A DNA stretch of 64,000 nt. Source: Bacteroidota bacterium. GTDB taxonomy: Bacteria; Bacteroidota; Bacteroidia; Bacteroidales; NBLH01. Under the pieces are notes generated by a model. That model worked only from the letters and a program-made list of their open reading frames with translations. It did not search any database and had not been told where the DNA came from. The position numbers and the translations under genes were made by a program. The stretch spans positions 1 through 64,000 of the forward strand of contig JANYKN010000112.1 of assembly GCA_025361565.1 (NCBI GenBank). Direction: 5' to 3'. Positions 1 through 64,000 of the stretch are shown piece after piece; within the stretch, counting starts at the first letter, position 1, and each line of letters starts with the position of its first letter.

Positions 1-89
1 TTAATATCAGCCAGATACTCTAAACAGGCCTTATCTGTGGAAAATCTTTGAGTAAACTTTATAAGCTCTTCTCCTTCAAATTTGTTCAT
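1..89 (-). CDS. IS1595-family transposase, N-terminal fragment (runs off the left edge)
   Basis: Only the first 29 codons are inside the window. They read MNKFEGEELIKFTQRF and then STDKACLEYLADI, which matches the usual opening of IS1595-family (ISXO2-like) transposases, just before their zinc-ribbon and DDE domain. The enzyme would cut and join insertion-sequence ends. A TAnnTTTG promoter box lies 19 bases upstream at 108-115, so the gene seems to have its own promoter. The rest of the gene and the far IS end lie outside the window, and no clear terminal inverted repeat was found to the right, so the IS boundary is not fixed. The family call rests on the N-terminus alone. Confidence 0.65.
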   Translation of the reverse strand, partial: MNKFEGEELIKFTQRFSTDKACLEYLADI

Positions 90-107
90 AAATTATTATT
101 TTTGAAT

Positions 108-115
108 CAAATATA
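108..115 (-). promoter_or_regulatory. -7 box (TATATTTG) of the transposase gene
   Basis: The minus strand reads TATATTTG, a full match to the Bacteroidota TAnnTTTG -7 consensus, 18 bases before the transposase ATG. No good TTTG -33 box was found at the usual 19-20 base distance. Confidence 0.35.
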
Positions 116-122
116 ATAGAAT

Positions 123-410
123 TTATGTAAACACCTCAATAAAGTAATTCAGCCAATTGGTAAGTTTTATATTATAGTTCAACATGTAACCGTTTTCTGT
201 AGCAAATTTTTCATAAAGCGGAGAAATTTTATATACAATAATATCCTCAGATTCTTCCAGAATAGTAAGTTCACCTCCTAAAATATTGTCATGTATTTTG
301 GTATACCTGATAAGTCGTTGATTATTATGCCTTATCTCTAAAGCATATTGATTCATATCGATAAATAGTCTAACATTCATAATTTCAGATTTAAATAACC
401 AATGACTCAT
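123..410 (-). CDS. small hypothetical protein next to the IS
   Basis: A 95-residue reading frame from ATG (410) to TAA (123), with an alternative ATG at codon 11. No family is recognised. The sequence is mixed alpha/beta in character, without signal peptide or membrane segment, and ends in an aromatic-rich stretch (LTNWLNYFIEVF). It is on the same strand as the IS1595 transposase and ends 33 bases before it. It could be a passenger of the element, a chromosomal gene disrupted by its insertion, or chance. Codon use looks like that of neighbouring genes, which favours a real gene. Confidence 0.45.
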   Translation of the reverse strand: MSHWLFKSEIMNVRLFIDMNQYALEIRHNNQRLIRYTKIHDNILGGELTILEESEDIIVYKISPLYEKFATENGYMLNYNIKLTNWLNYFIEVFT

Positions 411-545
411 TTTTATGATTTTGACATCGGCAATCTGCTAATGCCTCGTCATACACAAATCTATTAAAACTTTGAAACAATAAAGCATTATTACTTAAAA
501 ATCAGGATTGCTGAAATAACAAATTTATGATCATTAGAATTCTTT

Positions 546-553
546 TAACTTTG
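546..553 (+). promoter_or_regulatory. -7 box (TAACTTTG) of the subtilase gene
   Basis: TAACTTTG fits TAnnTTTG exactly and lies 31 bases before the ATG at 585. A weak -33 partner, TTTA at 524-527, is 18 bases upstream. Confidence 0.4.
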
Positions 554-584
554 TTTCATTATTCAGCTCAACTGCAACATTGCT

Positions 585-3251
585 ATGGAAAACAAATTAT
601 ATAGTAATTTGATGAGATTTGCCATCCTATCTTATATTTTTATGTTGTTACCTTTCCTGCTTATTTCGCAAGAGAAAGATAGCAGTATATTCAAATCCAC
701 AAATCGGCACAAAATATCACCTTTACTATATGTAAAAAATGGAAAAAGTTATAACGGAAATCTTCGGGTGCTTGTAAATAACCATTCCAATTTTAAAACC
801 TGGATGCAAAAATCACTGCCTGATTTAATTTTGAAACCAACGGAATATGAAAATATTTTTGAAATTTCAGGCCTTAATTCCGATAATATCCCGAAAATGA
901 TGGATTGTCAATGGATTGATTTTGTGGATTTTCCAGACCGCAAAGCCAAGGAAGAACGAACAATAGATAATTCTGATTTGTCAATTAACAAAATAACGCC
1001 GGTTCATGTCTATTTTCCTCTTATTACCGGCGAAGGATTGGTTGCCTCAATAAAAGAAAAACCCTTTGATACAACTGATATTGATCTTCGGGGACGAATA
1101 TTAAAGTCTGATCCTTCAACAGAAATACCGACATTGCACGCCACCTTTATGGCCACATATATAGCAGGTGCAGGAAACAGCAATCCAAAAGGGAAAGGAG
1201 CGGCATGGAAAGCACAAATCACTTCTTCTTCTTTTGCCAATTTATTGCCTGATGATGGGCAAAAACTCACCAATTTAAATGTCACTGTACAAAATCATTC
1301 ATATGGCGTGGATCAGATTGAAAACTATTATGGAATAGAAACCCTGGAATATGACAAACATTGTTCTACATATCCCAATATTTTACATGTTTTTTCGTCC
1401 GGAAATATAGGGATGGATACCTGTAAAACAGGCATTTATGCAGGAATTCCCAACGTTGCAAATCTTTCGGGACAATTTAAAATGTCGAAAAACACCATAA
1501 GTATTGGTGCTACTGACTTGTATGGCAATATAGCACCATTAAGCAGCCGTGGCCCCGCATACGACGGAAGGGTAAAGCCGGAACTGGTTGCTTATGGCGA
1601 TGGTGGAACTTCGGATGCAGCTGCTCTGGTTTCTGGTATTTGTTTGCTTGTGCAAGATGCTTATAAACAAGGTAACAATGGAAATTTACCATCTTCATCA
1701 CTGGTAAAATCAGTCATTATTAACAGTGCCGATGATGTTGGAAGGCCCGGAATTGATTTCGAAAGTGGATATGGTAGCATTGATGCCTATGGAGCTGTAA
1801 AGACAATTATGGAGAACCACTATTTTAATTCTTCCATATCAAATGGCGAAGAAAAGATATTTAATATTTCGGTTCCCTCGAATACTCATAACTTTAAAGT
1901 GACTTTGGTTTGGACCGATCCCGAAGCAGCAATTAATTCATCTACCGCACTGGTTAATGACCTGAATCTGGAGGTTTTTCAAACATCAACAGGAACAAGC
2001 TGGAGACCATGGGTTTTATCTCATTATCCAAACGCAGATTCTCTTGCTTTACCTGCAAAACGGATGAAAGATCATTTAAACAATATTGAACAGGTTACAA
2101 TATCGGTACCTGAAAGTGGAAATTATGAATTGCATGTTTTTGGAGAGAAAGTTACATTCAACCCACAGAATTTCAGCCTAACCTATGAAAATGAAACCGG
2201 ATTTGAATGGATTTATCCTTTAAAAAGCAGTCAGATTGAATCTGAAAAAGGTATACAAATCAGGTGGCAATATGCAGGCGTTAATACTACTGGATCCCTT
2301 GAATATCAAATTGTCGGAAGCAATACATGGAATATGATTAGTAATAATTTTGATTTATCTCAATCCTATTACGATTGGATTCCTCCTGATGTTACAGCAT
2401 TGGCTATCATTCGTTTAAAAACTTCCGGATCTGAATTTTTAACGGATACATTTTCAATATCAAAACCAATGTTGTTAAAAGTTGGGTATAATTGTGATGA
2501 TGAGACCCAGATAAGATGGGATCCGGTGCCAGAAGTCAGAGAATATATGGTATACCAAGTTGGAGAAAAGTACCTGGAACCTTTTAAAATTACTGTAGAT
2601 ACTTCTATTATACTTAATACAATTGATAAACAAAATTATTTGTATTCTGTATCTCCAATAATTAGTGGAATAGAAGGAATCCGGGGCAATACAATCAATT
2701 ATGCATCAACTGGCGTTGGATGTTATTTTATAACATTCTTTGCAAAATCAATTGTCACTGATACCGTGCTGCTCGGTTTAAACCTGTCTTCAAATTATAG
2801 GTTAATATCCGCCAGTCTCGAAAGGTACACGAATAATCAATATGTTTCAATCCAAACAATTGATCCAATTACAAATCTCCAAATGACTTTTGAGGATTTA
2901 AAACCTCAACTTAACAGGAATTTGTACAGGATCTGTTTGACAAGGGAAGATCAAAAACTGATTTATAGCGACGAAGTGGAAGTATTTTTCAATCCGGTTA
3001 ACAATTTGTTTGTGTTTCCAAACCCGGTTTATACCAATCAGGTATTAAATATAATTGATGGAGGTGAAGAACAAATTAATATGAATATTTATGATTATGC
3101 TGGAAAACTATTGTACGGCTATAATTCAGGTCCGGCTCAAATAAAAGTTTTTCCTGTTAAAGATATTGCAACCGGCCAGTATTTATTGGAAGTGACAACA
3201 CTGAATGGTCACAAAATGTCCAAACAAATTTTAGTTATTCATCCAAAGTAA
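585..3251 (+). CDS. S8 subtilisin-like serine protease with T9SS sorting domain
   Basis: Secreted serine endopeptidase of 888 residues. An N-terminal hydrophobic stretch (about residues 11-28) is the signal peptide. The S8 domain spans about 140-400, with a probable triad of D162 (in FDTTDID), H185 (LHATFMAT) and S343 (GTSDAAALVSG), and oxyanion Asn N274 (SSGN). The Asp and His motifs differ from textbook subtilisin (no DTG, no HGTHVAG) but fit the divergent S8 group common in Bacteroidota. Jelly-roll and Fn3-like regions follow. The last 80 residues (FVFPNPVYTNQVL onward) are a type A T9SS C-terminal sorting domain, so the protein should cross the outer membrane through the type IX system and be attached to the surface or released. 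It is monocistronic, with a promoter box upstream and a strong terminator downstream. Confidence 0.88.
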   Translation: MENKLYSNLMRFAILSYIFMLLPFLLISQEKDSSIFKSTNRHKISPLLYVKNGKSYNGNLRVLVNNHSNFKTWMQKSLPDLILKPTEYENIFEISGLNSDNIPKMMDCQWIDFVDFPDRKAKEERTIDNSDLSINKITPVHVYFPLITGEGLVASIKEKPFDTTDIDLRGRILKSDPSTEIPTLHATFMATYIAGAGNSNPKGKGAAWKAQITSSSFANLLPDDGQKLTNLNVTVQNHSYGVDQIENYYGIETLEYDKHCSTYPNILHVFSSGNIGMDTCKTGIYAGIPNVANLSGQFKMSKNTISIGATDLYGNIAPLSSRGPAYDGRVKPELVAYGDGGTSDAAALVSGICLLVQDAYKQGNNGNLPSSSLVKSVIINSADDVGRPGIDFESGYGSIDAYGAVKTIMENHYFNSSISNGEEKIFNISVPSNTHNFKVTLVWTDPEAAINSSTALVNDLNLEVFQTSTGTSWRPWVLSHYPNADSLALPAKRMKDHLNNIEQVTISVPESGNYELHVFGEKVTFNPQNFSLTYENETGFEWIYPLKSSQIESEKGIQIRWQYAGVNTTGSLEYQIVGSNTWNMISNNFDLSQSYYDWIPPDVTALAIIRLKTSGSEFLTDTFSISKPMLLKVGYNCDDETQIRWDPVPEVREYMVYQVGEKYLEPFKITVDTSIILNTIDKQNYLYSVSPIISGIEGIRGNTINYASTGVGCYFITFFAKSIVTDTVLLGLNLSSNYRLISASLERYTNNQYVSIQTIDPITNLQMTFEDLKPQLNRNLYRICLTREDQKLIYSDEVEVFFNPVNNLFVFPNPVYTNQVLNIIDGGEEQINMNIYDYAGKLLYGYNSGPAQIKVFPVKDIATGQYLLEVTTLNGHKMSKQILVIHPK

Positions 3252-3283
3252 GTATTACTGAATGATTTGTGAATTAACTAGCA

Positions 3284-3317
3284 AAAAAAAACCTGGCCAT
3301 TCAAGCCAGGTTTTTTT
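3284..3317. terminator. bidirectional intrinsic terminator
   Basis: Stem CCTGGC (3292-3297) pairs with GCCAGG (3305-3310) around a 7-base loop. It is flanked by an A-run on the left and seven T on the right, so it can act in both directions. It lies between the convergent subtilase and M57 protease genes. Confidence 0.88.
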
Positions 3318-3333
3318 ACAATAATTGAATATT

Positions 3334-4137
3334 TTAATACAAATAATTTAAAGCTGTTTTATCATTGGCATTAAAAGGTCTGTTTTGTCCTGATCCAATG
3401 CATGCTAACATCCATGAATTTGCATCAGCTGTTGTTGGAGTTCCGGGAATATTGATAGCGCCAACAGTACTAGCTCCTTCGTTGGAATAAGCGCCACCAC
3501 AACTATAAGATCTGTCCATATAATCAGTATGGCGGAATCCAATGCAATGACCCATCTCATGTGCCATAATACTAGCAACAGTACTCTGTGGTTGGCTTCC
3601 AATTGCTTTTGGATTAATTTTTATTGTATTATAAGGATCTCCGGTTGATGTTGGAAATCCTGCAGAAGCCAAATAACTACCGTTACCTGAAACAAAAGTA
3701 ATAGCTGCCCCAGAAGCAACGCGTGTAAAAGTTATTTGCAAATTTTGTGCATTATAACGGGCAATAGCTTCATCCAATGCAGGGCCATAAGAAGCTGGAA
3801 GCCTGCTGTTAAGTGCTACAGTTATTGTTCTTGGCAAACCTGTTACCAATAATGTAGTTCTATATTGCTCTTCGCTTATCCTAAGAGCCATTGGGGTTGG
3901 AGCAAGATTGGCAACATCATCGTCTGTAAATTCATAACATCCTTCAACTCTGTATACTTTAGTTCCATTTTCGTTAAACTCAGCGGTAACATTAGTTTGG
4001 TTATAACCGGCTGAAGCAATTAAGCTTAACGTTCCGTTTGAAACAACCAGTTCATCACTTACCTGTGGTGTTTCCTGGCATGAAGACAAAAACAATGCAA
4101 AAACAAAAAAACTAAATAAAATTGATAAATTTTTCAT
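3334..4137 (-). CDS. M57-type (HEIGH) zinc metalloprotease, lipoprotein
   Basis: Secreted zinc peptidase of 267 residues. The start was set at the ATG at 4137 because it gives a clean lipoprotein signal: MKNLSILFSFFVF then LFLSSC, with lipidated Cys at residue 20. An in-frame start 18 codons earlier would bury the signal. The metal site is HEMGHCIGFRH (H193, E194, H197, H203), matching HExxHxxGxxH of the dual-action HEIGH metallopeptidases (Peptidase_M57), which are frequent in Bacteroidota. An SYSCGG segment follows, where the family often has a Cys-rich loop. It probably acts from the periplasmic or outer face of a membrane. It is monocistronic, with a -33/-7 promoter just upstream. Confidence 0.85.
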   Translation of the reverse strand: MKNLSILFSFFVFALFLSSCQETPQVSDELVVSNGTLSLIASAGYNQTNVTAEFNENGTKVYRVEGCYEFTDDDVANLAPTPMALRISEEQYRTTLLVTGLPRTITVALNSRLPASYGPALDEAIARYNAQNLQITFTRVASGAAITFVSGNGSYLASAGFPTSTGDPYNTIKINPKAIGSQPQSTVASIMAHEMGHCIGFRHTDYMDRSYSCGGAYSNEGASTVGAINIPGTPTTADANSWMLACIGSGQNRPFNANDKTALNYLY

Positions 4138-4188
4138 ACTCAAATTAGTTAAGAAGTTAATAAATAAAATATTAGTTAGATTATAACT

Positions 4189-4220
4189 CAAATATAGTTA
4201 AAATAAGTTAATTTCCTAAA
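4189..4220 (-). promoter_or_regulatory. Bacteroidota-type promoter of the M57 protease gene
   Basis: The minus strand has TATATTTG (4189-4196), a perfect TAnnTTTG -7 box, and TTTAG (4216-4220) at the -33 position with a 19-base spacer. The leader would be about 45 bases. It also supports the downstream start codon at 4137, since the -7 box overlaps the upstream in-frame start. Confidence 0.5.
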
Positions 4221-4578
4221 TTGTTATCTGTAATCTAAGTGAAGGAAAATTTATGCTTTGCTCTTTTACTTAATTAAAAAGCAAAATAAATAACAATCCA
4301 TTGTAAAACTTTTATGATACATGGATGTTAAAGTGGCAGAAGATTTAAACGTAATATGGTATACTAAATATAAGTTAACATTCTTACCCCGAAAACGTAA
4401 AAATATTTTTTTTAAACTTAAATTAATCTTTAGGATTTTTGATGAAACTAAAGAATAATTCCTCAAAAGTTGATTTATTTTGGATATTCACGCAATTAGA
4501 AAAGTTACTATTATTTATCTAAACTTGAAATTAGTTAACAGCACTCAATTTCAAATACAATAATACCTAAATCCCAAT
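4221..4578. other. gene-free AT-rich spacer
   Basis: No convincing coding sequence. The 66-codon minus-strand frame at 4266-4466 has no recognisable features. A weak imperfect hairpin (TTTGCT near 4257 with AGCAAA near 4281) could end alkA transcription. Nothing else was seen. Confidence 0.5.
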
Positions 4579-5199
4579 TTAGATAATAGAACGCCACAAA
4601 TATTTGCAAGCCAAAGATTTATATGGATGCCAATTCTCTGCAATAGTTATCAATTTAGTTTTTAGTTCTTTCTTTTCCAATTCAATACCATACCAGGCTT
4701 TCATTTTGGTTTGTATACCCAAATCGTCTATTGGAAACACATTTGGTCGGTCCATCGGAAACATTAAAATCATTTGAACTGTCCATTTGCCAATGCCTAC
4801 GATTGGAGTTAGATAATCGATTATTTCTTCATCGGTCAATGCATTCAAATACTCAAACGACATATCATTTTCAAGAGAAAAACTGGCTACATTGTTCATG
4901 TATTTTGTTTTTTGTCCCGATAAGCCAATGCTCCGCAATACTTCATCTTCGGTCATTAAAATTTGTTTGGCGTTTGGATACTGGTTGTCGAACAAATCGG
5001 TAAATCGTTTCCAGATAATATCAGCCACTTTAACTGATAATTGCTGTGAAACAATGGATTCTAAAAGCGAGCAATAAACATCAATATCAGGCGAAGGCTT
5101 TATTTCTGTTTTTACTGAATCAATTACTTTGGCAAGTATTGGATCTTTTTTTGATAGTATTTGGGCTATTTCGTGGTAAGGTTTCATTTTTTGTTTCAT
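4579..5199 (-). CDS. DNA-3-methyladenine glycosylase II family (HhH-GPD) protein
   Basis: Base-excision repair glycosylase of 206 residues that should remove alkylated purines from DNA in the cytoplasm. The helix-hairpin-helix is at 130-142 (LTPIVGIGKWTVQMI) and the catalytic acid is in the FPIDDLG segment (D158/D159), the normal HhH-GPD arrangement. It lacks the N-terminal domain of E. coli AlkA and is close to the short AlkA forms of about 200 residues. Two in-frame ATGs are possible (codons 1 and 5). No partner gene is adjacent, so it is probably transcribed alone. Confidence 0.85.
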   Translation of the reverse strand: MKQKMKPYHEIAQILSKKDPILAKVIDSVKTEIKPSPDIDVYCSLLESIVSQQLSVKVADIIWKRFTDLFDNQYPNAKQILMTEDEVLRSIGLSGQKTKYMNNVASFSLENDMSFEYLNALTDEEIIDYLTPIVGIGKWTVQMILMFPMDRPNVFPIDDLGIQTKMKAWYGIELEKKELKTKLITIAENWHPYKSLACKYLWRSII

Positions 5200-5621
5200 T
5201 TGAATTTGTAAAGTACAACATAAACTTGAAAAAACTCAATGGATTCATTTAATTATAAAATGCAAATTTAATCCAATGCCTGAATTATATAAGCAAAATA
5301 TTTGATGTTTGATCCAAACAAAAATAAAGCATAATTAAAAACTGCAAGATGCATAAGCCAAAATTAAATTGAATTATTTGATTACCCTGTCAGTCAAACC
5401 TACAAAATATGGCAAATATAATTTTGATATATTTTAGTTATTTATCTGGTAATGATAGCCTTACACAACATTTGGAAATTTTTGTTATTTCTTGCATGAT
5501 TTAGTTTTTCGGAATTGTTACACCATGGATTTTTGTTAGGATAAGAAAGGTATTTGGAGATTATATGCGATTTTTGATTGTTTTTCCTAAAGCGGTATCA
5601 CTTAATTTTCGGAAATAAAGA
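5200..5621. other. gene-free spacer between alkA-type gene and moaA
   Basis: About 420 AT-rich bases upstream of two divergent genes. No supported coding frame, RNA fold or repeat was seen; it should hold the promoters of both genes. Confidence 0.5.
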
Positions 5622-5629
5622 TATCTTTG
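5622..5629 (+). promoter_or_regulatory. -7 box (TATCTTTG) of moaA
   Basis: TATCTTTG matches TAnnTTTG and lies 44 bases before the ATG at 5674. It also argues for that ATG over the TTG at 5650. Confidence 0.4.
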
Positions 5630-5673
5630 TCTTTTATTATTAATGATATTTGTTCTCACAAAATATAAGGCAT

Positions 5674-6648
5674 ATGATAACAGATAATTTTGGCCGCGAA
5701 ATGAATTATTTAAGGATTGCGGTAACCGATAAATGCAATTTGAGGTGTACATACTGCATGCCTCACGAAAATATGGTTTTCCTTCCTAAAAAAGAAATCC
5801 TTACCTATGAAGAACTGCTGCGCATCATAACCATATTTTCTGATTTGGGAGTAAACAAAGTCAGGTTTACAGGTGGTGAGCCTTTTGTTCGTACCGATTT
5901 TATCGATCTTCTTGAATATACTTCAAAACTTGAAGGTATTAATAACGTAAATATTACCACAAATGGAGTATTCACTTATCAACATTTGGACAGGCTTAAA
6001 GAAATTGATGGACTGAATTTAAATATTAGCCTGGACACTTTGATCCCTGAAAAATTTATCAAAATAACCAGGCGAAATGCATTTGATTCGGTAATGAAAA
6101 CCATTGAAAAATCAATATCGATAGGTATCCGGACCAAATTAAACATGGTAGTTCAACAAGATGTAAATGATAATGAGATTGTTGATTTTATCGAATATTT
6201 TATGAGTTCGCCAATTGATGTGCGGTTTATTGAGCAGATGCCATTTAACGAATCCACCCATTTCAAATCCATTTGCGATGCCGAAAAGATAAAATCAATT
6301 CTTTTGGAAAAATATGAATTAATGCCACAACCTCATCAAAAAAACAGAACAACCGCTGATTATAAAATAGATTCAAGTAAATTCACTATCGGTATAATTG
6401 CCGCGTATACCCGGAATTTTTGCAATACCTGCAATAGAATCAGGTTAACATCAACAGGAAAAATAAAAACCTGCCTATACGCAGATCCTGGTTTGGACGT
6501 AAGAGAGCTACTGCGAAATGGAACTTCTGACAAGCAAATTGGAGAACTTTTAACCAACACGATAAAAAACAGGTTTAAAGATGGTATAGAAGCTGAGAAA
6601 AACAGAAAAACCTATATACTGGAATCGATGTCAAAAATCGGTGGTTAA
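5674..6648 (+). CDS. moaA: GTP 3',8-cyclase (molybdenum cofactor biosynthesis)
   Basis: Radical SAM enzyme that converts GTP to 3',8-cyclo-7,8-dihydroGTP, the first step of molybdopterin synthesis. The first [4Fe-4S] site is CNLRCTYC (C21, C25, C28) and the second, GTP-binding cluster is CNTC plus a Cys 13 residues later (C250, C253, C267). The protein ends in the conserved GG dipeptide. I use the ATG at 5674 (324 residues, MITDNFGREMNYLR), which is the usual MoaA start, instead of the TTG 24 bases earlier. No other moa/moe gene is in the window, so the pathway is encoded elsewhere. All catalytic cysteines are present. Confidence 0.95.
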   Translation: MITDNFGREMNYLRIAVTDKCNLRCTYCMPHENMVFLPKKEILTYEELLRIITIFSDLGVNKVRFTGGEPFVRTDFIDLLEYTSKLEGINNVNITTNGVFTYQHLDRLKEIDGLNLNISLDTLIPEKFIKITRRNAFDSVMKTIEKSISIGIRTKLNMVVQQDVNDNEIVDFIEYFMSSPIDVRFIEQMPFNESTHFKSICDAEKIKSILLEKYELMPQPHQKNRTTADYKIDSSKFTIGIIAAYTRNFCNTCNRIRLTSTGKIKTCLYADPGLDVRELLRNGTSDKQIGELLTNTIKNRFKDGIEAEKNRKTYILESMSKIGG

Positions 6649-6739
6649 TTGGTGCATTCCGCTAATTATTCACAATAATCAAGCTAAGTTATTCGATTAA
6701 TATTTTAGAAAGGGCAGCAATAACATTGCTTCCATACTA

Positions 6740-6961
6740 TCAATCGCAACAGCCACACTTCCCACCTTCTTGAATTGGCGGGCATTGCACATTTCCATAG
6801 GAGCAAAATACACAACAATCGCCCTGTTTTGGTTTTAGGAGAATGCCGCAGTTTGTACACTCATAAAAAAATTGGCAGGAATCCGTTGGCATTTGCTCTT
6901 CTTTTCTGTATCCACAATTGGGACAAGTAATGGTTGATTGTAGGAGGATTTGTGTGTTCAT
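6740..6961 (-). CDS. GDCCVxC domain-containing small zinc-ribbon-like protein
   Basis: A 73-residue cysteine-rich protein with eleven Cys. It carries a CPNC/CTNC pair typical of a zinc ribbon, then QGDCCVFCSYG, the signature of the GDCCVxC family, and ends in GKCGCCD. The biochemical role of this family is not established; metal or mercury-related roles have been suggested from gene context in other organisms. It is soluble, has no signal peptide, and stands alone between a moaA gene on the other strand and a gene-poor stretch. Confidence 0.8.
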   Translation of the reverse strand: MNTQILLQSTITCPNCGYRKEEQMPTDSCQFFYECTNCGILLKPKQGDCCVFCSYGNVQCPPIQEGGKCGCCD

Positions 6962-7347
6962 AAAGAAATAATTTGTTACGGATGTATTGGGTCAGATTCT
7001 TCTTTTAATGAAATCCAGTAACTGGTTTAATCTTTGATCATCAATACATTCATGTCAAATATACTTTATTTTTTGTAAACTGCAAAATTCCAACTGAAAA
7101 TAATTATACTTCACTAAGTTGAAAGTAATTGAATTTTAATATGATGCAGCTATACTGAAAAGTTGAAAAGTATTTACCACATAGACACATAGTTAAAAAA
7201 AATATTGGACCTTACTTTTAAAAAGGTGTATTAGAAAAATATATTTTTATTGTGATTGTTTTCCTATCTACCAATGTGTTTATTTATATAAGTGTATTAT
7301 TATCAAGTTGTTTTAACTTCGTAAAGTAAAAATAATTATTCACTTAG
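6962..7347. other. gene-free AT-rich spacer
   Basis: About 385 bases without a supported gene. No strong hairpin or repeat was seen. Confidence 0.5.
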
Positions 7348-8103
7348 TTAATTTAGCTTCATCTTTCGTCCAATAAAATCATCAAAATCAACAGGATCAA
7401 TACATTCATCAACCTCCTTAAAATCTTGCTGCTTAAAATAGTGATAAATTGTTTTTAATTCCTCCTGATCATACGATTCTATATGCAAAACTCCATATTT
7501 GCAGATCGAGATAGCAGTTTTTGAATTTTCAAATGTCATTAAAAAATCGGGAAGAGAGGCATTGCATCGGACTAACCAAAAAAGCCGGGGAATAAAGGCG
7601 ATCAAATCTGCATCGCTTAGTAGAAAACCTCCATCAAAATCGCTTGAAATTGATAATTTTAAATAATCCTGGGCTTCTTTTACCGGTTTGTAATCGTTTT
7701 CCTGCACAAGCCATGGCGTTGGCCAATCGCCAATTACTATAAGATTTTGGGCTTTTAAATGATTTCGTAATCCCTCAATAGATTTTGATACATCATTAAG
7801 ATAGTCCACTGAATTGGTTTTTGAAGAAATCATTGTGTACCTGCCAATCCATTTTAAACTGGAAAAATGCTCAAATGGATTTTTATCTCGATTGGAATCT
7901 ACAAAATCCATTTCTTCTTTGTTCAATTCATCAGCTTTCTCTTGACTAAGAATCAGGGGATTAGCCGAACCTTCGATAAGCAATTCATCACCAGCTTTAT
8001 AGGCATAATCCGAAGGATTGTGTTTTTCCTTTTGAATTTGAATTAAATGGGATGTAAAGATTTGATTTATTTTTAATATTTGTTCGCGTGACTGGTGTTT
8101 CAT
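7348..8103 (-). CDS. hypothetical protein, 251 residues
   Basis: Not recognised. It is a soluble, acidic protein without signal peptide or membrane segment. Readable segments include IVIGDWPTPWL (about residue 120) and a C-terminal VDFDDFIGRKMKLN. Composition and codon use are ordinary for this genome, and the ATG start is unambiguous. It is flanked by long spacers on both sides, so context gives no hint about function. Confidence 0.7.
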   Translation of the reverse strand: MKHQSREQILKINQIFTSHLIQIQKEKHNPSDYAYKAGDELLIEGSANPLILSQEKADELNKEEMDFVDSNRDKNPFEHFSSLKWIGRYTMISSKTNSVDYLNDVSKSIEGLRNHLKAQNLIVIGDWPTPWLVQENDYKPVKEAQDYLKLSISSDFDGGFLLSDADLIAFIPRLFWLVRCNASLPDFLMTFENSKTAISICKYGVLHIESYDQEELKTIYHYFKQQDFKEVDECIDPVDFDDFIGRKMKLN

Positions 8104-8267
8104 ATTTCTTTTTTAAATCAAGACAAACCTAATTGTCAATCCAACTATAAAACCTTTTTATTCAGATTGGTCGCTCTAAATAATTGAATAAACAACATAA
8201 TTTTCAATTCCAAAATTAAAACTATTTCAATTCAAATCAATAAATTTATAATTTACTGTTAATTAAT

Positions 8268-8275
8268 TAACTTTG
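8268..8275 (+). promoter_or_regulatory. -7 box (TAACTTTG) of the PLDc_N-HAD-add operon
   Basis: TAACTTTG matches TAnnTTTG, 36 bases before the ATG at 8312. TTTA (8245-8248) sits at the -33 position with a 19-base spacer. Confidence 0.45.
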
Positions 8276-8311
8276 GTCAACCAAAATAAATATTAACCTA
8301 ATTTTTATGAA

Positions 8312-8521
8312 ATGTTTGGACTTATCGAAATATTCGTAATCCTGTTTTTATTGCTGATTATCATACTTGTTCCGTTGATTGCATTGGTCGATATCTTAAA
8401 AAGCAATTTTGAACAAAATGATAAATTAATATGGGTACTTGTGGTTATTTTTTTACCATTCATCGGCTCCATTTTGTATTTTATTATCGGAAGGAAGAAG
8501 AAAATAATTTCCAATTTCTAA
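8312..8521 (+). CDS. small membrane protein with PLDc_N domain
   Basis: A 69-residue protein with two transmembrane helices (about 5-27 and 40-60) and a basic tail (GRKKKIISNF). The spacing of the helices, the short loop (DILKSNFEQNDKLIW) and the YFIIGRKKK ending match the phospholipase D N-terminal transmembrane domain (PLDc_N) that is also found alone as a mini-protein. No catalytic HKD domain is present, so it is not a phospholipase. It lies 14 bases before the HAD gene and probably heads that operon. Its function is unknown. Confidence 0.75.
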   Translation: MFGLIEIFVILFLLLIIILVPLIALVDILKSNFEQNDKLIWVLVVIFLPFIGSILYFIIGRKKKIISNF

Positions 8522-8535
8522 AACATCAAAAAAAT

Positions 8536-9225
8536 ATGGATATCTGTGTAATTGCATTCGATGCCGACGATACACTCTGGGTAAATGAACCCTATTATCA
8601 GGAAACTGAACAAAAATTCTGTCTGCTTTTGGAAGATTACTTGCCTCATCACACCATTTCGCAGGAATTGTTTGCCACAGAAATGAAAAACCTTGCTTTG
8701 TATGGTTATGGTGTTAAAAGTTTCATGCTATCAATGCTTGAAACCGCTTTGAGAATTTCTGATAAAACCCTGAATATTGAGATTTTGGAAAAAATCATTC
8801 AATATGGTAAAGACCTGATAAACAAAGAAATTGAAATTTTGGATGGTGTAGAAATTGTTTTAAAAGAATTGTCTGGAAAATACAAGCTGGTTGTGGCAAC
8901 CAAAGGCGATTTATTGGATCAGGAACGCAAATTACGAAATTCAGGAATTGAACATTATTTTCACCATATCGAAATTATGAGCGACAAACAGGAATCTGAC
9001 TATCAAAAACTCATCAAACATCTAGATATCAGGCCGGAACAGTTTATGATGATTGGCAATTCAATTAAATCCGACGTTCTTCCTGTTTTAGCCTTAGGTA
9101 GTTTTGGTGTACATGTTCCTTTCCACACCACATGGGCACATGAGCAAATTGAAAACAAAGTGGAACATCCAAATTTTAAACATATCAATAAAATAACAGA
9201 AATATTAAGCTTTTTGAACCAGTGA
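8536..9225 (+). CDS. HAD-superfamily hydrolase (phosphatase)
   Basis: Soluble phosphatase-type protein of 229 residues. Motif I is DADDTLW (nucleophile D9, acid D11), motif II is around VVATKGD, and motif III/IV is IGNSIKSDVLPVL, all as in HAD phosphatases with a helical cap. The start at 8536 puts motif I at the extreme N-terminus as usual; a longer frame from 8431 would overlap the preceding gene and adds an unlikely leader. Its stop codon overlaps the start of adenosine deaminase, so it may dephosphorylate a nucleotide or related compound in purine salvage. That substrate is an inference from context only. Confidence 0.82.
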   Translation: MDICVIAFDADDTLWVNEPYYQETEQKFCLLLEDYLPHHTISQELFATEMKNLALYGYGVKSFMLSMLETALRISDKTLNIEILEKIIQYGKDLINKEIEILDGVEIVLKELSGKYKLVVATKGDLLDQERKLRNSGIEHYFHHIEIMSDKQESDYQKLIKHLDIRPEQFMMIGNSIKSDVLPVLALGSFGVHVPFHTTWAHEQIENKVEHPNFKHINKITEILSFLNQ

Positions 9226-10211
9226 GCCAGTTTAAAACATTACCAAAAGTAGAATTGCATTTGCATTTAGATTGTTCTTTAAGCTACAAAGTGGTTAAAC
9301 AACTGAACCCACAAGTAACTTTTGAAGATTATAAAGAATCTTTTATTGCACCACCCAAATGCACCGATTTAGCCGATTATATTTCAAGGGCTGTAAAAGG
9401 TTTTGAACTGATGCAAACCAAAGAACAATTGAGGCTGGTAACTTTGGATTTATTTCGGCAACTAAAGGAGGATCATATAATTTATTCCGAAATAAGATTT
9501 GCACCGTTGCAACATATTTTTAAAGGTTTAACCGCAGCAAAAGCAGTAGCAGCAGTCAATGAAGCGGTATCTGAAGGCATAGAATTAACAGGTGTTGAAG
9601 CAAGAATTATACTTTGTACACTTCGTCATTACTCCGAAAGCCAAAGTATGGAAACTATAAAACTGGTAAAAGAATTTCACGGTTCTCAAGTCGTTGGCTT
9701 TGATCTGGCAGCCGATGAAGCCGGTTTTCCAATAACCGAACACATCAAAGCATTTGAATTTGCAAACGAAAATGGAATTCCGTGTACCGCCCACGCAGGC
9801 GAAGCAAAAGGTGCAGAAAGTGTATGGGAAACGCTGAAAAACCTTTGTCCACAACGGATTGGACATGGTGTAAGAAGCACCGAAGATCCAAACTTGCTTA
9901 TTCATTTAAAAGAAGCAAACATTCATTTAGAAATTTGCCCTACCAGCAACGTCCAAACCAACGTATTTAACAAAATTGAAAATCATACCATTGATGAATT
10001 ATATCAATCGGGCATTTCAATAAGTATAAACACAGATGCCAGAACCATTTCGGATGTTTCATTAACTGATGAATATGAAACACTTGCAAGAGTCTTTGGT
10101 TGGGGAAATGAACATTTTTTTAAATGTAACTCAGAAGCCATTGAACATGCATTTATTTCAAGAGACAAAAAGGAGAAATTAAAAATAAAGCTCCAAAATG
10201 CCTATAAATGA
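9222..10211 (+). CDS. add: adenosine deaminase
   Basis: Zinc hydrolase of 329 residues that converts adenosine to inosine in purine salvage. Metal and catalytic residues are visible: H13 and H15 (ELHLHLD), H191 and E194 (TAHAGEAKG), H215 (GHGVRS), D272 (NTDARTIS). The residue after D272 is Ala, where classic mammalian and E. coli enzymes have a second Asp (NTDDP); some bacterial family members also have a small residue there. The start is GTG at 9222, overlapping the HAD stop codon in GTGA, so the two are probably translationally coupled. Confidence 0.88.
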   Translation: MSQFKTLPKVELHLHLDCSLSYKVVKQLNPQVTFEDYKESFIAPPKCTDLADYISRAVKGFELMQTKEQLRLVTLDLFRQLKEDHIIYSEIRFAPLQHIFKGLTAAKAVAAVNEAVSEGIELTGVEARIILCTLRHYSESQSMETIKLVKEFHGSQVVGFDLAADEAGFPITEHIKAFEFANENGIPCTAHAGEAKGAESVWETLKNLCPQRIGHGVRSTEDPNLLIHLKEANIHLEICPTSNVQTNVFNKIENHTIDELYQSGISISINTDARTISDVSLTDEYETLARVFGWGNEHFFKCNSEAIEHAFISRDKKEKLKIKLQNAYK

Positions 10212-10295
10212 ATTGATTATAAAAAATGATTTTTTATTCACAATTTTATGCATTTGTGCCGGCAAAAAACAAAACCGATTGGCAGAATATAAGCT

Positions 10296-10303
10296 TACCT
10301 TTG
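10296..10303 (+). promoter_or_regulatory. -7 box (TACCTTTG) before the gene at 10333
   Basis: TACCTTTG matches TAnnTTTG, 29 bases before the ATG at 10333. Confidence 0.4.
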
Positions 10304-10332
10304 CAGAATAATTTGAATTTAAAGATATTACC

Positions 10333-10782
10333 ATGTTCCATCCGATGATATTAAAAGCTTTAAAAAACACAAAATTCGCAACCTCCTTTTTGATTTACCC
10401 CGTTTTGTTAATATCACTTAGCACAATTGATTTAGCGGCTCAATATAAAGTTTCTCCAATGATTTTCTGTTCTAAAAATTTGATATCAACAAAAAATGAA
10501 TGCCTTTATAGCAATTTTCGGAAAGAAACAAATTCAGTTTATACTAAAAACATTAATTTTTCGGATTCGGATTCACAAGTTGACTATTCAAAAATGAACA
10601 TTTCAATGAATTCCAATCCTATTTCAAATACAAATTACAATTTTAAAAAAGAGATCCTATTGTTAAAAAGAAATCAATCGGACAGAGTTAGAGGTTCAAG
10701 AAAAAAATTAGGAATTTATATGACCGTTGCCGGAGTAAGTTTGATAGTTGCTGCTCTAATTATTCATAGCAAAAATAAATGA
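10333..10782 (+). CDS. hypothetical secreted/membrane protein
   Basis: A 149-residue protein of unknown function. The N-terminus is a signal peptide (hydrophobic core about 17-34 ending SLSTIDLAAQ) and the C-terminus has one transmembrane helix (about 126-145, GIYMTVAGVSLIVAALII) followed by a short basic tail. The middle is rich in Ser and Asn. It lies 16 bases before the next gene, so the two are likely co-transcribed. Confidence 0.6.
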   Translation: MFHPMILKALKNTKFATSFLIYPVLLISLSTIDLAAQYKVSPMIFCSKNLISTKNECLYSNFRKETNSVYTKNINFSDSDSQVDYSKMNISMNSNPISNTNYNFKKEILLLKRNQSDRVRGSRKKLGIYMTVAGVSLIVAALIIHSKNK

Positions 10783-10798
10783 TGAAACTAATACAAGG

Positions 10799-11719
10799 AT
10801 GAAAAATTATATACTTACATTGTTCACCGCATTTTCTTTCCAATTTTCATATAGTCAAAGCCTTCTGTTAAAGGGTTTTATTGGTGATAAAGAGACAAAT
10901 AAGCCGCTTTCATTTGCCACCGTAGAGATTTTTAGTTTAAAACTGGGAACGATTGCTGATATAAATGGCGCTTTTGAATTGAAAGTTGACCCAATCAATG
11001 TAAACCTTGATACACTGACAATTTCATATTTAGGTTATTCAAAAATAAAAATCTCAATTGGTGACTTCTTAAATTTGGATAGAAAAATAATACTGCTAAA
11101 GTCCAATCCAATTGTAATTGATCAAGTATTGATTATTCCTAAAACATATAAAACGGTTAAACTTGGAATTACCGATAAAAAACCTCAGAGCTATCAAATA
11201 ACCAACATTTATTATAATAAAATCGGCAATATTATCGAAAACAAAAAATCGAAAATGGGCTGGGTTAAATCTGCCAATTTTTATATTGGCGAAGATGGCA
11301 ATCCCGAAACTCCATTTAGAGTAAGGATTTACGATGTGGATCAAGTAAAAAAATGCCCAGGCAATGATATTTTGAATAAAAACGTAATTGTAACTGCCTA
11401 TAAACCTGGGTGGTTCACGGTTGATTTGACTAGTTATAACGTTCAATTTCCAATCGATGGCATTTTTGTTATGATGGAATGGATTAATTGTGGCGATAAA
11501 TATTATTATAGCAAGGAAATGCCACGAAAGGATGCAAATGGCGAAACCATCAAAGAAGTCAGAAAATTTTACGGTCAAACCATAGGAAGCATACTCAATC
11601 AACCAGAAATAATTACATGGGGAATAACTGTTGGCAATGATTGGACTCCATATACATTTAACCACAAAGGCTATATCAATGCGATGATCAATGTGGAAAT
11701 TGCTTATCCGGTGGACTAA
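10799..11719 (+). CDS. secreted protein with carboxypeptidase-like regulatory domain
   Basis: A 306-residue exported protein. Signal peptide at 1-20 (ending FSYSQS), then a CarboxypepD_reg-type beta-sandwich at about 22-100 (LLLKGFIGDKETNKPLSFAT, LDTLTISYLGYSKIKI). The remaining 200 residues have a beta-rich, jelly-roll-like pattern (VRIYDVDQVKK, WFTVDLTSYNV) without a recognised family. In Bacteroidota this architecture is common in outer-membrane or periplasmic proteins, but no specific role is known. It shares its transcript with the upstream gene and is followed by a 166-base gap. Confidence 0.7.
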   Translation: MKNYILTLFTAFSFQFSYSQSLLLKGFIGDKETNKPLSFATVEIFSLKLGTIADINGAFELKVDPINVNLDTLTISYLGYSKIKISIGDFLNLDRKIILLKSNPIVIDQVLIIPKTYKTVKLGITDKKPQSYQITNIYYNKIGNIIENKKSKMGWVKSANFYIGEDGNPETPFRVRIYDVDQVKKCPGNDILNKNVIVTAYKPGWFTVDLTSYNVQFPIDGIFVMMEWINCGDKYYYSKEMPRKDANGETIKEVRKFYGQTIGSILNQPEIITWGITVGNDWTPYTFNHKGYINAMINVEIAYPVD

Positions 11720-11839
11720 ACTTAAGAATGGCTTTAATAATTTCAGTCTTTAAAAGTCAAAGGATCACTTTTTCCGTTTTCAAATACAATAAATTCAATC
11801 TCTTTTCCAAAATCAAGATAATTCTATATAAAAAAAAGT

Positions 11840-11847
11840 TACCTTTG
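11840..11847 (+). promoter_or_regulatory. -7 box (TACCTTTG) of the TPR kinase gene
   Basis: TACCTTTG matches TAnnTTTG, 38 bases before the ATG at 11886. It supports that start over the upstream TTG at 11862. Confidence 0.4.
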
Positions 11848-11885
11848 AATGATTAGATAAATTGCTGTTATTCATTCCCTCTGAT

Positions 11886-13826
11886 ATGAAATTCGCACTC
11901 AGTATTTTGTTCATATTGGTCTTTCAAACTGGAAATGCCCAGATCGATAATAATGAATTATTGAAACAATATTCTTTGTCTGCTGATCAATTCATGGAAC
12001 AAGGAAATTCCGATTCTTCTCTTTTTTATTTGAATAAAGCATTAGCCACAGCCATTCTAATTCCTGACACTATTGCCCAAACAACGATTTTAAGAAAGTT
12101 GGGACACCTTTTTGAAATACAGGGCAATTATAAATCCTCATTAAAAGCATACTATCAGTCCATTACTTTAAGTTATAGAACTGATCAGATTTTGGAACGG
12201 GGCCTTTGTTATTTGGGTTTATCAAATGTAAATTTCAGGACTGCAAATACCGAGCTTTCCTTAAGCAATAGTATTGAAGCAGCACAAATTTTCAAACAAA
12301 TTAATGATACTTCTAATTTTATTGCAGCTTCGGCAATGAAAGCCCAGGTTTATCTTGGACTTAAAAAATTTATCGAGTCGCTTGAAATTTATATTGAATT
12401 GCTTGATCTCTCCATCAAAAACAAAGATATCGTAAATATTGTTTACAATACTGAACACATCGGTGGCGTATACTCATTTATTGGCAAATATGATACTGCC
12501 CTGGTCTATATTAAAAAAGCGCTTGTTTTGAACCGGAATCTAAAAAACCCAATTTACAACGGTATCATTTATGGAAATATTGGCGAAATGAATATGAGAA
12601 AAGGGGAATATCAGGAAGCGTTAAAAAATTTAAATCTGGCGCTCACTATTGAGCAAAAACATCACTTTAATTCTGGGATTATTTTCATTTATTATACTTT
12701 GGGCGAAACTTATAGCCGAATTGGGGACCCTCAACAGGCAAGCAATTATTTTGAAAAAAGCCTGAAATTAATTGAGGAAACTGGCGAATTAAGGGAAAAA
12801 CCGAATGTATATCATTTAATGTCGGAGCACTATGCACGTTTTGGAAATTATAACAAAGCATTTCAATTTTCCGTTGAGTTCAATGAAATAAACGATAGCT
12901 TGCTTAATCTATCAAACACCTATAAAATTGAAGAAATAAAAATAAAAAACGATATTGAAAAAACTGAACAAGCCTATTTGTCAATTTTACATGAAAAGCG
13001 ATTAAAAGAGCAGGAATTGGCTTCAAGCAAAAAATTAATCGATTTACAATTGTATATTATTTTTCTTGTTGGATTGGGCTTTATCTCATGCTTTGTTTTT
13101 GCTTTTTATATTTTTAGAAAAAGGCGAGAGTTGAACAAAGCCAACGACGACAAAAAATTATTATTTTCGGTTATTGGCCACGATTTAAAAGGTCCGATTG
13201 GAAATATCAGACAAATTGCCGAAATTATTCAATCGGCTGATGGTGAGGATCGTGAAAAATTTATTGCATTGCTCGTTCAACCAGCCGAAACTTCGCTAAC
13301 ACTTTTGAATGATTTGCTGGCATGGTCGCAAAGCAATGAAAAAAATATGCGGTTTCAACCTGTGGTTATCATTGTTTCACAATTGTTAAAGGATATTTTA
13401 CAATTACTAAATCCTATTTCGTCAAACAAAAATATTCAAATCAAGTCCAACGTTCCCGATAATGTATCTGTGTATGCTGATTTTAATCATTTTTCGACCA
13501 TTTTAAGGAATCTTTTATCGAATGCCATCAAATTTACACCAACAAACGGCAAAATTGAAATTAAGCATTCTATTGAAAAGAAAATGGTCAAAATCTCCAT
13601 ATCCGATAGCGGAGTTGGAATTGACAAACAAAATATAAAAAAAATACTGAGTACCCATTCATTTAATACAACTTATGGCACCGACAAGGAAAAAGGCAGC
13701 GGATTGGGTTTGAATATCTGTAAAGTTCTGATAAAGAAAAACGGAGGAACTTTAGGCATTGAAAGCCAAATAGGCGAAGGAAGTACTTTTTATTTTACGG
13801 TTCCGGTTTATGTGGAGAAAAGCTAA
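11886..13826 (+). CDS. TPR-containing sensor histidine kinase
   Basis: Membrane kinase of 646 residues. The ATG at 11886 gives a clear signal peptide (MKFALSILFILVFQTGNAQ). The periplasmic part has about seven tetratricopeptide repeats (about 30-340), followed by a coiled coil, a transmembrane helix (about 388-410), a HisKA domain with phospho-acceptor H432 (VIGHDLKGPIGN), and a HATPase domain with N box (LLSNAIKF), G1 (DSGVGI) and G2 (GSGLGLNICK). No receiver domain is fused and no response regulator is adjacent, so it is an orphan kinase. TPRs in this position may sense a periplasmic protein or peptide; that is inference. Confidence 0.88.
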   Translation: MKFALSILFILVFQTGNAQIDNNELLKQYSLSADQFMEQGNSDSSLFYLNKALATAILIPDTIAQTTILRKLGHLFEIQGNYKSSLKAYYQSITLSYRTDQILERGLCYLGLSNVNFRTANTELSLSNSIEAAQIFKQINDTSNFIAASAMKAQVYLGLKKFIESLEIYIELLDLSIKNKDIVNIVYNTEHIGGVYSFIGKYDTALVYIKKALVLNRNLKNPIYNGIIYGNIGEMNMRKGEYQEALKNLNLALTIEQKHHFNSGIIFIYYTLGETYSRIGDPQQASNYFEKSLKLIEETGELREKPNVYHLMSEHYARFGNYNKAFQFSVEFNEINDSLLNLSNTYKIEEIKIKNDIEKTEQAYLSILHEKRLKEQELASSKKLIDLQLYIIFLVGLGFISCFVFAFYIFRKRRELNKANDDKKLLFSVIGHDLKGPIGNIRQIAEIIQSADGEDREKFIALLVQPAETSLTLLNDLLAWSQSNEKNMRFQPVVIIVSQLLKDILQLLNPISSNKNIQIKSNVPDNVSVYADFNHFSTILRNLLSNAIKFTPTNGKIEIKHSIEKKMVKISISDSGVGIDKQNIKKILSTHSFNTTYGTDKEKGSGLGLNICKVLIKKNGGTLGIESQIGEGSTFYFTVPVYVEKS

Positions 13827-13879
13827 AAAGATTAACTTTTTATTTTTAAATAGTTTTATTTATACGATTTTTGATTTAG

Positions 13880-13907
13880 AGATACTATCTTTCAAAAGAT
13901 AGTATCT
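13880..13907. terminator. perfect 13-bp hairpin after the TPR kinase gene
   Basis: AGATACTATCTTT (13880-13892) is perfectly complementary to 13895-13907 with a minimal loop. It lies 54 bases after the stop codon but is followed by only three T, so it may be a terminator or a palindromic protein-binding site for the next gene. Confidence 0.55.
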
Positions 13908-13946
13908 TTCTAATTTGCTGTATATTAACCTTAAAAAACCCATTTT

Positions 13947-15527
13947 ATGACAAAACTTTTAAGCATTCTATTTTTAATATTAGCTGTTTTCGAAACTTCA
14001 AATATTTATTCGCAAAGCGATCAAGTAGTTAAAAACATCATCCAAATTGGCAAAACCGATAATCAAACCATGAAACATCTGGATATTCTTTGCAACAGAT
14101 TTGGTGGCAGACTGCTTGGCTCGGATGCTTATGAAAATGCCGCAGATTGGGCGGCCTCCAAATTCAAGGAATGGGGCATGCAGGTTCAGATGGATGAAGC
14201 AGGAACGCTTCCTGTAGGCTTTAACCGCGGCCCATGGTTTGGAAAATTACTTGGCGAAAACGGGATGGATTTGCATTTTGCAACTCCCTCTTACACCGCA
14301 GGTACAAAGGGGATTCAAACCGGCCATGTTTTATTGGAACCAAAAAATCAGGCAGACTTTGATCGGATGAAAGGCCGCTTAAAAGGCGCATGGGTTATTA
14401 TTACTGGAAAAAGTGAAGGTTGGCCAATCGATTTCTCCAAATTAGCAGATGAGCGCCGGGCCAAAATAATTGCCGAAAATCTAGAAATCGATAAAAAAAA
14501 CAAGGAAATTGCCGAATATAATTCGAAATTGGATTCATCCGGAGTTAAAAAAGAACCAATCATACTAAAAGACGAACCTGCATTGTTTTATAAACAAATG
14601 AAAGAGGCAGGAATACTTGGCATAATCCAATCTGCACCAGTTCCAATCCGTGTTCTTTACGACCGCAAGAATATCGACAGTTTGACTTTTGAAACACTGC
14701 CCAATTTGCCCGATATCAAACTTGACGAACATCAGTTCACTTTGATTGAACAAATGGCTAAAGAAAGACGTAATTTTTTCCTTGAATTTGATATCCGAAA
14801 TTTCTTTAAAATGGGGCCGATAAAATATTACAATGTAATCGGAATTATTCCTGGAACTAAATTTCCCAACGAATATGTAATTATGAGTGGTCATCTCGAT
14901 TCTTATGATGTTGGAACTGGTGGTGTTGATGATGGTTCAGGCACCACTCCAACCATGGAAGCTGCACGTATGATTATGAAAGCCGGAGGAAAACCCAAAC
15001 GTACCATTTTGGTGTGCCTTTGGGCTGGTGAAGAGTTTGGTTTGCTGGGTTCAAAAAGCTGGGTAAAACGGAACAAAGAAAAGCTGCCCAACATTTCAAA
15101 TATGTTTAACCGCGATGGCGGGCCAACCGTGCCAACAAACATAAGCGTTTCGGAAGCAATGTGGAACGATATTTCAAAAATATGTGAACCATTGAATGGC
15201 ATCAATCCTGATTTTCCATTTACTGTTAAAAAAATGGAACCAAAGCCTCGCCCAAAACAAGCTCAATATACCGATGCTGGTTCATTTTCTGTTGAAGGAG
15301 TTCCTACGATGGGATTGGGATTGGAAGACAATAAGGGTTATAATTTCAGTTATGGCGAAATTTGGCATACCGAAAGGGATTTGTACAATAAAAGCATTGC
15401 TGAATATCAGGAACATGCCTCCATTGTTACTGCCATAGTAGTTTATGGTGTAGCCAGTTTGAATCATTTGCTTTCAAGGGATGGATATTTTGCGCCTGAT
15501 AAAGAAGAATCGTCTAAAACGAATTAA
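13947..15527 (+). CDS. M28-family metallopeptidase (aminopeptidase-type), secreted
   Basis: Secreted dizinc exopeptidase of 526 residues. Signal peptide 1-22 (ends NIYSQ). A PA-type insert domain occupies about 90-280. The M28 catalytic domain from about 290 shows H316 (SGHLDSYD), bridging D328 (VDDGSG), catalytic E362 with E363 (WAGEEFG), D390 (FNRDGG) and H474 (EIWHTERD), a complete set of ligands. It probably trims peptides in the periplasm or outside. It is monocistronic, with hairpins on both sides. No T9SS tail is present. Confidence 0.9.
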   Translation: MTKLLSILFLILAVFETSNIYSQSDQVVKNIIQIGKTDNQTMKHLDILCNRFGGRLLGSDAYENAADWAASKFKEWGMQVQMDEAGTLPVGFNRGPWFGKLLGENGMDLHFATPSYTAGTKGIQTGHVLLEPKNQADFDRMKGRLKGAWVIITGKSEGWPIDFSKLADERRAKIIAENLEIDKKNKEIAEYNSKLDSSGVKKEPIILKDEPALFYKQMKEAGILGIIQSAPVPIRVLYDRKNIDSLTFETLPNLPDIKLDEHQFTLIEQMAKERRNFFLEFDIRNFFKMGPIKYYNVIGIIPGTKFPNEYVIMSGHLDSYDVGTGGVDDGSGTTPTMEAARMIMKAGGKPKRTILVCLWAGEEFGLLGSKSWVKRNKEKLPNISNMFNRDGGPTVPTNISVSEAMWNDISKICEPLNGINPDFPFTVKKMEPKPRPKQAQYTDAGSFSVEGVPTMGLGLEDNKGYNFSYGEIWHTERDLYNKSIAEYQEHASIVTAIVVYGVASLNHLLSRDGYFAPDKEESSKTN

Positions 15528-15544
15528 ATTAAATATGTTCATTA

Positions 15545-15578
15545 GCTCAATTCCCCATATCTACATGGGGAATTGAGC
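15545..15578. repeat. perfect 14-bp inverted repeat after the M28 peptidase gene
   Basis: GCTCAATTCCCCAT (15545-15558) pairs with ATGGGGAATTGAGC (15565-15578) around a 6-base loop. It starts 17 bases after the peptidase stop. There is no T tract, so it could be an mRNA 3' stabiliser, a Rho-type pause, or a mobile-element footprint instead of a classic terminator. Confidence 0.7.
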
Positions 15579-15632
15579 AACTAAAATTATGTGTATAATT
15601 TGAAAACATTTAGTTCACCAAAATCAAATCAA

Positions 15633-16220
15633 ATGGACTCACAAATAACCCTTCAAAATATAGTTGGAGAATATGCGCTACAAGGTGTTCCAGAAATGGC
15701 TGCCGGATTTAAGTTTAACAAAGACAGCAGCTTCCAGTTTTTCTATATTTATGGAGCCAGTGACAGAAAAGCGGAAGGAAAATTTGAAATCTCTGCAAAC
15801 AAAATCATTTTACAGGGAACAAAACCAGTAGGAAAAGACTTTAAATTGCTTCAAAAAAAACGATTAGGTAATGGTTTTACAATTCAAATCCAATTTGAAA
15901 ATAAAATGTTTATCCGCAATGTGGTTTGCTTTTTTTATGGTTCAAATGGAACAATTACACAAGAAACCAATCAGGATGGAATCGCCACAGCCAACATAGA
16001 AACCTGCAATAAAATTGAGTTGATCCACTCCTATTTTCCTGATGTTCCAACCGTATTGGACTTGCAGGATAACGAAAACAATTTCTTTGAATTAACCCTA
16101 AATCAATCCTTGGAAGATGTGGTTTTTGATCAACATATCATTGAAAAGGATGGAAACACTTTAATTTGCAACAATATATACTTGTTTGGACAGAATCAGG
16201 TCAGGTTTGTGAAACAATAA
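15633..16220 (+). CDS. hypothetical protein, 195 residues
   Basis: Unrecognised soluble protein. I prefer the ATG at 15633 (MDSQITLQNIVGEY) to the GTG 42 bases earlier. The N-terminal half is a likely small beta-barrel, with an EYALQGVPEMAAGFKFN opening and alternating strands, reminiscent of lipocalin-like or 'META-like' domains seen in Bacteroidota, but no signature is secure. There is no signal peptide. It lies 19 bases before the GNAT gene, so they are probably one operon. Confidence 0.65.
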   Translation: MDSQITLQNIVGEYALQGVPEMAAGFKFNKDSSFQFFYIYGASDRKAEGKFEISANKIILQGTKPVGKDFKLLQKKRLGNGFTIQIQFENKMFIRNVVCFFYGSNGTITQETNQDGIATANIETCNKIELIHSYFPDVPTVLDLQDNENNFFELTLNQSLEDVVFDQHIIEKDGNTLICNNIYLFGQNQVRFVKQ

Positions 16221-16239
16221 TATTTAAAAGACAAATTAC

Positions 16240-17061
16240 ATGATATTACTTGACAAATCTTGTTACTCCAAATGCATTGAGCAGGTAAAAAAGGTAAAAA
16301 TAAACCATCTTTTTGCTTTAGCAATTTTACAAAACCAAGTTGATGGTTTTGTTTACGTTGATGATATGAAAAACCCAAAAACCTTCTACATTGTTCATCC
16401 TTATGGAATGTCGTTGCTATTTGGCGAAAATGAAAATGAAACATTTAATGCCAAATTATTCGATTATATACTGAACACCAATAAATTCAGGAAAAAATGT
16501 GAATGGATGCAGGTTTTCCCTGATACATGGAATAAAAAAATAATGGATTTTTTTGGTAAGAAATTGGTTAAATCTTCCGAAAATTCAGAAAACGCAAAAG
16601 TTGTGGAATATATTCGTGTCAATTTCAAATTTAATTCGGATAAATATCAGTATTTCAAAAAGGAAATTTGCTTGAGTAAATTCAATATTCAGCGCACCAG
16701 CAAAGCAATGTATGAAAATATGGATGGAACTGTGATTCCTAAATATTTTTGGAAAAATGCTGATCATTTTTGCAATGATGGAATTGGTTTTAGCCTTGTG
16801 GCTGAAGGTAAAGCAGTATCAACGGCTTATTCTGCGTTTATTATTGAAAACCAGCTGGAATTAGGTATTGAAACCAACGAAAACTATCGCGGAAAAGGAT
16901 ATGCACTTTATACTTGCTCTGCATTAATTGATTATTGCCTCAAAAATGATTATGAACCAATCTGGGCCTGCAGGTTAGAGAATACAGCTTCTTATAAACT
17001 GGCCCAAAAACTTGGATTTGAACCTACGGTTTTTATTCCTTTTTATAAATTGAATGTTTGA
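16240..17061 (+). CDS. GNAT family N-acetyltransferase
   Basis: Cytoplasmic acetyltransferase of 273 residues. The C-terminal half (about 160-270) is a GNAT fold with the acetyl-CoA loop ETNENYRGKGYALYTC (R/Q-x-x-G-x-G/A motif) and the ENTASYKLAQKLGF segment that closes the fold. The N-terminal half is the divergent extension seen in GNAT_acetyltr_2-type proteins. The acceptor substrate is unknown. It follows the gene at 15633 by 19 bases. Confidence 0.82.
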   Translation: MILLDKSCYSKCIEQVKKVKINHLFALAILQNQVDGFVYVDDMKNPKTFYIVHPYGMSLLFGENENETFNAKLFDYILNTNKFRKKCEWMQVFPDTWNKKIMDFFGKKLVKSSENSENAKVVEYIRVNFKFNSDKYQYFKKEICLSKFNIQRTSKAMYENMDGTVIPKYFWKNADHFCNDGIGFSLVAEGKAVSTAYSAFIIENQLELGIETNENYRGKGYALYTCSALIDYCLKNDYEPIWACRLENTASYKLAQKLGFEPTVFIPFYKLNV

Positions 17062-17085
17062 TAGTTAAAAATGCTAAAAGATTTC

Positions 17086-17093
17086 TACTTTTG
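17086..17093 (+). promoter_or_regulatory. -7 box (TACTTTTG) before the restriction endonuclease gene
   Basis: TACTTTTG matches TAnnTTTG and ends 17 bases before the ATG, which would give a very short leader. A TTTG at 17057-17060 is 25 bases upstream, longer than usual. Confidence 0.3.
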
Positions 17094-17110
17094 ACTTTCA
17101 AACTGAAATT

Positions 17111-17797
17111 ATGATACTTACTGCTCAAGAATTATACGATAAGCTGACCAAAGATTACAAGATTATTGGCGAAAAAGGAGTCATTAATTTTACACTTAAA
17201 GATCTAACAATATCCATTGAAACCAAAGACACTGTTGGAAACTTGCTTCAAGAATGGATCAAGGCTTGGATGTTTAAAATGAATATTGAATTTGAGGAAA
17301 ATGCCAATACCCAAAGATTCCCTGATTTTTATTTGGATATAAATAACAAAAAATCAGGACTACTTGAAGTCAAGTCTTTTGATTGGGACAGAGGCCCCGG
17401 TTTTGATCTGGCAAATTTTGATTCCTATTGCACTTCCCTGTTAACTGATTCCTATCGCATTGATTCTGATTATCTACTCATCGCTTATCAAATGACAGGC
17501 AGCTCACTTTCAATTAAAAATGTTTGGATAAAAAAGATATGGGAATTATCATGTTCGAGCAGCACATATCCCATAAAAGTACAAGAAAAAAAAGGTGTTA
17601 TTTACAATTTAAGGCCCGGTGCATGGTATTCTGAGCGTAATACATTTAAACCTTTTGCAACAAAGGAAGAATTTTTATCGGCTTTAAATGAAACACGTTA
17701 TCAATATCCACAGACTAGACATTCAAATGGTCATTGGTTACAAAATGTACTTAAAAATTACATGGAACACACTGGTGTTAAGCTCTCTGTTACATAG
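17111..17797 (+). CDS. type II restriction endonuclease, NgoBV/NlaIV-like
   Basis: A 228-residue protein with a PD-(D/E)XK nuclease core: P71-D72 (FPDFYLD), then E86-V-K88 (GLLEVKSF). The sequence around the core and the length resemble the NgoBV restriction endonuclease family, whose members cut GGNNCC; that recognition site is inferred from family resemblance recalled without a search. The adjacent convergent gene is a DNA cytosine methyltransferase, which is the expected protective partner. The 3' ends of the two genes overlap by 40 bases (17758-17797). The gene appears intact. Confidence 0.78.
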   Translation: MILTAQELYDKLTKDYKIIGEKGVINFTLKDLTISIETKDTVGNLLQEWIKAWMFKMNIEFEENANTQRFPDFYLDINNKKSGLLEVKSFDWDRGPGFDLANFDSYCTSLLTDSYRIDSDYLLIAYQMTGSSLSIKNVWIKKIWELSCSSSTYPIKVQEKKGVIYNLRPGAWYSERNTFKPFATKEEFLSALNETRYQYPQTRHSNGHWLQNVLKNYMEHTGVKLSVT

Positions 17798-19104
17798 TTT
17801 TCATTCTTACATTTAATTGCAATTCTATTAGCTATTGCCTCAACCACAGGAACAGCAACAGTATTGCCAAGTAAATCAAATGCTTCCCTTTCACGGGTAG
17901 GTATTTCATAACTTTCAGGATACCCGAATAACCTAAGGCCTTCCCTTATAGTCAATCTTCTAAGACCACCATTGTCAGGCACTGCAATTCTTGAAACATC
18001 TGTTGCAACAAGGGTTGGAGCAATATCATCGGGGTCCAATATTTTATTGATTTCAAAACTGAGTTTGCCCGTTACTATGTTATAACCTTTTGGCTTACTT
18101 TGATCATAGTCCCTGTATTTATTAATTCCATCAAGTGTAATATCCCGAACTAATCCTTTGGGATGTTCAAATTTCAAATATCCTTTTTGGACTAAATCAT
18201 CCAAAAGCTCCTTTAAATTATTGGAATTATGAAATGTTTTTATTTGTTCAATGGTTAGTGGCATACCGTCCATCCAATCTATACCAATTTCTTCGGCCCA
18301 TTTCTTTTGCCTTCTTGCTTTAAAAAGTTTGTCGAGCAAAATGTTTTGCTCTTTTGAAATTTCACCTTTTAAACCAATATCCCAAGAATGGATATTGTTA
18401 TCACCACCACGTTTGTCTTTAATACTTTTTCCATAAAGCTGTTCTATTGTAAAATATTTAAACAATTTGCTAATAAAAGGAGTGTTTAAAGTAGGTAAAT
18501 TTGTTTCCATCACATTTCTAAAAATACTATGTGATTTTTCAAAACCGGTCAAATCAATGGTTTCATCTTTGGTTCCGACAATAAAAACACGTTTCCTTGA
18601 TTGTGGCAGCCCAAAATCCAACGAATCAAAAACACCCCATGAAACTTGATAATCCAATTCGTTTTTTAATACATGAAGTATTGTTTCCAATGTCCTTCCG
18701 ATCTGGTCATTTTTGTGTTGGAGATCATGTTTTACAATACCTTCAACATTTTCGAGAATAAATCCTTTTGGCTGTTTTGCTTTTATTATTCTTCCTATCT
18801 CAAAAAACAATGTTCCTCTTGTATCGGAAAAACCCAACCTTTTTCCTCCATTGCTGAATGGTTGACAAGGAAAACCGCCCAACAAAAAGTCAAAATCTGG
18901 AATATCATCGGTTTTAACTTTGAAAATATCCCCTACAAATAAACTATGTTTAAAATTGTGTTCCAATGATTTTATTGCATGCGGCTTGATTTCGGAAGTC
19001 ATTACACATTCAGGCTTAAAGCCATGATTTTTTAAAGCATTTTCAAATCCGATTCTTATGCCTCCCAATCCGGCAAAAAGGTCAATGAATTTAATTGTTC
19101 TCAT
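17758..19104 (-). CDS. type II DNA (cytosine-5-)-methyltransferase
   Basis: Modification enzyme of the restriction system, 448 residues, transferring methyl from SAM to C5 of cytosine. Motif I FIDLFAGLGGIRIGF (6-20), motif IV GGFPCQPFSNGG with catalytic C80, motif VI ENV (118-120), motif VIII QSRKR (168-172), then a target-recognition region of about 200 residues, motif IX RRLTIREGLRLFGYP, and motif X LLGNTVAVPVVEAI. The ATG at 19104 starts directly before motif I; the gene overlaps the upstream DUF6471 gene by 14 bases, which suggests translational coupling. All motifs are intact. Confidence 0.95.
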   Translation of the reverse strand: MRTIKFIDLFAGLGGIRIGFENALKNHGFKPECVMTSEIKPHAIKSLEHNFKHSLFVGDIFKVKTDDIPDFDFLLGGFPCQPFSNGGKRLGFSDTRGTLFFEIGRIIKAKQPKGFILENVEGIVKHDLQHKNDQIGRTLETILHVLKNELDYQVSWGVFDSLDFGLPQSRKRVFIVGTKDETIDLTGFEKSHSIFRNVMETNLPTLNTPFISKLFKYFTIEQLYGKSIKDKRGGDNNIHSWDIGLKGEISKEQNILLDKLFKARRQKKWAEEIGIDWMDGMPLTIEQIKTFHNSNNLKELLDDLVQKGYLKFEHPKGLVRDITLDGINKYRDYDQSKPKGYNIVTGKLSFEINKILDPDDIAPTLVATDVSRIAVPDNGGLRRLTIREGLRLFGYPESYEIPTREREAFDLLGNTVAVPVVEAIANRIAIKCKNENYVTESLTPVCSM

Positions 19105-19378
19105 TTCTAAGGGTTCTTTTATATTCACTATAAGGTTCAGCGGCAACTAATAATTGATTTTCAATTGTAAAAACATTACAACCAATAACATAAAGACATT
19201 GCAAAAGAAAGGCAGCACTAAAAGTACCCCGACAAATTTTGCTATCAATGCTTGACTTTGTTTCGTTTATGCCAATTTCATTTAAACGGAAGGCTAATTC
19301 ATCATGAGAAATTCCCCGTTTTATTAATTCAGCTTTTAAAAGTCTTTTGGTATGTTCGTTCCAATCTTTTAATTCCAT
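19091..19378 (-). CDS. DUF6471-type small protein, candidate controller of the R-M operon
   Basis: A 95-residue protein with the pattern of DUF6471 proteins: ELIKRGISHDELAFRLNEIG, then NETKSSIDSKICRG and AAFLLQCLYVIGCN. This looks like a helix-turn-helix fold of the XRE type (first helices, recognition helix, then a dimer helix). It overlaps the methyltransferase start and is transcribed first, which is a typical position for a controller of R-M expression. The two palindromes upstream are plausible binding sites. Regulation is inferred; the family's function has not been proven to my knowledge. Confidence 0.75.
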   Translation of the reverse strand: MELKDWNEHTKRLLKAELIKRGISHDELAFRLNEIGINETKSSIDSKICRGTFSAAFLLQCLYVIGCNVFTIENQLLVAAEPYSEYKRTLRNENN

Positions 19379-19391
19379 ATTAAATATGAAT

Positions 19392-19441
19392 CATATTTGC
19401 AAATATGCAAATTCTTGTCAATAAGTGCAAATTAATTTGCA
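19392..19441 (-). promoter_or_regulatory. R-M operon promoter with two perfect 16-bp palindromes
   Basis: CATATTTGCAAATATG (19392-19407) and TGCAAATTAATTTGCA (19426-19441) are perfect palindromes with centres 34 bases apart and share the half-site TTTGCA; a further TGCAAATT copy lies at 19406-19413. On the minus strand the -7 box CATATTTG (19400-19407, one mismatch to TAnnTTTG) falls in the first palindrome. The -33 box TTTG (19428-19431) falls in the second, with a 20-base spacer. A dimeric repressor bound here would cover both promoter boxes. Confidence 0.6.
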
Positions 19442-19589
19442 TTAAAATTATTCAGAAAATTTATTTCAGAAAATCTCTTCCAGTTTTGAATGAAAAACCA
19501 ATAAACCTGTAACTTGGTTAACAACTTGAAGTTAATAATAAAATAATATAGTAAATTTCAATATTGTATTCTGTTCCATTTTGAATTAT

Positions 19590-19597
19590 TAAATTTG
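19590..19597 (+). promoter_or_regulatory. -7 box (TAAATTTG) of the YncE-like gene
   Basis: TAAATTTG matches TAnnTTTG, 92 bases before the ATG at 19690. Confidence 0.35.
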
Positions 19598-19689
19598 TAA
19601 ATTGGTTTACATAATGACAAATAAATAGAAATAAAATTAGTTATTCTTCTGAAAAAAAATACATTACAATTCACTAATTCAATTTTACC

Positions 19690-20715
19690 ATGAAAAAAAT
19701 TATTATCATTTTAGTTTTTACGATTTTCAGTTTTGCAAATTCTTCTTTTGCACAAACAAAATATCAAATTGCAAACAAAATTCATCTCGAAGGCGACGGC
19801 GGTTGGGATTATCTAACAGTAGATGATTCGGCTTCCAGGTTGTATATTTCGCACGGCTCAATGGTGCAGGTTTTGGATTTAAAAACCAAAACTTTAGCCG
19901 GTACAATTTCCGATACCAAAGGCGTACATGGAATTACGGTTGCAAAAGACCTGAACAAAGGATTCATCAGTAATGGCAAAGACACTTCTGTAAGTATTTT
20001 CGATTTGAAAACTTTATTGTTGATTTCTAAAGTGAAAATTACGGGAGTTAATCCAGATGCTATTCTTTACGATCCTTTTTCGCACAAAGTATTTGTTTAC
20101 AACGGACGAAGCTCAAATGCTACTGTAATTGATGCAGTTGCTGATAAAGTAATCGGAACTATAGCTTTATCTGGAAAACCCGAATTTTCTGTCACCGATT
20201 TAAAAGGTAAAATTTATGTGAACATTGAAGATAAAAGTGAAATTTGTGAAATCAATGCCACTACTTTGAAAGTTGAGAATACCTGGCCCATAGCACCCGG
20301 CAAAGAAGCCAGCGGTCTAGCTATTGACATTAAAAACCATCGGTTGTTTGCAGTTTGCGATAATAAATTAATGGTGGTAGTAAATTCTGAAAATGGAAAA
20401 GTTGTTACTACTGCAAATATTGGCGAAAATGTGGATGGTGTTGCCTTTGATCCCATTTTAAAACGGATTTATTCATCAAATGGCGAAGGAACCATGACTA
20501 TTATACAGCAGCTTGATGCAGATAATTATAAAGTTTTGGAAAACCTCGAAACACAAAAAGGTGCAAGAACCATTGCTTTAAACCATGCAACACATAATAT
20601 TTATATGCCAACAGCCGAATATGGCGAAACTCCTGCTCCAACAACTGAAAATCCGCACCCAAGGCCAAAAATAAAACCAAATACATTTACTATTCTTGAA
20701 ATATCTACTCAATAA
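19690..20715 (+). CDS. YncE-family beta-propeller protein, secreted
   Basis: A 341-residue exported protein. Signal peptide 1-21 (ends NSSFAQ). The rest is a seven-bladed propeller of the YVTN/YncE type; blade repeats show VLDLKTKTLAGTI, VSIFDLKTLLLISKV, ATVIDAVADKVIGTI and similar. These proteins bind ligands or DNA in the periplasm in some bacteria, but the role here is unknown. It is monocistronic, followed by a strong terminator. Confidence 0.85.
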   Translation: MKKIIIILVFTIFSFANSSFAQTKYQIANKIHLEGDGGWDYLTVDDSASRLYISHGSMVQVLDLKTKTLAGTISDTKGVHGITVAKDLNKGFISNGKDTSVSIFDLKTLLLISKVKITGVNPDAILYDPFSHKVFVYNGRSSNATVIDAVADKVIGTIALSGKPEFSVTDLKGKIYVNIEDKSEICEINATTLKVENTWPIAPGKEASGLAIDIKNHRLFAVCDNKLMVVVNSENGKVVTTANIGENVDGVAFDPILKRIYSSNGEGTMTIIQQLDADNYKVLENLETQKGARTIALNHATHNIYMPTAEYGETPAPTTENPHPRPKIKPNTFTILEISTQ

Positions 20716-20750
20716 TTTCTTCAAGTCTTCTTCATTAAACAGATTTAGTA

Positions 20751-20782
20751 GAGATTGCGAAAAATTCGCAATCTCTTTTTTT
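20751..20782 (+). terminator. intrinsic terminator after the YncE-like gene
   Basis: An 11-bp perfect stem (GAGATTGCGAA, 20751-20761, with 20765-20775), AAA loop and a run of seven T (20776-20782). Confidence 0.93.
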
Positions 20783-20947
20783 GCCGTTTTTCAATTCAAT
20801 CTTGTTTTTAAATCCACTCTATGTCTAAATTATAATAGCCTTTTAATTATCCTAAACCTAAAACCCTCCTAAGCAGATAAAATCCTGAACATCCATTCAA
20901 ATCACTTATCATTCAATGTAGTACCCAGAACACAAATATTCAAATGA

Positions 20948-20955
20948 TATATTTG
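20948..20955 (+). promoter_or_regulatory. -7 box (TATATTTG) before the LamG-caspase gene
   Basis: TATATTTG matches TAnnTTTG, 86 bases before the ATG at 21042. Confidence 0.3.
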
Positions 20956-21041
20956 TTTAAAAAAGATTTGCTTTAAAAAATAAAAGTTCATTCAGCCAAA
21001 TCTTAAAATAATATATTCATTTTCAGTAAATAATCAATAAT

Positions 21042-23066
21042 ATGAAACAACTATTAACAATCTCTTTTATATTAATTAATTGCGTTTCAATATTTTCGCA
21101 AGAAGTTGACTTAAAGCGCGGCTTGGTTGCCTATTATCCATTTAATGGAAATGCAAATGATGAAAGTGGGAACAAAAACAATGGAAAAGTATACGGCGCA
21201 GCATTAACTGATGATAAGTTGGGCAATAAAAATAGTGCATATTATTTTGACGGAAATTCGTATATTACAGTACCCGACAACAATTCCATTGATTTTACAA
21301 ATTCACTTTCGATATTTGCATGGATTAATCTTGAAGATGCCACGAACAACCAAAAAATTATTTCGAAGGTAATTCTTAACAACATGGAAGGTGGCTATAT
21401 TTTTGGTATTGACAAATCGCAGTTATATCCTGAAATTTTCGATAAATGGAATCAAAAAATTGGTGGTCCCAAAGGTAATTCAGTTATTCCAAGCAATTCC
21501 TGGACTCTGATCGGTGTAACTTTTAACAACAACATTGTTAAGTATTATTGTAATGATCAATGCATCGCGGAATTGCCGGTTAATTCTACTTCACTTTATA
21601 ATAACAGCAGCAATTTGATAATTGGAACAAATAGCTGGGAAAATCCCCCTTCAAATCTAATGGTAAGAGGTAAAATTGATGAAGTTCGATTATATAACCG
21701 CGCATTAAACCTAAAAGAAATTCAATCGCTTTTTGCCCTGTTTAACATTGAACCTACAATGGCTCCAGGAATTACATGGAACAATCCCGAAAATAATATC
21801 ACTTCTATTTCTAACCCTTACATCGACATTAAAGCCTGTTTAAAAACAAAAAAACCACTAACAGGTCTTCAGGTTTATTTAAATAATAACTTGTATTACG
21901 ATAATAATGGCCGTGGATACAATGTTGCCCCTAAAGGCTTGTGCGATATTGTTTTAGAACAAAGAATAATGCTTATAGATGGTGAAAATAAAATAAAAAT
22001 AATCGCTGTTAACGATGGTGGCACATCTATAAGCGATGAAAGATCTGTTTTTTATCAGTCTATAAAGCAAGACATTACAGGTCCGGTAATTACACTTATT
22101 CAACCTCAGGGCCAGCGTGGCTTTAAAATGGTTGAAGAAAACAATCAAATAAACGTAACTGGTAAAGCAACCGATGAAAGCGGAATATATAAAATTACAG
22201 TTAATGATGTAAACGCAACTTTTAATACCGATGGAATATTCAGAAACAATGTAAACCTTGCAAGTGGAGAAAATGCTATTACTATTAGGGCTACAGACAA
22301 TAAGCAAAATAATTCAGAATTTACTTTTTATGTTTCACATAAATCGAGCGAAGTAGTTGTCAATAAAATTATTACTACAAATGAAAAACGGATTGCACTG
22401 GTTATTGGTAATGGCGCTTATCCTTCTGCTCCGTTAAAAAATCCGGTAAACGATGCCGCTTTGATTTCTACCGAATTGAAAAAATTTGGTTTTGAGGTTA
22501 CAACAATTACGGATGGATCTCAAAACCAGATTAAAAAAGCTATTTCCGATTACGGAGATTTACTGTCCACAGACAAGAGCATCATTGGATTATTCTATTA
22601 TGCGGGTCATGGAATACAAGCAAAAGGGAAAAATTACATTATCCCTGTTGACGCAAAAGTAGAAAAAGAAGCAGACGTAGTTGTATATTGTGTTGATCTT
22701 GATGATTTAATGGCAAACCTGGAATATGCAGGGAATAATTTGAATATGGTTATTTTAGATGCTTGCAGAAACAATCCATTTGGCCGTGGTTTCCGTTCAG
22801 CGGCGGGAACAGGTTTGGCAACCGTAAATGCACCATCGGGAACAATCATTGCTTTTGCAACCGCACCAGGCTCCACAGCTGCTGATGGAGAAGGTAACAA
22901 CGGTCTTTACACACAAGAATTCGTTAAAGTATTGCAAGTTCCTAACCTTAAACTCGAAGACGTATTTAAAAAAGTTCGCACACAGGTAAAAACCCAATCG
23001 GGAGGAAAACAAATTCCTTGGGAAAACTCAGCATTGGAAGGAGATTTTTATTTTAAGCAACAATAA
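21042..23066 (+). CDS. secreted LamG - Ig-like - caspase (C14) protein
   Basis: A 674-residue exported protein. Signal peptide 1-20 (ends SIFSQE). A LamG/concanavalin-type jelly roll covers about 25-225 (LVAYYPFNGNANDESGN, VRGKIDEVRLYNRAL), typical of carbohydrate-binding. Two Ig-like segments follow (about 240-430). The C-terminal caspase-like peptidase (about 448-674) has RIALVIGNGAY, catalytic H523 (YYAGHGIQ) and catalytic C575 (LDACRNNPF), so it should be active and cut after a basic or acidic residue (metacaspase-like). It ends with the usual IPWENSALEGDFYF. It is monocistronic with a terminator downstream. The target is unknown. Confidence 0.88.
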   Translation: MKQLLTISFILINCVSIFSQEVDLKRGLVAYYPFNGNANDESGNKNNGKVYGAALTDDKLGNKNSAYYFDGNSYITVPDNNSIDFTNSLSIFAWINLEDATNNQKIISKVILNNMEGGYIFGIDKSQLYPEIFDKWNQKIGGPKGNSVIPSNSWTLIGVTFNNNIVKYYCNDQCIAELPVNSTSLYNNSSNLIIGTNSWENPPSNLMVRGKIDEVRLYNRALNLKEIQSLFALFNIEPTMAPGITWNNPENNITSISNPYIDIKACLKTKKPLTGLQVYLNNNLYYDNNGRGYNVAPKGLCDIVLEQRIMLIDGENKIKIIAVNDGGTSISDERSVFYQSIKQDITGPVITLIQPQGQRGFKMVEENNQINVTGKATDESGIYKITVNDVNATFNTDGIFRNNVNLASGENAITIRATDNKQNNSEFTFYVSHKSSEVVVNKIITTNEKRIALVIGNGAYPSAPLKNPVNDAALISTELKKFGFEVTTITDGSQNQIKKAISDYGDLLSTDKSIIGLFYYAGHGIQAKGKNYIIPVDAKVEKEADVVVYCVDLDDLMANLEYAGNNLNMVILDACRNNPFGRGFRSAAGTGLATVNAPSGTIIAFATAPGSTAADGEGNNGLYTQEFVKVLQVPNLKLEDVFKKVRTQVKTQSGGKQIPWENSALEGDFYFKQQ

Positions 23067-23110
23067 AATAAGCTAATAAATTTCTCAAAACTAAAAGAAT
23101 AAACTTTTAC

Positions 23111-23148
23111 AATAATGTCAATTCAACAGTAATTGGCATTATTTTTTT
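23111..23148 (+). terminator. intrinsic terminator after the caspase gene
   Basis: AATAATGTCAATT (23111-23123) pairs with 23131-23143 with one G-T wobble and a 7-base loop, ending in a T run to 23148. Confidence 0.82.
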
Positions 23149-23173
23149 GGCCAAATGTGATGGTGATTGGTGT

Positions 23174-23207
23174 TCATTTTATAAATTTGCTTCTAAAACT
23201 GAACAAA
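23174..23207 (+). promoter_or_regulatory. leader with TAAATTTG box, copied before the next gene
   Basis: TAAATTTG (23182-23189) matches the -7 consensus 18 bases before the ATG at 23208. The whole 34-base leader reappears almost unchanged (one gap, four to five changes) at 23700-23732 in front of the decarboxylase gene, where the box reads TAAATTTA. Confidence 0.4.
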
Positions 23208-23696
23208 ATGAAAGAAGCCATTATTGTGTTGGGCTCTCCAAATTCGAAAACAGGAAAATTAGGTGATATTGCTTTATCGAGATTAAACTACTGCTTAAAT
23301 ATATTTAATCCCAACGAAAACTTAATAATTTGCACCGGTGGATTTGGTGAGCATTTCAATACCAGCAAAAAACCACATGCAGAATATGCAATTGAATATT
23401 TGGTGAGCAAAGGGATTCCTAAGTCATATTTCATGGACATCGCATTATCGTCAAATACCGTGGAAGATGCAATTAAAATAAGTGAAATACTTTTAAATAA
23501 TCCATTGCCTTGTAAAATTATAACCTCCGACTTTCATTTGGAAAGAGTCAAACTTATTTTTGATCAAATTCTTACAAATATTCACAAGATATATTTGGCT
23601 GCAAAACTCGAAATTGCCGATAAAGAAAGGGCTAAATTATTGGAGCACGAAAGAAAAGCAATAAATGAAATAATTGAAAACGGAATCTATTTTTAA
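23208..23696 (+). CDS. YdcF/SanA-like (DUF218) protein
   Basis: A 163-residue soluble protein of the DUF218 family. Visible are the opening AIIVLGSPNSKTGKLG, CTGGFGEH (the family's GG motif), the conserved NTVEDAIKISE segment and ITSDFHLERVKLIF near the end. DUF218 proteins are usually membrane-anchored and linked to envelope or cyclitol/nucleotide metabolism; this one lacks a membrane helix. I chose the ATG at 23208; the frame opens 75 bases earlier but inside the terminator region. The next gene starts 36 bases after it, so they are probably partly co-expressed. Confidence 0.78.
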   Translation: MKEAIIVLGSPNSKTGKLGDIALSRLNYCLNIFNPNENLIICTGGFGEHFNTSKKPHAEYAIEYLVSKGIPKSYFMDIALSSNTVEDAIKISEILLNNPLPCKIITSDFHLERVKLIFDQILTNIHKIYLAAKLEIADKERAKLLEHERKAINEIIENGIYF

Positions 23697-23732
23697 TTTT
23701 CATTTTATAAATTTATCTCAAAACAGAACAAA

Positions 23733-25085
23733 ATGGACCAAACCGATTTAATTATCCTCGAAAAAGCCATCCAGAAACTGAAATTGGGTTTCGATTCTTT
23801 CCCTGATTCTTTGACCGAAAACAACCAAAAAAGGATTGAAGAAATTATTTTAAATGTGGCTGAAAGGCTACAAAATAACTATCCTTATTTCCAGCCCAAT
23901 TATGCCGGACAAATGTTGAAACCACCACACGCCATTGCCCGAATTGCGTATATGCTTTCGCTTTACATCAACCCCAATAACCATGCACTGGATGGAGGCA
24001 TGGAAAGCTCAAAAATGGAAAAAGAAGTTATTGTTAAACTTGCCGCAATGTTTGGTTGGCAAAACAGCCTTGGACACCTAACAAGCGGTGGCACATTTGC
24101 TAATTTGGAAGCTTTATGGATTGCAGGAAAATTACATCCCAACAAGAAAATTGTAGCCTCGGAATTGGCTCATTACACGCACCAAAGGATTTCTTCTGTA
24201 TTAGGATTGTCTTTTGAACAAGTGGAAAGCGATCAATCCGGCAAAATGGACATGGGTTGCCTTGAAAAAATATTAAGCAATGGTGATGTTGGAACTGTTG
24301 TAGTAACTTTTGGGACTACTGGCATTGGTTCGATTGATCCAATGACCGAAATTTTAGAATTGCAGAAAAAATATCATTTCAGAATCCATATTGATGCAGC
24401 TTATGGTGGTTATTATGTTTTGGCTGATAATTTATCGGCAAATACCAAGGAACAATACAGTTTGATGACAAAAGCCGATAGTATTGTCATTGACCCACAT
24501 AAGCATGGACTTCAGCCTTATGGTTGTGGATGCATTTTATTTAAAAACCCTGAAGTTGGGCAATTCTATAAGCACGACTCGCCTTACACTTATTTTAGTT
24601 CCGACGAATTGCACCTTGGAGAAATAAGTCTGGAATGCTCAAGGGCAGGCGCTTCGGCAGTTGGTTTGTGGGCAACTATCGAAATGTTTCCGTTGTTTAA
24701 GAAAGGCGAATTTGCTAAAAATCTCGAAAATTGCCATCTGGCAGCCATTAAACTTTATCAACTTATTCTAACCGATAACAAATTAATTCCTTTATTGGAA
24801 CCGGAACTGGATATTGTGGTTTGGGCCGTAAAAGCTTCAACCCTAAGCAAAATCAGTAAAATATCTAACCAAATATTCCATTTGGCAGCAAAAAAATACA
24901 ATCTCCATTTGGCATTGATCAATTATCCAACAAAATTATTGAATTCGGACTGGAATAATGTAGATAAAGATGCAAATTATGTTACCTGCTTGCGTTCGTG
25001 TTTAATGAAACCCGAACACTTGGATTTTGTGGATGAGTTGTGGGCAATTTTGGAGAAATGTAAAGGTGAAGTCGAATCCATATAG
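23733..25085 (+). CDS. group II pyridoxal-phosphate-dependent decarboxylase
   Basis: A 450-residue PLP enzyme of the aspartate-aminotransferase fold, related to aromatic-amino-acid/glutamate decarboxylases. PLP Lys K257 (DPHKHGL), cofactor-binding D221 (IDAAYGG) and the N-terminal HLTSGGTFANLEALW signature are present. The substrate cannot be told from sequence; candidates are Glu, Asp, Tyr or Trp. The group is also found as tyrosine decarboxylase-like (MfnA) proteins. The HYTHQ motif around 147-151 supports a full active site. It follows the YdcF-like gene and carries its own near-copy of that gene's leader. Confidence 0.85.
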   Translation: MDQTDLIILEKAIQKLKLGFDSFPDSLTENNQKRIEEIILNVAERLQNNYPYFQPNYAGQMLKPPHAIARIAYMLSLYINPNNHALDGGMESSKMEKEVIVKLAAMFGWQNSLGHLTSGGTFANLEALWIAGKLHPNKKIVASELAHYTHQRISSVLGLSFEQVESDQSGKMDMGCLEKILSNGDVGTVVVTFGTTGIGSIDPMTEILELQKKYHFRIHIDAAYGGYYVLADNLSANTKEQYSLMTKADSIVIDPHKHGLQPYGCGCILFKNPEVGQFYKHDSPYTYFSSDELHLGEISLECSRAGASAVGLWATIEMFPLFKKGEFAKNLENCHLAAIKLYQLILTDNKLIPLLEPELDIVVWAVKASTLSKISKISNQIFHLAAKKYNLHLALINYPTKLLNSDWNNVDKDANYVTCLRSCLMKPEHLDFVDELWAILEKCKGEVESI

Positions 25086-25272
25086 TTTTCTTTAAAGCGA
25101 ATGAACTATTCAATAATTGGTTTCTGTCAAGTAGCTGATGCGGAGTAAAAATCTGATTATAAATTATCAAATGTTAGGCAGGGGCTTTGCTTCTGTCGGT
25201 AATATTTATTCAAGCTCTGCCTGTTTTTATGGAACAAATGCCTCTACTGATAAAGTATAACTGCAATTTAAC

Positions 25273-26880
25273 TTAAAACCTTTTTCTAATTTGAATATTC
25301 AATCTGCTCAATTGATCAAGCTTCTCAAAGGTCTTTTCGTAATTTACTGATAATGAGTAAGTATCCAAGAATCTCCAACTTATATTTAAGTTAATAATAT
25401 TTTGCATTTCCGTCGTTTCAGTGCCTACATAGCTATAATTAACCAATTGGTATCCACAATTGAAATATAAATTGGCTTTAAGAATATCACGGGAGATATT
25501 CAGATTGTAAATTTTACCTTTAACATAGCTTGTTTCTAAATAGTTAACAGCACCAGTTATATTCAATTTTAATGTTGGAATATTATTGTAGGAAACAAAT
25601 CCATATAAATTTTTTGTTTCAGCTGAGTTTTTATTAGGAAAACGATAACCTGTTTTAAATCCAAAAGAGACATTTTTAATTCCATAACTGGCTTGAAAAC
25701 TCAAACCTTGTCTGGCTTCAATCTCCAGCATTTGGTTGATGTAGCTTTTATAGCTTTCGTAATAAATAATGTTTTTCCGATTATCATATGATGCTGATAA
25801 TGATAATCTTTTGAATAACCTGTAATTCAAAACCAGATAAGTACTTGAAAGATCGAAGGTATTTTGAGGTACACTATCAATGTTCTTATAAAGTTCAATT
25901 TCTACCGAGCCAAAGAAGAATAAGTTCTTTATCAGCGAGTTGCTATGTTGGTAATAAGCAAAACGCCTATCCGTTTTTGATCCATTTCTTTGCTCGATAA
26001 GTGCAAAGGAATTTTGCATTTCACCATTTGAATTGGAATAGTCTTGCCCTGCATAAACTCCAAACTGAGGTAATTTAAAATCAAAACTATAATCTTTATA
26101 ATCAGGCCTAAAACCTGCAATTGCCCCAAAAAAGAAATTATTCACCTTTCCTTCATACTGCAACCCATCAATTGCTCCCATACTCGATATTTTTGGGTTA
26201 ATTTTACGCCCCAAAACTATCTGTGTATTCTTGTTATTGTCGTATTTTACCGAAAGATTATAAACTTTAAGCGCATTAAAAATATTTTCCTGAACAAGAT
26301 TCCAATTATCTTTTTGATGTTGGAATGTAATATTACTTTCAGCAGAAATCATAGAGTTACCAATGTTTTTGGCATTTAACGAAAATTGATATCGAAATCT
26401 GGTTGAATTGGCATTATTTATATTTGAAAAATTCGAATAGCTCGATGCTGCAACACTTCCAGTTATTTTTTGTTTAAATTTTGGTTGTTTAACACTATCC
26501 TCATAGTTAGATTTAATTGTATCATCTACATTTTTAGTGTTTATTGTAACTATTCCATTCTGCTTTTTTTCATTGTTTAATTTAGGAGCATTGTTTTTTG
26601 CACAAATTTCAGTTGAAACAGAAAGATTGTTTACTGAAATAGGAGTGCATACGCATGATGTTGATGAAAGATTATTGACTATTAATACCGGAATATTTTC
26701 ATTTCCTTTTACAATGTATAGTGTATCTCCAGCCTTAATATTTTCTGTTGACTTGAATTTTACATATACATTTTGCGAGCTAATATAGCTTATTTTCCCC
26801 GTTAAAGGTTTGTTATCAGTCTGCGCTTTAAGATTTAAAGCCAAACAGAAAATTAAAAATCCGATAATTAAATTCTTCAT
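25273..26880 (-). CDS. predicted outer-membrane beta-barrel protein of the cytochrome operon
   Basis: A 535-residue exported protein, last gene of the cytochrome operon, starting 12 bases after the 19-heme gene. Signal peptide 1-19 (ends LNLKAQ). An SH3-like small domain (about 25-95, KISYISSQNVYVKFKS, AGDTLYIV) and a Lys/Asn-rich linker precede a barrel region from about 140 to the end. The barrel shows alternating hydrophobic/polar strands (YQFSLNAKNIG, YNLNISRDILKANLYFN) and ends KLDQLSRLNIQIRKRF, with a C-terminal aromatic Phe as in outer-membrane proteins. No heme motif. The role as the pore of an electron conduit is inferred from position and topology. Confidence 0.7.
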   Translation of the reverse strand: MKNLIIGFLIFCLALNLKAQTDNKPLTGKISYISSQNVYVKFKSTENIKAGDTLYIVKGNENIPVLIVNNLSSTSCVCTPISVNNLSVSTEICAKNNAPKLNNEKKQNGIVTINTKNVDDTIKSNYEDSVKQPKFKQKITGSVAASSYSNFSNINNANSTRFRYQFSLNAKNIGNSMISAESNITFQHQKDNWNLVQENIFNALKVYNLSVKYDNNKNTQIVLGRKINPKISSMGAIDGLQYEGKVNNFFFGAIAGFRPDYKDYSFDFKLPQFGVYAGQDYSNSNGEMQNSFALIEQRNGSKTDRRFAYYQHSNSLIKNLFFFGSVEIELYKNIDSVPQNTFDLSSTYLVLNYRLFKRLSLSASYDNRKNIIYYESYKSYINQMLEIEARQGLSFQASYGIKNVSFGFKTGYRFPNKNSAETKNLYGFVSYNNIPTLKLNITGAVNYLETSYVKGKIYNLNISRDILKANLYFNCGYQLVNYSYVGTETTEMQNIINLNISWRFLDTYSLSVNYEKTFEKLDQLSRLNIQIRKRF

Positions 26881-26892
26881 AAGTTATTTATT

Positions 26893-28380
26893 CTATTTGG
26901 CACTTCCATTTGGATGACAATGTAAGCAAGAAGCACTAGCGTATACATATCCACTTTCACCTTTATGTTTATCGTCCATATCTGTTTTTTGATGGCAAGT
27001 TATACAAGTAAATTCTTTATAGTTACTCGCGTTTGTATGGCAATCCGAACAATTACTCCATTGTCCATTGTGCTTTCCAGAATAAATAGGGAAAGAAAGT
27101 GCATCGTGCTGCGCATAACTTGCAGGTTTCCATCCTAAAGCTGTAGTATGGCATTGGTTACAAGTTGTAGAGAAATTTAATGATGAATGTACCGGATTAG
27201 TGGTTGCATTATAATTTGGAAGATGGCAACTAACACACTCACTCGATGTACTTGTATAATTGCCGTTTATATGGCATTCAGCACACTGTCTTCCGCTATG
27301 TCCCTGAGTAAGTGCAAAATTGGTATGATCAAAAGTTGCCGGTTTCCAACCTGCAGTATTATGGCAAGTTTTACAATCTGTTGAAAAACCAGAACTAACA
27401 TGATTGGGATCGGTAGTTGCATTAAAATCCGTTTGATGACAACTTACACATTCGCTTGAAGTATTGGAGTAATTACCGTTTATATGGCATTGCGCGCACT
27501 CTCTTCCGCTATGTCCCAGTGTTAGAGGAAATATGGTATGGTCAAAATTTGCAGGTTTCCATCCAGGTGCAGTAGTATGGCATATTTTACAATCTGTTGA
27601 AAAATTAGCACTAATATGGTTGGGATTAGTGGTTGCGCTATAATTAGGCTGATGGCAACTTATACATTCAGGTGAAATTGCTGTCAGGCTGCCATTGGTA
27701 TGACATTGACTGCAATTAGGTAATGCATGTCCTTGTGTAAGTGGAAAAAAGCTGTGGTTAAACCCGTCACCAGTCCATGTATTTGAATAAATAGTATGGC
27801 AATCCGTACAATTTGTTGAAAAACCCGATGCTATGTGGTTTGGTTGCGTAGTAGCAGCATATTTGTCGCTATGGCAGCTATAACATTCTGTTCCTATAAC
27901 ATCAAACCTTAAAAGTGATTCTGATTTATGGCACTGGTAGCAGTCGGCAGTTCCATGTACACCAACAAGAGGAAACCTGCTTTCCTGATGTATTTGTGTG
28001 ATATTATTAACTAGCCATGATTGAGGTGTATGACAACGACTACATTCTTTGCCCACCGTAGATTCATGCATATCGTTATGGCATTGCACACATTGGGTTT
28101 TGGCTTCAGAAAAAATCAAAGTTGGATGACAGAGTTTGCAATCAACCTGCTCGTGTTGCCCAATTAAAGGCATCGCCGTTGAATTGTGATCAAAGGAATA
28201 AATCGATCTATCAATTTTCCAACCTTTTGCACTGTGGCAAACATCACAGCTTATGTTGAAATTATCACCATGCGGCGGTTTTATCGGATTAGGCCTACCT
28301 GTATTCCCAATTGAATACAAAGAAAAAATGCCTATTAGCATTATGGTTAATGCTGCTATTGAATATGACAGTCTTCGCAT
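26893..28380 (-). CDS. 19-heme c-type cytochrome
   Basis: A 495-residue exported protein with 19 CxxCH heme-attachment motifs (first CDVCH near 45, last CLHCH near 485). The N-terminal hydrophobic helix (8-25) has no obvious cleavage site and may anchor the protein to the inner membrane. Residues 176-460 consist of about four repeats of 71-73 residues, each with ATTxPNH, STDCKxCH, GWKP, FDHTxFxLTxGHSGRxCAxCH and NGNYxxTSSECVSCH (three hemes). The FDH histidines probably serve as distal heme ligands. It overlaps the end of the 23-heme gene by 25 bases. It most likely moves electrons in the periplasm or at the outer membrane. Confidence 0.92.
   Translation of the reverse strand: MRRLSYSIAALTIMLIGIFSLYSIGNTGRPNPIKPPHGDNFNISCDVCHSAKGWKIDRSIYSFDHNSTAMPLIGQHEQVDCKLCHPTLIFSEAKTQCVQCHNDMHESTVGKECSRCHTPQSWLVNNITQIHQESRFPLVGVHGTADCYQCHKSESLLRFDVIGTECYSCHSDKYAATTQPNHIASGFSTNCTDCHTIYSNTWTGDGFNHSFFPLTQGHALPNCSQCHTNGSLTAISPECISCHQPNYSATTNPNHISANFSTDCKICHTTAPGWKPANFDHTIFPLTLGHSGRECAQCHINGNYSNTSSECVSCHQTDFNATTDPNHVSSGFSTDCKTCHNTAGWKPATFDHTNFALTQGHSGRQCAECHINGNYTSTSSECVSCHLPNYNATTNPVHSSLNFSTTCNQCHTTALGWKPASYAQHDALSFPIYSGKHNGQWSNCSDCHTNASNYKEFTCITCHQKTDMDDKHKGESGYVYASASCLHCHPNGSAK
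27003..27855 (-). repeat. internal triheme repeats of about 72 codons in the 19-heme gene
   Basis: Four units begin at residues 176, 249, 321 and 392 (spacing 73, 72, 71), each carrying three CxxCH motifs and strongly similar in DNA. The last unit diverges after GWKPA. Confidence 0.8.
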
Positions 28381-30176
28381 TTGAATCTTTTTATTTTGTA
28401 TACTATAAATTTTTGATATTTCTCAAGTTTGTGGCATTTTGAACATGCCAAATTTGCGTGTTTTCCATCCAGTTTAAAAGCAGTATTGTCATGATTAAAA
28501 ATGCTTTCTTGCCAATTATTGGTTACATGGCAGCTGCTGCAATCGGTAACTCCGTTTTTTTCGAATTGCTTGTTATGGTTATCAGTGTGGCAATTTGAGC
28601 AGGTTTTTGGTAAACCTGCAAACTTTTGTTGCTGTTTGCCAGATTTATCGACAGAAAAATGACAATCCCTGCAGTTTGTATTTAAATGTGCACCTGTCAA
28701 TTTAAAATTGGTTTTCAAATGGTCGAAATTTAATTCTTTCCAACTTTTTTCTGAATGGCAGGTTTTACAAGTCTCATTCGGATAATATTTCTGTGCAATT
28801 GTTGTTTTATGAATGTTTTGATGACAGTCGACACAGTTTTTGCCCACATTTCTAAAACTCCAGTCATCTTGTTTTTTATGACATTCGAAACAAGCAACTG
28901 CAACATGTGCACCTTGCAGCTTAAATTCGCTTTGATTGTGATTTTCTAAGGTAAAATTCGATGGACTAAATTTATTAACTGTATGGCATTTACTGCAATC
29001 AGGAGAAGTGCCGGAATTTGCAAATTGACCTTTATGATAATCGGTGTGGCAATCAGCACAATTATTGCCCAAATTTCTGAAGCTCCAATTACCTTGTTTT
29101 TTATGACATTTAAAACAATCTACTGTAGTATGTGAGCCTTGCAATTTAAATTTGCCTTGATTATGATTTTCAACAGTGAAATTAGAAGGACTGAATCCAT
29201 TAACCGAATGGCATTTACTGCAATCAGGAGACTTATCCGACACTGCGAACTGGCCTTTATGAAAATCGGTATGGCAATCGGTACAATTATCGTGTTTTAC
29301 AGGGTCAGAAATCTTTGTTTTATGGCATAATGTGCATGAAACATTTCTGTGTTTGCCTTCGAGGATAAATCCAGTTTTGCTGTGATCGAAATTGGCATTA
29401 CCCTTAATATTATGAAATGAAGTTTCCGAATGGCATTGCTTACAATTTTGTCCAAATTTATTCTGATGTGCATCGACATGACAATTTGTACAATTGGAAA
29501 ACTGAATACCCGCAAATTTCTGAAAAGGCTTACCGTCCTTTGTTTCCTTTGAATGGCATTTTGAACAATCTACTGTTTGATGTTGTCCGAGTAAAGGAAA
29601 TTTTGTGTTTCCATGATCGAATTTTACGGCAGGTTTAAAAGTTGTTTGCCCATGGCATTTTGAGCAAGAACCCGCAAGCGTTTTTTGATGATAATCGGTG
29701 TGGCAAGTTACACATTCGGTATTTAAACCCAAATAGGTTTGAGGTTTTGATTTGAGTTTGTTATTTGTAATAAATTTTGAAGTATGGCAGGCGTTGCACA
29801 GTTGTTTAGCATGAGCTTCTTCAAGATTAAAACCTGTTAGGTTATGTTGAAAATTTGTAGTAGTAAATCGTATAATCTGAAAATTCTTGCCGTGATGGTC
29901 GTTGTGGCATGAGGCGCAGTCTTTTCCCTTTACTGCGCTGGAAGAATGATAACCTTTTTGAACATTTAGCCTTTCTTTAATTTCTGTATGACAGGCCAAA
30001 CACTTATCATTTGAAACTTTTGCTCCAATACTGTGGCATTTGGTGCAATTACTCATACCTTCCAAATGAGAATGGACTTTAGCCAATTCGCCAGGAGAAA
30101 TCTGGGAAAAAGAAGTGATATTGATTCCCAAATTAAATAAACTCAGCAGAAAAATAGTATTTACAAAATTCCGCAT
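28356..30176 (-). CDS. 23-heme c-type cytochrome
   Basis: A 606-residue secreted protein with 23 CxxCH motifs (first CTKCH at 44, last CEDCH at 600). Signal peptide 1-24 (ends SFSQ). It is built from recurring units FDHxxTxFxLxGxHxxxxCxxCH, seen for example at 186, 263, 484 and 560, where the FDH His is a likely distal ligand. Residues 298-372 and 373-447 are a 75-residue tandem duplication (CTDCHTDFHKGQF / CADCHTDYHKGQF). It is transcribed 12 bases after the FAD oxidoreductase gene, and its 3' end overlaps the 19-heme gene. The protein should be periplasmic or attached to the outer membrane and carry electrons. Confidence 0.92.
   Translation of the reverse strand: MRNFVNTIFLLSLFNLGINITSFSQISPGELAKVHSHLEGMSNCTKCHSIGAKVSNDKCLACHTEIKERLNVQKGYHSSSAVKGKDCASCHNDHHGKNFQIIRFTTTNFQHNLTGFNLEEAHAKQLCNACHTSKFITNNKLKSKPQTYLGLNTECVTCHTDYHQKTLAGSCSKCHGQTTFKPAVKFDHGNTKFPLLGQHQTVDCSKCHSKETKDGKPFQKFAGIQFSNCTNCHVDAHQNKFGQNCKQCHSETSFHNIKGNANFDHSKTGFILEGKHRNVSCTLCHKTKISDPVKHDNCTDCHTDFHKGQFAVSDKSPDCSKCHSVNGFSPSNFTVENHNQGKFKLQGSHTTVDCFKCHKKQGNWSFRNLGNNCADCHTDYHKGQFANSGTSPDCSKCHTVNKFSPSNFTLENHNQSEFKLQGAHVAVACFECHKKQDDWSFRNVGKNCVDCHQNIHKTTIAQKYYPNETCKTCHSEKSWKELNFDHLKTNFKLTGAHLNTNCRDCHFSVDKSGKQQQKFAGLPKTCSNCHTDNHNKQFEKNGVTDCSSCHVTNNWQESIFNHDNTAFKLDGKHANLACSKCHKLEKYQKFIVYKIKRFKCEDCHIQ
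28836..29285 (-). repeat. 75-codon tandem duplication in the 23-heme gene
   Basis: Codons 298-372 and 373-447 encode near-identical triheme blocks; both contain DCSKCHxVN, SPSNFT and WSFRN. Confidence 0.75.
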
Positions 30177-30188
30177 ATGAAATTGTTA

Positions 30189-31511
30189 TTAATGTTTTAA
30201 AATAGCTTCGCCAAATTTCTTGGTAATTTTAATTCCAATTTTTTCTAAAAATTGAGTGGGCAACTCGCCACCGGCAAAAATGTAAACCAAATCGTTCTTT
30301 ATTTTTATGTTTTCAACATCCTTTCCTACAGAAAGCGTAATATCTTCTTTATCAATAGAAAGCAGGTTTGAATTCAATTTAACATCAATACTTCCATTAG
30401 CAATAGCTTTATTTATTTTTGTGCTATTCATTGGCTTTAACCGGCTAAAAACATCGTTTCGATAAGATAATGTAACTTTATTATTCTCAGCTAGCAAAAG
30501 CGCCGATTCAATTGCCGAATCTCCGCCACCAACAACTAAAATGTCTTTACCCTCAATATTTTCCGGTTCTAATAAACGATATGCAACTTTTTCAGACTGC
30601 TCTCCTGGTACATTTAATTTTCGGGGCGTACCTTGTCTTCCAATTGATAATAAAACGGTTTTTGAAGTAAATTCTTCGCCTGATAATGTGTTGATTTTGA
30701 AATATCCGTTTTCGCTTACAACAGATTCAACTTTTGATTTCTCTTTTATTTCTATATTATTTTCTGCCAATACTTTTTTCCATAAATCTAATAAATCACT
30801 CTTACTGGTTTGAAAAAGTTTCACTTTGCCATAAAGTGGTAAATCCATTGGAGAAGTCATTACAATTTTTGCTCTTGGAAATGTAAAAACGGTGCCTCCC
30901 AATGTATCTTGTTCCAACACAATTGCTTTAAGGTCGTTCTTTTTGGCAGTCAGTGCTGCTGAAATTCCTGCCGGGCCAGCTCCAACAATCACAAGGTCGT
31001 AAGTGGCCCCATGATTTTTAGCAATCGTTTTGGTGAGGTTTTCTGCGGCTTGTTTTCCCTGCTCAACCGCATTTCTTATTAAACCCATGCCACCCAACTC
31101 ACCAGCTATAAATATACCTGGAACATTGGATTCGAAATTTTGGTTTATATGCGGAAGATCTACGCCACGAGTCGCTGTGCCAATACAAAGTGTAATAGCC
31201 TGGGTTGGACAAGCATGAAAGCACGCTCCGTGCCCAATGCATTGCGAAGCATTAATGGTAGTGGCTCTGCCGTTCACTATTCCCAAAACATCATGTTCTG
31301 GGCAAGCGGCTATACATGCACCTGACTTAATACAATTATGGTCAATAACCGGATGGAGAGAAACCGGTTCAAAAAGACCTTCTTCTTTAGCTTTTATTAT
31401 TTTTGCTTTTGTTATGCTTGTTTCCCGGCTTTGTTTCCGAATATATAAGCCGACAACAGCCAAACAGATGATTGCGACAACTGCGTATACCGCTATTTCT
31501 TCTAGTTCCAT
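30189..31511 (-). CDS. membrane-anchored FAD/Fe-S oxidoreductase (thioredoxin-reductase-like)
   Basis: A 440-residue protein from the ATG at 31511, one base after the cytochrome b-like gene stop. One transmembrane helix (about 6-24) anchors it. Next come two ferredoxin-like motifs: C60-x2-S63-x2-C66-x3-C70-P and C91-x2-H94-x2-C97-x3-C101-P; in each, the second Cys of the usual CxxCxxCxxxCP is missing. The rest is a two-domain FAD/NAD(P) reductase, with FAD motif VGAGPAG (177-183) and pyridine-nucleotide motif VVGGGDSAIE (326-335). The redox-active CxxC of thioredoxin reductase is absent, so electrons probably pass between NAD(P)H, FAD and the Fe-S centres. It likely feeds or accepts electrons from the neighbouring cytochromes. 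Confidence 0.82.
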   Translation of the reverse strand: MELEEIAVYAVVAIICLAVVGLYIRKQSRETSITKAKIIKAKEEGLFEPVSLHPVIDHNCIKSGACIAACPEHDVLGIVNGRATTINASQCIGHGACFHACPTQAITLCIGTATRGVDLPHINQNFESNVPGIFIAGELGGMGLIRNAVEQGKQAAENLTKTIAKNHGATYDLVIVGAGPAGISAALTAKKNDLKAIVLEQDTLGGTVFTFPRAKIVMTSPMDLPLYGKVKLFQTSKSDLLDLWKKVLAENNIEIKEKSKVESVVSENGYFKINTLSGEEFTSKTVLLSIGRQGTPRKLNVPGEQSEKVAYRLLEPENIEGKDILVVGGGDSAIESALLLAENNKVTLSYRNDVFSRLKPMNSTKINKAIANGSIDVKLNSNLLSIDKEDITLSVGKDVENIKIKNDLVYIFAGGELPTQFLEKIGIKITKKFGEAILKH

Positions 31512-31512
31512 A

Positions 31513-32367
31513 TTAAAATATCCATTTATATCCGAAAGTAATTGTAACAGCAACATGTATAATCATAATAATAATCATGATGACAGCGAAAGGTAGATGG
31601 GCTACGTGCCAGTAGTTGAAAAGTTTTTGCATAATAACCAACCTGTCTATCTTTCTATTGAGAGACATGTCTTTTTTAACAAGTTTAACGATTTTTGTAC
31701 GCTCGGCATGTGAGAAATTATGCTTTTTCAAAACACTTTTAACCAAACCCACAGTTTTGATATTACTAAAATACTTCGAAAAGTAGCCTTTACTCGCATC
31801 CGCCTTTGAATTAATAGCCGAAATAATAATTTGTGATGTTTCATCATCCAAATTATAATTATTTTTTAAAATATCGTCCAAATCAGTCTTTAATCCACGT
31901 ACTTCAGTCAAACTTAGTTCCCTGCCTTCTATTGTTCTTGGAATCTGGATATAAATAAAACGGCCAATAACACCACTTGACCAAACAGCTACCATGCTCC
32001 AGAAGCTAACCGCTACTATTCCTCCAAATTTAAATGAGGTGTGGAATAAAATCATCATCGGCCCCAGGGTGCAAAGAAAAATATGAAACTCAAGCCAATA
32101 CTTTAAACTTCCCCACCGGGATAAAGCTTTAACTCGTTTTCGGGTAATGTACAATAACATACCAAAAATCATAAGAAAGGAACCAACAATCCCTAAACCG
32201 TGGCCTATAAAACCACTTGGTTTAAGAACATCATTTGAAGGATGAAAATAACGCTCCTCAACACTGGTTTGATAATATGAATGGCCCATATTATAAAGAA
32301 TTATAAACGTAACTACAACGGTAAGTACCATTGCTCCATTAAATAATTTGCGGACAATTCCAGGCAT
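31513..32367 (-). CDS. integral-membrane cytochrome b-like protein
   Basis: A 284-residue membrane protein, first gene of the cytochrome operon. There are about five helices, at 10-30, 52-74, 92-112, 115-138 and 255-278, and a soluble charged loop of about 115 residues (145-245). Histidines at helix positions suit b-type hemes: H56 (IGHGLG), H95 (LEFHIF), H109 (LFHTSF), H254/H257 (YWHVAH) and H271 (IIHVAV). This resembles the diheme membrane b subunits that exchange electrons with quinones. No family name is certain; heme binding is inferred from the histidines and from context. Confidence 0.72.
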   Translation of the reverse strand: MPGIVRKLFNGAMVLTVVVTFIILYNMGHSYYQTSVEERYFHPSNDVLKPSGFIGHGLGIVGSFLMIFGMLLYITRKRVKALSRWGSLKYWLEFHIFLCTLGPMMILFHTSFKFGGIVAVSFWSMVAVWSSGVIGRFIYIQIPRTIEGRELSLTEVRGLKTDLDDILKNNYNLDDETSQIIISAINSKADASKGYFSKYFSNIKTVGLVKSVLKKHNFSHAERTKIVKLVKKDMSLNRKIDRLVIMQKLFNYWHVAHLPFAVIMIIIMIIHVAVTITFGYKWIF

Positions 32368-32397
32368 AATTCAAATTTATTTAGGGTTCGATAATTA

Positions 32398-32405
32398 CAA
32401 AGATA
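32398..32405 (-). promoter_or_regulatory. -7 box (TATCTTTG) of the cytochrome operon
   Basis: The minus strand reads TATCTTTG, an exact TAnnTTTG, 30 bases before the ATG of the cytochrome b-like gene. It is the likely promoter for all five genes down to 25273. Confidence 0.45.
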
Positions 32406-32581
32406 AACGTATGTGAAACTATTTTATTAGTTTTTAAGGAAAATATTAAGTACAAACGCCCTATTTATAACAGTTCTAAATAAAATCTGCCAATAAATAA
32501 TCATTTGTACTTTTTTATACTCCCGTTTAATGTATACAATTTTATAGTAGTTGTAGATTACCAACTGGCGAAATAAATATG

Positions 32582-33280
32582 TTATTTTTTAACTGCATCC
32601 TCAAGCAATACATCGTATTTATAGCCATAACCATAATCTTTATCGAGAATAAGTTTTCCTGACAATATAAGTGTATCGCCCAGGCTTGCTTTTACTAAAG
32701 TAGTAAGCACCAAATCAAAATGTCCATCCTTTTCAGTTCCATCCTGAAGGTGAATCCAGTTTTTGCCCATAATTTCAGCATTGTATTTAGTAACAACTCC
32801 CTTTACGGTAATCACATTTCCTGCATATTTATTTTTATTTGCATATAAATCAGCAATACTGGTTAGTCCTTTGCCTAGATTTATTTTAACATTTTGCTTG
32901 GTAGTTGTTACCTCCGCTTTATAATCCGATTTACTTTGAGGTTGTTCAATAGAAGAATTCGGTTCTGTGCTTATTTTCTGAGCAAATATTATGGTTTCAA
33001 AAAATCTATTCAGCTCCTTGCTTTGAAAATTATCCATTTTCATGTTTTGGATAAAATAATATTTTACACCAACAGTGGCATTCATTTTAGTTCCGGCAAT
33101 CCATGTGTCCTTACCATTAATATCCAATAAAATATAAGTATAGCTGCTGGTTTGCAAAACCTCTTTTGCAATACCTTGAAGGGAATCTGTTGCCGGTTTA
33201 CTCTTTTGTTCGTCAGGATGATTGAATTGGCAAGAAACGAATAATGCAACAATCATTGAAATTAAAACATAATTTTTCAT
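32582..33280 (-). CDS. lipoprotein with two OB-fold-like domains
   Basis: A 232-residue lipoprotein, signal MKNYVLISMIVALFVSC with lipidated C17. The first domain (about 38-100, EVLQTSSYTYILLDI, DTWIAG) resembles the OB-fold proteins often found beside multiheme cytochromes (NrfJ-like). The second (about 140-230) has GNVITVKGVVTKYN, WIHLQDGTE and DTLILSGKLIL, a second OB-like pattern. It lies 214 bases upstream of the cytochrome operon on the same strand and has its own promoter box. It may help cytochrome maturation or bind to the complex; that role is inference. Confidence 0.72.
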   Translation of the reverse strand: MKNYVLISMIVALFVSCQFNHPDEQKSKPATDSLQGIAKEVLQTSSYTYILLDINGKDTWIAGTKMNATVGVKYYFIQNMKMDNFQSKELNRFFETIIFAQKISTEPNSSIEQPQSKSDYKAEVTTTKQNVKINLGKGLTSIADLYANKNKYAGNVITVKGVVTKYNAEIMGKNWIHLQDGTEKDGHFDLVLTTLVKASLGDTLILSGKLILDKDYGYGYKYDVLLEDAVKK

Positions 33281-33309
33281 CTTTTTCTATTTTTTTATTT
33301 ATAATGAAT

Positions 33310-33317
33310 CAAAAATA
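33310..33317 (-). promoter_or_regulatory. -7 box (TATTTTTG) of the OB-fold lipoprotein gene
   Basis: The minus strand reads TATTTTTG, a TAnnTTTG match, 29 bases before the start codon at 33280. Confidence 0.35.
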
Positions 33318-33589
33318 TTTAAATTTCTGAATAATAAGGAATTATTTTTTTTGTTCTGTAAAACAAAGACTTACAGAAAATTATTCAATGCCACATTTTA
33401 GTTTTTCACCATATTGATTTAGGCAAAAACATTTGCTTTTCCATTTAAAAATCTGTAATGCAAATTAAAGTCATATAAATAGTCTTATATATAGTAAGAC
33501 CAATTTTTGTACTCATGCTAAATAATATGTACACTTGTAATCACTCTAAAAGTCACTGAAGCAAACATTTTTTCACGAATCTCAAAATT
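33318..33589. other. divergent promoter spacer
   Basis: About 270 AT-rich bases between divergent genes. A short hairpin (GTCTTA 33482-33487 with TAAGAC 33495-33500) is followed by CAATTTTTG. Nothing else was recognised. Confidence 0.4.
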
Positions 33590-36500
33590 ATGAAAAACCA
33601 AATCTTCACATTACTTATCATTTTAACAATATCCGGCACCTTGATATCGCAGACCACGATAACCGGGCTAGTTACTGATTCTCTTAACAAACCAATTCCA
33701 TTTGCAACTGTCTGTTTGTTAAAAACCACTTTTGGCACGTCAACCGATAACTATGGCAGGTATACTTTAAAAATCCCACAAGATGGTTATTATCAATTGC
33801 TTGCTTCAAGTGTCGGGTTCAATTCCATTGAGCGGAATATTTATGCCGATGGACAAAAGCTAAACATAGATATAAAGCTTTCGGTAAATTATTATACCTT
33901 AAACGAAGTTACAATTAAAGCCAGTGACGGATACAAAAGAAAATATTACAGACTTTTTATCAAACAGTTTATAGGCGATACACACAACTCCTTAAGTTGC
34001 ACTATTCTCAATCCGGAAGACTTGCAATTATATAAAGTTGCTCAAAATGACATTTTGAAAGGTTTTTCGATCAAACCACTAAAAATAGAAAACAAAGCAT
34101 TGGGCTATACCATTCTGTATGATCTTACTGATTTCAGTTTCGATATAAAAAGCGGAATTTTAAAATTTGCCGGAAACCATTATTTTCAACCATTGGAGGG
34201 TTCTTCAAATAAAATCAAAAAATGGAACCTAAACCGATTATTTGCTTATTATGGCTCACGGATGCACTTTATCAGATCGCTTTATGCTGATTCCCTTTTT
34301 AAGGATGGTTTTAAATTATCCGAATTTGAATTGGATACCATTAATAAAGAAAACCTTGAGTTTAAAACCTTGCAGGACAGTGACGTTGTGTTCTCAAATA
34401 ATCAAATTTCAAAAACCTTCTTTTATAAAAAATCATTGTTGATCAGATTTACTGACAACCACCCTGAACTAGTTTATAGTCCATATGGTTATGTGGCCAA
34501 TATTTATACCAGTTCTGTTGTATTTTCAGATTCTATCCGCATTTATAAAAACGGTTTGTTCGAAAATCCTTTTTCAGCAACCTGGGATGGGGCAATGACC
34601 ACTGAAAGGCTTGCAGATATGCTGCCCTTCGATTATTGGCCAAATCAGATAGAAGCTGATAAAAATAATGCGTTAGGCGAAAAATCCTTGATTAAGGATC
34701 AGGTGTTTGTGCACACTGACAGAAATTTATACAGACCAGGCGATACCATTTATTTCCAAGCCTATATTAGGGATAAAATTACCGGCGAATTTGAATCAGC
34801 CAGTACTTCACTTTACACGCTGCTTTTTAATGAACAAGAGGAAATGGCGGACAGTTCCCGGTTTAAAATTGAAAATGCTGCTTCATCAGGCTGGATGGTG
34901 ATTCCAATAAGTGCAAACTCAGGTTTATATCATTTTGTGGCATTTACAAGTATGATGCAAAATGATGATCCAAAAGATGCCTTTCAAATTGATTTAAGGG
35001 TTGAATCGAAAGCTAAAGATCCAAGGAAAGCAGCAGTTTCATTTAGCAAAGCTATGTATTTGCCAGGCGATACAATAGAAGCCACAATAAAAATTACCGA
35101 CTTGAAAGAAGAACCGGTCCACAATCAGCAATTTAAATCCACCTTGCAGTTTGGAAAATCTTCAATTGAACTGGAAGAATCTCACACCGACAGAAAAGGG
35201 GAATCCACGGTTAGGTTTACAATCCCAGATACCATAATGAACACAATTGAATTGCAGATTGAAATGAACAAAAAAAGTGACAACTCATCCATTATAAAGA
35301 ATTTTATTATCCCATATAATGATCAATCTTTGGATTTGAGATTCCTTGCTGAAGGTGGCAACTTAATAGAAGGGCTGGAACAGAGAATCGGATTCAATGC
35401 CACAAATAAAAAAGGAGAATCCATTTATATAAAAGGTCTGCTAAAAACTAGCAACGGAATTATTATAGACACAATAAGGTCGGGAGATTACGGCCCTGGA
35501 CTTTTCACCTGCAAACCCGAAAAAGGAATGTACGTGGAACTTATCAACATGGTTTATGAAAAGAAAATTTGGTCATTGCCTAATTTCAGCAAATCGGATA
35601 TAATATTGGGCGTAAAACCAATAAATAATAGATCTTTCGCAGTGCAAGTCCAATCCAATAATTACAATGGTGAAACGGTTTTTGTTGCGGGAAATATGAA
35701 CAATTCTCAAATATTTTTGCAGGAAATAAAACTCGACAAGAAGAAACGTATCACCATAAATACAAACGAACTACCTGCCGGAGTGGTACAAATTAGCCTT
35801 TTGGATGCTGCCATGAAACCAATTGCAGAACGGTTAATCTATGTTAATGCGGACAAACATCTAAAATTCAACATTTCAACTGACACAACTGTTTACACTC
35901 CTGGGCAAGAAACAGAACTGACCATATCGGTAACCAATGGCCAGGACTATCCTGAAAGCGGTAGTTTTTCAATTTCAGTGGCAAACGCCATATCAGGTAA
36001 TGATGCTGAAATATTTACACCTGGAATCGAGTACGCTTTTAACTATAATCCATATTTTGCAAATAACCTACCGCCAAAAGTGCTGCTAGATGGTCTTGAA
36101 AACCTTTCGGAGGAACAGCGCGACTTATTGTTGATGGTATACGGCTGGAGTAAAATTCACAGAAATTCAGATATAGATTCAATGAATAAACCGCCAATAA
36201 ATTACGATTTACTGAATATGAAGCTATTATATGCTATTGGCAAACGCAAGTCTGATAGAAAAATAACTCTTGTTTCGCTTGAAGGCCTTTCGACAAAAAA
36301 ACTCGTTACTGACGATAAGGGAGAAATCTCGATTTCGCTAAATTCACTTTCCGATGTTACCAGATCCATTTTGCTAATGCCAGACATTAAAAATAAAAAA
36401 AGAGTAAAAGGAGGAATGAAAAGTGGCCAGTTTGGTGATCAAAATTTACTTGAACTTTTAAAAAGAAAAAGAGTTTGGGGAGTTAAATTAGATATTCCAA

Positions 36501-37306
36501 ATAATACTCCTTATTTCAAAAGTGAAAATCTTTTAACTCAAATACCAGGTATTCCAATAAAAGAATTCATTAAATCCAAATCGTTTTACGACATCTCGAC
36601 TGGTGATAGTTTGCTGGAAATCCCAGAAGTTACTATTAGTGGATATACCAAAAGAACTTACAATGATCCTTATGAAGAATATTTTAAAAATGATTTTGTT
36701 TTAAGCCTTTCCAATGAATCGCTTTGGTCATTGCCTTCGTTGTTGGCTGCAGTGCGCAAATTAGCTCCAATGGCTGAAACAGATGATTTTGAGAATATTA
36801 TCCTTGAACCGTACAGTAAGTATCCTTTTCCGGCATATATTATTCTGGATGGAAATCCGGTAAACGCCAAAGCTGGCACATGGACAAGGGCTAGTAAAAT
36901 TATTCCAAGTAATTTAAAATCCCTGACAGTTTATCGTAAATTCACAGGTGTAATTTTTTTAAATAGCCTGAAATACGATCACGACCCGAAGCTTGCCAAG
37001 CGCTACAACGACTGGGCTATTAAATCAAAAAAGGATAAATTACTTTTGCCAATCACTGTCTACAGACCATATAAAGAATATTATAATCCAACAAAAGCAG
37101 AATTGGATATTAACCCTACTTTGCAAGATCGGGCAACCATATTTTGGGATCCGGAAGTTTTCTGTGATGTTAAAGAGCCCGTAAAAATAAAGTTCCCGAA
37201 CACAAACCATCAAGGCCCTGTATTGATAACCATAAATGGAGTTTCGTTCAATAACCTTGCGGGAACAGGCAGAGCTGGATATAAAGTACAAAAAAAAATC
37301 CACTGA
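33590..37306 (+). CDS. large secreted MG2-domain protein with carboxypeptidase-like regulatory domain (paralog 1)
   Basis: A 1238-residue exported protein. Signal peptide 1-20 (ends GTLISQ). A CarboxypepD_reg-like domain is at about 22-110 (TGLVTDSLNKPIPFAT, LNEVTIKA), then a region of unknown fold (FIKQFIGDTHNSLSC). A macroglobulin-like MG2 domain begins near residue 370 (VFVHTDRNLYRPGDTIYFQA), and further beta-sandwich repeats follow. Near residue 1085 a TonB-dependent-receptor plug-like segment (YIILDGNPVNAK) appears, without a barrel after it. Such proteins are frequent in Bacteroidota; their function is not known. It is followed by an equally long paralog. Confidence 0.82.
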   Translation: MKNQIFTLLIILTISGTLISQTTITGLVTDSLNKPIPFATVCLLKTTFGTSTDNYGRYTLKIPQDGYYQLLASSVGFNSIERNIYADGQKLNIDIKLSVNYYTLNEVTIKASDGYKRKYYRLFIKQFIGDTHNSLSCTILNPEDLQLYKVAQNDILKGFSIKPLKIENKALGYTILYDLTDFSFDIKSGILKFAGNHYFQPLEGSSNKIKKWNLNRLFAYYGSRMHFIRSLYADSLFKDGFKLSEFELDTINKENLEFKTLQDSDVVFSNNQISKTFFYKKSLLIRFTDNHPELVYSPYGYVANIYTSSVVFSDSIRIYKNGLFENPFSATWDGAMTTERLADMLPFDYWPNQIEADKNNALGEKSLIKDQVFVHTDRNLYRPGDTIYFQAYIRDKITGEFESASTSLYTLLFNEQEEMADSSRFKIENAASSGWMVIPISANSGLYHFVAFTSMMQNDDPKDAFQIDLRVESKAKDPRKAAVSFSKAMYLPGDTIEATIKITDLKEEPVHNQQFKSTLQFGKSSIELEESHTDRKGESTVRFTIPDTIMNTIELQIEMNKKSDNSSIIKNFIIPYNDQSLDLRFLAEGGNLIEGLEQRIGFNATNKKGESIYIKGLLKTSNGIIIDTIRSGDYGPGLFTCKPEKGMYVELINMVYEKKIWSLPNFSKSDIILGVKPINNRSFAVQVQSNNYNGETVFVAGNMNNSQIFLQEIKLDKKKRITINTNELPAGVVQISLLDAAMKPIAERLIYVNADKHLKFNISTDTTVYTPGQETELTISVTNGQDYPESGSFSISVANAISGNDAEIFTPGIEYAFNYNPYFANNLPPKVLLDGLENLSEEQRDLLLMVYGWSKIHRNSDIDSMNKPPINYDLLNMKLLYAIGKRKSDRKITLVSLEGLSTKKLVTDDKGEISISLNSLSDVTRSILLMPDIKNKKRVKGGMKSGQFGDQNLLELLKRKRVWGVKLDIPNNTPYFKSENLLTQIPGIPIKEFIKSKSFYDISTGDSLLEIPEVTISGYTKRTYNDPYEEYFKNDFVLSLSNESLWSLPSLLAAVRKLAPMAETDDFENIILEPYSKYPFPAYIILDGNPVNAKAGTWTRASKIIPSNLKSLTVYRKFTGVIFLNSLKYDHDPKLAKRYNDWAIKSKKDKLLLPITVYRPYKEYYNPTKAELDINPTLQDRATIFWDPEVFCDVKEPVKIKFPNTNHQGPVLITINGVSFNNLAGTGRAGYKVQKKIH

Positions 37307-37314
37307 AAATGAAC

Positions 37315-37475
37315 CTCCCCACCACAAGTGGACGGGGTATCTCTACGGTATATTATTTTTAATAATACACCACAAGCAGTGGGGAATATAACCCGATTAG
37401 ATCCCGACATGCTTCGCATTCGGGATCAGTTCGACATAATGATTTTAATGCGTCTTCGACTTTTAAAATCATTGT
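37315..37475. repeat. intergenic cluster of hairpins between the two MG2 paralogs
   Basis: Four inverted repeats within 160 bases. Nested CCCC/GGGG with CCAC/GTGG at 37317-37337. CCAC/GTGG at 37370-37382. GATCCCGA/TCGGGATC at 37400-37427 with inner ATGC/GCAT. AATGATTTTAA/TTAAAATCATT at 37438-37473. CCCCAC (37317) also pairs with GTGGGG (37379). The block has no reading frame and looks like a dispersed REP-like element, perhaps also acting as terminator for the first paralog. Confidence 0.6.
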
Positions 37476-37664
37476 CTCACTGATTTAAATTACCCATTTT
37501 GCACTTTACTTTTGATAAATTTAAAATTAGCATTAATATTTATTATTATTTTTATTTGAATAGGGTAAAATAAGTTTTTACTCTCATAGATAAAAGCATA
37601 CTATAATTTTAAGATGCTTAAATTAATTTTTACAAAAGAAATGCGTTTAATTAACCCAAAATTC

Positions 37665-40600
37665 ATGAAACACTTTACCTGCTTGGTTTTTTCTTTTTTT
37701 ATTATTAGTTCTAACCTAATTGCCCAAACAATAATTTCTGGCGTAGTTAAAGATTCCCTCGATAAACCCATTCCGTTTGCAACAGTTTGCTTATTGAGGA
37801 CTACCATAGGAACTTCAACCGATATTGATGGACAATATTCTTTAAAAATTCCACAACAAGGTTTTTATCAATTGTTTGCCGCCAGTGTTGGATATAATTC
37901 AACAGAGCAAAACATTAATGCGGAAGGCAAAAATCAAACAATAGATTTAAAACTATCGATAAATGATTTTAAGATAAATGAAGTGACTATTAAAGCCAGC
38001 AATTCTTTTAAAAAGAAATATTATAACCTTTTTGTAAAACAATTTATTGGAGATACCCACAATTCATTAGGCTGCACCATTCTTAATCCTGAAGATTTAC
38101 ATCTTTACAAAGATTCGAAAACTAATGTATTAAAAGGATTTTCGATAAAACCACTCAGAATTGAAAATAAAGCATTGGGTTACACCATTGTATATGATCT
38201 TACGGATTTTAGCTTCGACCCAAAAACCGAAATTTTCAAATTTGCCGGCAATAATTATTTTCAAGCATTGGCTGGCTCTGACAGCAAATCTAAAAAATGG
38301 GAGAAAAACCGGTTATTCGCTTACTATGGCTCTCGAATGCACTTTATAAGGTCGCTGTTTGTTGATTCACTATCGAATGAATATTATAAAATTTTTGAAG
38401 ACGACCAAACCAGCGATGATCTTGAAATTCATTTGGATGTGGTTTTGCAAAAAAAAGAGCTCGTTTTTCCCCACAGCCCAATTTCTAAAAAGTTTTTTTA
38501 CAGGCGACCAATATTGATAAGTTTTACCAACAACCATCCAGAACTAGTTTATAGTCCTTATGGATTTATAGCTGATGAGTTTAAAACTTTATTGGTTTTT
38601 ACCGATTCTGTGAACATTTACCAAAATGGTATGTTCGAAAATCCTTATGCCATAAGATGGGAAGGCGCAATGGCAAAAGAACGAGTTGCAGATATGTTAC
38701 CTTTTGATTACCATCCTTATAATAAAAACACTGATTCTTATTCTAATCAGTTGTTAAGCAAAAAAAAGAAGTTGAATGATCAAGTTTTTGTCCAAACAGA
38801 TAGAAATTTATATTCACCAGGCGATACAATTTATTTTCAAGCATATATCCGTAATAGAATTTCAGGCGAGTTTGAATCTGCCAGCAATTCTTTGTATGCT
38901 CTGCTTTTTAACGAACAAAAAGAAATTGCCGACAGTTCCAGATTTAAAATTGAAAATGCGGTTTCTTCAGGATGGATGGTTGTCCCTAATACTGCAATAT
39001 CAGGAAAATATCGCTTTGTGGCGTTTACCGGTATGATGCAGAATGAAGATCCAAATAATGTATTCCAACTTGATTTACGAGTTGATTCTAAGCTAAATGT
39101 ACTTAAAACTTCTGTTCATGTTCAATTTAACAAAGAGTATTACTTGCCCGGTGATTCAATTGAAGCAACTATCCAAATAGCTAATACAAAACACAATCCG
39201 GTTCAATACCAAAACCTTGTTTGTAATTTAAGATTAGGAAATTCATCAACTACCCTTGCTCAAACATCTAAAAACGAAAAAGGAGAATCCGTTTTCAAAT
39301 TTATAATGCCCAACACACTCGACAATTTAGTTCAGTTACAAGTTGAAGTGAATAAAAACACAAATCATCAATCTATAACAAAAGATTTCACAATCCCTTG
39401 CAATGATCAATTTATTGATTTTAGATTACTCCCTGAAGGAGGCACACTTGCAGAAGGATTGGAACAAAAAATAGGTTTCAACGCCACAAATAGAAAAGGG
39501 GAACCACTATATATCGAAGGAGCGCTTAAAGGAAAAAATGGCTGGCTTATAGATTCAATTAAATCAGGGAAATATGGTCCTGGTTCAATAGTTACAACTC
39601 CTGAAAAAGGAATGTATATTGAGCTGACAAATGGTGAATATAAAAACAAAATTTATCCGTTACCTGAATTTAATAGCTCGGGCATGTGCATAAGCGTTAG
39701 ACCTGAAAATAAAAAATCTATTGCTGTGGACGTTCAATCCAACAAATATAACGGAGATACTGTTTTGATCACTGCAACCATGAACCAAAATAACATTTTT
39801 TCGCAACGTATATGCCTGAATGAAATGAAACGGCTCATTCTGGAAACTGATGAATTACCAGCAGGGGCATTGCAAATAAATTTATTCGATGCCACAATGA
39901 TACCTGTTGCAGAAAGATTGGTTTATATAAATGCAGATAAACATTTAAAATTCAACATTACCAGTGATGCTATTAGCTATAATCCAGGTGATGAAACAGA
40001 ACTTGCCATATCTGTTTCCGATGGCCAGAACTTTTCTGAAAAAGGAATTTTTTCTATTGCTGTTGTTGATGCTGCAACAGGGAGCGATGCTGAAATATTT
40101 GCTCCAGGGATCGATTATATATTTAATTATTACCCTTACATTGCACAGAACCTACCACCAAAAGTTTTGCTCCAAGGAATTGAAAATTTATCTGACGAAG
40201 AGCGCGACTTGATTTTGATGGTTTATGGCTGGAGTAAAATTCACCTGGAAACAGATTTGAAAGATACAATTAACAAGTTACCTGTCAATTATGATTTGCT
40301 TAACATGAAGATTTTGTATGCTTTAAATAGCCGAATGGCTGAAAGGAAACTTAAACTAATGTCGCTTGAGGGTCTTTCAATGAAGCATTTACTTACAGAT
40401 AATAATGGGGAAATCTCATTACCTCTCGATTCTCTTTCAAATGAAACCTATTCTGTTATTCTAATGCCCGATGTTAAAAACAAAACAAGAGTTTCCGGAG
40501 GTTTAAAGAGCGGTCAGTTTGGTGATCAAAATCTACTTGAATTGTTGAAAAGAAAAACAGTTTGGGGCCTTAAGTTAAGTATTCCTTGTAAAAACGACTT

Positions 40601-41378
40601 TTTCAATAGCGCAAATTTTTCAAAATCAATTCCATCCATCCAACTAAAAGATTCAATCGCCAATAATCCTGCTAATAACTTTTCAATGGGAGACAGTATC
40701 ATAGAAATTTCAGAAATTGAGATTACTGCAAATTCTAAAAGACAATACAATGACGAATATGAAAAAATGCTTAGAAATACTTATGTTCACAACATTGCCA
40801 ATGAGCCACTTTGGGATTTACCTTCGATGTATGCCGCTGTTCGAAAATTGAGTCCATCAGCGATGACTTCTGTAGATGACTATATTATTCTAAATCCAAA
40901 TGTGAGCAATAATCCAGCATATGTTGTACTTGATGGAGAAGCACTAAACTCCAGAGTAGGCTGGACAACCATAAGTAAAATTAGACCTGATAAGTTAAAA
41001 TCGCTAACTATTCAACTTGATGGAAGTGGCGTAATCTTTGTCAGTACCCTTGCACATGATCACAATCCAAAATTAGAAAAGAAATATAGTGAATGGCAAT
41101 CAAAATCTTTGACTGATGATTTGCTGGTTCCTTTTAAAATCTACCGAGCTTACAGGGAATTTTATAATCCAACCAAAGCGGAACTCAATATAGATCCATT
41201 ATTACAGGAAAGACCAACTATTTATTGGAAATCAGAAGTTTACTTTGACGGCAAGGAGCCTGTGAAAATTAAATTCCCTAATTTGAATCGAAAAGGAGAA
41301 GTAGTTGTTACAATTAATGGAGTATCAGCCAATAACTTGATGGGTACAGGTAAATTTCATTATCAGGTAAAAAAGTAA
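37665..41378 (+). CDS. large secreted MG2-domain protein (paralog 2, tandem duplicate)
   Basis: A 1237-residue paralog of the preceding gene with the same domain order, collinear over its whole length; many blocks are identical (KPIPFATVCLL, FIGDTHNSL, LFAYYGSRMHFIRSL, SGQFGDQNLLELLKRK). The start is the ATG at 37665, giving signal peptide MKHFTCLVFSFFIISSNLIAQ-like; the frame opens 51 bases earlier but that leader has no signal character. MG2 domain near residue 375, plug-like segment near 1090. It is followed by a strong terminator. The pair arose by tandem duplication and has diverged substantially. Confidence 0.82.
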   Translation: MKHFTCLVFSFFIISSNLIAQTIISGVVKDSLDKPIPFATVCLLRTTIGTSTDIDGQYSLKIPQQGFYQLFAASVGYNSTEQNINAEGKNQTIDLKLSINDFKINEVTIKASNSFKKKYYNLFVKQFIGDTHNSLGCTILNPEDLHLYKDSKTNVLKGFSIKPLRIENKALGYTIVYDLTDFSFDPKTEIFKFAGNNYFQALAGSDSKSKKWEKNRLFAYYGSRMHFIRSLFVDSLSNEYYKIFEDDQTSDDLEIHLDVVLQKKELVFPHSPISKKFFYRRPILISFTNNHPELVYSPYGFIADEFKTLLVFTDSVNIYQNGMFENPYAIRWEGAMAKERVADMLPFDYHPYNKNTDSYSNQLLSKKKKLNDQVFVQTDRNLYSPGDTIYFQAYIRNRISGEFESASNSLYALLFNEQKEIADSSRFKIENAVSSGWMVVPNTAISGKYRFVAFTGMMQNEDPNNVFQLDLRVDSKLNVLKTSVHVQFNKEYYLPGDSIEATIQIANTKHNPVQYQNLVCNLRLGNSSTTLAQTSKNEKGESVFKFIMPNTLDNLVQLQVEVNKNTNHQSITKDFTIPCNDQFIDFRLLPEGGTLAEGLEQKIGFNATNRKGEPLYIEGALKGKNGWLIDSIKSGKYGPGSIVTTPEKGMYIELTNGEYKNKIYPLPEFNSSGMCISVRPENKKSIAVDVQSNKYNGDTVLITATMNQNNIFSQRICLNEMKRLILETDELPAGALQINLFDATMIPVAERLVYINADKHLKFNITSDAISYNPGDETELAISVSDGQNFSEKGIFSIAVVDAATGSDAEIFAPGIDYIFNYYPYIAQNLPPKVLLQGIENLSDEERDLILMVYGWSKIHLETDLKDTINKLPVNYDLLNMKILYALNSRMAERKLKLMSLEGLSMKHLLTDNNGEISLPLDSLSNETYSVILMPDVKNKTRVSGGLKSGQFGDQNLLELLKRKTVWGLKLSIPCKNDFFNSANFSKSIPSIQLKDSIANNPANNFSMGDSIIEISEIEITANSKRQYNDEYEKMLRNTYVHNIANEPLWDLPSMYAAVRKLSPSAMTSVDDYIILNPNVSNNPAYVVLDGEALNSRVGWTTISKIRPDKLKSLTIQLDGSGVIFVSTLAHDHNPKLEKKYSEWQSKSLTDDLLVPFKIYRAYREFYNPTKAELNIDPLLQERPTIYWKSEVYFDGKEPVKIKFPNLNRKGEVVVTINGVSANNLMGTGKFHYQVKK

Positions 41379-41430
41379 AATCCTGATTATGGGTTTAAAT
41401 CCATTTTGAATAAAAAGCCAGTGATAAAAT

Positions 41431-41473
41431 AAAAATCCCGGGATCAACTTAAAATTTGGATTCCGGGATTTTT
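41431..41473. terminator. bidirectional terminator
   Basis: AAAAATCCCGG (41431-41441) pairs perfectly with 41463-41473 around a 21-base loop, A-rich before and T-rich after. It separates the convergent MG2 and peroxidase genes. Confidence 0.88.
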
Positions 41474-41497
41474 ATGTTTCAAAAAATTTATAATAAC

Positions 41498-42541
41498 CTA
41501 CAATTTAGGTTCTTCTGCAAGTTTAGGATCAATATCTGCTGTTAATGTGCCTAAAAATGTAGTGATATCAGCAACTTCAGCATCTGATAAATCCTTGTTA
41601 AGTTCAAGTTTTCCCATTATCTTAACTGCTTCTGAAAGATTAGAAACGCTTCCATCGTGAAAATAAGGTCCGGTTTTTTCAATGTTTCTTAAACCTGGAA
41701 CTTTAAACATATATTTATCGGCTGCATTTTTTGTCAAACCAAAGCGACCTTCGTCCATTAAAGGGCTTTTTGTTAATGCGCTGTAATCTCCAAATAAACC
41801 AAATTTCTGATACATACTTCCACCAACGGCTGGGCCAATATGGCAACTGATACATCCAGTTTTAACAAAAGTATGCAATCCTTTTATTTCGTTTTCGGCC
41901 AAAGCGGTGGAATCGCCATTTAAAAATTTATCAAATTTAGAAGGAGTAATTAAAGTACGTTCAAACGCACCAATTGCTTTTTGCAAATTAACATAAGTAA
42001 CCGGTATTTTACTTTCTGGAAATGCTTGTTTAAATAAAGCTACATACTTTGAATCGTCTGAAATCCTTTTCAACACAACTTTTTCTTCTGGCATAGCCAT
42101 TTCAACTGGATTCAGAATTGGACCACCAGCTTGTTCTTCAACATCTTTTGCTCTTCCATCCCAAAATTGTGTAAAATGAAGCGCGGCGTTAAATACAGTC
42201 GGTGAATTTCGTTTTCCATTTTCACCTTTATCACCAGGCGACACAGGCTTGTTGTCAACTCCATAAGTTGCCAGATTGTGGCATGAATTGCAACTGATTG
42301 TATTGTTTTTCGACAACCGCTTATCAAAATATAAAAGCTTGCCCAGCTTAACTTTTGCATCTGTAATAGGATTTGTCTCATTTACTGCTACGGCAGGCAA
42401 TTGCTGAAACAATCCCTGAGCTTGTGCCAGTAACTCTTTCTTATTAATCTGTTCCTGTGCACTTTGATCATTATTTTTTCCTGAGTTGCATGCCGAAAGC
42501 AACAACATGATCGACATGGCTGAAATGATTAAATTTCTCAT
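41498..42541 (-). CDS. diheme cytochrome c peroxidase (CcpA/MauG-like), lipoprotein
   Basis: A 347-residue periplasmic peroxidase that reduces H2O2 with electrons from cytochromes or quinol. Lipoprotein signal with C18 (MLLLSAC). Two c-type heme sites: CNSCH (84-88) and CISCH (230-234). Conserved segments include KLGKLLYFDKRLSKNN, NSPTVFNAA, FWDGRAK, EEQAGGPILNP and FKVPGLRNIEKTGPYFHDGS, all typical of the bacterial diheme peroxidase family. It stands alone on its transcript. It could detoxify peroxide made by the nearby redox system, but no shared operon exists. Confidence 0.92.
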   Translation of the reverse strand: MRNLIISAMSIMLLLSACNSGKNNDQSAQEQINKKELLAQAQGLFQQLPAVAVNETNPITDAKVKLGKLLYFDKRLSKNNTISCNSCHNLATYGVDNKPVSPGDKGENGKRNSPTVFNAALHFTQFWDGRAKDVEEQAGGPILNPVEMAMPEEKVVLKRISDDSKYVALFKQAFPESKIPVTYVNLQKAIGAFERTLITPSKFDKFLNGDSTALAENEIKGLHTFVKTGCISCHIGPAVGGSMYQKFGLFGDYSALTKSPLMDEGRFGLTKNAADKYMFKVPGLRNIEKTGPYFHDGSVSNLSEAVKIMGKLELNKDLSDAEVADITTFLGTLTADIDPKLAEEPKL

Positions 42542-42874
42542 AGTTTAAAGATTTAATTAAAAAAGGTTAATACTTAAATAATTGATTGATAGAGTAAATT
42601 GTTCATATTTTTATTCTTTTTATGAAAATTTATCTTTTTATTGGGGACATAAATTTAAGAAAGAATTGCGAGTTTATCAGCAAGATATTAGAAATATTTT
42701 TCCTTCATTTTAATTGAAAAATAGATTGTTAGCAAGTTTCTATTTTTAAAAACTTTTAAACCAAATTCATTCTGGGTTTGACAAAGTAAAATCTAACGAA
42801 ATTTTTAAAGCTAAAATTGCAAAGGATTAATATGCGAAAGTTATTGATTAACAATATGTAAATTAAAAAATGGC
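42542..42874. other. gene-free AT-rich spacer
   Basis: About 330 bases. No supported gene, repeat or hairpin; it should include the peroxidase promoter. Confidence 0.5.
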
Positions 42875-43381
42875 TCAGGAGATAAACTTCTTCATCATCT
42901 TAAAAATAGATTTTTTTACACCGGGAGAGAGGGAATCCAAATATTGATTTTGTGTAAGAAAAATGATTTCATTGGATAGTGCAGGATGTTTTTTTGCTAT
43001 TTTAACCATGAACTGAAATGCTGTAAATCGCACTGATGGCTTTTTATTTATCTTTTCCCAAATAGTTACACAAACTTGAAATAAAAAACCTTCATATTCT
43101 TCATTTAATTCCATAAGCAGAAGAATTTTAAGCAATTCACGCTGATGCCCATCATTCTTATCTGCTAAAGCCGCAATTATTTTTTTTATGTAGCCTAGTA
43201 TCCGTGGATCATTTCCTTCCATACAGCTCCACAACAGCCAGGCTGCCCTCCATGAATATGGTTGTTTATTTGAAATAGCCAATTCAATTGCCTGCTCAAA
43301 ATCCTCAGGATGAGCATCCAAATAGGAAATCATTTTTTCTTTATAAGTGCTTGTCAAAATATGTTCCAATGGAGTTTCCAA
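42875..43381 (-). CDS. HEAT-repeat-like hypothetical protein
   Basis: A 168-residue all-helical soluble protein of unknown function. Repeating helix pairs (YSWRAAWLLWSCMEGNDPRI, LGYIKKIIAALADKNDGHQ, RFTAFQFMVKIAKKHP) suggest HEAT/ARM-like repeats, as used for protein-protein contact. The 5' end is uncertain: the frame opens with TTG at 43381, while the first ATG is at 43330. The gene is isolated, with a 333-base spacer downstream. Confidence 0.65.
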   Translation of the reverse strand: METPLEHILTSTYKEKMISYLDAHPEDFEQAIELAISNKQPYSWRAAWLLWSCMEGNDPRILGYIKKIIAALADKNDGHQRELLKILLLMELNEEYEGFLFQVCVTIWEKINKKPSVRFTAFQFMVKIAKKHPALSNEIIFLTQNQYLDSLSPGVKKSIFKMMKKFIS

Positions 43382-43508
43382 GTGATTGATTATAAAATGA
43401 AGTTAGTTATTTATGAGTCTATTCTAAAAGGAGCTTATCCTCAAATTTCTCATTTTAAAACTGTATTATCTTCCTTCCTACAGCATGAATGTTGTGATAC
43501 AAAATTCA

Positions 43509-44126
43509 TTATTGCGCTGATTCAAACATATTCAAAAAAGCTTTGGTATGATTATCTGCAACTTTGAGTATCCATTTTTCAAAATCCAAATCATCTTGTG
43601 TAAATTTGCCTGAGTTGTGCATTAAATCAGGCAGTTGATCTCCATTGCAGTTTTTACCATCAAGTGGATTGAATTTTACTTTAATCAGTTTTCCTTTTTC
43701 AAAATAGAAGCGTTTTTCACCACAAGTGTAACCTGTCAATTTAGAATAATAAAAAAGCAAGTTGCCTTTTTCGTTAAAGAAAAACTCACGATAATCGGTA
43801 AAAGATGGCATGCTTTCGGTATAAACTACTTTTCGCAAAATGCCTTCAGTATTTGGGTCGTAAGATTCTCCTTCTACATTTTCTTTGCTAAACTCATCAA
43901 AATAATAAGTAAAGTTTATTTTAACGGGTCCAAGTCCTGGGCGGTTTTGAACGGTTTTTATTTCGTAACTGGCTGGTGAAAAATCCAAACCTTCCGACTT
44001 ATATTTTTCAACCTGCAAATTATAATCGGTATACAGCTTCCTTATTTGAGTAACCTTTTCTTCTTGAGCAATAAGGACTAACAGGCTGTTAACCAACAAA
44101 ATAGTTAGGATTAGTTTCTCTTTCAT
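43509..44126 (-). CDS. hypothetical secreted protein
   Basis: A 205-residue exported protein. Signal peptide 1-20 (MKEKLILTILLVNSLLVLIA). The mature part is rich in aromatic beta-strand patterns (VKINFTYYFDEFSKEN, YREFFFNEKGNLLFYYSK, KRFYFEKGKLIKVKF), similar to small antiparallel beta-sheet repeats of the MORN/toxin-immunity-like type. No family is certain. It is 25 bases downstream of the GH20 gene on the same strand, so probably co-transcribed. Confidence 0.65.
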   Translation of the reverse strand: MKEKLILTILLVNSLLVLIAQEEKVTQIRKLYTDYNLQVEKYKSEGLDFSPASYEIKTVQNRPGLGPVKINFTYYFDEFSKENVEGESYDPNTEGILRKVVYTESMPSFTDYREFFFNEKGNLLFYYSKLTGYTCGEKRFYFEKGKLIKVKFNPLDGKNCNGDQLPDLMHNSGKFTQDDLDFEKWILKVADNHTKAFLNMFESAQ

Positions 44127-44151
44127 GGTAACAAGTATTAATTGTAGAACT

Positions 44152-46035
44152 CTATTTGGCCCGTTTCTCCAATTCGTCCCGTTTCAAAATAATCAGGTGC
44201 CCCATTGGCTTTCCTTTCCGATATGTGATTACACGCAAAGTAATATTCCCTTCGGGAAGCTGGACTGGCTTGGAATATTTTGTCGAAAAATTATCTGGCA
44301 TTGTTCCATCAATGGTATAAAAAATATCCAAATCGGAAAGCTCTGAAGCCATGGTCAAAATTAGTTTACCATTTGCCAAACCAGCCTTAATAATTGGATC
44401 ATAAACCGCTTTGCTGTAATTGATTTCGGCAACATCAGCACGTTCAAAATTGTTTTCCATACGTTTTGAAAAATTATCCCAGTTTTTGTTTTCCTTTGGT
44501 GACCAATAAACTTCTGAAAGTGCCCATGAACGTGGATAAATCATATATTCAGCATAACGTAAAGTAGGTATTTGTTCCGTCCATAAATTTCCCTGTCCGC
44601 CCAAAATATATTTTGAATCGACACCTTCTGGAACAGGCTCAAAACCATAACATTGCTGAGTTCGCAAACTGGCATAAACCGGCGATTCAATTGATTTGTC
44701 ACCTTGTACGTAATCCAGATATGCAAAAGTGGTGGGTGTCATCACTACTTCATGTCCCATTTTAGCGGCTTCAATTCCGCCCTTTATTCCTCTCCAGCTC
44801 ATCACAGTAGCTTCAGGTGAAATGCCGCCTTCCAATATTTCGTCCCAACCAAGTAATTTTTTACCTTTTGCTTTCAAAATTACTTCAAGGCGTTTCATAA
44901 AATAGCCCTGCAATTCTTCAACATGGGTCATTTTCTGCTTTTTCATTAAAGCCTGGCAAGCTAAATTTTTCTCCCAATATCCTTTGTAGCATTCGTCACC
45001 ACCAACGTGGATATAAGGCGAAGGAAATAGTGCGGCAACTTCGGTAAAAACTTTATCCAAAAAATCATAAACCTTCTCATCCGAAGGATTAAGCGTATTA
45101 TCAATCAACATTTTAAATTTACCATTGCCAAACCATTCCGAAAATTCGGTTCCCGGATTAACTTTGATATTTTTATCTTTTGTACAACTTAACTCCGGAT
45201 AAGAAGCCAAAGCCGCCATACTGTGCCCCGGAACGTCAATTTCTGGTATAATGGTTACATTCCTTTCTTTGGCAAATTGGATAATTTCCCTGATATCGTC
45301 CTGGCTATAAAAACCTCCATAAGTTGCAGGTTCACCTTGCTTTGGATTACTTCGATCGCCAAAATAACCAAAGCGCTCTACCCGCCATGCTCCCACTTCA
45401 GTGAGTTTAGGTAATGATTTTATTTCAATACGCCAGCCATTGTCATCTGTCAAATGCCAATGGAAAGTATTGTACTTTAGTCTGGAAATCTGATCAATAT
45501 AAGTTTTCACATCTTCTTTGGAGAAAAAATGACGGCTCACATCGAGCATCATTCCACGCCAGGCAAAACGCGGATAATCGATTATTTTTACAGCTGGAAC
45601 ATTCCATTTGGCTAATGAAACTGATTTGCTTTCAATTTCTTTGGGAAACAACTGCAATAAAGTTTGCATTCCATAGTATAAACCAGCACTTTGGTTGGCC
45701 GATATTACAACACCTTTGTTGTCAACATTCAGTGCGTAACCTTCGTTTCCAATTTGAGGATCAGTTACTTCATTTAAATTGAGCTGAATTGAAGCCGTTT
45801 TATTTTGATTTGCCATCAACGAATATCCTGTTGGAACATTCAATTTTACGGTTAACATTTCAGCTATTTTTTGAGCTTCCGGATTGTTATAACCTATGGT
45901 TGAAGCACTTGTAAGTAAATAAAATCCTACAGACTGCTCAATTTTAACGGGCTGCGGAATTAAATTAATCACTTGGTTTTGCGCATTAAGTTTTGCACAA
46001 CTTAAAATAATCAGGATAAAATAAATTGGTTTCAT
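44152..46035 (-). CDS. beta-N-acetylhexosaminidase, GH20
   Basis: A 627-residue secreted glycoside hydrolase that removes terminal N-acetylhexosamine from chitooligosaccharides, glycoproteins or peptidoglycan fragments. Signal peptide 1-18 (ends AKLNAQ). GH20b N-terminal domain at about 25-150 (INLIPQPVKIE), catalytic barrel about 155-490 with HLTDDNGWRIE and catalytic D347-E348 (HVGGDECYKGYW). A C-terminal beta domain starts near 540 (SELSDLDIFYTIDGT). It follows the hybrid kinase by 45 bases on the same strand. Confidence 0.95.
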   Translation of the reverse strand: MKPIYFILIILSCAKLNAQNQVINLIPQPVKIEQSVGFYLLTSASTIGYNNPEAQKIAEMLTVKLNVPTGYSLMANQNKTASIQLNLNEVTDPQIGNEGYALNVDNKGVVISANQSAGLYYGMQTLLQLFPKEIESKSVSLAKWNVPAVKIIDYPRFAWRGMMLDVSRHFFSKEDVKTYIDQISRLKYNTFHWHLTDDNGWRIEIKSLPKLTEVGAWRVERFGYFGDRSNPKQGEPATYGGFYSQDDIREIIQFAKERNVTIIPEIDVPGHSMAALASYPELSCTKDKNIKVNPGTEFSEWFGNGKFKMLIDNTLNPSDEKVYDFLDKVFTEVAALFPSPYIHVGGDECYKGYWEKNLACQALMKKQKMTHVEELQGYFMKRLEVILKAKGKKLLGWDEILEGGISPEATVMSWRGIKGGIEAAKMGHEVVMTPTTFAYLDYVQGDKSIESPVYASLRTQQCYGFEPVPEGVDSKYILGGQGNLWTEQIPTLRYAEYMIYPRSWALSEVYWSPKENKNWDNFSKRMENNFERADVAEINYSKAVYDPIIKAGLANGKLILTMASELSDLDIFYTIDGTMPDNFSTKYSKPVQLPEGNITLRVITYRKGKPMGHLIILKRDELEKRAK

Positions 46036-46080
46036 AACAGTAAGTAAAATTGGTTTTGGAAATTATATCGGTAGTAATTT

Positions 46081-49000
46081 TTAAGCATTAAGTTGTTTCT
46101 TCAGCAATTTCAACAACAATTCCCTTTTCACCGGTTTGCTGATGTAATCGTTAAAGCCTGCATCCAAGGCTTTTTTTCTATCTTCGTTTGCAGCATAAGC
46201 TGTTTGAGCAATGATCTTGAGATATGGCTTGTGCAGCCTAATCAATTTTAAAGCTTCATATCCATCCAAATCCGGCAGGCGGATATCCATTAAAATAATA
46301 TCAATATTTTGGTTTAAGGAAATTTGAACGGCTTCTTTTCCGTATTCTGTGTGTATAACATCAAAACCGGAATCCGAAAGGATTTCCTTCAGAAATTCAG
46401 AATTGTAAAGATCATCTTCGACAATAAGTAATTTAATGTTTTGAAATTCAAATTTTTCGGGTTCTGCAATAGCAATTTGTTTATTTTGAGCCGATTGCAC
46501 TTTTTTATAAGGCATTGAAAAGTAAAAGGTTGTACCTTTTCCCAATTCAGATTCCAGCCATATTTCACCGCCCAATAAATTAACAAGGCCTTTTACAATT
46601 GATAATCCCAAGCCGGTACCTCCGTATAACTTGCTTGTGCCCTGGCTTAGTTGTGAAAAACGCTCAAAAATAAAATCATGTTTATCTTTTGGAATCCCTA
46701 TACCCGTATCGGACAAATAAAATACCAGGCTGTTGTTGACCAACTTACATCCACCTTCAATTTTGCCTGCATTTGTAAATTTAAAAGCATTACCAACAAG
46801 GTTTATAATGATTTGCTTTAGTTTTCCTTTATCTGTTATTATAAAGTTATCAGCTTCATTTGGTAATGCGTTCAATTTAAAATTGATATGATCTTTCCCA
46901 ATGCGTTTTTGATGTTCATTGAAAAAAGACATCAGTTCGAGAAATAATAAATTCAAATCACATTCTTCGGTATTAAGCGCTAACTGTGCCGATTCAATTT
47001 TGGCAATATCCAGTATATCATTTATGATTTCGAGCAAATCCGAGCATCTTTGATTAATAATTTCTGAATACTGATCAAGTTTTGGTTTGTTGTTGTATTG
47101 ACTTGACAATAAGGACGAAAAACCCATAATTGCATTCATCGGAGTTCGAATTTCGTGGCTCATGTTTTGCAAAAATGAAGTTTTTAACCTGTCACTTTCT
47201 TCAGCTTGCTCTTTGGCTTTAATCAATTCGTGGTTTGTTTGCAACAGTTCTTCGTTAAGTTGCATATATTCTTCGTTTTGAGCGGCAATTTCTTTATTTT
47301 TTTCCTGTAGGATAAGTTCTGTATGTTTTCGTTCAGAAATATCACGGGCTACTGCAATAATTACTTTTTGGCCAAAATAGTTACCCAATGTACAATTTAC
47401 TTCTTTAGGGAAAATTTTACCCTTTTTATGGATACCCCAAAATTCAAAAGTTTGAGGCTCACCATTTATTACCTTTTCAATTATCGGACCTAATTGCAAT
47501 TGATCATTTTTTTCAGGCGCAGAAAGAATTTCGGGTGTTTTTCCTACAAAATAGGCTTTTTCATATCCGTATAATTTTTCAACGGCATGATTTACTTCCA
47601 GAAAATGTCCATCAAACTCTTGGATATAAACTGCTTCGGAAATATTATCGAGCATTCCTCTATATGTAGCCTCAGAAATCTTTAACTTTTCCTCGGCAAT
47701 CAACAATTCTTTATATTGATTTTCAATTTCCTCATTTTTTTCCTGAACCAAAAGTTCAGCCAGTTTGCGCTCGGTAATATCATGGGTAAAAACTGAAACT
47801 CCAATCACTTTATCGTTGGTCTTGATAGGATTCATGGAAACCTCTGAATATAAGTGCTTATCGCCAAAAACAAAATGTTCTTCAAATACAAAGCGTTCAT
47901 TAGCCAAGGCCCTGTCGTATCTCGATTTCCATACTTGACTAATTGGTTCAGGCAATGTTTCCAGAATATTCATGCCTGCAGATAGTTGCACACCAAATGC
48001 GGATTTGAATTCCCTTTCAAATTGGCCATTAATAAAAACTAGGTGATACGTATTGTCGATTGCCCAAATTATATCTCTTGTGTTTTCAACCAAAGCGCTC
48101 AAATTGGCCTGGTTATCACGTAAAGTATCTTCTGCATATTTGCGTTCCAATTCACTCGCTGCCCTGTATGAAAATAATGAAAGAATCGATTCTGCTTCGG
48201 CTACCTGAGTCAATTCCTTGTCATGCAAAATAACTATTATCCCCAAATGCTCTCCTTTACTGTTTTTCAATACCATTCCCATATAACTTTCCATGTTACG
48301 GGCTTTAAGCGCAATATCGAGTGGAAATAGGTTGGCTACATTTTTTGGGAAAATACATTTATCATATTGTAGAACATAGGAACATGGCGTTCCTTCTAAC
48401 TCATATTCAAAATTTTCAATTATTTTATGATCTCTGTAAAATGCAATTGATTTTATTTTTCCATTGTCAATAATCTGACCAACAAACGCTTCTCTAACTT
48501 GTAAGGCTTTTGCAAGATTGGTAACAATGGTTGAAAAAATATTTTCATAATCATCCACTGCCGCCGCAACAACAACATTGCGAAGCGCTTCTTCCATGCG
48601 CTTTTTATCCGTAATATCTTTAAATACTCCCTGGTTTATCTCCTTTCCTTCAACCGTGATTATTGTTGATGAAACTTCAACCATTTTTATTTTACCTGAT
48701 TTGGTGATAATTTCCGTTTCAAGTGGCAGATTACCTTTTAATGTTACATGCAGTTTAAATTCCTCAATTCGTTTGTCTTTGTTATCGGCAGGATGAAGTG
48801 TTGAATGATGTCTTCCAATAATCTCATCCTGATTTTTTTCTACCAGTTTTTCAGCAGCTTTATTACATTTTATTAATATTCCTGTTGATGCTTCGGCCCA
48901 AAAAATAGCATCATTGCTATTTTCAAATATCAACCTGAATTGTTTTTCACTTTCAATGAGTTTTTGTTCAGCTTTTTTGCGTTTGGTTATCAGTTCAAAA

Positions 49001-49857
49001 AAACCGAGAACACACATTTCATTTTCAATGGTTATATATTCCGTTGAAAGTAAGGCATTACCAATTTCTCCACTTTTTGTTCTATACCTAAGATCATATT
49101 GTTTAAGTTTCTCCTGTTTTTTTATTGCTTCAAAATACTCATTCCTTTGATTTGTATCATCCCAGATTACCAAAGAAATAGATGAATCTTTAAGTAATTC
49201 TTCTCTTGAAAATCCGGTTAAATCTTTTACTGCTTCATTTACCTCTATTAATTTTCTATCCGAAATTCTTAATATGGTTATTACATAAGGCGCGGAATGA
49301 AAAACCGTTGAAAACTTTTCTTCCGAAAGCTTTAGGGCTTCATTTGCCTCTTTCCATTCCGATATATTCCGTGTAACGCCCTGAAATCCAACCAATTTAA
49401 AGTTTTCATCAAATTTTGGGTTTGATAGCGCTTCGACCCAAACATATTCGCCATTTTTACATAATTCTTTAAATTCGAAAATAGTACTTTTAATGTCGCC
49501 GGTAGCTTTGTAATTCTCTTGTCGTTTAATAAAAGTGGAATTTAACTGGCTTGCCATGGAAGGTTCAATAAAATCAAATACACTTTTTCCAATTACTTCA
49601 GATGGTAAAAAGCCTGATAATCTTTCAATTCCGGCACTTATATATGTAAATGTTAAATCAATTCCCATTTCCCAGATCACATCTGTCATCTTTTCTGTCA
49701 GCTGCCTGTATTTCTGTTCATTAGCTACAATTGCCTCATTGCCCAACTTAAATTCTGATATTTCTTTTTCTTGCGAAATTTTTAGAATATCGTAGTCCTG
49801 CTGCAATTTTTCTAAGCTGGCAATTAGTTCTTCTTTGCTTTTATTCTGATAATCCAT
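46081..49857 (-). CDS. hybrid histidine kinase, multi-PAS/GAF with receiver domain
   Basis: A 1258-residue soluble hybrid kinase. In order: short coiled coil (1-45); PAS1 about 52-170; PAS2 about 185-295; PAS3 about 305-420; a GAF-like domain about 425-580; PAS4 about 585-705; PAS5 about 735-850; HisKA with H901 (MSHEIRTPMNAIMGFSS); HATPase with N box NLVGNAFKF and G boxes DTGIGIP and GGTGLGLSIV; C-terminal receiver 1141-1258 with phospho-acceptor D1191 (LMDIRLP) and K1241 (SKP). No transmembrane segment. Last of five kinase genes and the only one with a receiver, so it may accept phosphate from the others; that is inference. Confidence 0.92.
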   Translation of the reverse strand: MDYQNKSKEELIASLEKLQQDYDILKISQEKEISEFKLGNEAIVANEQKYRQLTEKMTDVIWEMGIDLTFTYISAGIERLSGFLPSEVIGKSVFDFIEPSMASQLNSTFIKRQENYKATGDIKSTIFEFKELCKNGEYVWVEALSNPKFDENFKLVGFQGVTRNISEWKEANEALKLSEEKFSTVFHSAPYVITILRISDRKLIEVNEAVKDLTGFSREELLKDSSISLVIWDDTNQRNEYFEAIKKQEKLKQYDLRYRTKSGEIGNALLSTEYITIENEMCVLGFFELITKRKKAEQKLIESEKQFRLIFENSNDAIFWAEASTGILIKCNKAAEKLVEKNQDEIIGRHHSTLHPADNKDKRIEEFKLHVTLKGNLPLETEIITKSGKIKMVEVSSTIITVEGKEINQGVFKDITDKKRMEEALRNVVVAAAVDDYENIFSTIVTNLAKALQVREAFVGQIIDNGKIKSIAFYRDHKIIENFEYELEGTPCSYVLQYDKCIFPKNVANLFPLDIALKARNMESYMGMVLKNSKGEHLGIIVILHDKELTQVAEAESILSLFSYRAASELERKYAEDTLRDNQANLSALVENTRDIIWAIDNTYHLVFINGQFEREFKSAFGVQLSAGMNILETLPEPISQVWKSRYDRALANERFVFEEHFVFGDKHLYSEVSMNPIKTNDKVIGVSVFTHDITERKLAELLVQEKNEEIENQYKELLIAEEKLKISEATYRGMLDNISEAVYIQEFDGHFLEVNHAVEKLYGYEKAYFVGKTPEILSAPEKNDQLQLGPIIEKVINGEPQTFEFWGIHKKGKIFPKEVNCTLGNYFGQKVIIAVARDISERKHTELILQEKNKEIAAQNEEYMQLNEELLQTNHELIKAKEQAEESDRLKTSFLQNMSHEIRTPMNAIMGFSSLLSSQYNNKPKLDQYSEIINQRCSDLLEIINDILDIAKIESAQLALNTEECDLNLLFLELMSFFNEHQKRIGKDHINFKLNALPNEADNFIITDKGKLKQIIINLVGNAFKFTNAGKIEGGCKLVNNSLVFYLSDTGIGIPKDKHDFIFERFSQLSQGTSKLYGGTGLGLSIVKGLVNLLGGEIWLESELGKGTTFYFSMPYKKVQSAQNKQIAIAEPEKFEFQNIKLLIVEDDLYNSEFLKEILSDSGFDVIHTEYGKEAVQISLNQNIDIILMDIRLPDLDGYEALKLIRLHKPYLKIIAQTAYAANEDRKKALDAGFNDYISKPVKRELLLKLLKKQLNA

Positions 49858-49996
49858 TTATTACAAATATTTGAACAAAGTTCATAATGAATTTGAAATA
49901 TTTCGATATTCTAATTATCGTATTTCTTTGTCTAAAGATAGTTTTTTTTACCTGCAATTAAATATTTCGTAATTAATCTAATACAGAATTTAAGGA

Positions 49997-52120
49997 TTAG
50001 TTTACATCCTGATAAAGCTGTAAAGAAAAACTGAAAATGCTGCCTTTTTCAACTTCACTTTCCAACCAAAATCTACCTCCCTGCATTTCAACCAATTCTT
50101 TGCAAAGCAACAAGCCCAAACCTGTACCTGATTCACCACTGGTTCCTTTTGTTGAAATGTTTGTATCTATCTGAAATAATTTTTCAATTTTATCTGATGG
50201 AATCCCAACACCATTGTCTTTGACGCTTATTATTGCTTCTAAATTGCTGCATTCTACTGATATGCTTATCTTTCCATTGCTATTTGTATATTTTATGGCA
50301 TTCGATACCAGATTTCGTAACACGGTTTTTGTCATTTCAAGATCACAATTTACAAAAATGTCGTGCTTGATGCTGTTATCTAATCGAATGGATTTATTTT
50401 TAGCAATTCCGGTTTTTAGCATTTCAAGCTCTCCTGCAATTGTTTTTAAATTTTCCTTTTTAAATAATGGTTTCAATATACCTTGCTGGATACCAGACCA
50501 TTCTAGTAAATTTTCGAGCAATTTATATGCTTGGTTACTTGTTATTGCAATATCGTTTACAAATTCTTTAATTTTTTCTTTTTTGTATACTTCAAAATTT
50601 TCGAGCAACAGTTCACTTAAACCCAACAATGAATTAAACGGATTTTTTAAATCGTGGGCAATAATCGAAAAAAATTTATCTTTTGTTCTAATTAATTCAG
50701 TAAGTTCCTCATTTTGTTTTTTAATTTTCAGTTCGGCAAGCATCCTTTCCGTGATATTTTTAGAAATGCAACTCACCCAAAGTATTTTCCCAGTTTCGTC
50801 TTTGATGGGATCAACAATGGTAATATAATAGTTTATTGATCCATCGGGGCTAACAACTTTAACTTCAATTTCGCCTTTTTCGCCACTTTTAAAAACTTTG
50901 CGCACCAATGAGAGGCGTTTTTCAGCTTCTTCGAATGAGAAAATTTCATGGGGAGTCTTTCCAATTATTTCTTCGGGCCGCTTTCCGAATGCCCTGGCAA
51001 AATTTTCATTTACAAATCGATAACTTTCATCAGGATTAAAGCTAAAAATTGGATCGCTGGAGTATTGGACCATTGTTCTGTATTTCTCTTCGCTTTTACT
51101 AAGTGCCTTTCCAGCCTGTATTTTATCACTAACATCCCTGATAATGCTTAAAATATTATCCTCGCTAAATGCTATTATTCTGGCCTCATAATCATGAACT
51201 CCATCCGGTAAAAGCTGCGAATATTCAAGTACCTGAACTTCTTTTGTTTTAACAGCTTTTCTAAAAACAGGCTTAAGTACTTTAAGCTGCTCCACTGGAA
51301 ATATTTCATTAATCGATTTTCCAACAAATAATTCAGCTGATGCAATATGTGCAAAAGACTCTGGAACATGGCAATCGATATATATTCCTTTACTGTTCTG
51401 GATCAGAATTAAATCGGGCATTGCTTTTAAAAGAGCTTTATTCCGAATCCGGACCTGGAGCAATTCCATTTCAGCTTTTTTACGGCCAAAGGCATGCACT
51501 GCAATACCGGCAAACGCCAATAATGTTTCTTTGTCAGGTGATATTTGGCTTGAGTTGCCACCCAAAACAAGTGAGCCTATTAATTTACCGTTATCCATTA
51601 ACGCAGTTCCACTAAACCAATTGACTTCCATCAATTCTTTTGCTGTGCTGCTAATTATTTCAGGAATAGCACCAAACGACAATTCATTTAATGAGTTGAA
51701 GATATGGTATTTTTCATTCACAATCAGGTTATAATGTTCCGGAGTAACCTGAATGCCATAATTCATAGCTTTCCTTCCTAAAAGCTTTGCAAAACGGGTG
51801 TTTAATTCTGATGAAAGGCTTGAATACTTTATAATGAAACTGGAAGTGACTTCATCAAAAATCAATATCCAGGCCACTTTTACATTAAAATAATCCTTGA
51901 TGTGATTCACCATAAAGTAAAAAACATCCTGATAAGAAAGCCCTGCTATTTTATTGGAAAAATTATTGAGTTGAACAAAGTTGTCTTCTTGTTTTTGATT
52001 TTTTTCTGAAATCAATTTTTCATATTGCGATTTTAAAAGCAAATATTCTTGACTTAATGAATTATTATCGCTTATACCTTGTTCCATTTCCTTACTTTTA
52101 TCTTGTAAATCTTCGGGCAT
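49997..52120 (-). CDS. PAS/GAF sensor histidine kinase
   Basis: A 707-residue soluble kinase. GAF-like domain at about 45-220 (FNVKVAWILIFDEVTSSFIIKY), two PAS domains at about 225-340 and 345-460, and a HisKA/HATPase core with H489 (IIAHDLKNPFNSLLGLSEL), N box NLVSNAIKY, and G2 motif STKGTSGESGTGLGLLLCKE. No receiver and no transmembrane segment. It starts 28 bases after the 7TM kinase gene at 52149, so these two are one operon. The 3' end is 139 bases before the hybrid kinase. Confidence 0.88.
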   Translation of the reverse strand: MPEDLQDKSKEMEQGISDNNSLSQEYLLLKSQYEKLISEKNQKQEDNFVQLNNFSNKIAGLSYQDVFYFMVNHIKDYFNVKVAWILIFDEVTSSFIIKYSSLSSELNTRFAKLLGRKAMNYGIQVTPEHYNLIVNEKYHIFNSLNELSFGAIPEIISSTAKELMEVNWFSGTALMDNGKLIGSLVLGGNSSQISPDKETLLAFAGIAVHAFGRKKAEMELLQVRIRNKALLKAMPDLILIQNSKGIYIDCHVPESFAHIASAELFVGKSINEIFPVEQLKVLKPVFRKAVKTKEVQVLEYSQLLPDGVHDYEARIIAFSEDNILSIIRDVSDKIQAGKALSKSEEKYRTMVQYSSDPIFSFNPDESYRFVNENFARAFGKRPEEIIGKTPHEIFSFEEAEKRLSLVRKVFKSGEKGEIEVKVVSPDGSINYYITIVDPIKDETGKILWVSCISKNITERMLAELKIKKQNEELTELIRTKDKFFSIIAHDLKNPFNSLLGLSELLLENFEVYKKEKIKEFVNDIAITSNQAYKLLENLLEWSGIQQGILKPLFKKENLKTIAGELEMLKTGIAKNKSIRLDNSIKHDIFVNCDLEMTKTVLRNLVSNAIKYTNSNGKISISVECSNLEAIISVKDNGVGIPSDKIEKLFQIDTNISTKGTSGESGTGLGLLLCKELVEMQGGRFWLESEVEKGSIFSFSLQLYQDVN

Positions 52121-52148
52121 TTAATCAGTAAAAATACAAAAGATTTGT

Positions 52149-55100
52149 TCACAAAATAAAAGGTTTTGCTTGATACACGGTAAAATAAAAGTTACTCCCT
52201 TCACCTTCTGTACTTTCAATCCAAATTTCACCACCCTGATTTTCAACCAATTCTTTGCAAAGTATAAGTCCTAAACCAGTTCCAATTTCATTTGCAGTTC
52301 CTTTGGTCGATGTATTTTTTTCGATAGAAAAAAGATGGGGAATTGTTTCGGCAGGAATTCCAATACCGTTATCTTGAATACGAATTTCAACAAATTGCTC
52401 TTTTGAATTTGCATCTATGGTAACCACGCCATTTTCATTAGTAAACTTGATGGCATTTGATATCAAATTCCTCAATATCGTTTTTGTCATATCAACATCG
52501 CATTGGATATTTATATCGTTTTTTACATTATTTTGTAGCGTAATTGATTTGCTTTTAGCGTTCTCCGCATTCAGCAATTGCATTTCTGAAATCATATTTG
52601 CCAGATTATGTATTTGCAAATCAGGTTTTACCAATCCGCGCTGTATCTTTGACCAATCGAGTAAATTTTCAAGCAACTTATAGGTTTGGGTGGCTGAAAC
52701 ATGGATATTATTTGCAAATAATTTGATTTCATGGGGCGAACAAATTTCGATGTTATTTGCCAGATAATCGCTAAAACCAAGAATTGCAATAAAAGGGCTT
52801 TTCAAATCGTGGGCTATAATCGAAAAAAAACGATCTTTTGTAGCATTTAGTTCTTTTAGAGCATCGTTTTGTTCTTGAATTTTGTTTTCTATCATTTTTC
52901 GCTCCGTAATATCAATTAAAAAACCTGCAAGATATCGTGGTTTTCTGTCTAAGTATATAGGAAATTTGATTGAGGTATAAAGTTTTCCGTTCAATTCCAG
53001 TTCTGTTTCAATGGGTTTATCATCAGTTAAAACTTGTAAATCGCCGGTTGTTAATTTTTTAGAAAAATCAGAAGGCCAAAGTTCATCGTTGGTCTTACCA
53101 ATTAATTTGTGGATTGGGCTCCCAAGCAGTTGCTCATAATTTCTGCTCAAGCGTATTGGTTTAAGGTCTAAGTCTTTGATATAGATATAAATTGGGCTGT
53201 AATTCATTAATTGTCTGAAAAGTTCCTCACTTTCTTCAGCCCTGGTTTTGGCCTCGTGCAAAGCAATCACAGTTATTTGCAGTTCTTCGTTTAATACATT
53301 GAGTTCTTCATTTTGAGCTTCAATTTCGTCTTTTCTTTCATTGAGCTGGTTTTCTGTTTTTTTCCGTTCTGATATATCGCGTGAGAATACCGATACGCCA
53401 ATAACTGTGTTTTCAGCAATTATTGGGTTCATCGAAACTTCAAAATAAAAATGGAGCTTGTCGAATTGAAAATGTTCTTCAAATAAAAACCGCTCTTTGG
53501 CCAAAGCTCTATCATATCTTGATTTCCATAATTCGCGCATTGAATCAGGCAATGCTTCAATTAGGTTCATGCCTGGCAGCAGGCTCACTCCATAGTTTGA
53601 AAAGAATGCATTTTCAAATTGCATATTAATAAAAATAAGACGATAGGAAGTGTCAATAGCCCAAATATTATCATTTGTATTCTCAACCATTGCCAATAGA
53701 TTTGCCCGGCTTTTACGCAAGGCTTCCTCATTTTGTTTACGTGAGCTTATATCGCGGCTTACTCCGATAATACCCTGGAATTTCCCATCCAAGCCCATGA
53801 ATGGTGTTTTAGTAGTTTCCAGCCAAACCTTTTCGCCACTCGGATAGGTTACTTGTTCTTCGTTGGTGTTTGATTTTCCGGAATCAATTACCAGCCGGTC
53901 CTTTTCAATGAAAAATTTCGCTGTTTCGGTATCTACAAAATCATAATCGGTTTTTCCTACAACCTCTTGCCACGGGCGGCCAAAAAATTTAACTATTGCA
54001 TTGTTTGCAAGCAGGTATACTCCATTGATATCTTTAACAAAAATATAATCAGGTATAGAATCTATCAAAGAACGGAGCAAAGCCCTTTCGCGGTTCAATT
54101 CTTCTTCAGCAATTTTACGCTGGCTAATATTGCTTTTTATGGCAATAAAATTAATAATTTCGTTTTTGTCGTTTTTTATTGGTGCAATGGTTGCCTCTTC
54201 ATAATATAATTCTCCTGATTTTTTTTTGTTGATAAACTCTCCATGCCACACATTACCAGCAGTAACAGTTTCCCAAAGATTAACGTGGGTTTCGGGTGGT
54301 GTATTCCCTTTTAATACTCGTGGATTATTTCCTAATACTTCTTCTAGTGAATAACCTGTAATTTTACAAAAAGCAGGATTAACATATTCGATATTTCCGG
54401 CAAGATTTGTAATAACAACAGTAACAGGTGATTGTTCAATGCCAGTTGATAATCTTTTTATTTGGGTTTCAGCATTTATTCTTTCCGTTATGTCATGAAG
54501 TAAAACGATAAATGCAGGAGATTTTTTTTCATTGTCAAGGAATGGTGAAATACTGATTGAAAAAAACAGTTTTTGATCGTTCTTAAGGACAGAAATCTCA
54601 TTTGTGGCATTCTCTCTCGAATAATGTTGGATTAAGTCAGGATAGGCATTAAAAACATCGCAAAATGAATGATTTAAAATATTGTCTTTTTTGAAGTCAA
54701 ATAAAATTTCGCCAGACTTATTTATATCAATTATATTATTTTCATTATTAGTAATTATCATAATATCAGGCATATTATCGATAATCAAATTACGGGCAAC
54801 CGATAAAATTTTAAAGAACCGATTGCCAAACATCGACCAGGCCAAAAAACAATTACCTACTGAAAGAAAAACAGGTCCAAGATTGAAGTTTTTTAAAGGG
54901 GATATTCCTAAGACATAGAGAGCATCATAAAATATCGGGATAAACAATCCGATAATAAATAAAATCATTTGCCCGCGAAAGTTTCTATTTACACTAAAAA
55001 GCGATTTTATCAGGATTCCAAAAGTGCAAATAATGAACAGATAAGCATAAATATTTTTTACAATAAATCCATAACTGTTTTTAAAAATATGAATTGGAAT

Positions 55101-55520
55101 TTCATACTCGATAATTACTTTAAAATCGTAAAATAACAAATGATGAAATGAAGATGTAAAAACCAAAAGATACATGATACCAGGCACTACAAACAAAAAA
55201 GCCATATGTTTTTTCCGGAACCATTTGGGAATATTGGTATGATAAACTGCAACCAAAAATAATAATGGAGAAATAAGTACCATTAATAACAAATTAATTT
55301 TTTCGACCAATTCGGCGGTTGGAATTGAATATATAAACAACGAAATTGTTTTCAGCAATATCCAAAAGCCAATAACCAACATCAAAACGCCAAATGCATT
55401 TGCTGCTTTATTGCCCTGAATCTTAAATGTATATATTGCTAATCCTACAGAAAGAAATAAGGCTATCAAAAATGATATGAATATGATAGAAAGGACTAAA
55501 GGAAAGACTGTTAATAACAT
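52149..55520 (-). CDS. 7TM-anchored multi-PAS histidine kinase
   Basis: A 1123-residue membrane kinase. The start at 55520 (ATG, MLLTVFPLVL) is preferred over TTG at 55532 because it aligns with the start of its paralog at 57809. The N-terminus is a seven-helix HisKA_7TM sensor (about 1-230, YHTNIPKWFRKKH, FTSSFHHLLFYDF), then about five PAS domains (about 240-820), HisKA H904 (IIAHDLKSPFIAI) and HATPase (NLISNAIKF, GTGLGLILCKE). One PAS (WAIDTSYRLIFINMQFE, WKSRYDRALAKERF) closely resembles PAS4 of the hybrid kinase. Ligand unknown. Confidence 0.87.
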   Translation of the reverse strand: MLLTVFPLVLSIIFISFLIALFLSVGLAIYTFKIQGNKAANAFGVLMLVIGFWILLKTISLFIYSIPTAELVEKINLLLMVLISPLLFLVAVYHTNIPKWFRKKHMAFLFVVPGIMYLLVFTSSFHHLLFYDFKVIIEYEIPIHIFKNSYGFIVKNIYAYLFIICTFGILIKSLFSVNRNFRGQMILFIIGLFIPIFYDALYVLGISPLKNFNLGPVFLSVGNCFLAWSMFGNRFFKILSVARNLIIDNMPDIMIITNNENNIIDINKSGEILFDFKKDNILNHSFCDVFNAYPDLIQHYSRENATNEISVLKNDQKLFFSISISPFLDNEKKSPAFIVLLHDITERINAETQIKRLSTGIEQSPVTVVITNLAGNIEYVNPAFCKITGYSLEEVLGNNPRVLKGNTPPETHVNLWETVTAGNVWHGEFINKKKSGELYYEEATIAPIKNDKNEIINFIAIKSNISQRKIAEEELNRERALLRSLIDSIPDYIFVKDINGVYLLANNAIVKFFGRPWQEVVGKTDYDFVDTETAKFFIEKDRLVIDSGKSNTNEEQVTYPSGEKVWLETTKTPFMGLDGKFQGIIGVSRDISSRKQNEEALRKSRANLLAMVENTNDNIWAIDTSYRLIFINMQFENAFFSNYGVSLLPGMNLIEALPDSMRELWKSRYDRALAKERFLFEEHFQFDKLHFYFEVSMNPIIAENTVIGVSVFSRDISERKKTENQLNERKDEIEAQNEELNVLNEELQITVIALHEAKTRAEESEELFRQLMNYSPIYIYIKDLDLKPIRLSRNYEQLLGSPIHKLIGKTNDELWPSDFSKKLTTGDLQVLTDDKPIETELELNGKLYTSIKFPIYLDRKPRYLAGFLIDITERKMIENKIQEQNDALKELNATKDRFFSIIAHDLKSPFIAILGFSDYLANNIEICSPHEIKLFANNIHVSATQTYKLLENLLDWSKIQRGLVKPDLQIHNLANMISEMQLLNAENAKSKSITLQNNVKNDINIQCDVDMTKTILRNLISNAIKFTNENGVVTIDANSKEQFVEIRIQDNGIGIPAETIPHLFSIEKNTSTKGTANEIGTGLGLILCKELVENQGGEIWIESTEGEGSNFYFTVYQAKPFIL

Positions 55521-55652
55521 AGCTTCTGACAAAGTTATTGAAATACATCAAATATCCCGAATGAAAATTAGTTGATCTATAAATTGAAAAACCAAAAACT
55601 CATCTTTGTCTGAAAGATATAGAAACTTTTTTAATTTTTATGTACCTAGCGT

Positions 55653-57809
55653 TTAATTTGCTTCAATAAATTTTTCTATAGTAAAGAAAACAGTACTTCC
55701 GATGTTCAATTTGCTTTCTACCCAAATTTTGCCACCTTGTTTTTCAACCATTTCTTTGCAAAGAATAAGTCCCAGGCCTGAGCCTCTTTCGTCATTTGTT
55801 CCGGCAGTTGAACTGTTGGTTTCAATTAAAAACAAATATTGAATTTTATCTTCTGCTATTCCAAGTCCATTATCTTCAATTTGAATTTCAAAAAATGAAT
55901 TCTTCTGATTTGCTATAATTGAAACAGTTCCATCATTTTTGGTAAATTTAATCGCATTCGATATCAGGTTTCGTAAAATAGTTTTTGTCATATCTACGTC
56001 GCAAAGCACATAAATATCTGATTTAATGTTGTTTTTGATACTTATGTTTTTATTTTTGGCAAATTCAGCATGCAATGCTTCCATTTCGGAAGCAATAATT
56101 TTCAGGTTATGTTTTTGAAATTTGGGTATCAATTTACCTTGTTGGATTCTTGACCATTCCAAAAGATTTTCGAGCAAGTTGTATGTTTGGTTTGCAGTAC
56201 TGTCGATATATCCGAGTATTTCTTTGATTTTCTTATTATCAAAGCTGTCAAAATTATTAATTAACAAGTTGCTTAATCCAAGTATTGAATTAAATGGATT
56301 TTTTAAATCATGCGCAATGATGGAGAAAAATTTGTCTTTGGTTGCATTTAATTCAATAAGTTCGATATTTTGTCGCTGAATTCTAAGTTCCGCCTGCTTG
56401 CGCTCGGTAATATCTTCCATTATTGCAATAAACTTGATAATTTGATTTTTATCGTTTTTTATGGGCGATATAGTTGTTTCGGAATAATAGAATTCGCCAT
56501 TTTTCTTTTTGTTTATAAATTCTCCTTTCCATATTTGCCCCGACAACAACGTTTCCCAAAGTGTCGCATACACATTTGGAGATGTTTTTCCTTTCAAAAT
56601 ACGTGTATTTTCACCTAACGATTCCTCTGGTGAATATCCTGTAGTTTTACAAAATGCTTCATTTATATATTCAATTTTCCCAGTTATATCAGTTGTTATA
56701 ATAGATACCGGACTTTGCTCTACAGCAATTGACAACTGTTTTATTTCAATTTCGGATTTTATCCTTTCCGTAATATCATGAAGGATAATAATATTGGCAA
56801 GCAATGCGTCTCCGCTTTCAACCGGTGTAATGCTTATGGAGTAATGATATACTTTATTTTCCTTTTGAATTGCAATTTCATTAATCGAATTATCTTTATC
56901 GAAATATTTCTTGATTAGGGGCGGATACTTTTTAAAAATTTCGAAAAATACGCCACCAACAACATCAACGTTAACCAAATCAAAAAAATACTTGCCGGAT
57001 TTGTTGATGTCAATAACCAAATCCTCATGGTTTGTAACTACCATAATATCTGACATTTTTTCAACCACAACATTTCTGGTAATGGGCACAAGCTTGAAAA
57101 ACCGATAACCGAACAATGACCAGGCAAAAAATACATTTCCAATAGATATAAATACACAGGCTAGATTGTAATTTTTTAATGGCGATATTCCAACCGTGAA
57201 AAGAACATCATAGGCCAATGGAATAAATCCTCCAATAATAAAAAGCAACATTTGCCTGCGAAAAAAAATGTCTTTATTAATTACTGATTTTACAAGTAAT
57301 ACCAATGCAAAAGCCATTATCATATAAATATAGGCATCGAACAAATAATAACCGATATTCATCTTATAAAAATGCATCGGAATTCCGTGGTCAATTATAA
57401 TAGTGAAACCGCTGAATAACAGGTGGTGAAAGGAAGATGTTAGAACTAAAATTATTAAGATTACCGGTATGATAAATAGTATATAAATATGCATGATATT
57501 GAACCATTTGGGATATTTTGTATAATAAACCGCAACAATAAAAAAAAGTGGAGGAATTGGAACTACAAGCAGAATGTTAATTAGATGCAGAATTTCCCTT
57601 ATTTCGGTAGAAAAGATGAATAAAGAAAAGATTTTCAACACACTCCATAAAAATGATAGAATCATTATAGAACCAAATATGGAAGCAGTTCTATTTTCTT
57701 TCATCCGGAAAGCATAAATAGCCAAAGCCGAGGATAAAAAAAGCGAAATAATCAATAAAGAAAAGACAAAAGAAAAGACGGATGGAAAAATTGACAAAAT
57801 CATGGTCAT
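55653..57809 (-). CDS. 7TM-anchored PAS histidine kinase
   Basis: A 718-residue membrane kinase, paralog of the neighbour at 52149. A HisKA_7TM sensor covers about 1-235 (YYTKYPKWFNIMH, TSSFHHLLFSGF), PAS1 about 250-350, PAS2 about 358-470 (with EYINEAFCKTTGYSPEE), HisKA H500 (IIAHDLKNPFNSILGLSNL) and HATPase (NLISNAIKF, DNGLGI, GSGLGLILCKE). No receiver. The gene begins MTMILSIF; the ATG two codons later aligns better with the paralog, so the exact start is open. Spacers of 93 and 120 bases separate it from its kinase neighbours. Confidence 0.87.
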   Translation of the reverse strand: MTMILSIFPSVFSFVFSLLIISLFLSSALAIYAFRMKENRTASIFGSIMILSFLWSVLKIFSLFIFSTEIREILHLINILLVVPIPPLFFIVAVYYTKYPKWFNIMHIYILFIIPVILIILVLTSSFHHLLFSGFTIIIDHGIPMHFYKMNIGYYLFDAYIYMIMAFALVLLVKSVINKDIFFRRQMLLFIIGGFIPLAYDVLFTVGISPLKNYNLACVFISIGNVFFAWSLFGYRFFKLVPITRNVVVEKMSDIMVVTNHEDLVIDINKSGKYFFDLVNVDVVGGVFFEIFKKYPPLIKKYFDKDNSINEIAIQKENKVYHYSISITPVESGDALLANIIILHDITERIKSEIEIKQLSIAVEQSPVSIITTDITGKIEYINEAFCKTTGYSPEESLGENTRILKGKTSPNVYATLWETLLSGQIWKGEFINKKKNGEFYYSETTISPIKNDKNQIIKFIAIMEDITERKQAELRIQRQNIELIELNATKDKFFSIIAHDLKNPFNSILGLSNLLINNFDSFDNKKIKEILGYIDSTANQTYNLLENLLEWSRIQQGKLIPKFQKHNLKIIASEMEALHAEFAKNKNISIKNNIKSDIYVLCDVDMTKTILRNLISNAIKFTKNDGTVSIIANQKNSFFEIQIEDNGLGIAEDKIQYLFLIETNSSTAGTNDERGSGLGLILCKEMVEKQGGKIWVESKLNIGSTVFFTIEKFIEAN

Positions 57810-57902
57810 AATACGTTATAAGAGATAAAACAATGCGGTTTAGTGCCCTTGTTTTGTGTATTTTTTAATTTTTATTGAACTTTTAAAACAGCTTATCCAG
57901 TT

Positions 57903-59252
57903 TTAATTTTTAAAGATAATAGCATTTGCTTTTTCACCATCGATAAATTTTTTAACTGTGAAATAAAAACTGCTTCCTTTGCCTATATCACTTTCAACCC
58001 ACATTTCACCTCCATGCTTTTCAATTAGGGCTTTGCAAAGGTGCAACCCCAGGCCTGTTCCCTTTTCATTGGCTGTTCCTTTGGTTGAATTGTTTTTATC
58101 AATTGAAAATAGTTCCGGGATTTTTTCATTGGCAATTCCCACTCCGGTATCTGTTATTTGAATTTCAACCAATCCGTTGTTTTCATTTGCCGATACATAA
58201 ATAAATCCTTTAGGTTCAGTGAATTTAATAGAATTTGCAATTAAGTTCCGCAAAACGGTTTTAACTATTTCTTCATCGCAATAAACAAAAATATCTTCAG
58301 ATACGTTTTCATTAATTATAATTTCTTTAGTTTTTGCCGACTCACGATAAAGTATACCCAATTCACTAATCATTTTTGACAAATTATATTTTCCATAATC
58401 CGGAATTATTATTCCCCGCTGCAACCTGGACCATTTTAAAAGATTTTCGAGCAAAAGGTACGTTTCATTGGCTGATTTATTGATGTTTTTGGCAAGCAAT
58501 TGAAATTTTTCCCTATCATAAGTGTTAACATTTCGTACAAGCAAATCGCTTAACCCTATAATTGAATTAAACGGACTTTTTAAATCATGCGAAATAATGG
58601 AAAAGAACAAATCCTTTGTATTATTCGATTCATTCAATTCTAAATTCAATTCTTGTAACTCTTTTTTACTGTCTTCAACCGTAAGTCTTTCTTTTGTATA
58701 GTTTTTGTGTAAAAAATTAATTATCAGGTATATAATAAATGATACATAAATCGATGTAAAAAAAATATCCAACCACCTTGCTTTTACTGATGGAAAACCG
58801 ATAATCAATTCAGGTCGGTAGAGCTGCAAAAGATAGAGCGCTGTTTTTAAAATTACATAGAATATGAATAGATAAATTTTTTGATTTTGTTCAACTATCA
58901 ATAATCCAAGAATGAAAGCAACGATGAAAATAAACTCATTTGAACCATCCATTCCGCCATTAAAATACCAAATAACTGCTAATCCTAAATAAGAAAATAT
59001 TATAATTGGCAATACCAGTATTTTAAACAAGCCTTTAAATCGAACCAGATAAAAGAAAATAACCAACACAAATGAAAGTATAGAAGGTATTATAATTGCT
59101 TCATTTTCAGTAATTAAGATAAAATTAGTAAGAGTTCCGGCAAAACCTAAAAGAATTCCAATAATCAATGCCGAAATAAATAAGCGCTGCTCCAATGAAT
59201 AATTTTCATTTTCGCCAAAGATAAATTGAATAGCACTTCTAATTTTATTCAT
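57903..59252 (-). CDS. membrane histidine kinase with six N-terminal helices
   Basis: A 449-residue kinase. The start at 59252 (MNKIRSAIQF) is supported by AGGAG seven bases before it, unusual in this genome; the frame extends upstream only with a TTG. Six helices (24-45, 54-70, 76-96, 107-121, 128-145, 162-181) form an unassigned sensor, followed by a short coiled coil, HisKA H222 (IISHDLKSPFNSIIGLSDL) and HATPase (NLIANSIKF, DTGVGI, GTGLGLHLCKA). No PAS and no receiver. It is the first gene of the five-kinase array. Confidence 0.86.
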   Translation of the reverse strand: MNKIRSAIQFIFGENENYSLEQRLFISALIIGILLGFAGTLTNFILITENEAIIIPSILSFVLVIFFYLVRFKGLFKILVLPIIIFSYLGLAVIWYFNGGMDGSNEFIFIVAFILGLLIVEQNQKIYLFIFYVILKTALYLLQLYRPELIIGFPSVKARWLDIFFTSIYVSFIIYLIINFLHKNYTKERLTVEDSKKELQELNLELNESNNTKDLFFSIISHDLKSPFNSIIGLSDLLVRNVNTYDREKFQLLAKNINKSANETYLLLENLLKWSRLQRGIIIPDYGKYNLSKMISELGILYRESAKTKEIIINENVSEDIFVYCDEEIVKTVLRNLIANSIKFTEPKGFIYVSANENNGLVEIQITDTGVGIANEKIPELFSIDKNNSTKGTANEKGTGLGLHLCKALIEKHGGEMWVESDIGKGSSFYFTVKKFIDGEKANAIIFKN

Positions 59253-59312
59253 GATTGGACTCCTGGGTCTTTCTTTTATTAATTCAATAAAATTATTTTT
59301 TAAAATTTGCAA

Positions 59313-59790
59313 TATTAAATAAAACTTAAACGAATTACATAAAATTCAATTAAAAAGCTTCAAATTGGTTAATTTTCATGTAAAAATAAAAAATACAATT
59401 TCATAATAGCAATTTTTAAGAAAAAAACAAAACCTACAATAAAATAATTGTAACGGCCTAAGATAAATACTAATAATTAAATACTCGCATTTTTTTATTT
59501 ATTGTTAATAAAAAGCCTGATTTAAATAAAAGATATTTTCATACTTATAACTTTGAACAATCTTTGTTTATGCGATGGTGGAATTGTTGAAATCGAATTT
59601 GACCAAATATTTTATGCAAGCATTTTTGCAAATCAGAACTAAATAAAACATCTTTGTTAACTCAATTCCGGGATTTGATTGCTTATCAATTACAACATTT
59701 CAAGTATCATATAATCCTGAAGGAAATTCAGCGACTAAAAATAACCTGGAAAAAGATTGAACAGTTTGAAAAAAATTTAAAAATTAACAT
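59313..59790. other. gene-free AT-rich spacer before the Grx-CAP gene
   Basis: About 478 bases between divergent genes. TAACTTTG at 59548-59555 matches the -7 consensus and could start a long leader for the gene at 59791. No coding frame or RNA structure was seen. Confidence 0.45.
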
Positions 59791-61206
59791 ATGAAAACAA
59801 TTTATTACAAAATCGCATTGCTTTTATTGGTTTTATCAGTAAATTATTCCTTTTCCTTTTCACAGGATGCAATTCAAATTTATACAATGCCTGGTTGCGG
59901 AAGATGTGCATATTCACTGGCATACATGACCAAAAATAATATAAAGTTTGTGGAATACAGTACTTCAAACGATTCCTATAATTCAAAAATGTGGGAACTT
60001 TTGCAGAATTCTGGAACTTATGACGGTGGAAGCATTACTATGCCTGTAATATTGAATCAGGGAAATCTTTCGTACAATATTGATGACATGGAAGATTTTA
60101 TGACGAAATTAGGAGAAAGCCAAAACCAGAAGCAAAACACAAAAAAAACAACCGGATGCATTTCGGGTAATTGCAAGGATGGATACGGAGTTTACGTATT
60201 TGAAAGCAAAGAAAGGTACGAAGGCGAATTCTTAAACAACAATTTTTCAGGCAAAGGCAAATACACATGGACAAATGGCGCAACCTATGATGGTGGATGG
60301 AAAAATGGCAAATATGATGGATATGGAACCTATACAGATGCAAACGGCGGCGTACAAGCAGGAACTTGGGTAGCCGGCAAATTGCAGAACAAAAGCAGCA
60401 ATGTGAACAATAATAATTCAACAAATACAACAACATCGGCAAATTCAATTGAAATTTACACTATGCCCGGCTGTGGAAGATGTGCCATGACATTAGAATA
60501 TTTAAATAAAAATAAAATAAAATATGTTGAGTATAGCACTGAAAATGATACCTACAATTCAAAAATGTGGGAGTTGGTGCAAAACTCCCCTGATTTTAAA
60601 GGTGGAAGTATTACTATGCCCGTAATTGTTAAACAAGGATTGGTTTATTTTAATATTAAGGACCTTGAAGGTTTTTTGCCGCAATTGGGATCAGGCACAA
60701 CTCAAAACAACAATTCAAAAAATGGAAACAATAACTCAAAAGGGAACAATAACAAAAATTTAAGCGCAGCACAAATTCAGGAATTCCTTGATTATCATAA
60801 CTCTTATAGAGCTGAAGTAAATGTAGGCCCTTTAACATGGAGCAACGAACTTGCCAAATACGCCCTTGCATGGGGAGAACATCTTTCGCAAATTGGCTGC
60901 GATATGCAACACAGGCCAAAAAGTGGCGAATGGAAACAAATATATGGCGAAAATCTTTTTTGGTGCTCAGGCTATGCTGCCACACCAGAAGGCGCCGTTA
61001 ACAGTTGGGGCGAAGAGAAATCAGATTATGACGGTGGTGTTATGAATAACAAAAATTTTGCAGCCGGCCATTATACTCAAATGATTTGGGCTCAAACCAC
61101 TCAAGTTGGTTGTGCTATCGTAAATTGCAGCGATGGAGCTTATATTGTTGTTTGCAACTACAATCCCGCAGGAAATTACTGGGGACAAAGCCCTTTTCAG
61201 AAATAA
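59791..61206 (+). CDS. secreted glutaredoxin - MORN - glutaredoxin - CAP protein
   Basis: A 471-residue exported protein with an unusual domain order. Signal peptide 1-24 (ends FSFSQ). Glutaredoxin-like 1 at about 26-110 (active site C36-G-R-C39, cis-Pro P85). MORN repeats at about 141-197 (YEGEFLNNNFSGKGKYTW, YDGGWKNGKYDGYGTY). Glutaredoxin-like 2 at about 219-300 (C228-G-R-C231, P277). An Asn/Ser/Gly-rich linker (about 301-322), then a CAP/SCP domain at about 327-466 with H336, E387, E408 and H427, the usual tetrad. The two glutaredoxin copies are very similar in protein and DNA. It stands alone on its transcript. Function is unknown; secreted redox activity is inferred. Confidence 0.88.
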   Translation: MKTIYYKIALLLLVLSVNYSFSFSQDAIQIYTMPGCGRCAYSLAYMTKNNIKFVEYSTSNDSYNSKMWELLQNSGTYDGGSITMPVILNQGNLSYNIDDMEDFMTKLGESQNQKQNTKKTTGCISGNCKDGYGVYVFESKERYEGEFLNNNFSGKGKYTWTNGATYDGGWKNGKYDGYGTYTDANGGVQAGTWVAGKLQNKSSNVNNNNSTNTTTSANSIEIYTMPGCGRCAMTLEYLNKNKIKYVEYSTENDTYNSKMWELVQNSPDFKGGSITMPVIVKQGLVYFNIKDLEGFLPQLGSGTTQNNNSKNGNNNSKGNNNKNLSAAQIQEFLDYHNSYRAEVNVGPLTWSNELAKYALAWGEHLSQIGCDMQHRPKSGEWKQIYGENLFWCSGYAATPEGAVNSWGEEKSDYDGGVMNNKNFAAGHYTQMIWAQTTQVGCAIVNCSDGAYIVVCNYNPAGNYWGQSPFQK

Positions 61207-61265
61207 CAAAATCCTGGATTCATATCACAATTCAATCTTGTTAAACAAAAACTATATTTTATCGA

Positions 61266-62045
61266 ATGAAATCAAGCAATTCAACATATCATCCGGATTC
61301 ATATTGGACAGAAGTAGCTACAAAGATAAGCCAAAGGGATTCGAAAAATTATTTGGCAGGCGATGATGAACCTTATTACCGATATAAAAGAAAACAGTTT
61401 TTAGCCTTATTAAAGGAAATTGATTTTGCAGGTAAACAAGTTTTAGAAGTTGGATGCGGACCAGGCGGAAATTTAGAAGAAATAGTAAAAAGCAAACCCT
61501 CCAAATTGACTGGAGTTGATATATCGCAAGAAATGGTTAACCTGGCGACTAAGAACCTGAAAGATTCAGAAATTATTATTTTGAAAATTGATGGAGAATC
61601 ACTGCCTTTCGAAAGTAAATCTATAGATATAGTTCTAACAGCCACTGTTTTACAACACAATACCAATGAACAGATGCTGGACTCAATAATTAGCGAAATT
61701 TGTAGAGTAAGCGCATCACAACTGGTTTTATTTGAACGGGTTGAGAAAAAGCGAAAAGGAAATGAATCATGCGAAGGGCGCCCTGTATCGTTCTATCAAG
61801 CATTAATGGCCAAGAATGGTTTTGAACTGATGCATGTCAAATATCTTCCAATAAGTGCAAGCTATTATTTTTGTGGGCTAATACGTGTACTTTTCAACTC
61901 TAAAAATCGAAAAGAGGGTGATAAACTAAACTCATTTTCACTTGTTCTACAACGAATAATTTTACCTTTTACTAAATTGCTTGACAAACTTTACACTGAA
62001 AAACGCGATGTAGCCAGGATCACATTTGTTCGAAAGCCAATTTAG
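61266..62045 (+). CDS. class I SAM-dependent methyltransferase
   Basis: A 259-residue cytoplasmic methyltransferase. SAM motif I is VLEVGCGPGGN (about 59-69), followed by LTGVDISQEMV (acidic residue binding the ribose), and DIVLTATVLQH for motif IV. The substrate is unknown; the fold is Methyltransf_11-like. The stop overlaps the solute-binding gene by four bases (convergent). It lies 60 bases after the Grx-CAP gene on the same strand. Confidence 0.85.
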   Translation: MKSSNSTYHPDSYWTEVATKISQRDSKNYLAGDDEPYYRYKRKQFLALLKEIDFAGKQVLEVGCGPGGNLEEIVKSKPSKLTGVDISQEMVNLATKNLKDSEIIILKIDGESLPFESKSIDIVLTATVLQHNTNEQMLDSIISEICRVSASQLVLFERVEKKRKGNESCEGRPVSFYQALMAKNGFELMHVKYLPISASYYFCGLIRVLFNSKNRKEGDKLNSFSLVLQRIILPFTKLLDKLYTEKRDVARITFVRKPI

Positions 62046-63409
62046 TTAACCAGTTTGCTTTTTAATTCATCTATCGCTTCTTGTGCTGTCATGCGGCCTT
62101 CAAGTACTTCTATAACCCGATATGGTATTTTGTAATTCTTTTCGCCAAGAATATACTGATTATCAAGCTCTTGTATCATTTTAGTCCCATATCTTTTATC
62201 TATTGTGTACATAAAGTTTTCGAATGGGTCGCCTCCAAAAGTCGCACCTGTAAAATTACCTTTAACACCGGAAGGGCTTTTTGTGTACCTGACCCATTTT
62301 TCTGCAATTTCAGGTGTACACCAATGCATCATTAATTTAATTGCTTCTTCTTTGTGTGGTGCATTTTTCAGAACTCCCCAATTTGCTACATATCCGCCAA
62401 GATAAACTATAGAAGGCTTAAAAACAGGCAGTTCACAAGGCAACATTTTGTACATTTTATCTTTTCCTTTCATTTTCCAGATTGGATACATAAATGTATA
62501 GTTCGGAAAGAAAAGACATTTGTCTTCTAGAGGGTATACATTATCTCTGCCCCAGTTCATATTTGATCTGTTTTTAATAACAGGTTCATATTTAGACAAT
62601 TCCTCCATTGCTAGATAACATTTTTCGATTGCTTGAAGTTTTTCTGGAGTTAACCGGGTATCCAAAATTTCGTCATAACTTCCAATCAATGAATAAAATA
62701 GTTGCTTGAAAATGATTTCAGATTGTATCCAATTGGCATCTTCAAAAATAGGGGCAATGTATGGATTTGTCTTATTATACTCGTAAGCATTTTTAATATA
62801 GCCTAAAAAATCATCGAAAGTCATTCCATATTGTTTAACAGTGATTCCCATTTTTTTTGCAACATCCGTATTTACGTATAATGCACACAATTGACCTTCG
62901 TTGAAAGGACCAAAAATAAGGTTTCCATATCTTTTTTTATACATATCGGTATTAATAAAAGACTTGTGGCTCTCCATAAATCCAGGAACTTTGCTAAAAT
63001 CTACAAGATATTTCTCTCCCCAATACGGATCATTTAGAATTGTTGCAATTTGCTGATAATTGGCATGAACCCGTGCTATTATATCCCAGTCAGCAACTGG
63101 TTTTTTAAGTTGATCAATTATGAATTGGGCTTCGTCACTTGCTTTGTACACATCATCTCTCATTTTCAGGTTGACTTTAACATCCTGATTAAGAAATTCG
63201 TATTCATTGGCAAATTCACGAAGAAGTTTTTCCTTATCGCCTTCGGCAGCCCATTGCCCTATCCAGTTAATTTCAGATTTAATCGGAATTGGTCCTATGG
63301 TTTTTCCTTTGGATTTATCGGTTATTTTATTTCCACATGAAATCAAAGAAAAAAGTATCCCAGTGTAAATAAACAATAGTTTTATCCTATAAAATGATGT
63401 TTTCGTCAT
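62042..63409 (-). CDS. extracellular solute-binding lipoprotein (family 1)
   Basis: A 455-residue substrate-binding lipoprotein of an ABC transporter-type system. Lipoprotein signal MTKTSFYRIK then FSLISC with C25. The mature region has family 1 features: WIGQWAAEGDKEKLLREFANEY, then NLIFGPFNEGQLCALYVNTDVAK, and the C-terminal MHWCTPEIAEKWVRYT with NKAPHKEEAIK-type helices. Sugars or oligosaccharides are the usual ligands; the ligand here is not known. No permease or ATPase gene is in the window. A close paralog lies directly upstream on the same strand. Confidence 0.82.
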   Translation of the reverse strand: MTKTSFYRIKLLFIYTGILFSLISCGNKITDKSKGKTIGPIPIKSEINWIGQWAAEGDKEKLLREFANEYEFLNQDVKVNLKMRDDVYKASDEAQFIIDQLKKPVADWDIIARVHANYQQIATILNDPYWGEKYLVDFSKVPGFMESHKSFINTDMYKKRYGNLIFGPFNEGQLCALYVNTDVAKKMGITVKQYGMTFDDFLGYIKNAYEYNKTNPYIAPIFEDANWIQSEIIFKQLFYSLIGSYDEILDTRLTPEKLQAIEKCYLAMEELSKYEPVIKNRSNMNWGRDNVYPLEDKCLFFPNYTFMYPIWKMKGKDKMYKMLPCELPVFKPSIVYLGGYVANWGVLKNAPHKEEAIKLMMHWCTPEIAEKWVRYTKSPSGVKGNFTGATFGGDPFENFMYTIDKRYGTKMIQELDNQYILGEKNYKIPYRVIEVLEGRMTAQEAIDELKSKLVN

Positions 63410-63624
63410 TTATTTTTGCTAAATATAATGTTTAAATCCTCATTAAACGCATAGTTCTAAAATTATTGTCCAATTTGGAAAATAATCAAGTCTTTTTAAC
63501 AAGTTTTAGCAAGTTGTTTTCGAATTTGAGATAATACCAGTAAAATTTGGAGATTACATTTTATTGGATTATCAGGGAGATTTTTTAAATTGGCTAAAGA
63601 AAGCTTTGATTAATCTGATAAATA

Positions 63625-64000
63625 TCAATAGACCGCTTTTTTTCTGAATTCGTCCATGGCTTCTTTAGCACTAATCCTTCCTTCCATAACATCTTGTATC
63701 AGTAAATCAATATTTTTATTCTTCTCTCCTACAATATACTGATTATCTTCATCTTTTGATAAATTGCTACCGTATTTTTTTTCGATAGTATAACTATAAC
63801 TTTCGTATGGATCTGTACCAAAAGAAGAAGTTGTAAAATTTCCTTTTACACCTGAAGGTGATTTCGAATACCTTACCCATTTTTCAGCAATTTCCGGCCT
63901 GCACCAATACATCAGCAATTTTATTGCATCATCCTTGTGTGGTGAATTTTTAAGCACAGCCCAATTGGCATTAAATCCTCCACAATAAGCAACCGAAGTT
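63625..64000 (-). CDS. second extracellular solute-binding protein, C-terminal part (runs off the right edge)
   Basis: The C-terminal 125 residues of a paralog of the preceding protein; the reading frame stays open to the window edge, reading AYCGGFNANWAVLKNSPHKD. Shared blocks are AEKWVRYSKSPSGVKGNFT and IGEKNK-type sequence, and both end in a similar alpha-helical tail. The frame begins beyond the edge, so the start, signal and length are unknown. Probably a tandem duplication of the same binding-protein gene. Confidence 0.82.
   Translation of the reverse strand, partial: TSVAYCGGFNANWAVLKNSPHKDDAIKLLMYWCRPEIAEKWVRYSKSPSGVKGNFTTSSFGTDPYESYSYTIEKKYGSNLSKDEDNQYIVGEKNKNIDLLIQDVMEGRISAKEAMDEFRKKAVY

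Follow-up and report, generated by a model that had tools for sequence, protein, structure and literature searches.

A PCC3-like porin-cytochrome operon of Bacteroidota with a flavin/iron-sulfur oxidoreductase and a multiheme cytochrome that varies in three-heme steps

The window, a stretch of 64,000 nucleotides from a Bacteroidota contig (JANYKN010000112.1), carries five minus-strand open reading frames (ORFs) that lie nearly end to end. They encode a putative bis-heme-b protein of the inner membrane (P0005, 31513..32367, 284 amino acids), a membrane-anchored FAD/iron-sulfur oxidoreductase (P0004, 30189..31511, 440 aa), a constant multiheme cytochrome (28356..30176, 606 aa), a length-variable multiheme cytochrome (26893..28380, 495 aa) and a predicted outer-membrane beta-barrel (P0001, 25273..26880, 535 aa). 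When we re-read the ORF coordinates, the layout described in the initial annotation was borne out, and we reproduced both its spacings (a 1-base gap, a 12-base gap, a 25-base overlap and a 12-base gap) and its 23 and 19 hemes, counted as CxxCH sites. Family scans and models also agreed with its naming of a membrane protein, a reductase, two cytochromes and a barrel. The start of the flavoprotein at 31511 yields the 1-base gap, and an alternative upstream start lies at 31556. A promoter scan was uninformative (39 sites against 37.3 expected).

Of 395 genomes sampled phylum-wide, 43 have a match to the membrane protein, counting the window's own genome (40 strong); of 391 genomes in one class containing Ignavibacteriales, 103 do (94 strong). 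The first sample comprised 55 loci including the window, and the second 60 stretches fetched from 60 of the 71 new genomes with a match, the omitted 11 being weak or fragmentary matches or contig ends. Before counting, we excluded L098 (overlap with L063) and L095, L096, L097 and L099 (other clusters); L126 is the same as L017 and contributes no heme count. The gene set, which the initial annotation proposed to seek in other Bacteroidota, is present, whole or cut by contig ends, in the 54 other first-sample loci, two of which hold broken operons (L055, split; L075, a remnant). Wherever one of the 55 extends beyond the second cytochrome, a barrel is present, so that the gene is kept in homologous operons, not consistently missing from them as the initial annotation had allowed. 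By profile search in six frames, barrel relatives occur in 46/55 first-sample and 45/60 second-sample stretches, a 94-aa remnant (L075) and two cut copies (L088, L090) being scored as present. In eight of the nine first-sample loci without one, the stretch ends inside a cytochrome (L014, L017, L019, L020, L057, L059, L061, L068), and the ninth is the split L055, whose barrel sits in L117. Thirteen of the 15 second-sample cases are short or cut stretches; L165 has neither cytochrome nor barrel in the 0.9 kb remaining past its flavoprotein, and L129 is a true exception, with a membrane protein, a 217-aa ORF and a flavoprotein and neither cytochrome nor barrel within 16 kb. The flavin/Fe-S oxidoreductase was found in 52/55 first-sample stretches, with one further copy 15 kb away, and in 47/60 of the second sample, where 11 of the 13 misses are short or cut. 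A barrel stands without an adjacent flavoprotein in L075 and L088, where the contig ends first, and without a flavoprotein in the stretch fetched in L180 and L181 of the second sample.

The membrane protein gave a helical model with five long membrane-type helices (pLDDT 85.3, pTM 0.75, 51 sequences). Across 51 aligned sequences, the window included, H95/H109 and H257/H271 are invariant and form two HX13H pairs; these pairs and SGxxG occur in 51/51 sequences, and two WX3HX13H motifs in 44/51. In P0005 the motifs are W91-H95-H109, S131-G135 and W253-H257-H271. Taking the conserved residues as ligands, we infer that the two pairs bind heme b. No Pfam family scored above its cut-off, and Foldseek with the model gave no match at an E-value of 0.001 or below. 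The cytochrome b561 fold (4o6y; Z 7.5, rmsd 3.9, 138 aligned, VIA rank 14) was rejected as lying within the noise range of helical bundles. Ferric reductases and NADPH oxidases (FRE/NOX) are fed from a cytoplasmic flavin. The window operon is unlike them in that its flavoprotein is a protein of its own, TrxR-like and bearing Fe-S clusters, and we also set aside a ferric reductase domain since P0005 does not match PF01794, though its HX13H pairs are present. The likeness to FRE/NOX, according to the accessible passages of He 2017 (PMC5566968), lies in the two HX13H pairs carried by the third and fifth helices.

The flavoprotein has a single hydrophobic segment (residues 1-28) and an overall Pfam composition of Pyr_redox_3/2 plus 4Fe-4S (Pyr_redox_3, 1.5e-42; Fer4_10, 5.8e-9). 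Residues 60-101 (31209..31334, minus strand) form a ferredoxin-like two-cluster part whose second motif is C-x2-H-x2-C-x3-C, an invariant histidine replacing one cluster cysteine. Six cysteines and His94 are invariant in 52/52 sequences, the window included, and so is each glycine checked in the two Rossmann motifs; at position 63, 14/52 have C and 38/52 have S/T/G/A. One of the clusters may be His-ligated. Membership of the thioredoxin reductase or YpdA families was rejected, the protein scoring 165.1 bits with the YpdA model (cut-off 339.9) and 86.8 with the TrxR model (cut-off 343.45), and P0004 lacks a CxxC motif. Residues 110-170 align, weakly, to the C-terminal end of all three thioredoxin reductases of the same genome (E 0.0017, 0.044 and 0.053 in a three-sequence search), and a permuted profile scored below the native one (94.8 v 101.7, 56.7 v 66.0 and 54.1 v 58.6 bits). 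The protein may have a circularly permuted thioredoxin-reductase fold, which we keep as a possibility.

Both cytochromes match Cytochrome_C7 and Cytochrom_c3_2 in Pfam, and 500 shuffles of each gave mean CxxCH counts of 0.27 for the 23-site and 0.21 for the 19-site protein (maxima 2 and 3). By eye, both have signal-peptide-like starts, that of the 19-heme protein being hydrophobic but showing no clear cleavage site. Neither window cytochrome has a recognisable lipobox, and the single flag among the N-termini listed (L069) was judged false. Of the 100 first-cytochrome ORFs counted, 98 encode 20 or 23 hemes, the two exceptions having 21 and 18. ORFs without an SPG start stand outside this count; the uncounted copies are those of L052 and L066 (19 hemes each, start lost), L060 (20), L058 (split 5 + 14) and L117 (10 in one piece).

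The second cytochrome is modular, its heme spacing in the window reading 7 + 3x3 + 3. An N-terminal seven-heme cap (27715..28248; spacing 36,16,16,34,19,25, common to most relatives) is followed by three triheme modules of 71-78 aa each (27052..27714; on average 62% identical to one another) and a C-terminal three-heme cap (26914..27051; spacing 37,15,26, the first value being the junction to the last module), all on the minus strand. Across relatives, the protein has 10-70 hemes. When CX2-4CH sites are counted, a rule adopted after the misses had been inspected, the number is 1 mod 3 in 48/49 first-sample and 42/46 second-sample proteins. A strict 3n+1 rule by CxxCH alone, fitting 47/49 but only 29/46, was abandoned; most of its misses have CX3CH or CX4CH at the expected positions. 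Residual exceptions are L092 (12), L150 (24), L158 (33 and 21) and L168 (30). Three kinds of ORF stand outside the counts: those still open where the stretch ends, those containing X (L068, L130, L149) and closed ones that lack a PHG start. Three of the latter fit 1 mod 3 all the same (L094, 31; L154, 10; L180, 67), L174 (32 and 34) and L181 (29 and 25) are probably split genes of which one piece each fits, and L063 (10), L083, L084 and L086 (9 each), L153 (13) and L155 (7) apparently represent other cytochromes. One pair of genomes shares 92-98% identity in the other four proteins, yet the second cytochrome has 31 hemes in one and 43 in the other; the heme number of natural variants can differ by 6 or 12 where the partner proteins are closely alike. 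Two pairs of genomes show that the number of modules shifts rapidly, and does so independently of the remaining parts. In many Bacteroidota, then, four parts hardly vary, and the fifth, a long cytochrome, gains or loses hemes three at a time.

The barrel model, built from only 6 sequences, has 22 strands over residues 138-534 (mean pLDDT 71.4, pTM 0.52) behind a small N-terminal beta domain, and its best match in the VIA structure comparison is Fiu (Z 19.4, rmsd 4.6, 336 aligned). It predicts a wide barrel of outer-membrane type, in line with the location given in the initial annotation. A TonB-dependent receptor was rejected, there being no plug family in Pfam and the model placing a small beta domain and a linker ahead of the strands. 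P0001 matched no Pfam or NCBIfam family at E 0.1, a result with which a remote relationship to MtrB/PioB is still compatible; MtrB was not among the structural matches listed, which excludes nothing.

A barrel with multiheme cytochromes is common to the window operon, Mtr/Mto/Pio and the Geobacter Omb-Oma-Omc conduits. The gene order had been described as unlike Mtr and Geobacter Pcc, and the Pfam/NCBIfam scans of each protein agree. We rejected Mtr/Mto/Pio membership, since the cytochromes stayed well short of the cut-offs of the MtrC and DmsE models (TIGR03508, 44.9 bits against 192.2; TIGR03507, 18.1 against 209.3). The Pfam MtrC/MtrF domain PF22113 did score above its threshold (40 and 42.7 against 30), which we read as a multiheme cross-match. 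Omb-Oma-Omc was also rejected, having 8-heme and 12-heme cytochromes in the text available against 23 and 19 in the window; excerpts report these conduits also in Ignavibacteria (PMC7399161, PMC4245776), along with cytochromes of 40 and 33 hemes (PMC7399161).

By its parts, their order and its presumed working, the set resembles 'PCC3', a published, uncharacterised porin-cytochrome type that the initial annotation did not name (He 2017, PMC5566968, in the sections accessible). The likeness is to the published description of parts, order and motifs: in the window, a 5-helix inner-membrane protein of roughly 300 aa bears SGXXG and, twice, WX3HX13H, and a porin gene stands beside two large multiheme cytochromes, in what by analogy would be the order inner-membrane protein, periplasmic cytochrome, extracellular cytochrome, porin. 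The locus tags of Sideroxydans ES-1 follow the same order in the part of PMC12016527 available. The same sections of PMC5566968 describe PCC3 in Proteobacteria as four parts without a flavin/Fe-S gene, its extracellular and periplasmic cytochromes having repeats and medians of 34 and 21 hemes, with counts of up to 85, among the largest reported. The window operon differs in adding a membrane-anchored flavin/Fe-S protein and in its modular second cytochrome; extracellular heme counts in Gallionellaceae (10-18, 26-35) are not confined to 1 mod 3 in the passages of PMC10734462 available. PCC3 porins have up to 42 predicted strands, 'most' being large (PMC5566968, in part), against 22 in the moderate model of the window barrel. 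An excerpt from 2025 still terms PCC3 functionally unverified (PMC12442390). Several humic-lake Bacteroidetes carry putative novel PCCs according to He et al. 2019 (PMC6344600), who recognised them by gene organisation, and one putative PCC, on an unbinned contig, has a 51-heme cytochrome; the passages available give no family, gene order or mechanism, and these PCCs probably include relatives of the window operon. Among the matches listed in our literature search, which lay outside subscription journals and supplements, the operon in Bacteroidota is undescribed beyond that paper.

From this anatomy and its conservation we infer, with somewhat more confidence than doubt, that the operon encodes a trans-envelope conduit of the PCC3 type carrying NAD(P)H electrons outward. 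Cytoplasmic NAD(P)H would reduce the FAD of the anchored flavoprotein, whose two Fe-S clusters would hand the electrons to the five-helix protein, where a stack of two b hemes would cross the inner membrane. The constant 20/23-heme cytochrome would carry them across the periplasm to the barrel, and the cytochrome of variable length through or beyond it to an extracellular acceptor, for example Fe(III) or humics. Net flow is probably outward, because it is downhill from NAD(P)H and favoured by the membrane potential, and its role would be to unload reductant. The window's genome encodes heme-copper oxidases, so an extracellular acceptor would not be the sole outlet.

It is unlikely, but worth weighing, that the same conduit is quinone-linked, the b-heme protein oxidising or reducing menaquinone with the flavoprotein as an accessory or bifurcating partner. 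He 2017 (PMC5566968, in part) took the HX13H pairs to indicate a quinone-active cytochrome b exchanging electrons with quinone, the known inner-membrane partners in extracellular electron transfer (CymA, CbcL/MtrH/MtoC and ImcH) are quinol oxidases or quinone reductases in the text available (PMC6295460), and L180 and L181 bear a barrel with no flavoprotein nearby. The frequency of the flavin/Fe-S oxidoreductase (52/55 and 47/60 stretches) speaks against this, as do plasmid-borne weak relatives of the membrane protein in Proteobacteria (tblastn: Methylophaga, 8e-9; Qipengyuania, 7e-7; Caulobacter, 1e-6; Alteromonas, 3e-6; Glaciecola, 4e-5; most others 2e-3 or worse). These adjoin a 7-heme cytochrome (7/7 viewed) and a different reductase of NAD(P)H type, FAD_binding_6 + NAD_binding_1 + Fer2 (3/3 scanned), for which BLAST against P0004 gave nothing significant (best E 0.13); no porin gene directly adjoins them in the plasmid gene tables, which are incomplete. 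Two unrelated NAD(P)H-type reductases paired with the membrane protein suggest NAD(P)H rather than quinone as the partner, in a comparison that is loose because two WX3HX13H motifs occur in 0/7 relatives viewed and SGxxG is missing in 2/7.

We give still less credence to electron uptake, in which the conduit would import electrons from Fe(II), minerals or partner cells. To reduce NAD(P)+, electrons from Fe(II) would have to move uphill and work against the membrane potential, and we recognised no proton-driven part in the gene set, although the host does possess oxidases. PCC3 has been discussed for iron oxidation (PMC5566968 and others, in part), which would reverse the direction; in the excerpts available it is complete in 26 Gallionellaceae genomes and an inner-membrane component is up with iron oxidation in Sideroxydans CL21, yet only few iron oxidisers of He 2017 (PMC5566968) have it. 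A periplasmic role, as reductase or electron store, with some other use for the barrel, would fit the lack of a recognised lipobox and the porin-less surroundings of the 7-heme plasmid relatives, but is very improbable given a barrel in all first-sample loci reading past the second cytochrome and proteins of up to 70 hemes, which, judged from heme number, look long for the periplasm.

The gene set ties a flavin/Fe-S input to the PCC3 type and so predicts direct NAD(P)H coupling, departing from the published quinone model. More tentatively, and with doubt prevailing, we suggest a phylum-wide, quinone-independent, plasmid-capable NAD(P)H pathway in which triheme modules (n 0 to 20) set the length of the outer wire while the inner parts stay fixed, the flavoprotein perhaps having a permuted TrxR fold and a His-ligated Fe-S cluster. 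With one cytochrome varying in three-heme steps beside four nearly constant parts, wire length becomes testable, and the 6- or 12-heme natural variants are a ready experiment on wire length and electron transfer. None of the named carriers is known for extracellular electron transfer. The cultured Emticicia oligotrophica DSM 17448 bears the operon on a plasmid, which makes deletion and complementation worth trying there.

A lipoprotein gene, possibly accessory, lies 214 bases upstream of the operon in the window (32582..33280, minus strand). Its relatives directly follow the barrel in L015, L018 and L051, and in L091 one follows the barrel on the opposite strand; in Emticicia, a GW-domain protein is encoded directly after the barrel.

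The initial annotation had described five minus-strand genes at 25273-32367, nearly end to end, encoding an outer-membrane barrel, two multiheme cytochromes, a flavoprotein and a membrane protein, and translation of the open reading frames bore out all of its values for the genes, their coordinates, gaps and overlap. The 23 and 19 CxxCH sites that it counted in the first (28356-30176) and second (26893-28380) cytochromes are also present, against means of 0.27 and 0.21 in shuffled sequences, and a Pfam scan assigned both proteins to the cytochrome c7/c3 type. The operon is real and conserved, and was well described. A lipoprotein gene on the same strand (32582-33280) may belong to the system, since its relatives lie directly 3′ of the barrel gene in three other loci (L015, L018 and L051). 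Past the other end, 75 bases downstream of where the barrel gene stops and between convergent genes, we observed a 9-pair stem (25177-25197) that was called terminator-like on the plus strand, 10 such sites being found in the region where 6.0 were expected. Read by eye, the gene directly beyond the barrel on the opposite strand (23733-25085) encodes a protein resembling PLP-dependent decarboxylases, and the translation of 21042-23066 starts like a LamG protein and ends like a caspase.

When set beside published conduits by parts and order, the operon is a variant similar to PCC3, a porin-cytochrome conduit described in Proteobacteria with a porin and extracellular and periplasmic cytochromes of median 34 and 21 hemes (He et al. 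2017, PMC5566968). The PCC3 inner-membrane protein is described there as carrying an SGXXG and two WX3HX13H motifs, and consecutive locus tags in Sideroxydans are given as inner-membrane protein, periplasmic cytochrome, extracellular cytochrome and porin (PMC12016527); compared with these descriptions, all four parts and the gene order agree. In Gallionellaceae the PCC3 periplasmic cytochrome is reported to hold 21, 24 or 27 hemes and the extracellular one 10-35, their models being termed long and mostly linear (PMC10734462). By analogy, the 20- or 23-heme protein would be a periplasmic wire and the modular cytochrome an outer wire. Unassigned putative conduits have been mentioned in Bacteroidetes, together with a 51-heme cytochrome of a putative conduit on an unbinned contig (He et al. 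2019, PMC6344600), and OmbB-like conduits with cytochromes of 40 and 33 hemes in Ignavibacteria (PMC7399161). The conduit type itself is published and uncharacterised; what is new is a flavin/Fe-S input with a His-substituted cluster, the modular length tendency of the second cytochrome and how rapidly it changes, and an example on a plasmid of a cultured Emticicia strain.

In an alignment of 51 membrane proteins, including that of the window, H95, H109, H257 and H271 are invariant and form two HX13H pairs; these pairs and SGxxG occur in 51/51 sequences, and two complete WX3HX13H motifs in 44/51. The pairs are predicted to sit on the third and fifth long helices, read as membrane helices. From their charge, the loops that follow helices two and four are probably cytoplasmic, so that one heme would lie near each face. 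A fold search with the membrane-protein model returned no significant relative.

The flavoprotein begins with a hydrophobic anchor, which is joined to a ferredoxin-like part of the two-cluster kind and to an FAD/NAD(P) part resembling thioredoxin reductase, the last without a CxxC in the window protein. Six cysteines and His94 are shared by all of the 52 sequences compared: the motif of the second cluster reads C-x2-H-x2-C-x3-C throughout, and the first cluster motif has a cysteine at its second position in only 14. One may reasonably guess at a cluster with a His ligand or with three irons. Because the residues that follow the anchor (RKQSRE) are basic, the catalytic part is probably cytoplasmic. 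A segment similar to the FAD motif at the C-terminal end of thioredoxin reductases precedes the first Rossmann motif instead of following it; the result for a circular permutation is at most suggestive, and a permuted profile scored no better in the permutation test.

The published PCC3 model is described with quinone as the inner partner (PMC5566968); a flavin/Fe-S reductase is present in most of our loci. Some proteobacterial plasmids carry relatives of the membrane protein, whose kinship is tentative since many of the matches have E values of 2e-3 or higher. These relatives adjoin a reductase from a different family (FAD_binding_6, NAD_binding_1 and Fer2 in the three scanned) and a 7-heme cytochrome (7/7 viewed). 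No porin gene lies directly beside them in the gene tables seen; on the Glaciecola plasmid one is found about 4 kb upstream. One kind of membrane protein paired with two unrelated NAD(P)H-type reductases points to NAD(P)H as the likely cytoplasmic partner. In Alteromonas (L120:7974-20396) and Glaciecola (L123:7971-20372), the relative, reductase and 7-heme cytochrome are followed by NiFe hydrogenase and maturation genes, the reductase being FNR-type by Pfam in the former and annotated as a ferredoxin in the latter. In L119, L121 and L125 this trio has genes for copper or heavy-metal resistance nearby, and a DUF1622 gene is found 3′ of it in L119, L121 and L122.

The barrel was modeled as a small N-terminal beta domain followed by 22 strands (pLDDT 71.4, pTM 0.52). 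Its top structural matches in the VIA list are TonB-dependent receptors (Fiu: Z 19.4, rmsd 4.6, 336 residues aligned) and other outer-membrane barrels. No recognised plug was found in it, and a wide lumen could thus admit a cytochrome. As for the host, its own genome contains three strong matches to heme-copper oxidases, Cytochrome_C7 matches at three other places, and no match to NrfA. In the simplest picture, a respiring bacterium would shed electrons outside when oxygen is short.

The two cytochromes were counted in a first sample of 55 loci and in a second sample of 60 stretches, fetched as a test of the rule on heme number given below. For the first cytochrome, 48/48 and 50/52 counted ORFs, respectively, have 20 or 23 hemes; for the second, the number varies between 10 and 70. 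The spacing of CxxCH sites in this second protein reveals a seven-heme cap (36,16,16,34,19,25), middle repeats spaced about 32,16,25 and a terminal three-heme cap spaced about 36,15,28, although the spacing differs between lineages and 10-heme forms start shorter. The heme number tends to be 1 mod 3: with CxxCH alone this holds in 47/49 and 29/46 proteins, and with CX2-4CH, a looser motif adopted only after the misses in the second sample were seen, in 48/49 and 42/46. Most of the extra sites sit at expected module positions, and the Emticicia protein (40 hemes) and that of a split operon in genome G353 (34) also fit. Since the sequences are related, binomial values were not used as probabilities. 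Modules within a protein are more alike than the between-protein average in 34/39 proteins, the best pairs inside some reaching 96-100%. Close relatives can differ in number, with the reservation that errors of draft assemblies in repeats could distort single counts: L071 and L073 are 92, 98, 98 and 93% identical in membrane protein, flavoprotein, first cytochrome and barrel, respectively, with 31 vs 43 hemes, and L077 and L078 share 95, 94, 83 and 86%, yet have 37 vs 31. Three other pairs (the window operon and L090, L074 and L081, L015 and L018) have equal counts at 48-74% identity, indicating that the change of heme number is not constant.

The membrane protein was matched in 7/60 genomes of a set of relatives and 43/395 across the phylum (40 at E below 1e-60), both including the own genome, and in 103/391 (94 strong) of the class of G129; the identity of L126 and L017 shows that this class includes an Ignavibacteriales genome. 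Only one of six other same-genus genomes (G003) carries the protein, so its distribution is patchy. The carriers that have names are two Lacihabitans strains, assemblies of Bacteroidales, Bacteroidetes, Cytophagaceae and Ignavibacteria, and Emticicia oligotrophica DSM 17448, where plasmid pEMTOL02 (NC_018749.1) holds, in order, ccsA, membrane protein, flavoprotein, 23-heme and 40-heme cytochromes, barrel and a GW-domain protein. Profile searches in six frames found the flavoprotein in 52/55 and 47/60 stretches of the two samples and the barrel in 46/55 and 45/60, the misses being mostly contig ends; L180 and L181 are exceptions with no flavoprotein in the stretch searched, and the copy of L055 is located separately. 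A further set of loci has the flavoprotein gene 3′ of the barrel. An ORF of 1,024-1,030 amino acids precedes the operon in L014, L015, L016, L018 and L019, the one copy scanned (L015) matching ResB and cytochrome c assembly families, and an ORF of about 200 amino acids follows the membrane protein in many loci of both samples, the one copy scanned (L053) being a TPR protein.

Several loci depart from this organization. An operon remnant in G199 (L075:13714-14836) consists of a membrane protein shortened by stops and a 94-amino-acid barrel end, with the flavoprotein and cytochromes missing between them. In G353 (L055, L117), about 14 kb of other genes part the membrane protein and a 205-amino-acid neighbour from the remaining operon. 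A second, shorter relative of the membrane protein, with a 10-heme cytochrome (L063:2728-4634), adjoins the main operon beside a 34-heme modular cytochrome, and similar pairs occur apart from the main operon in L095 and L099.
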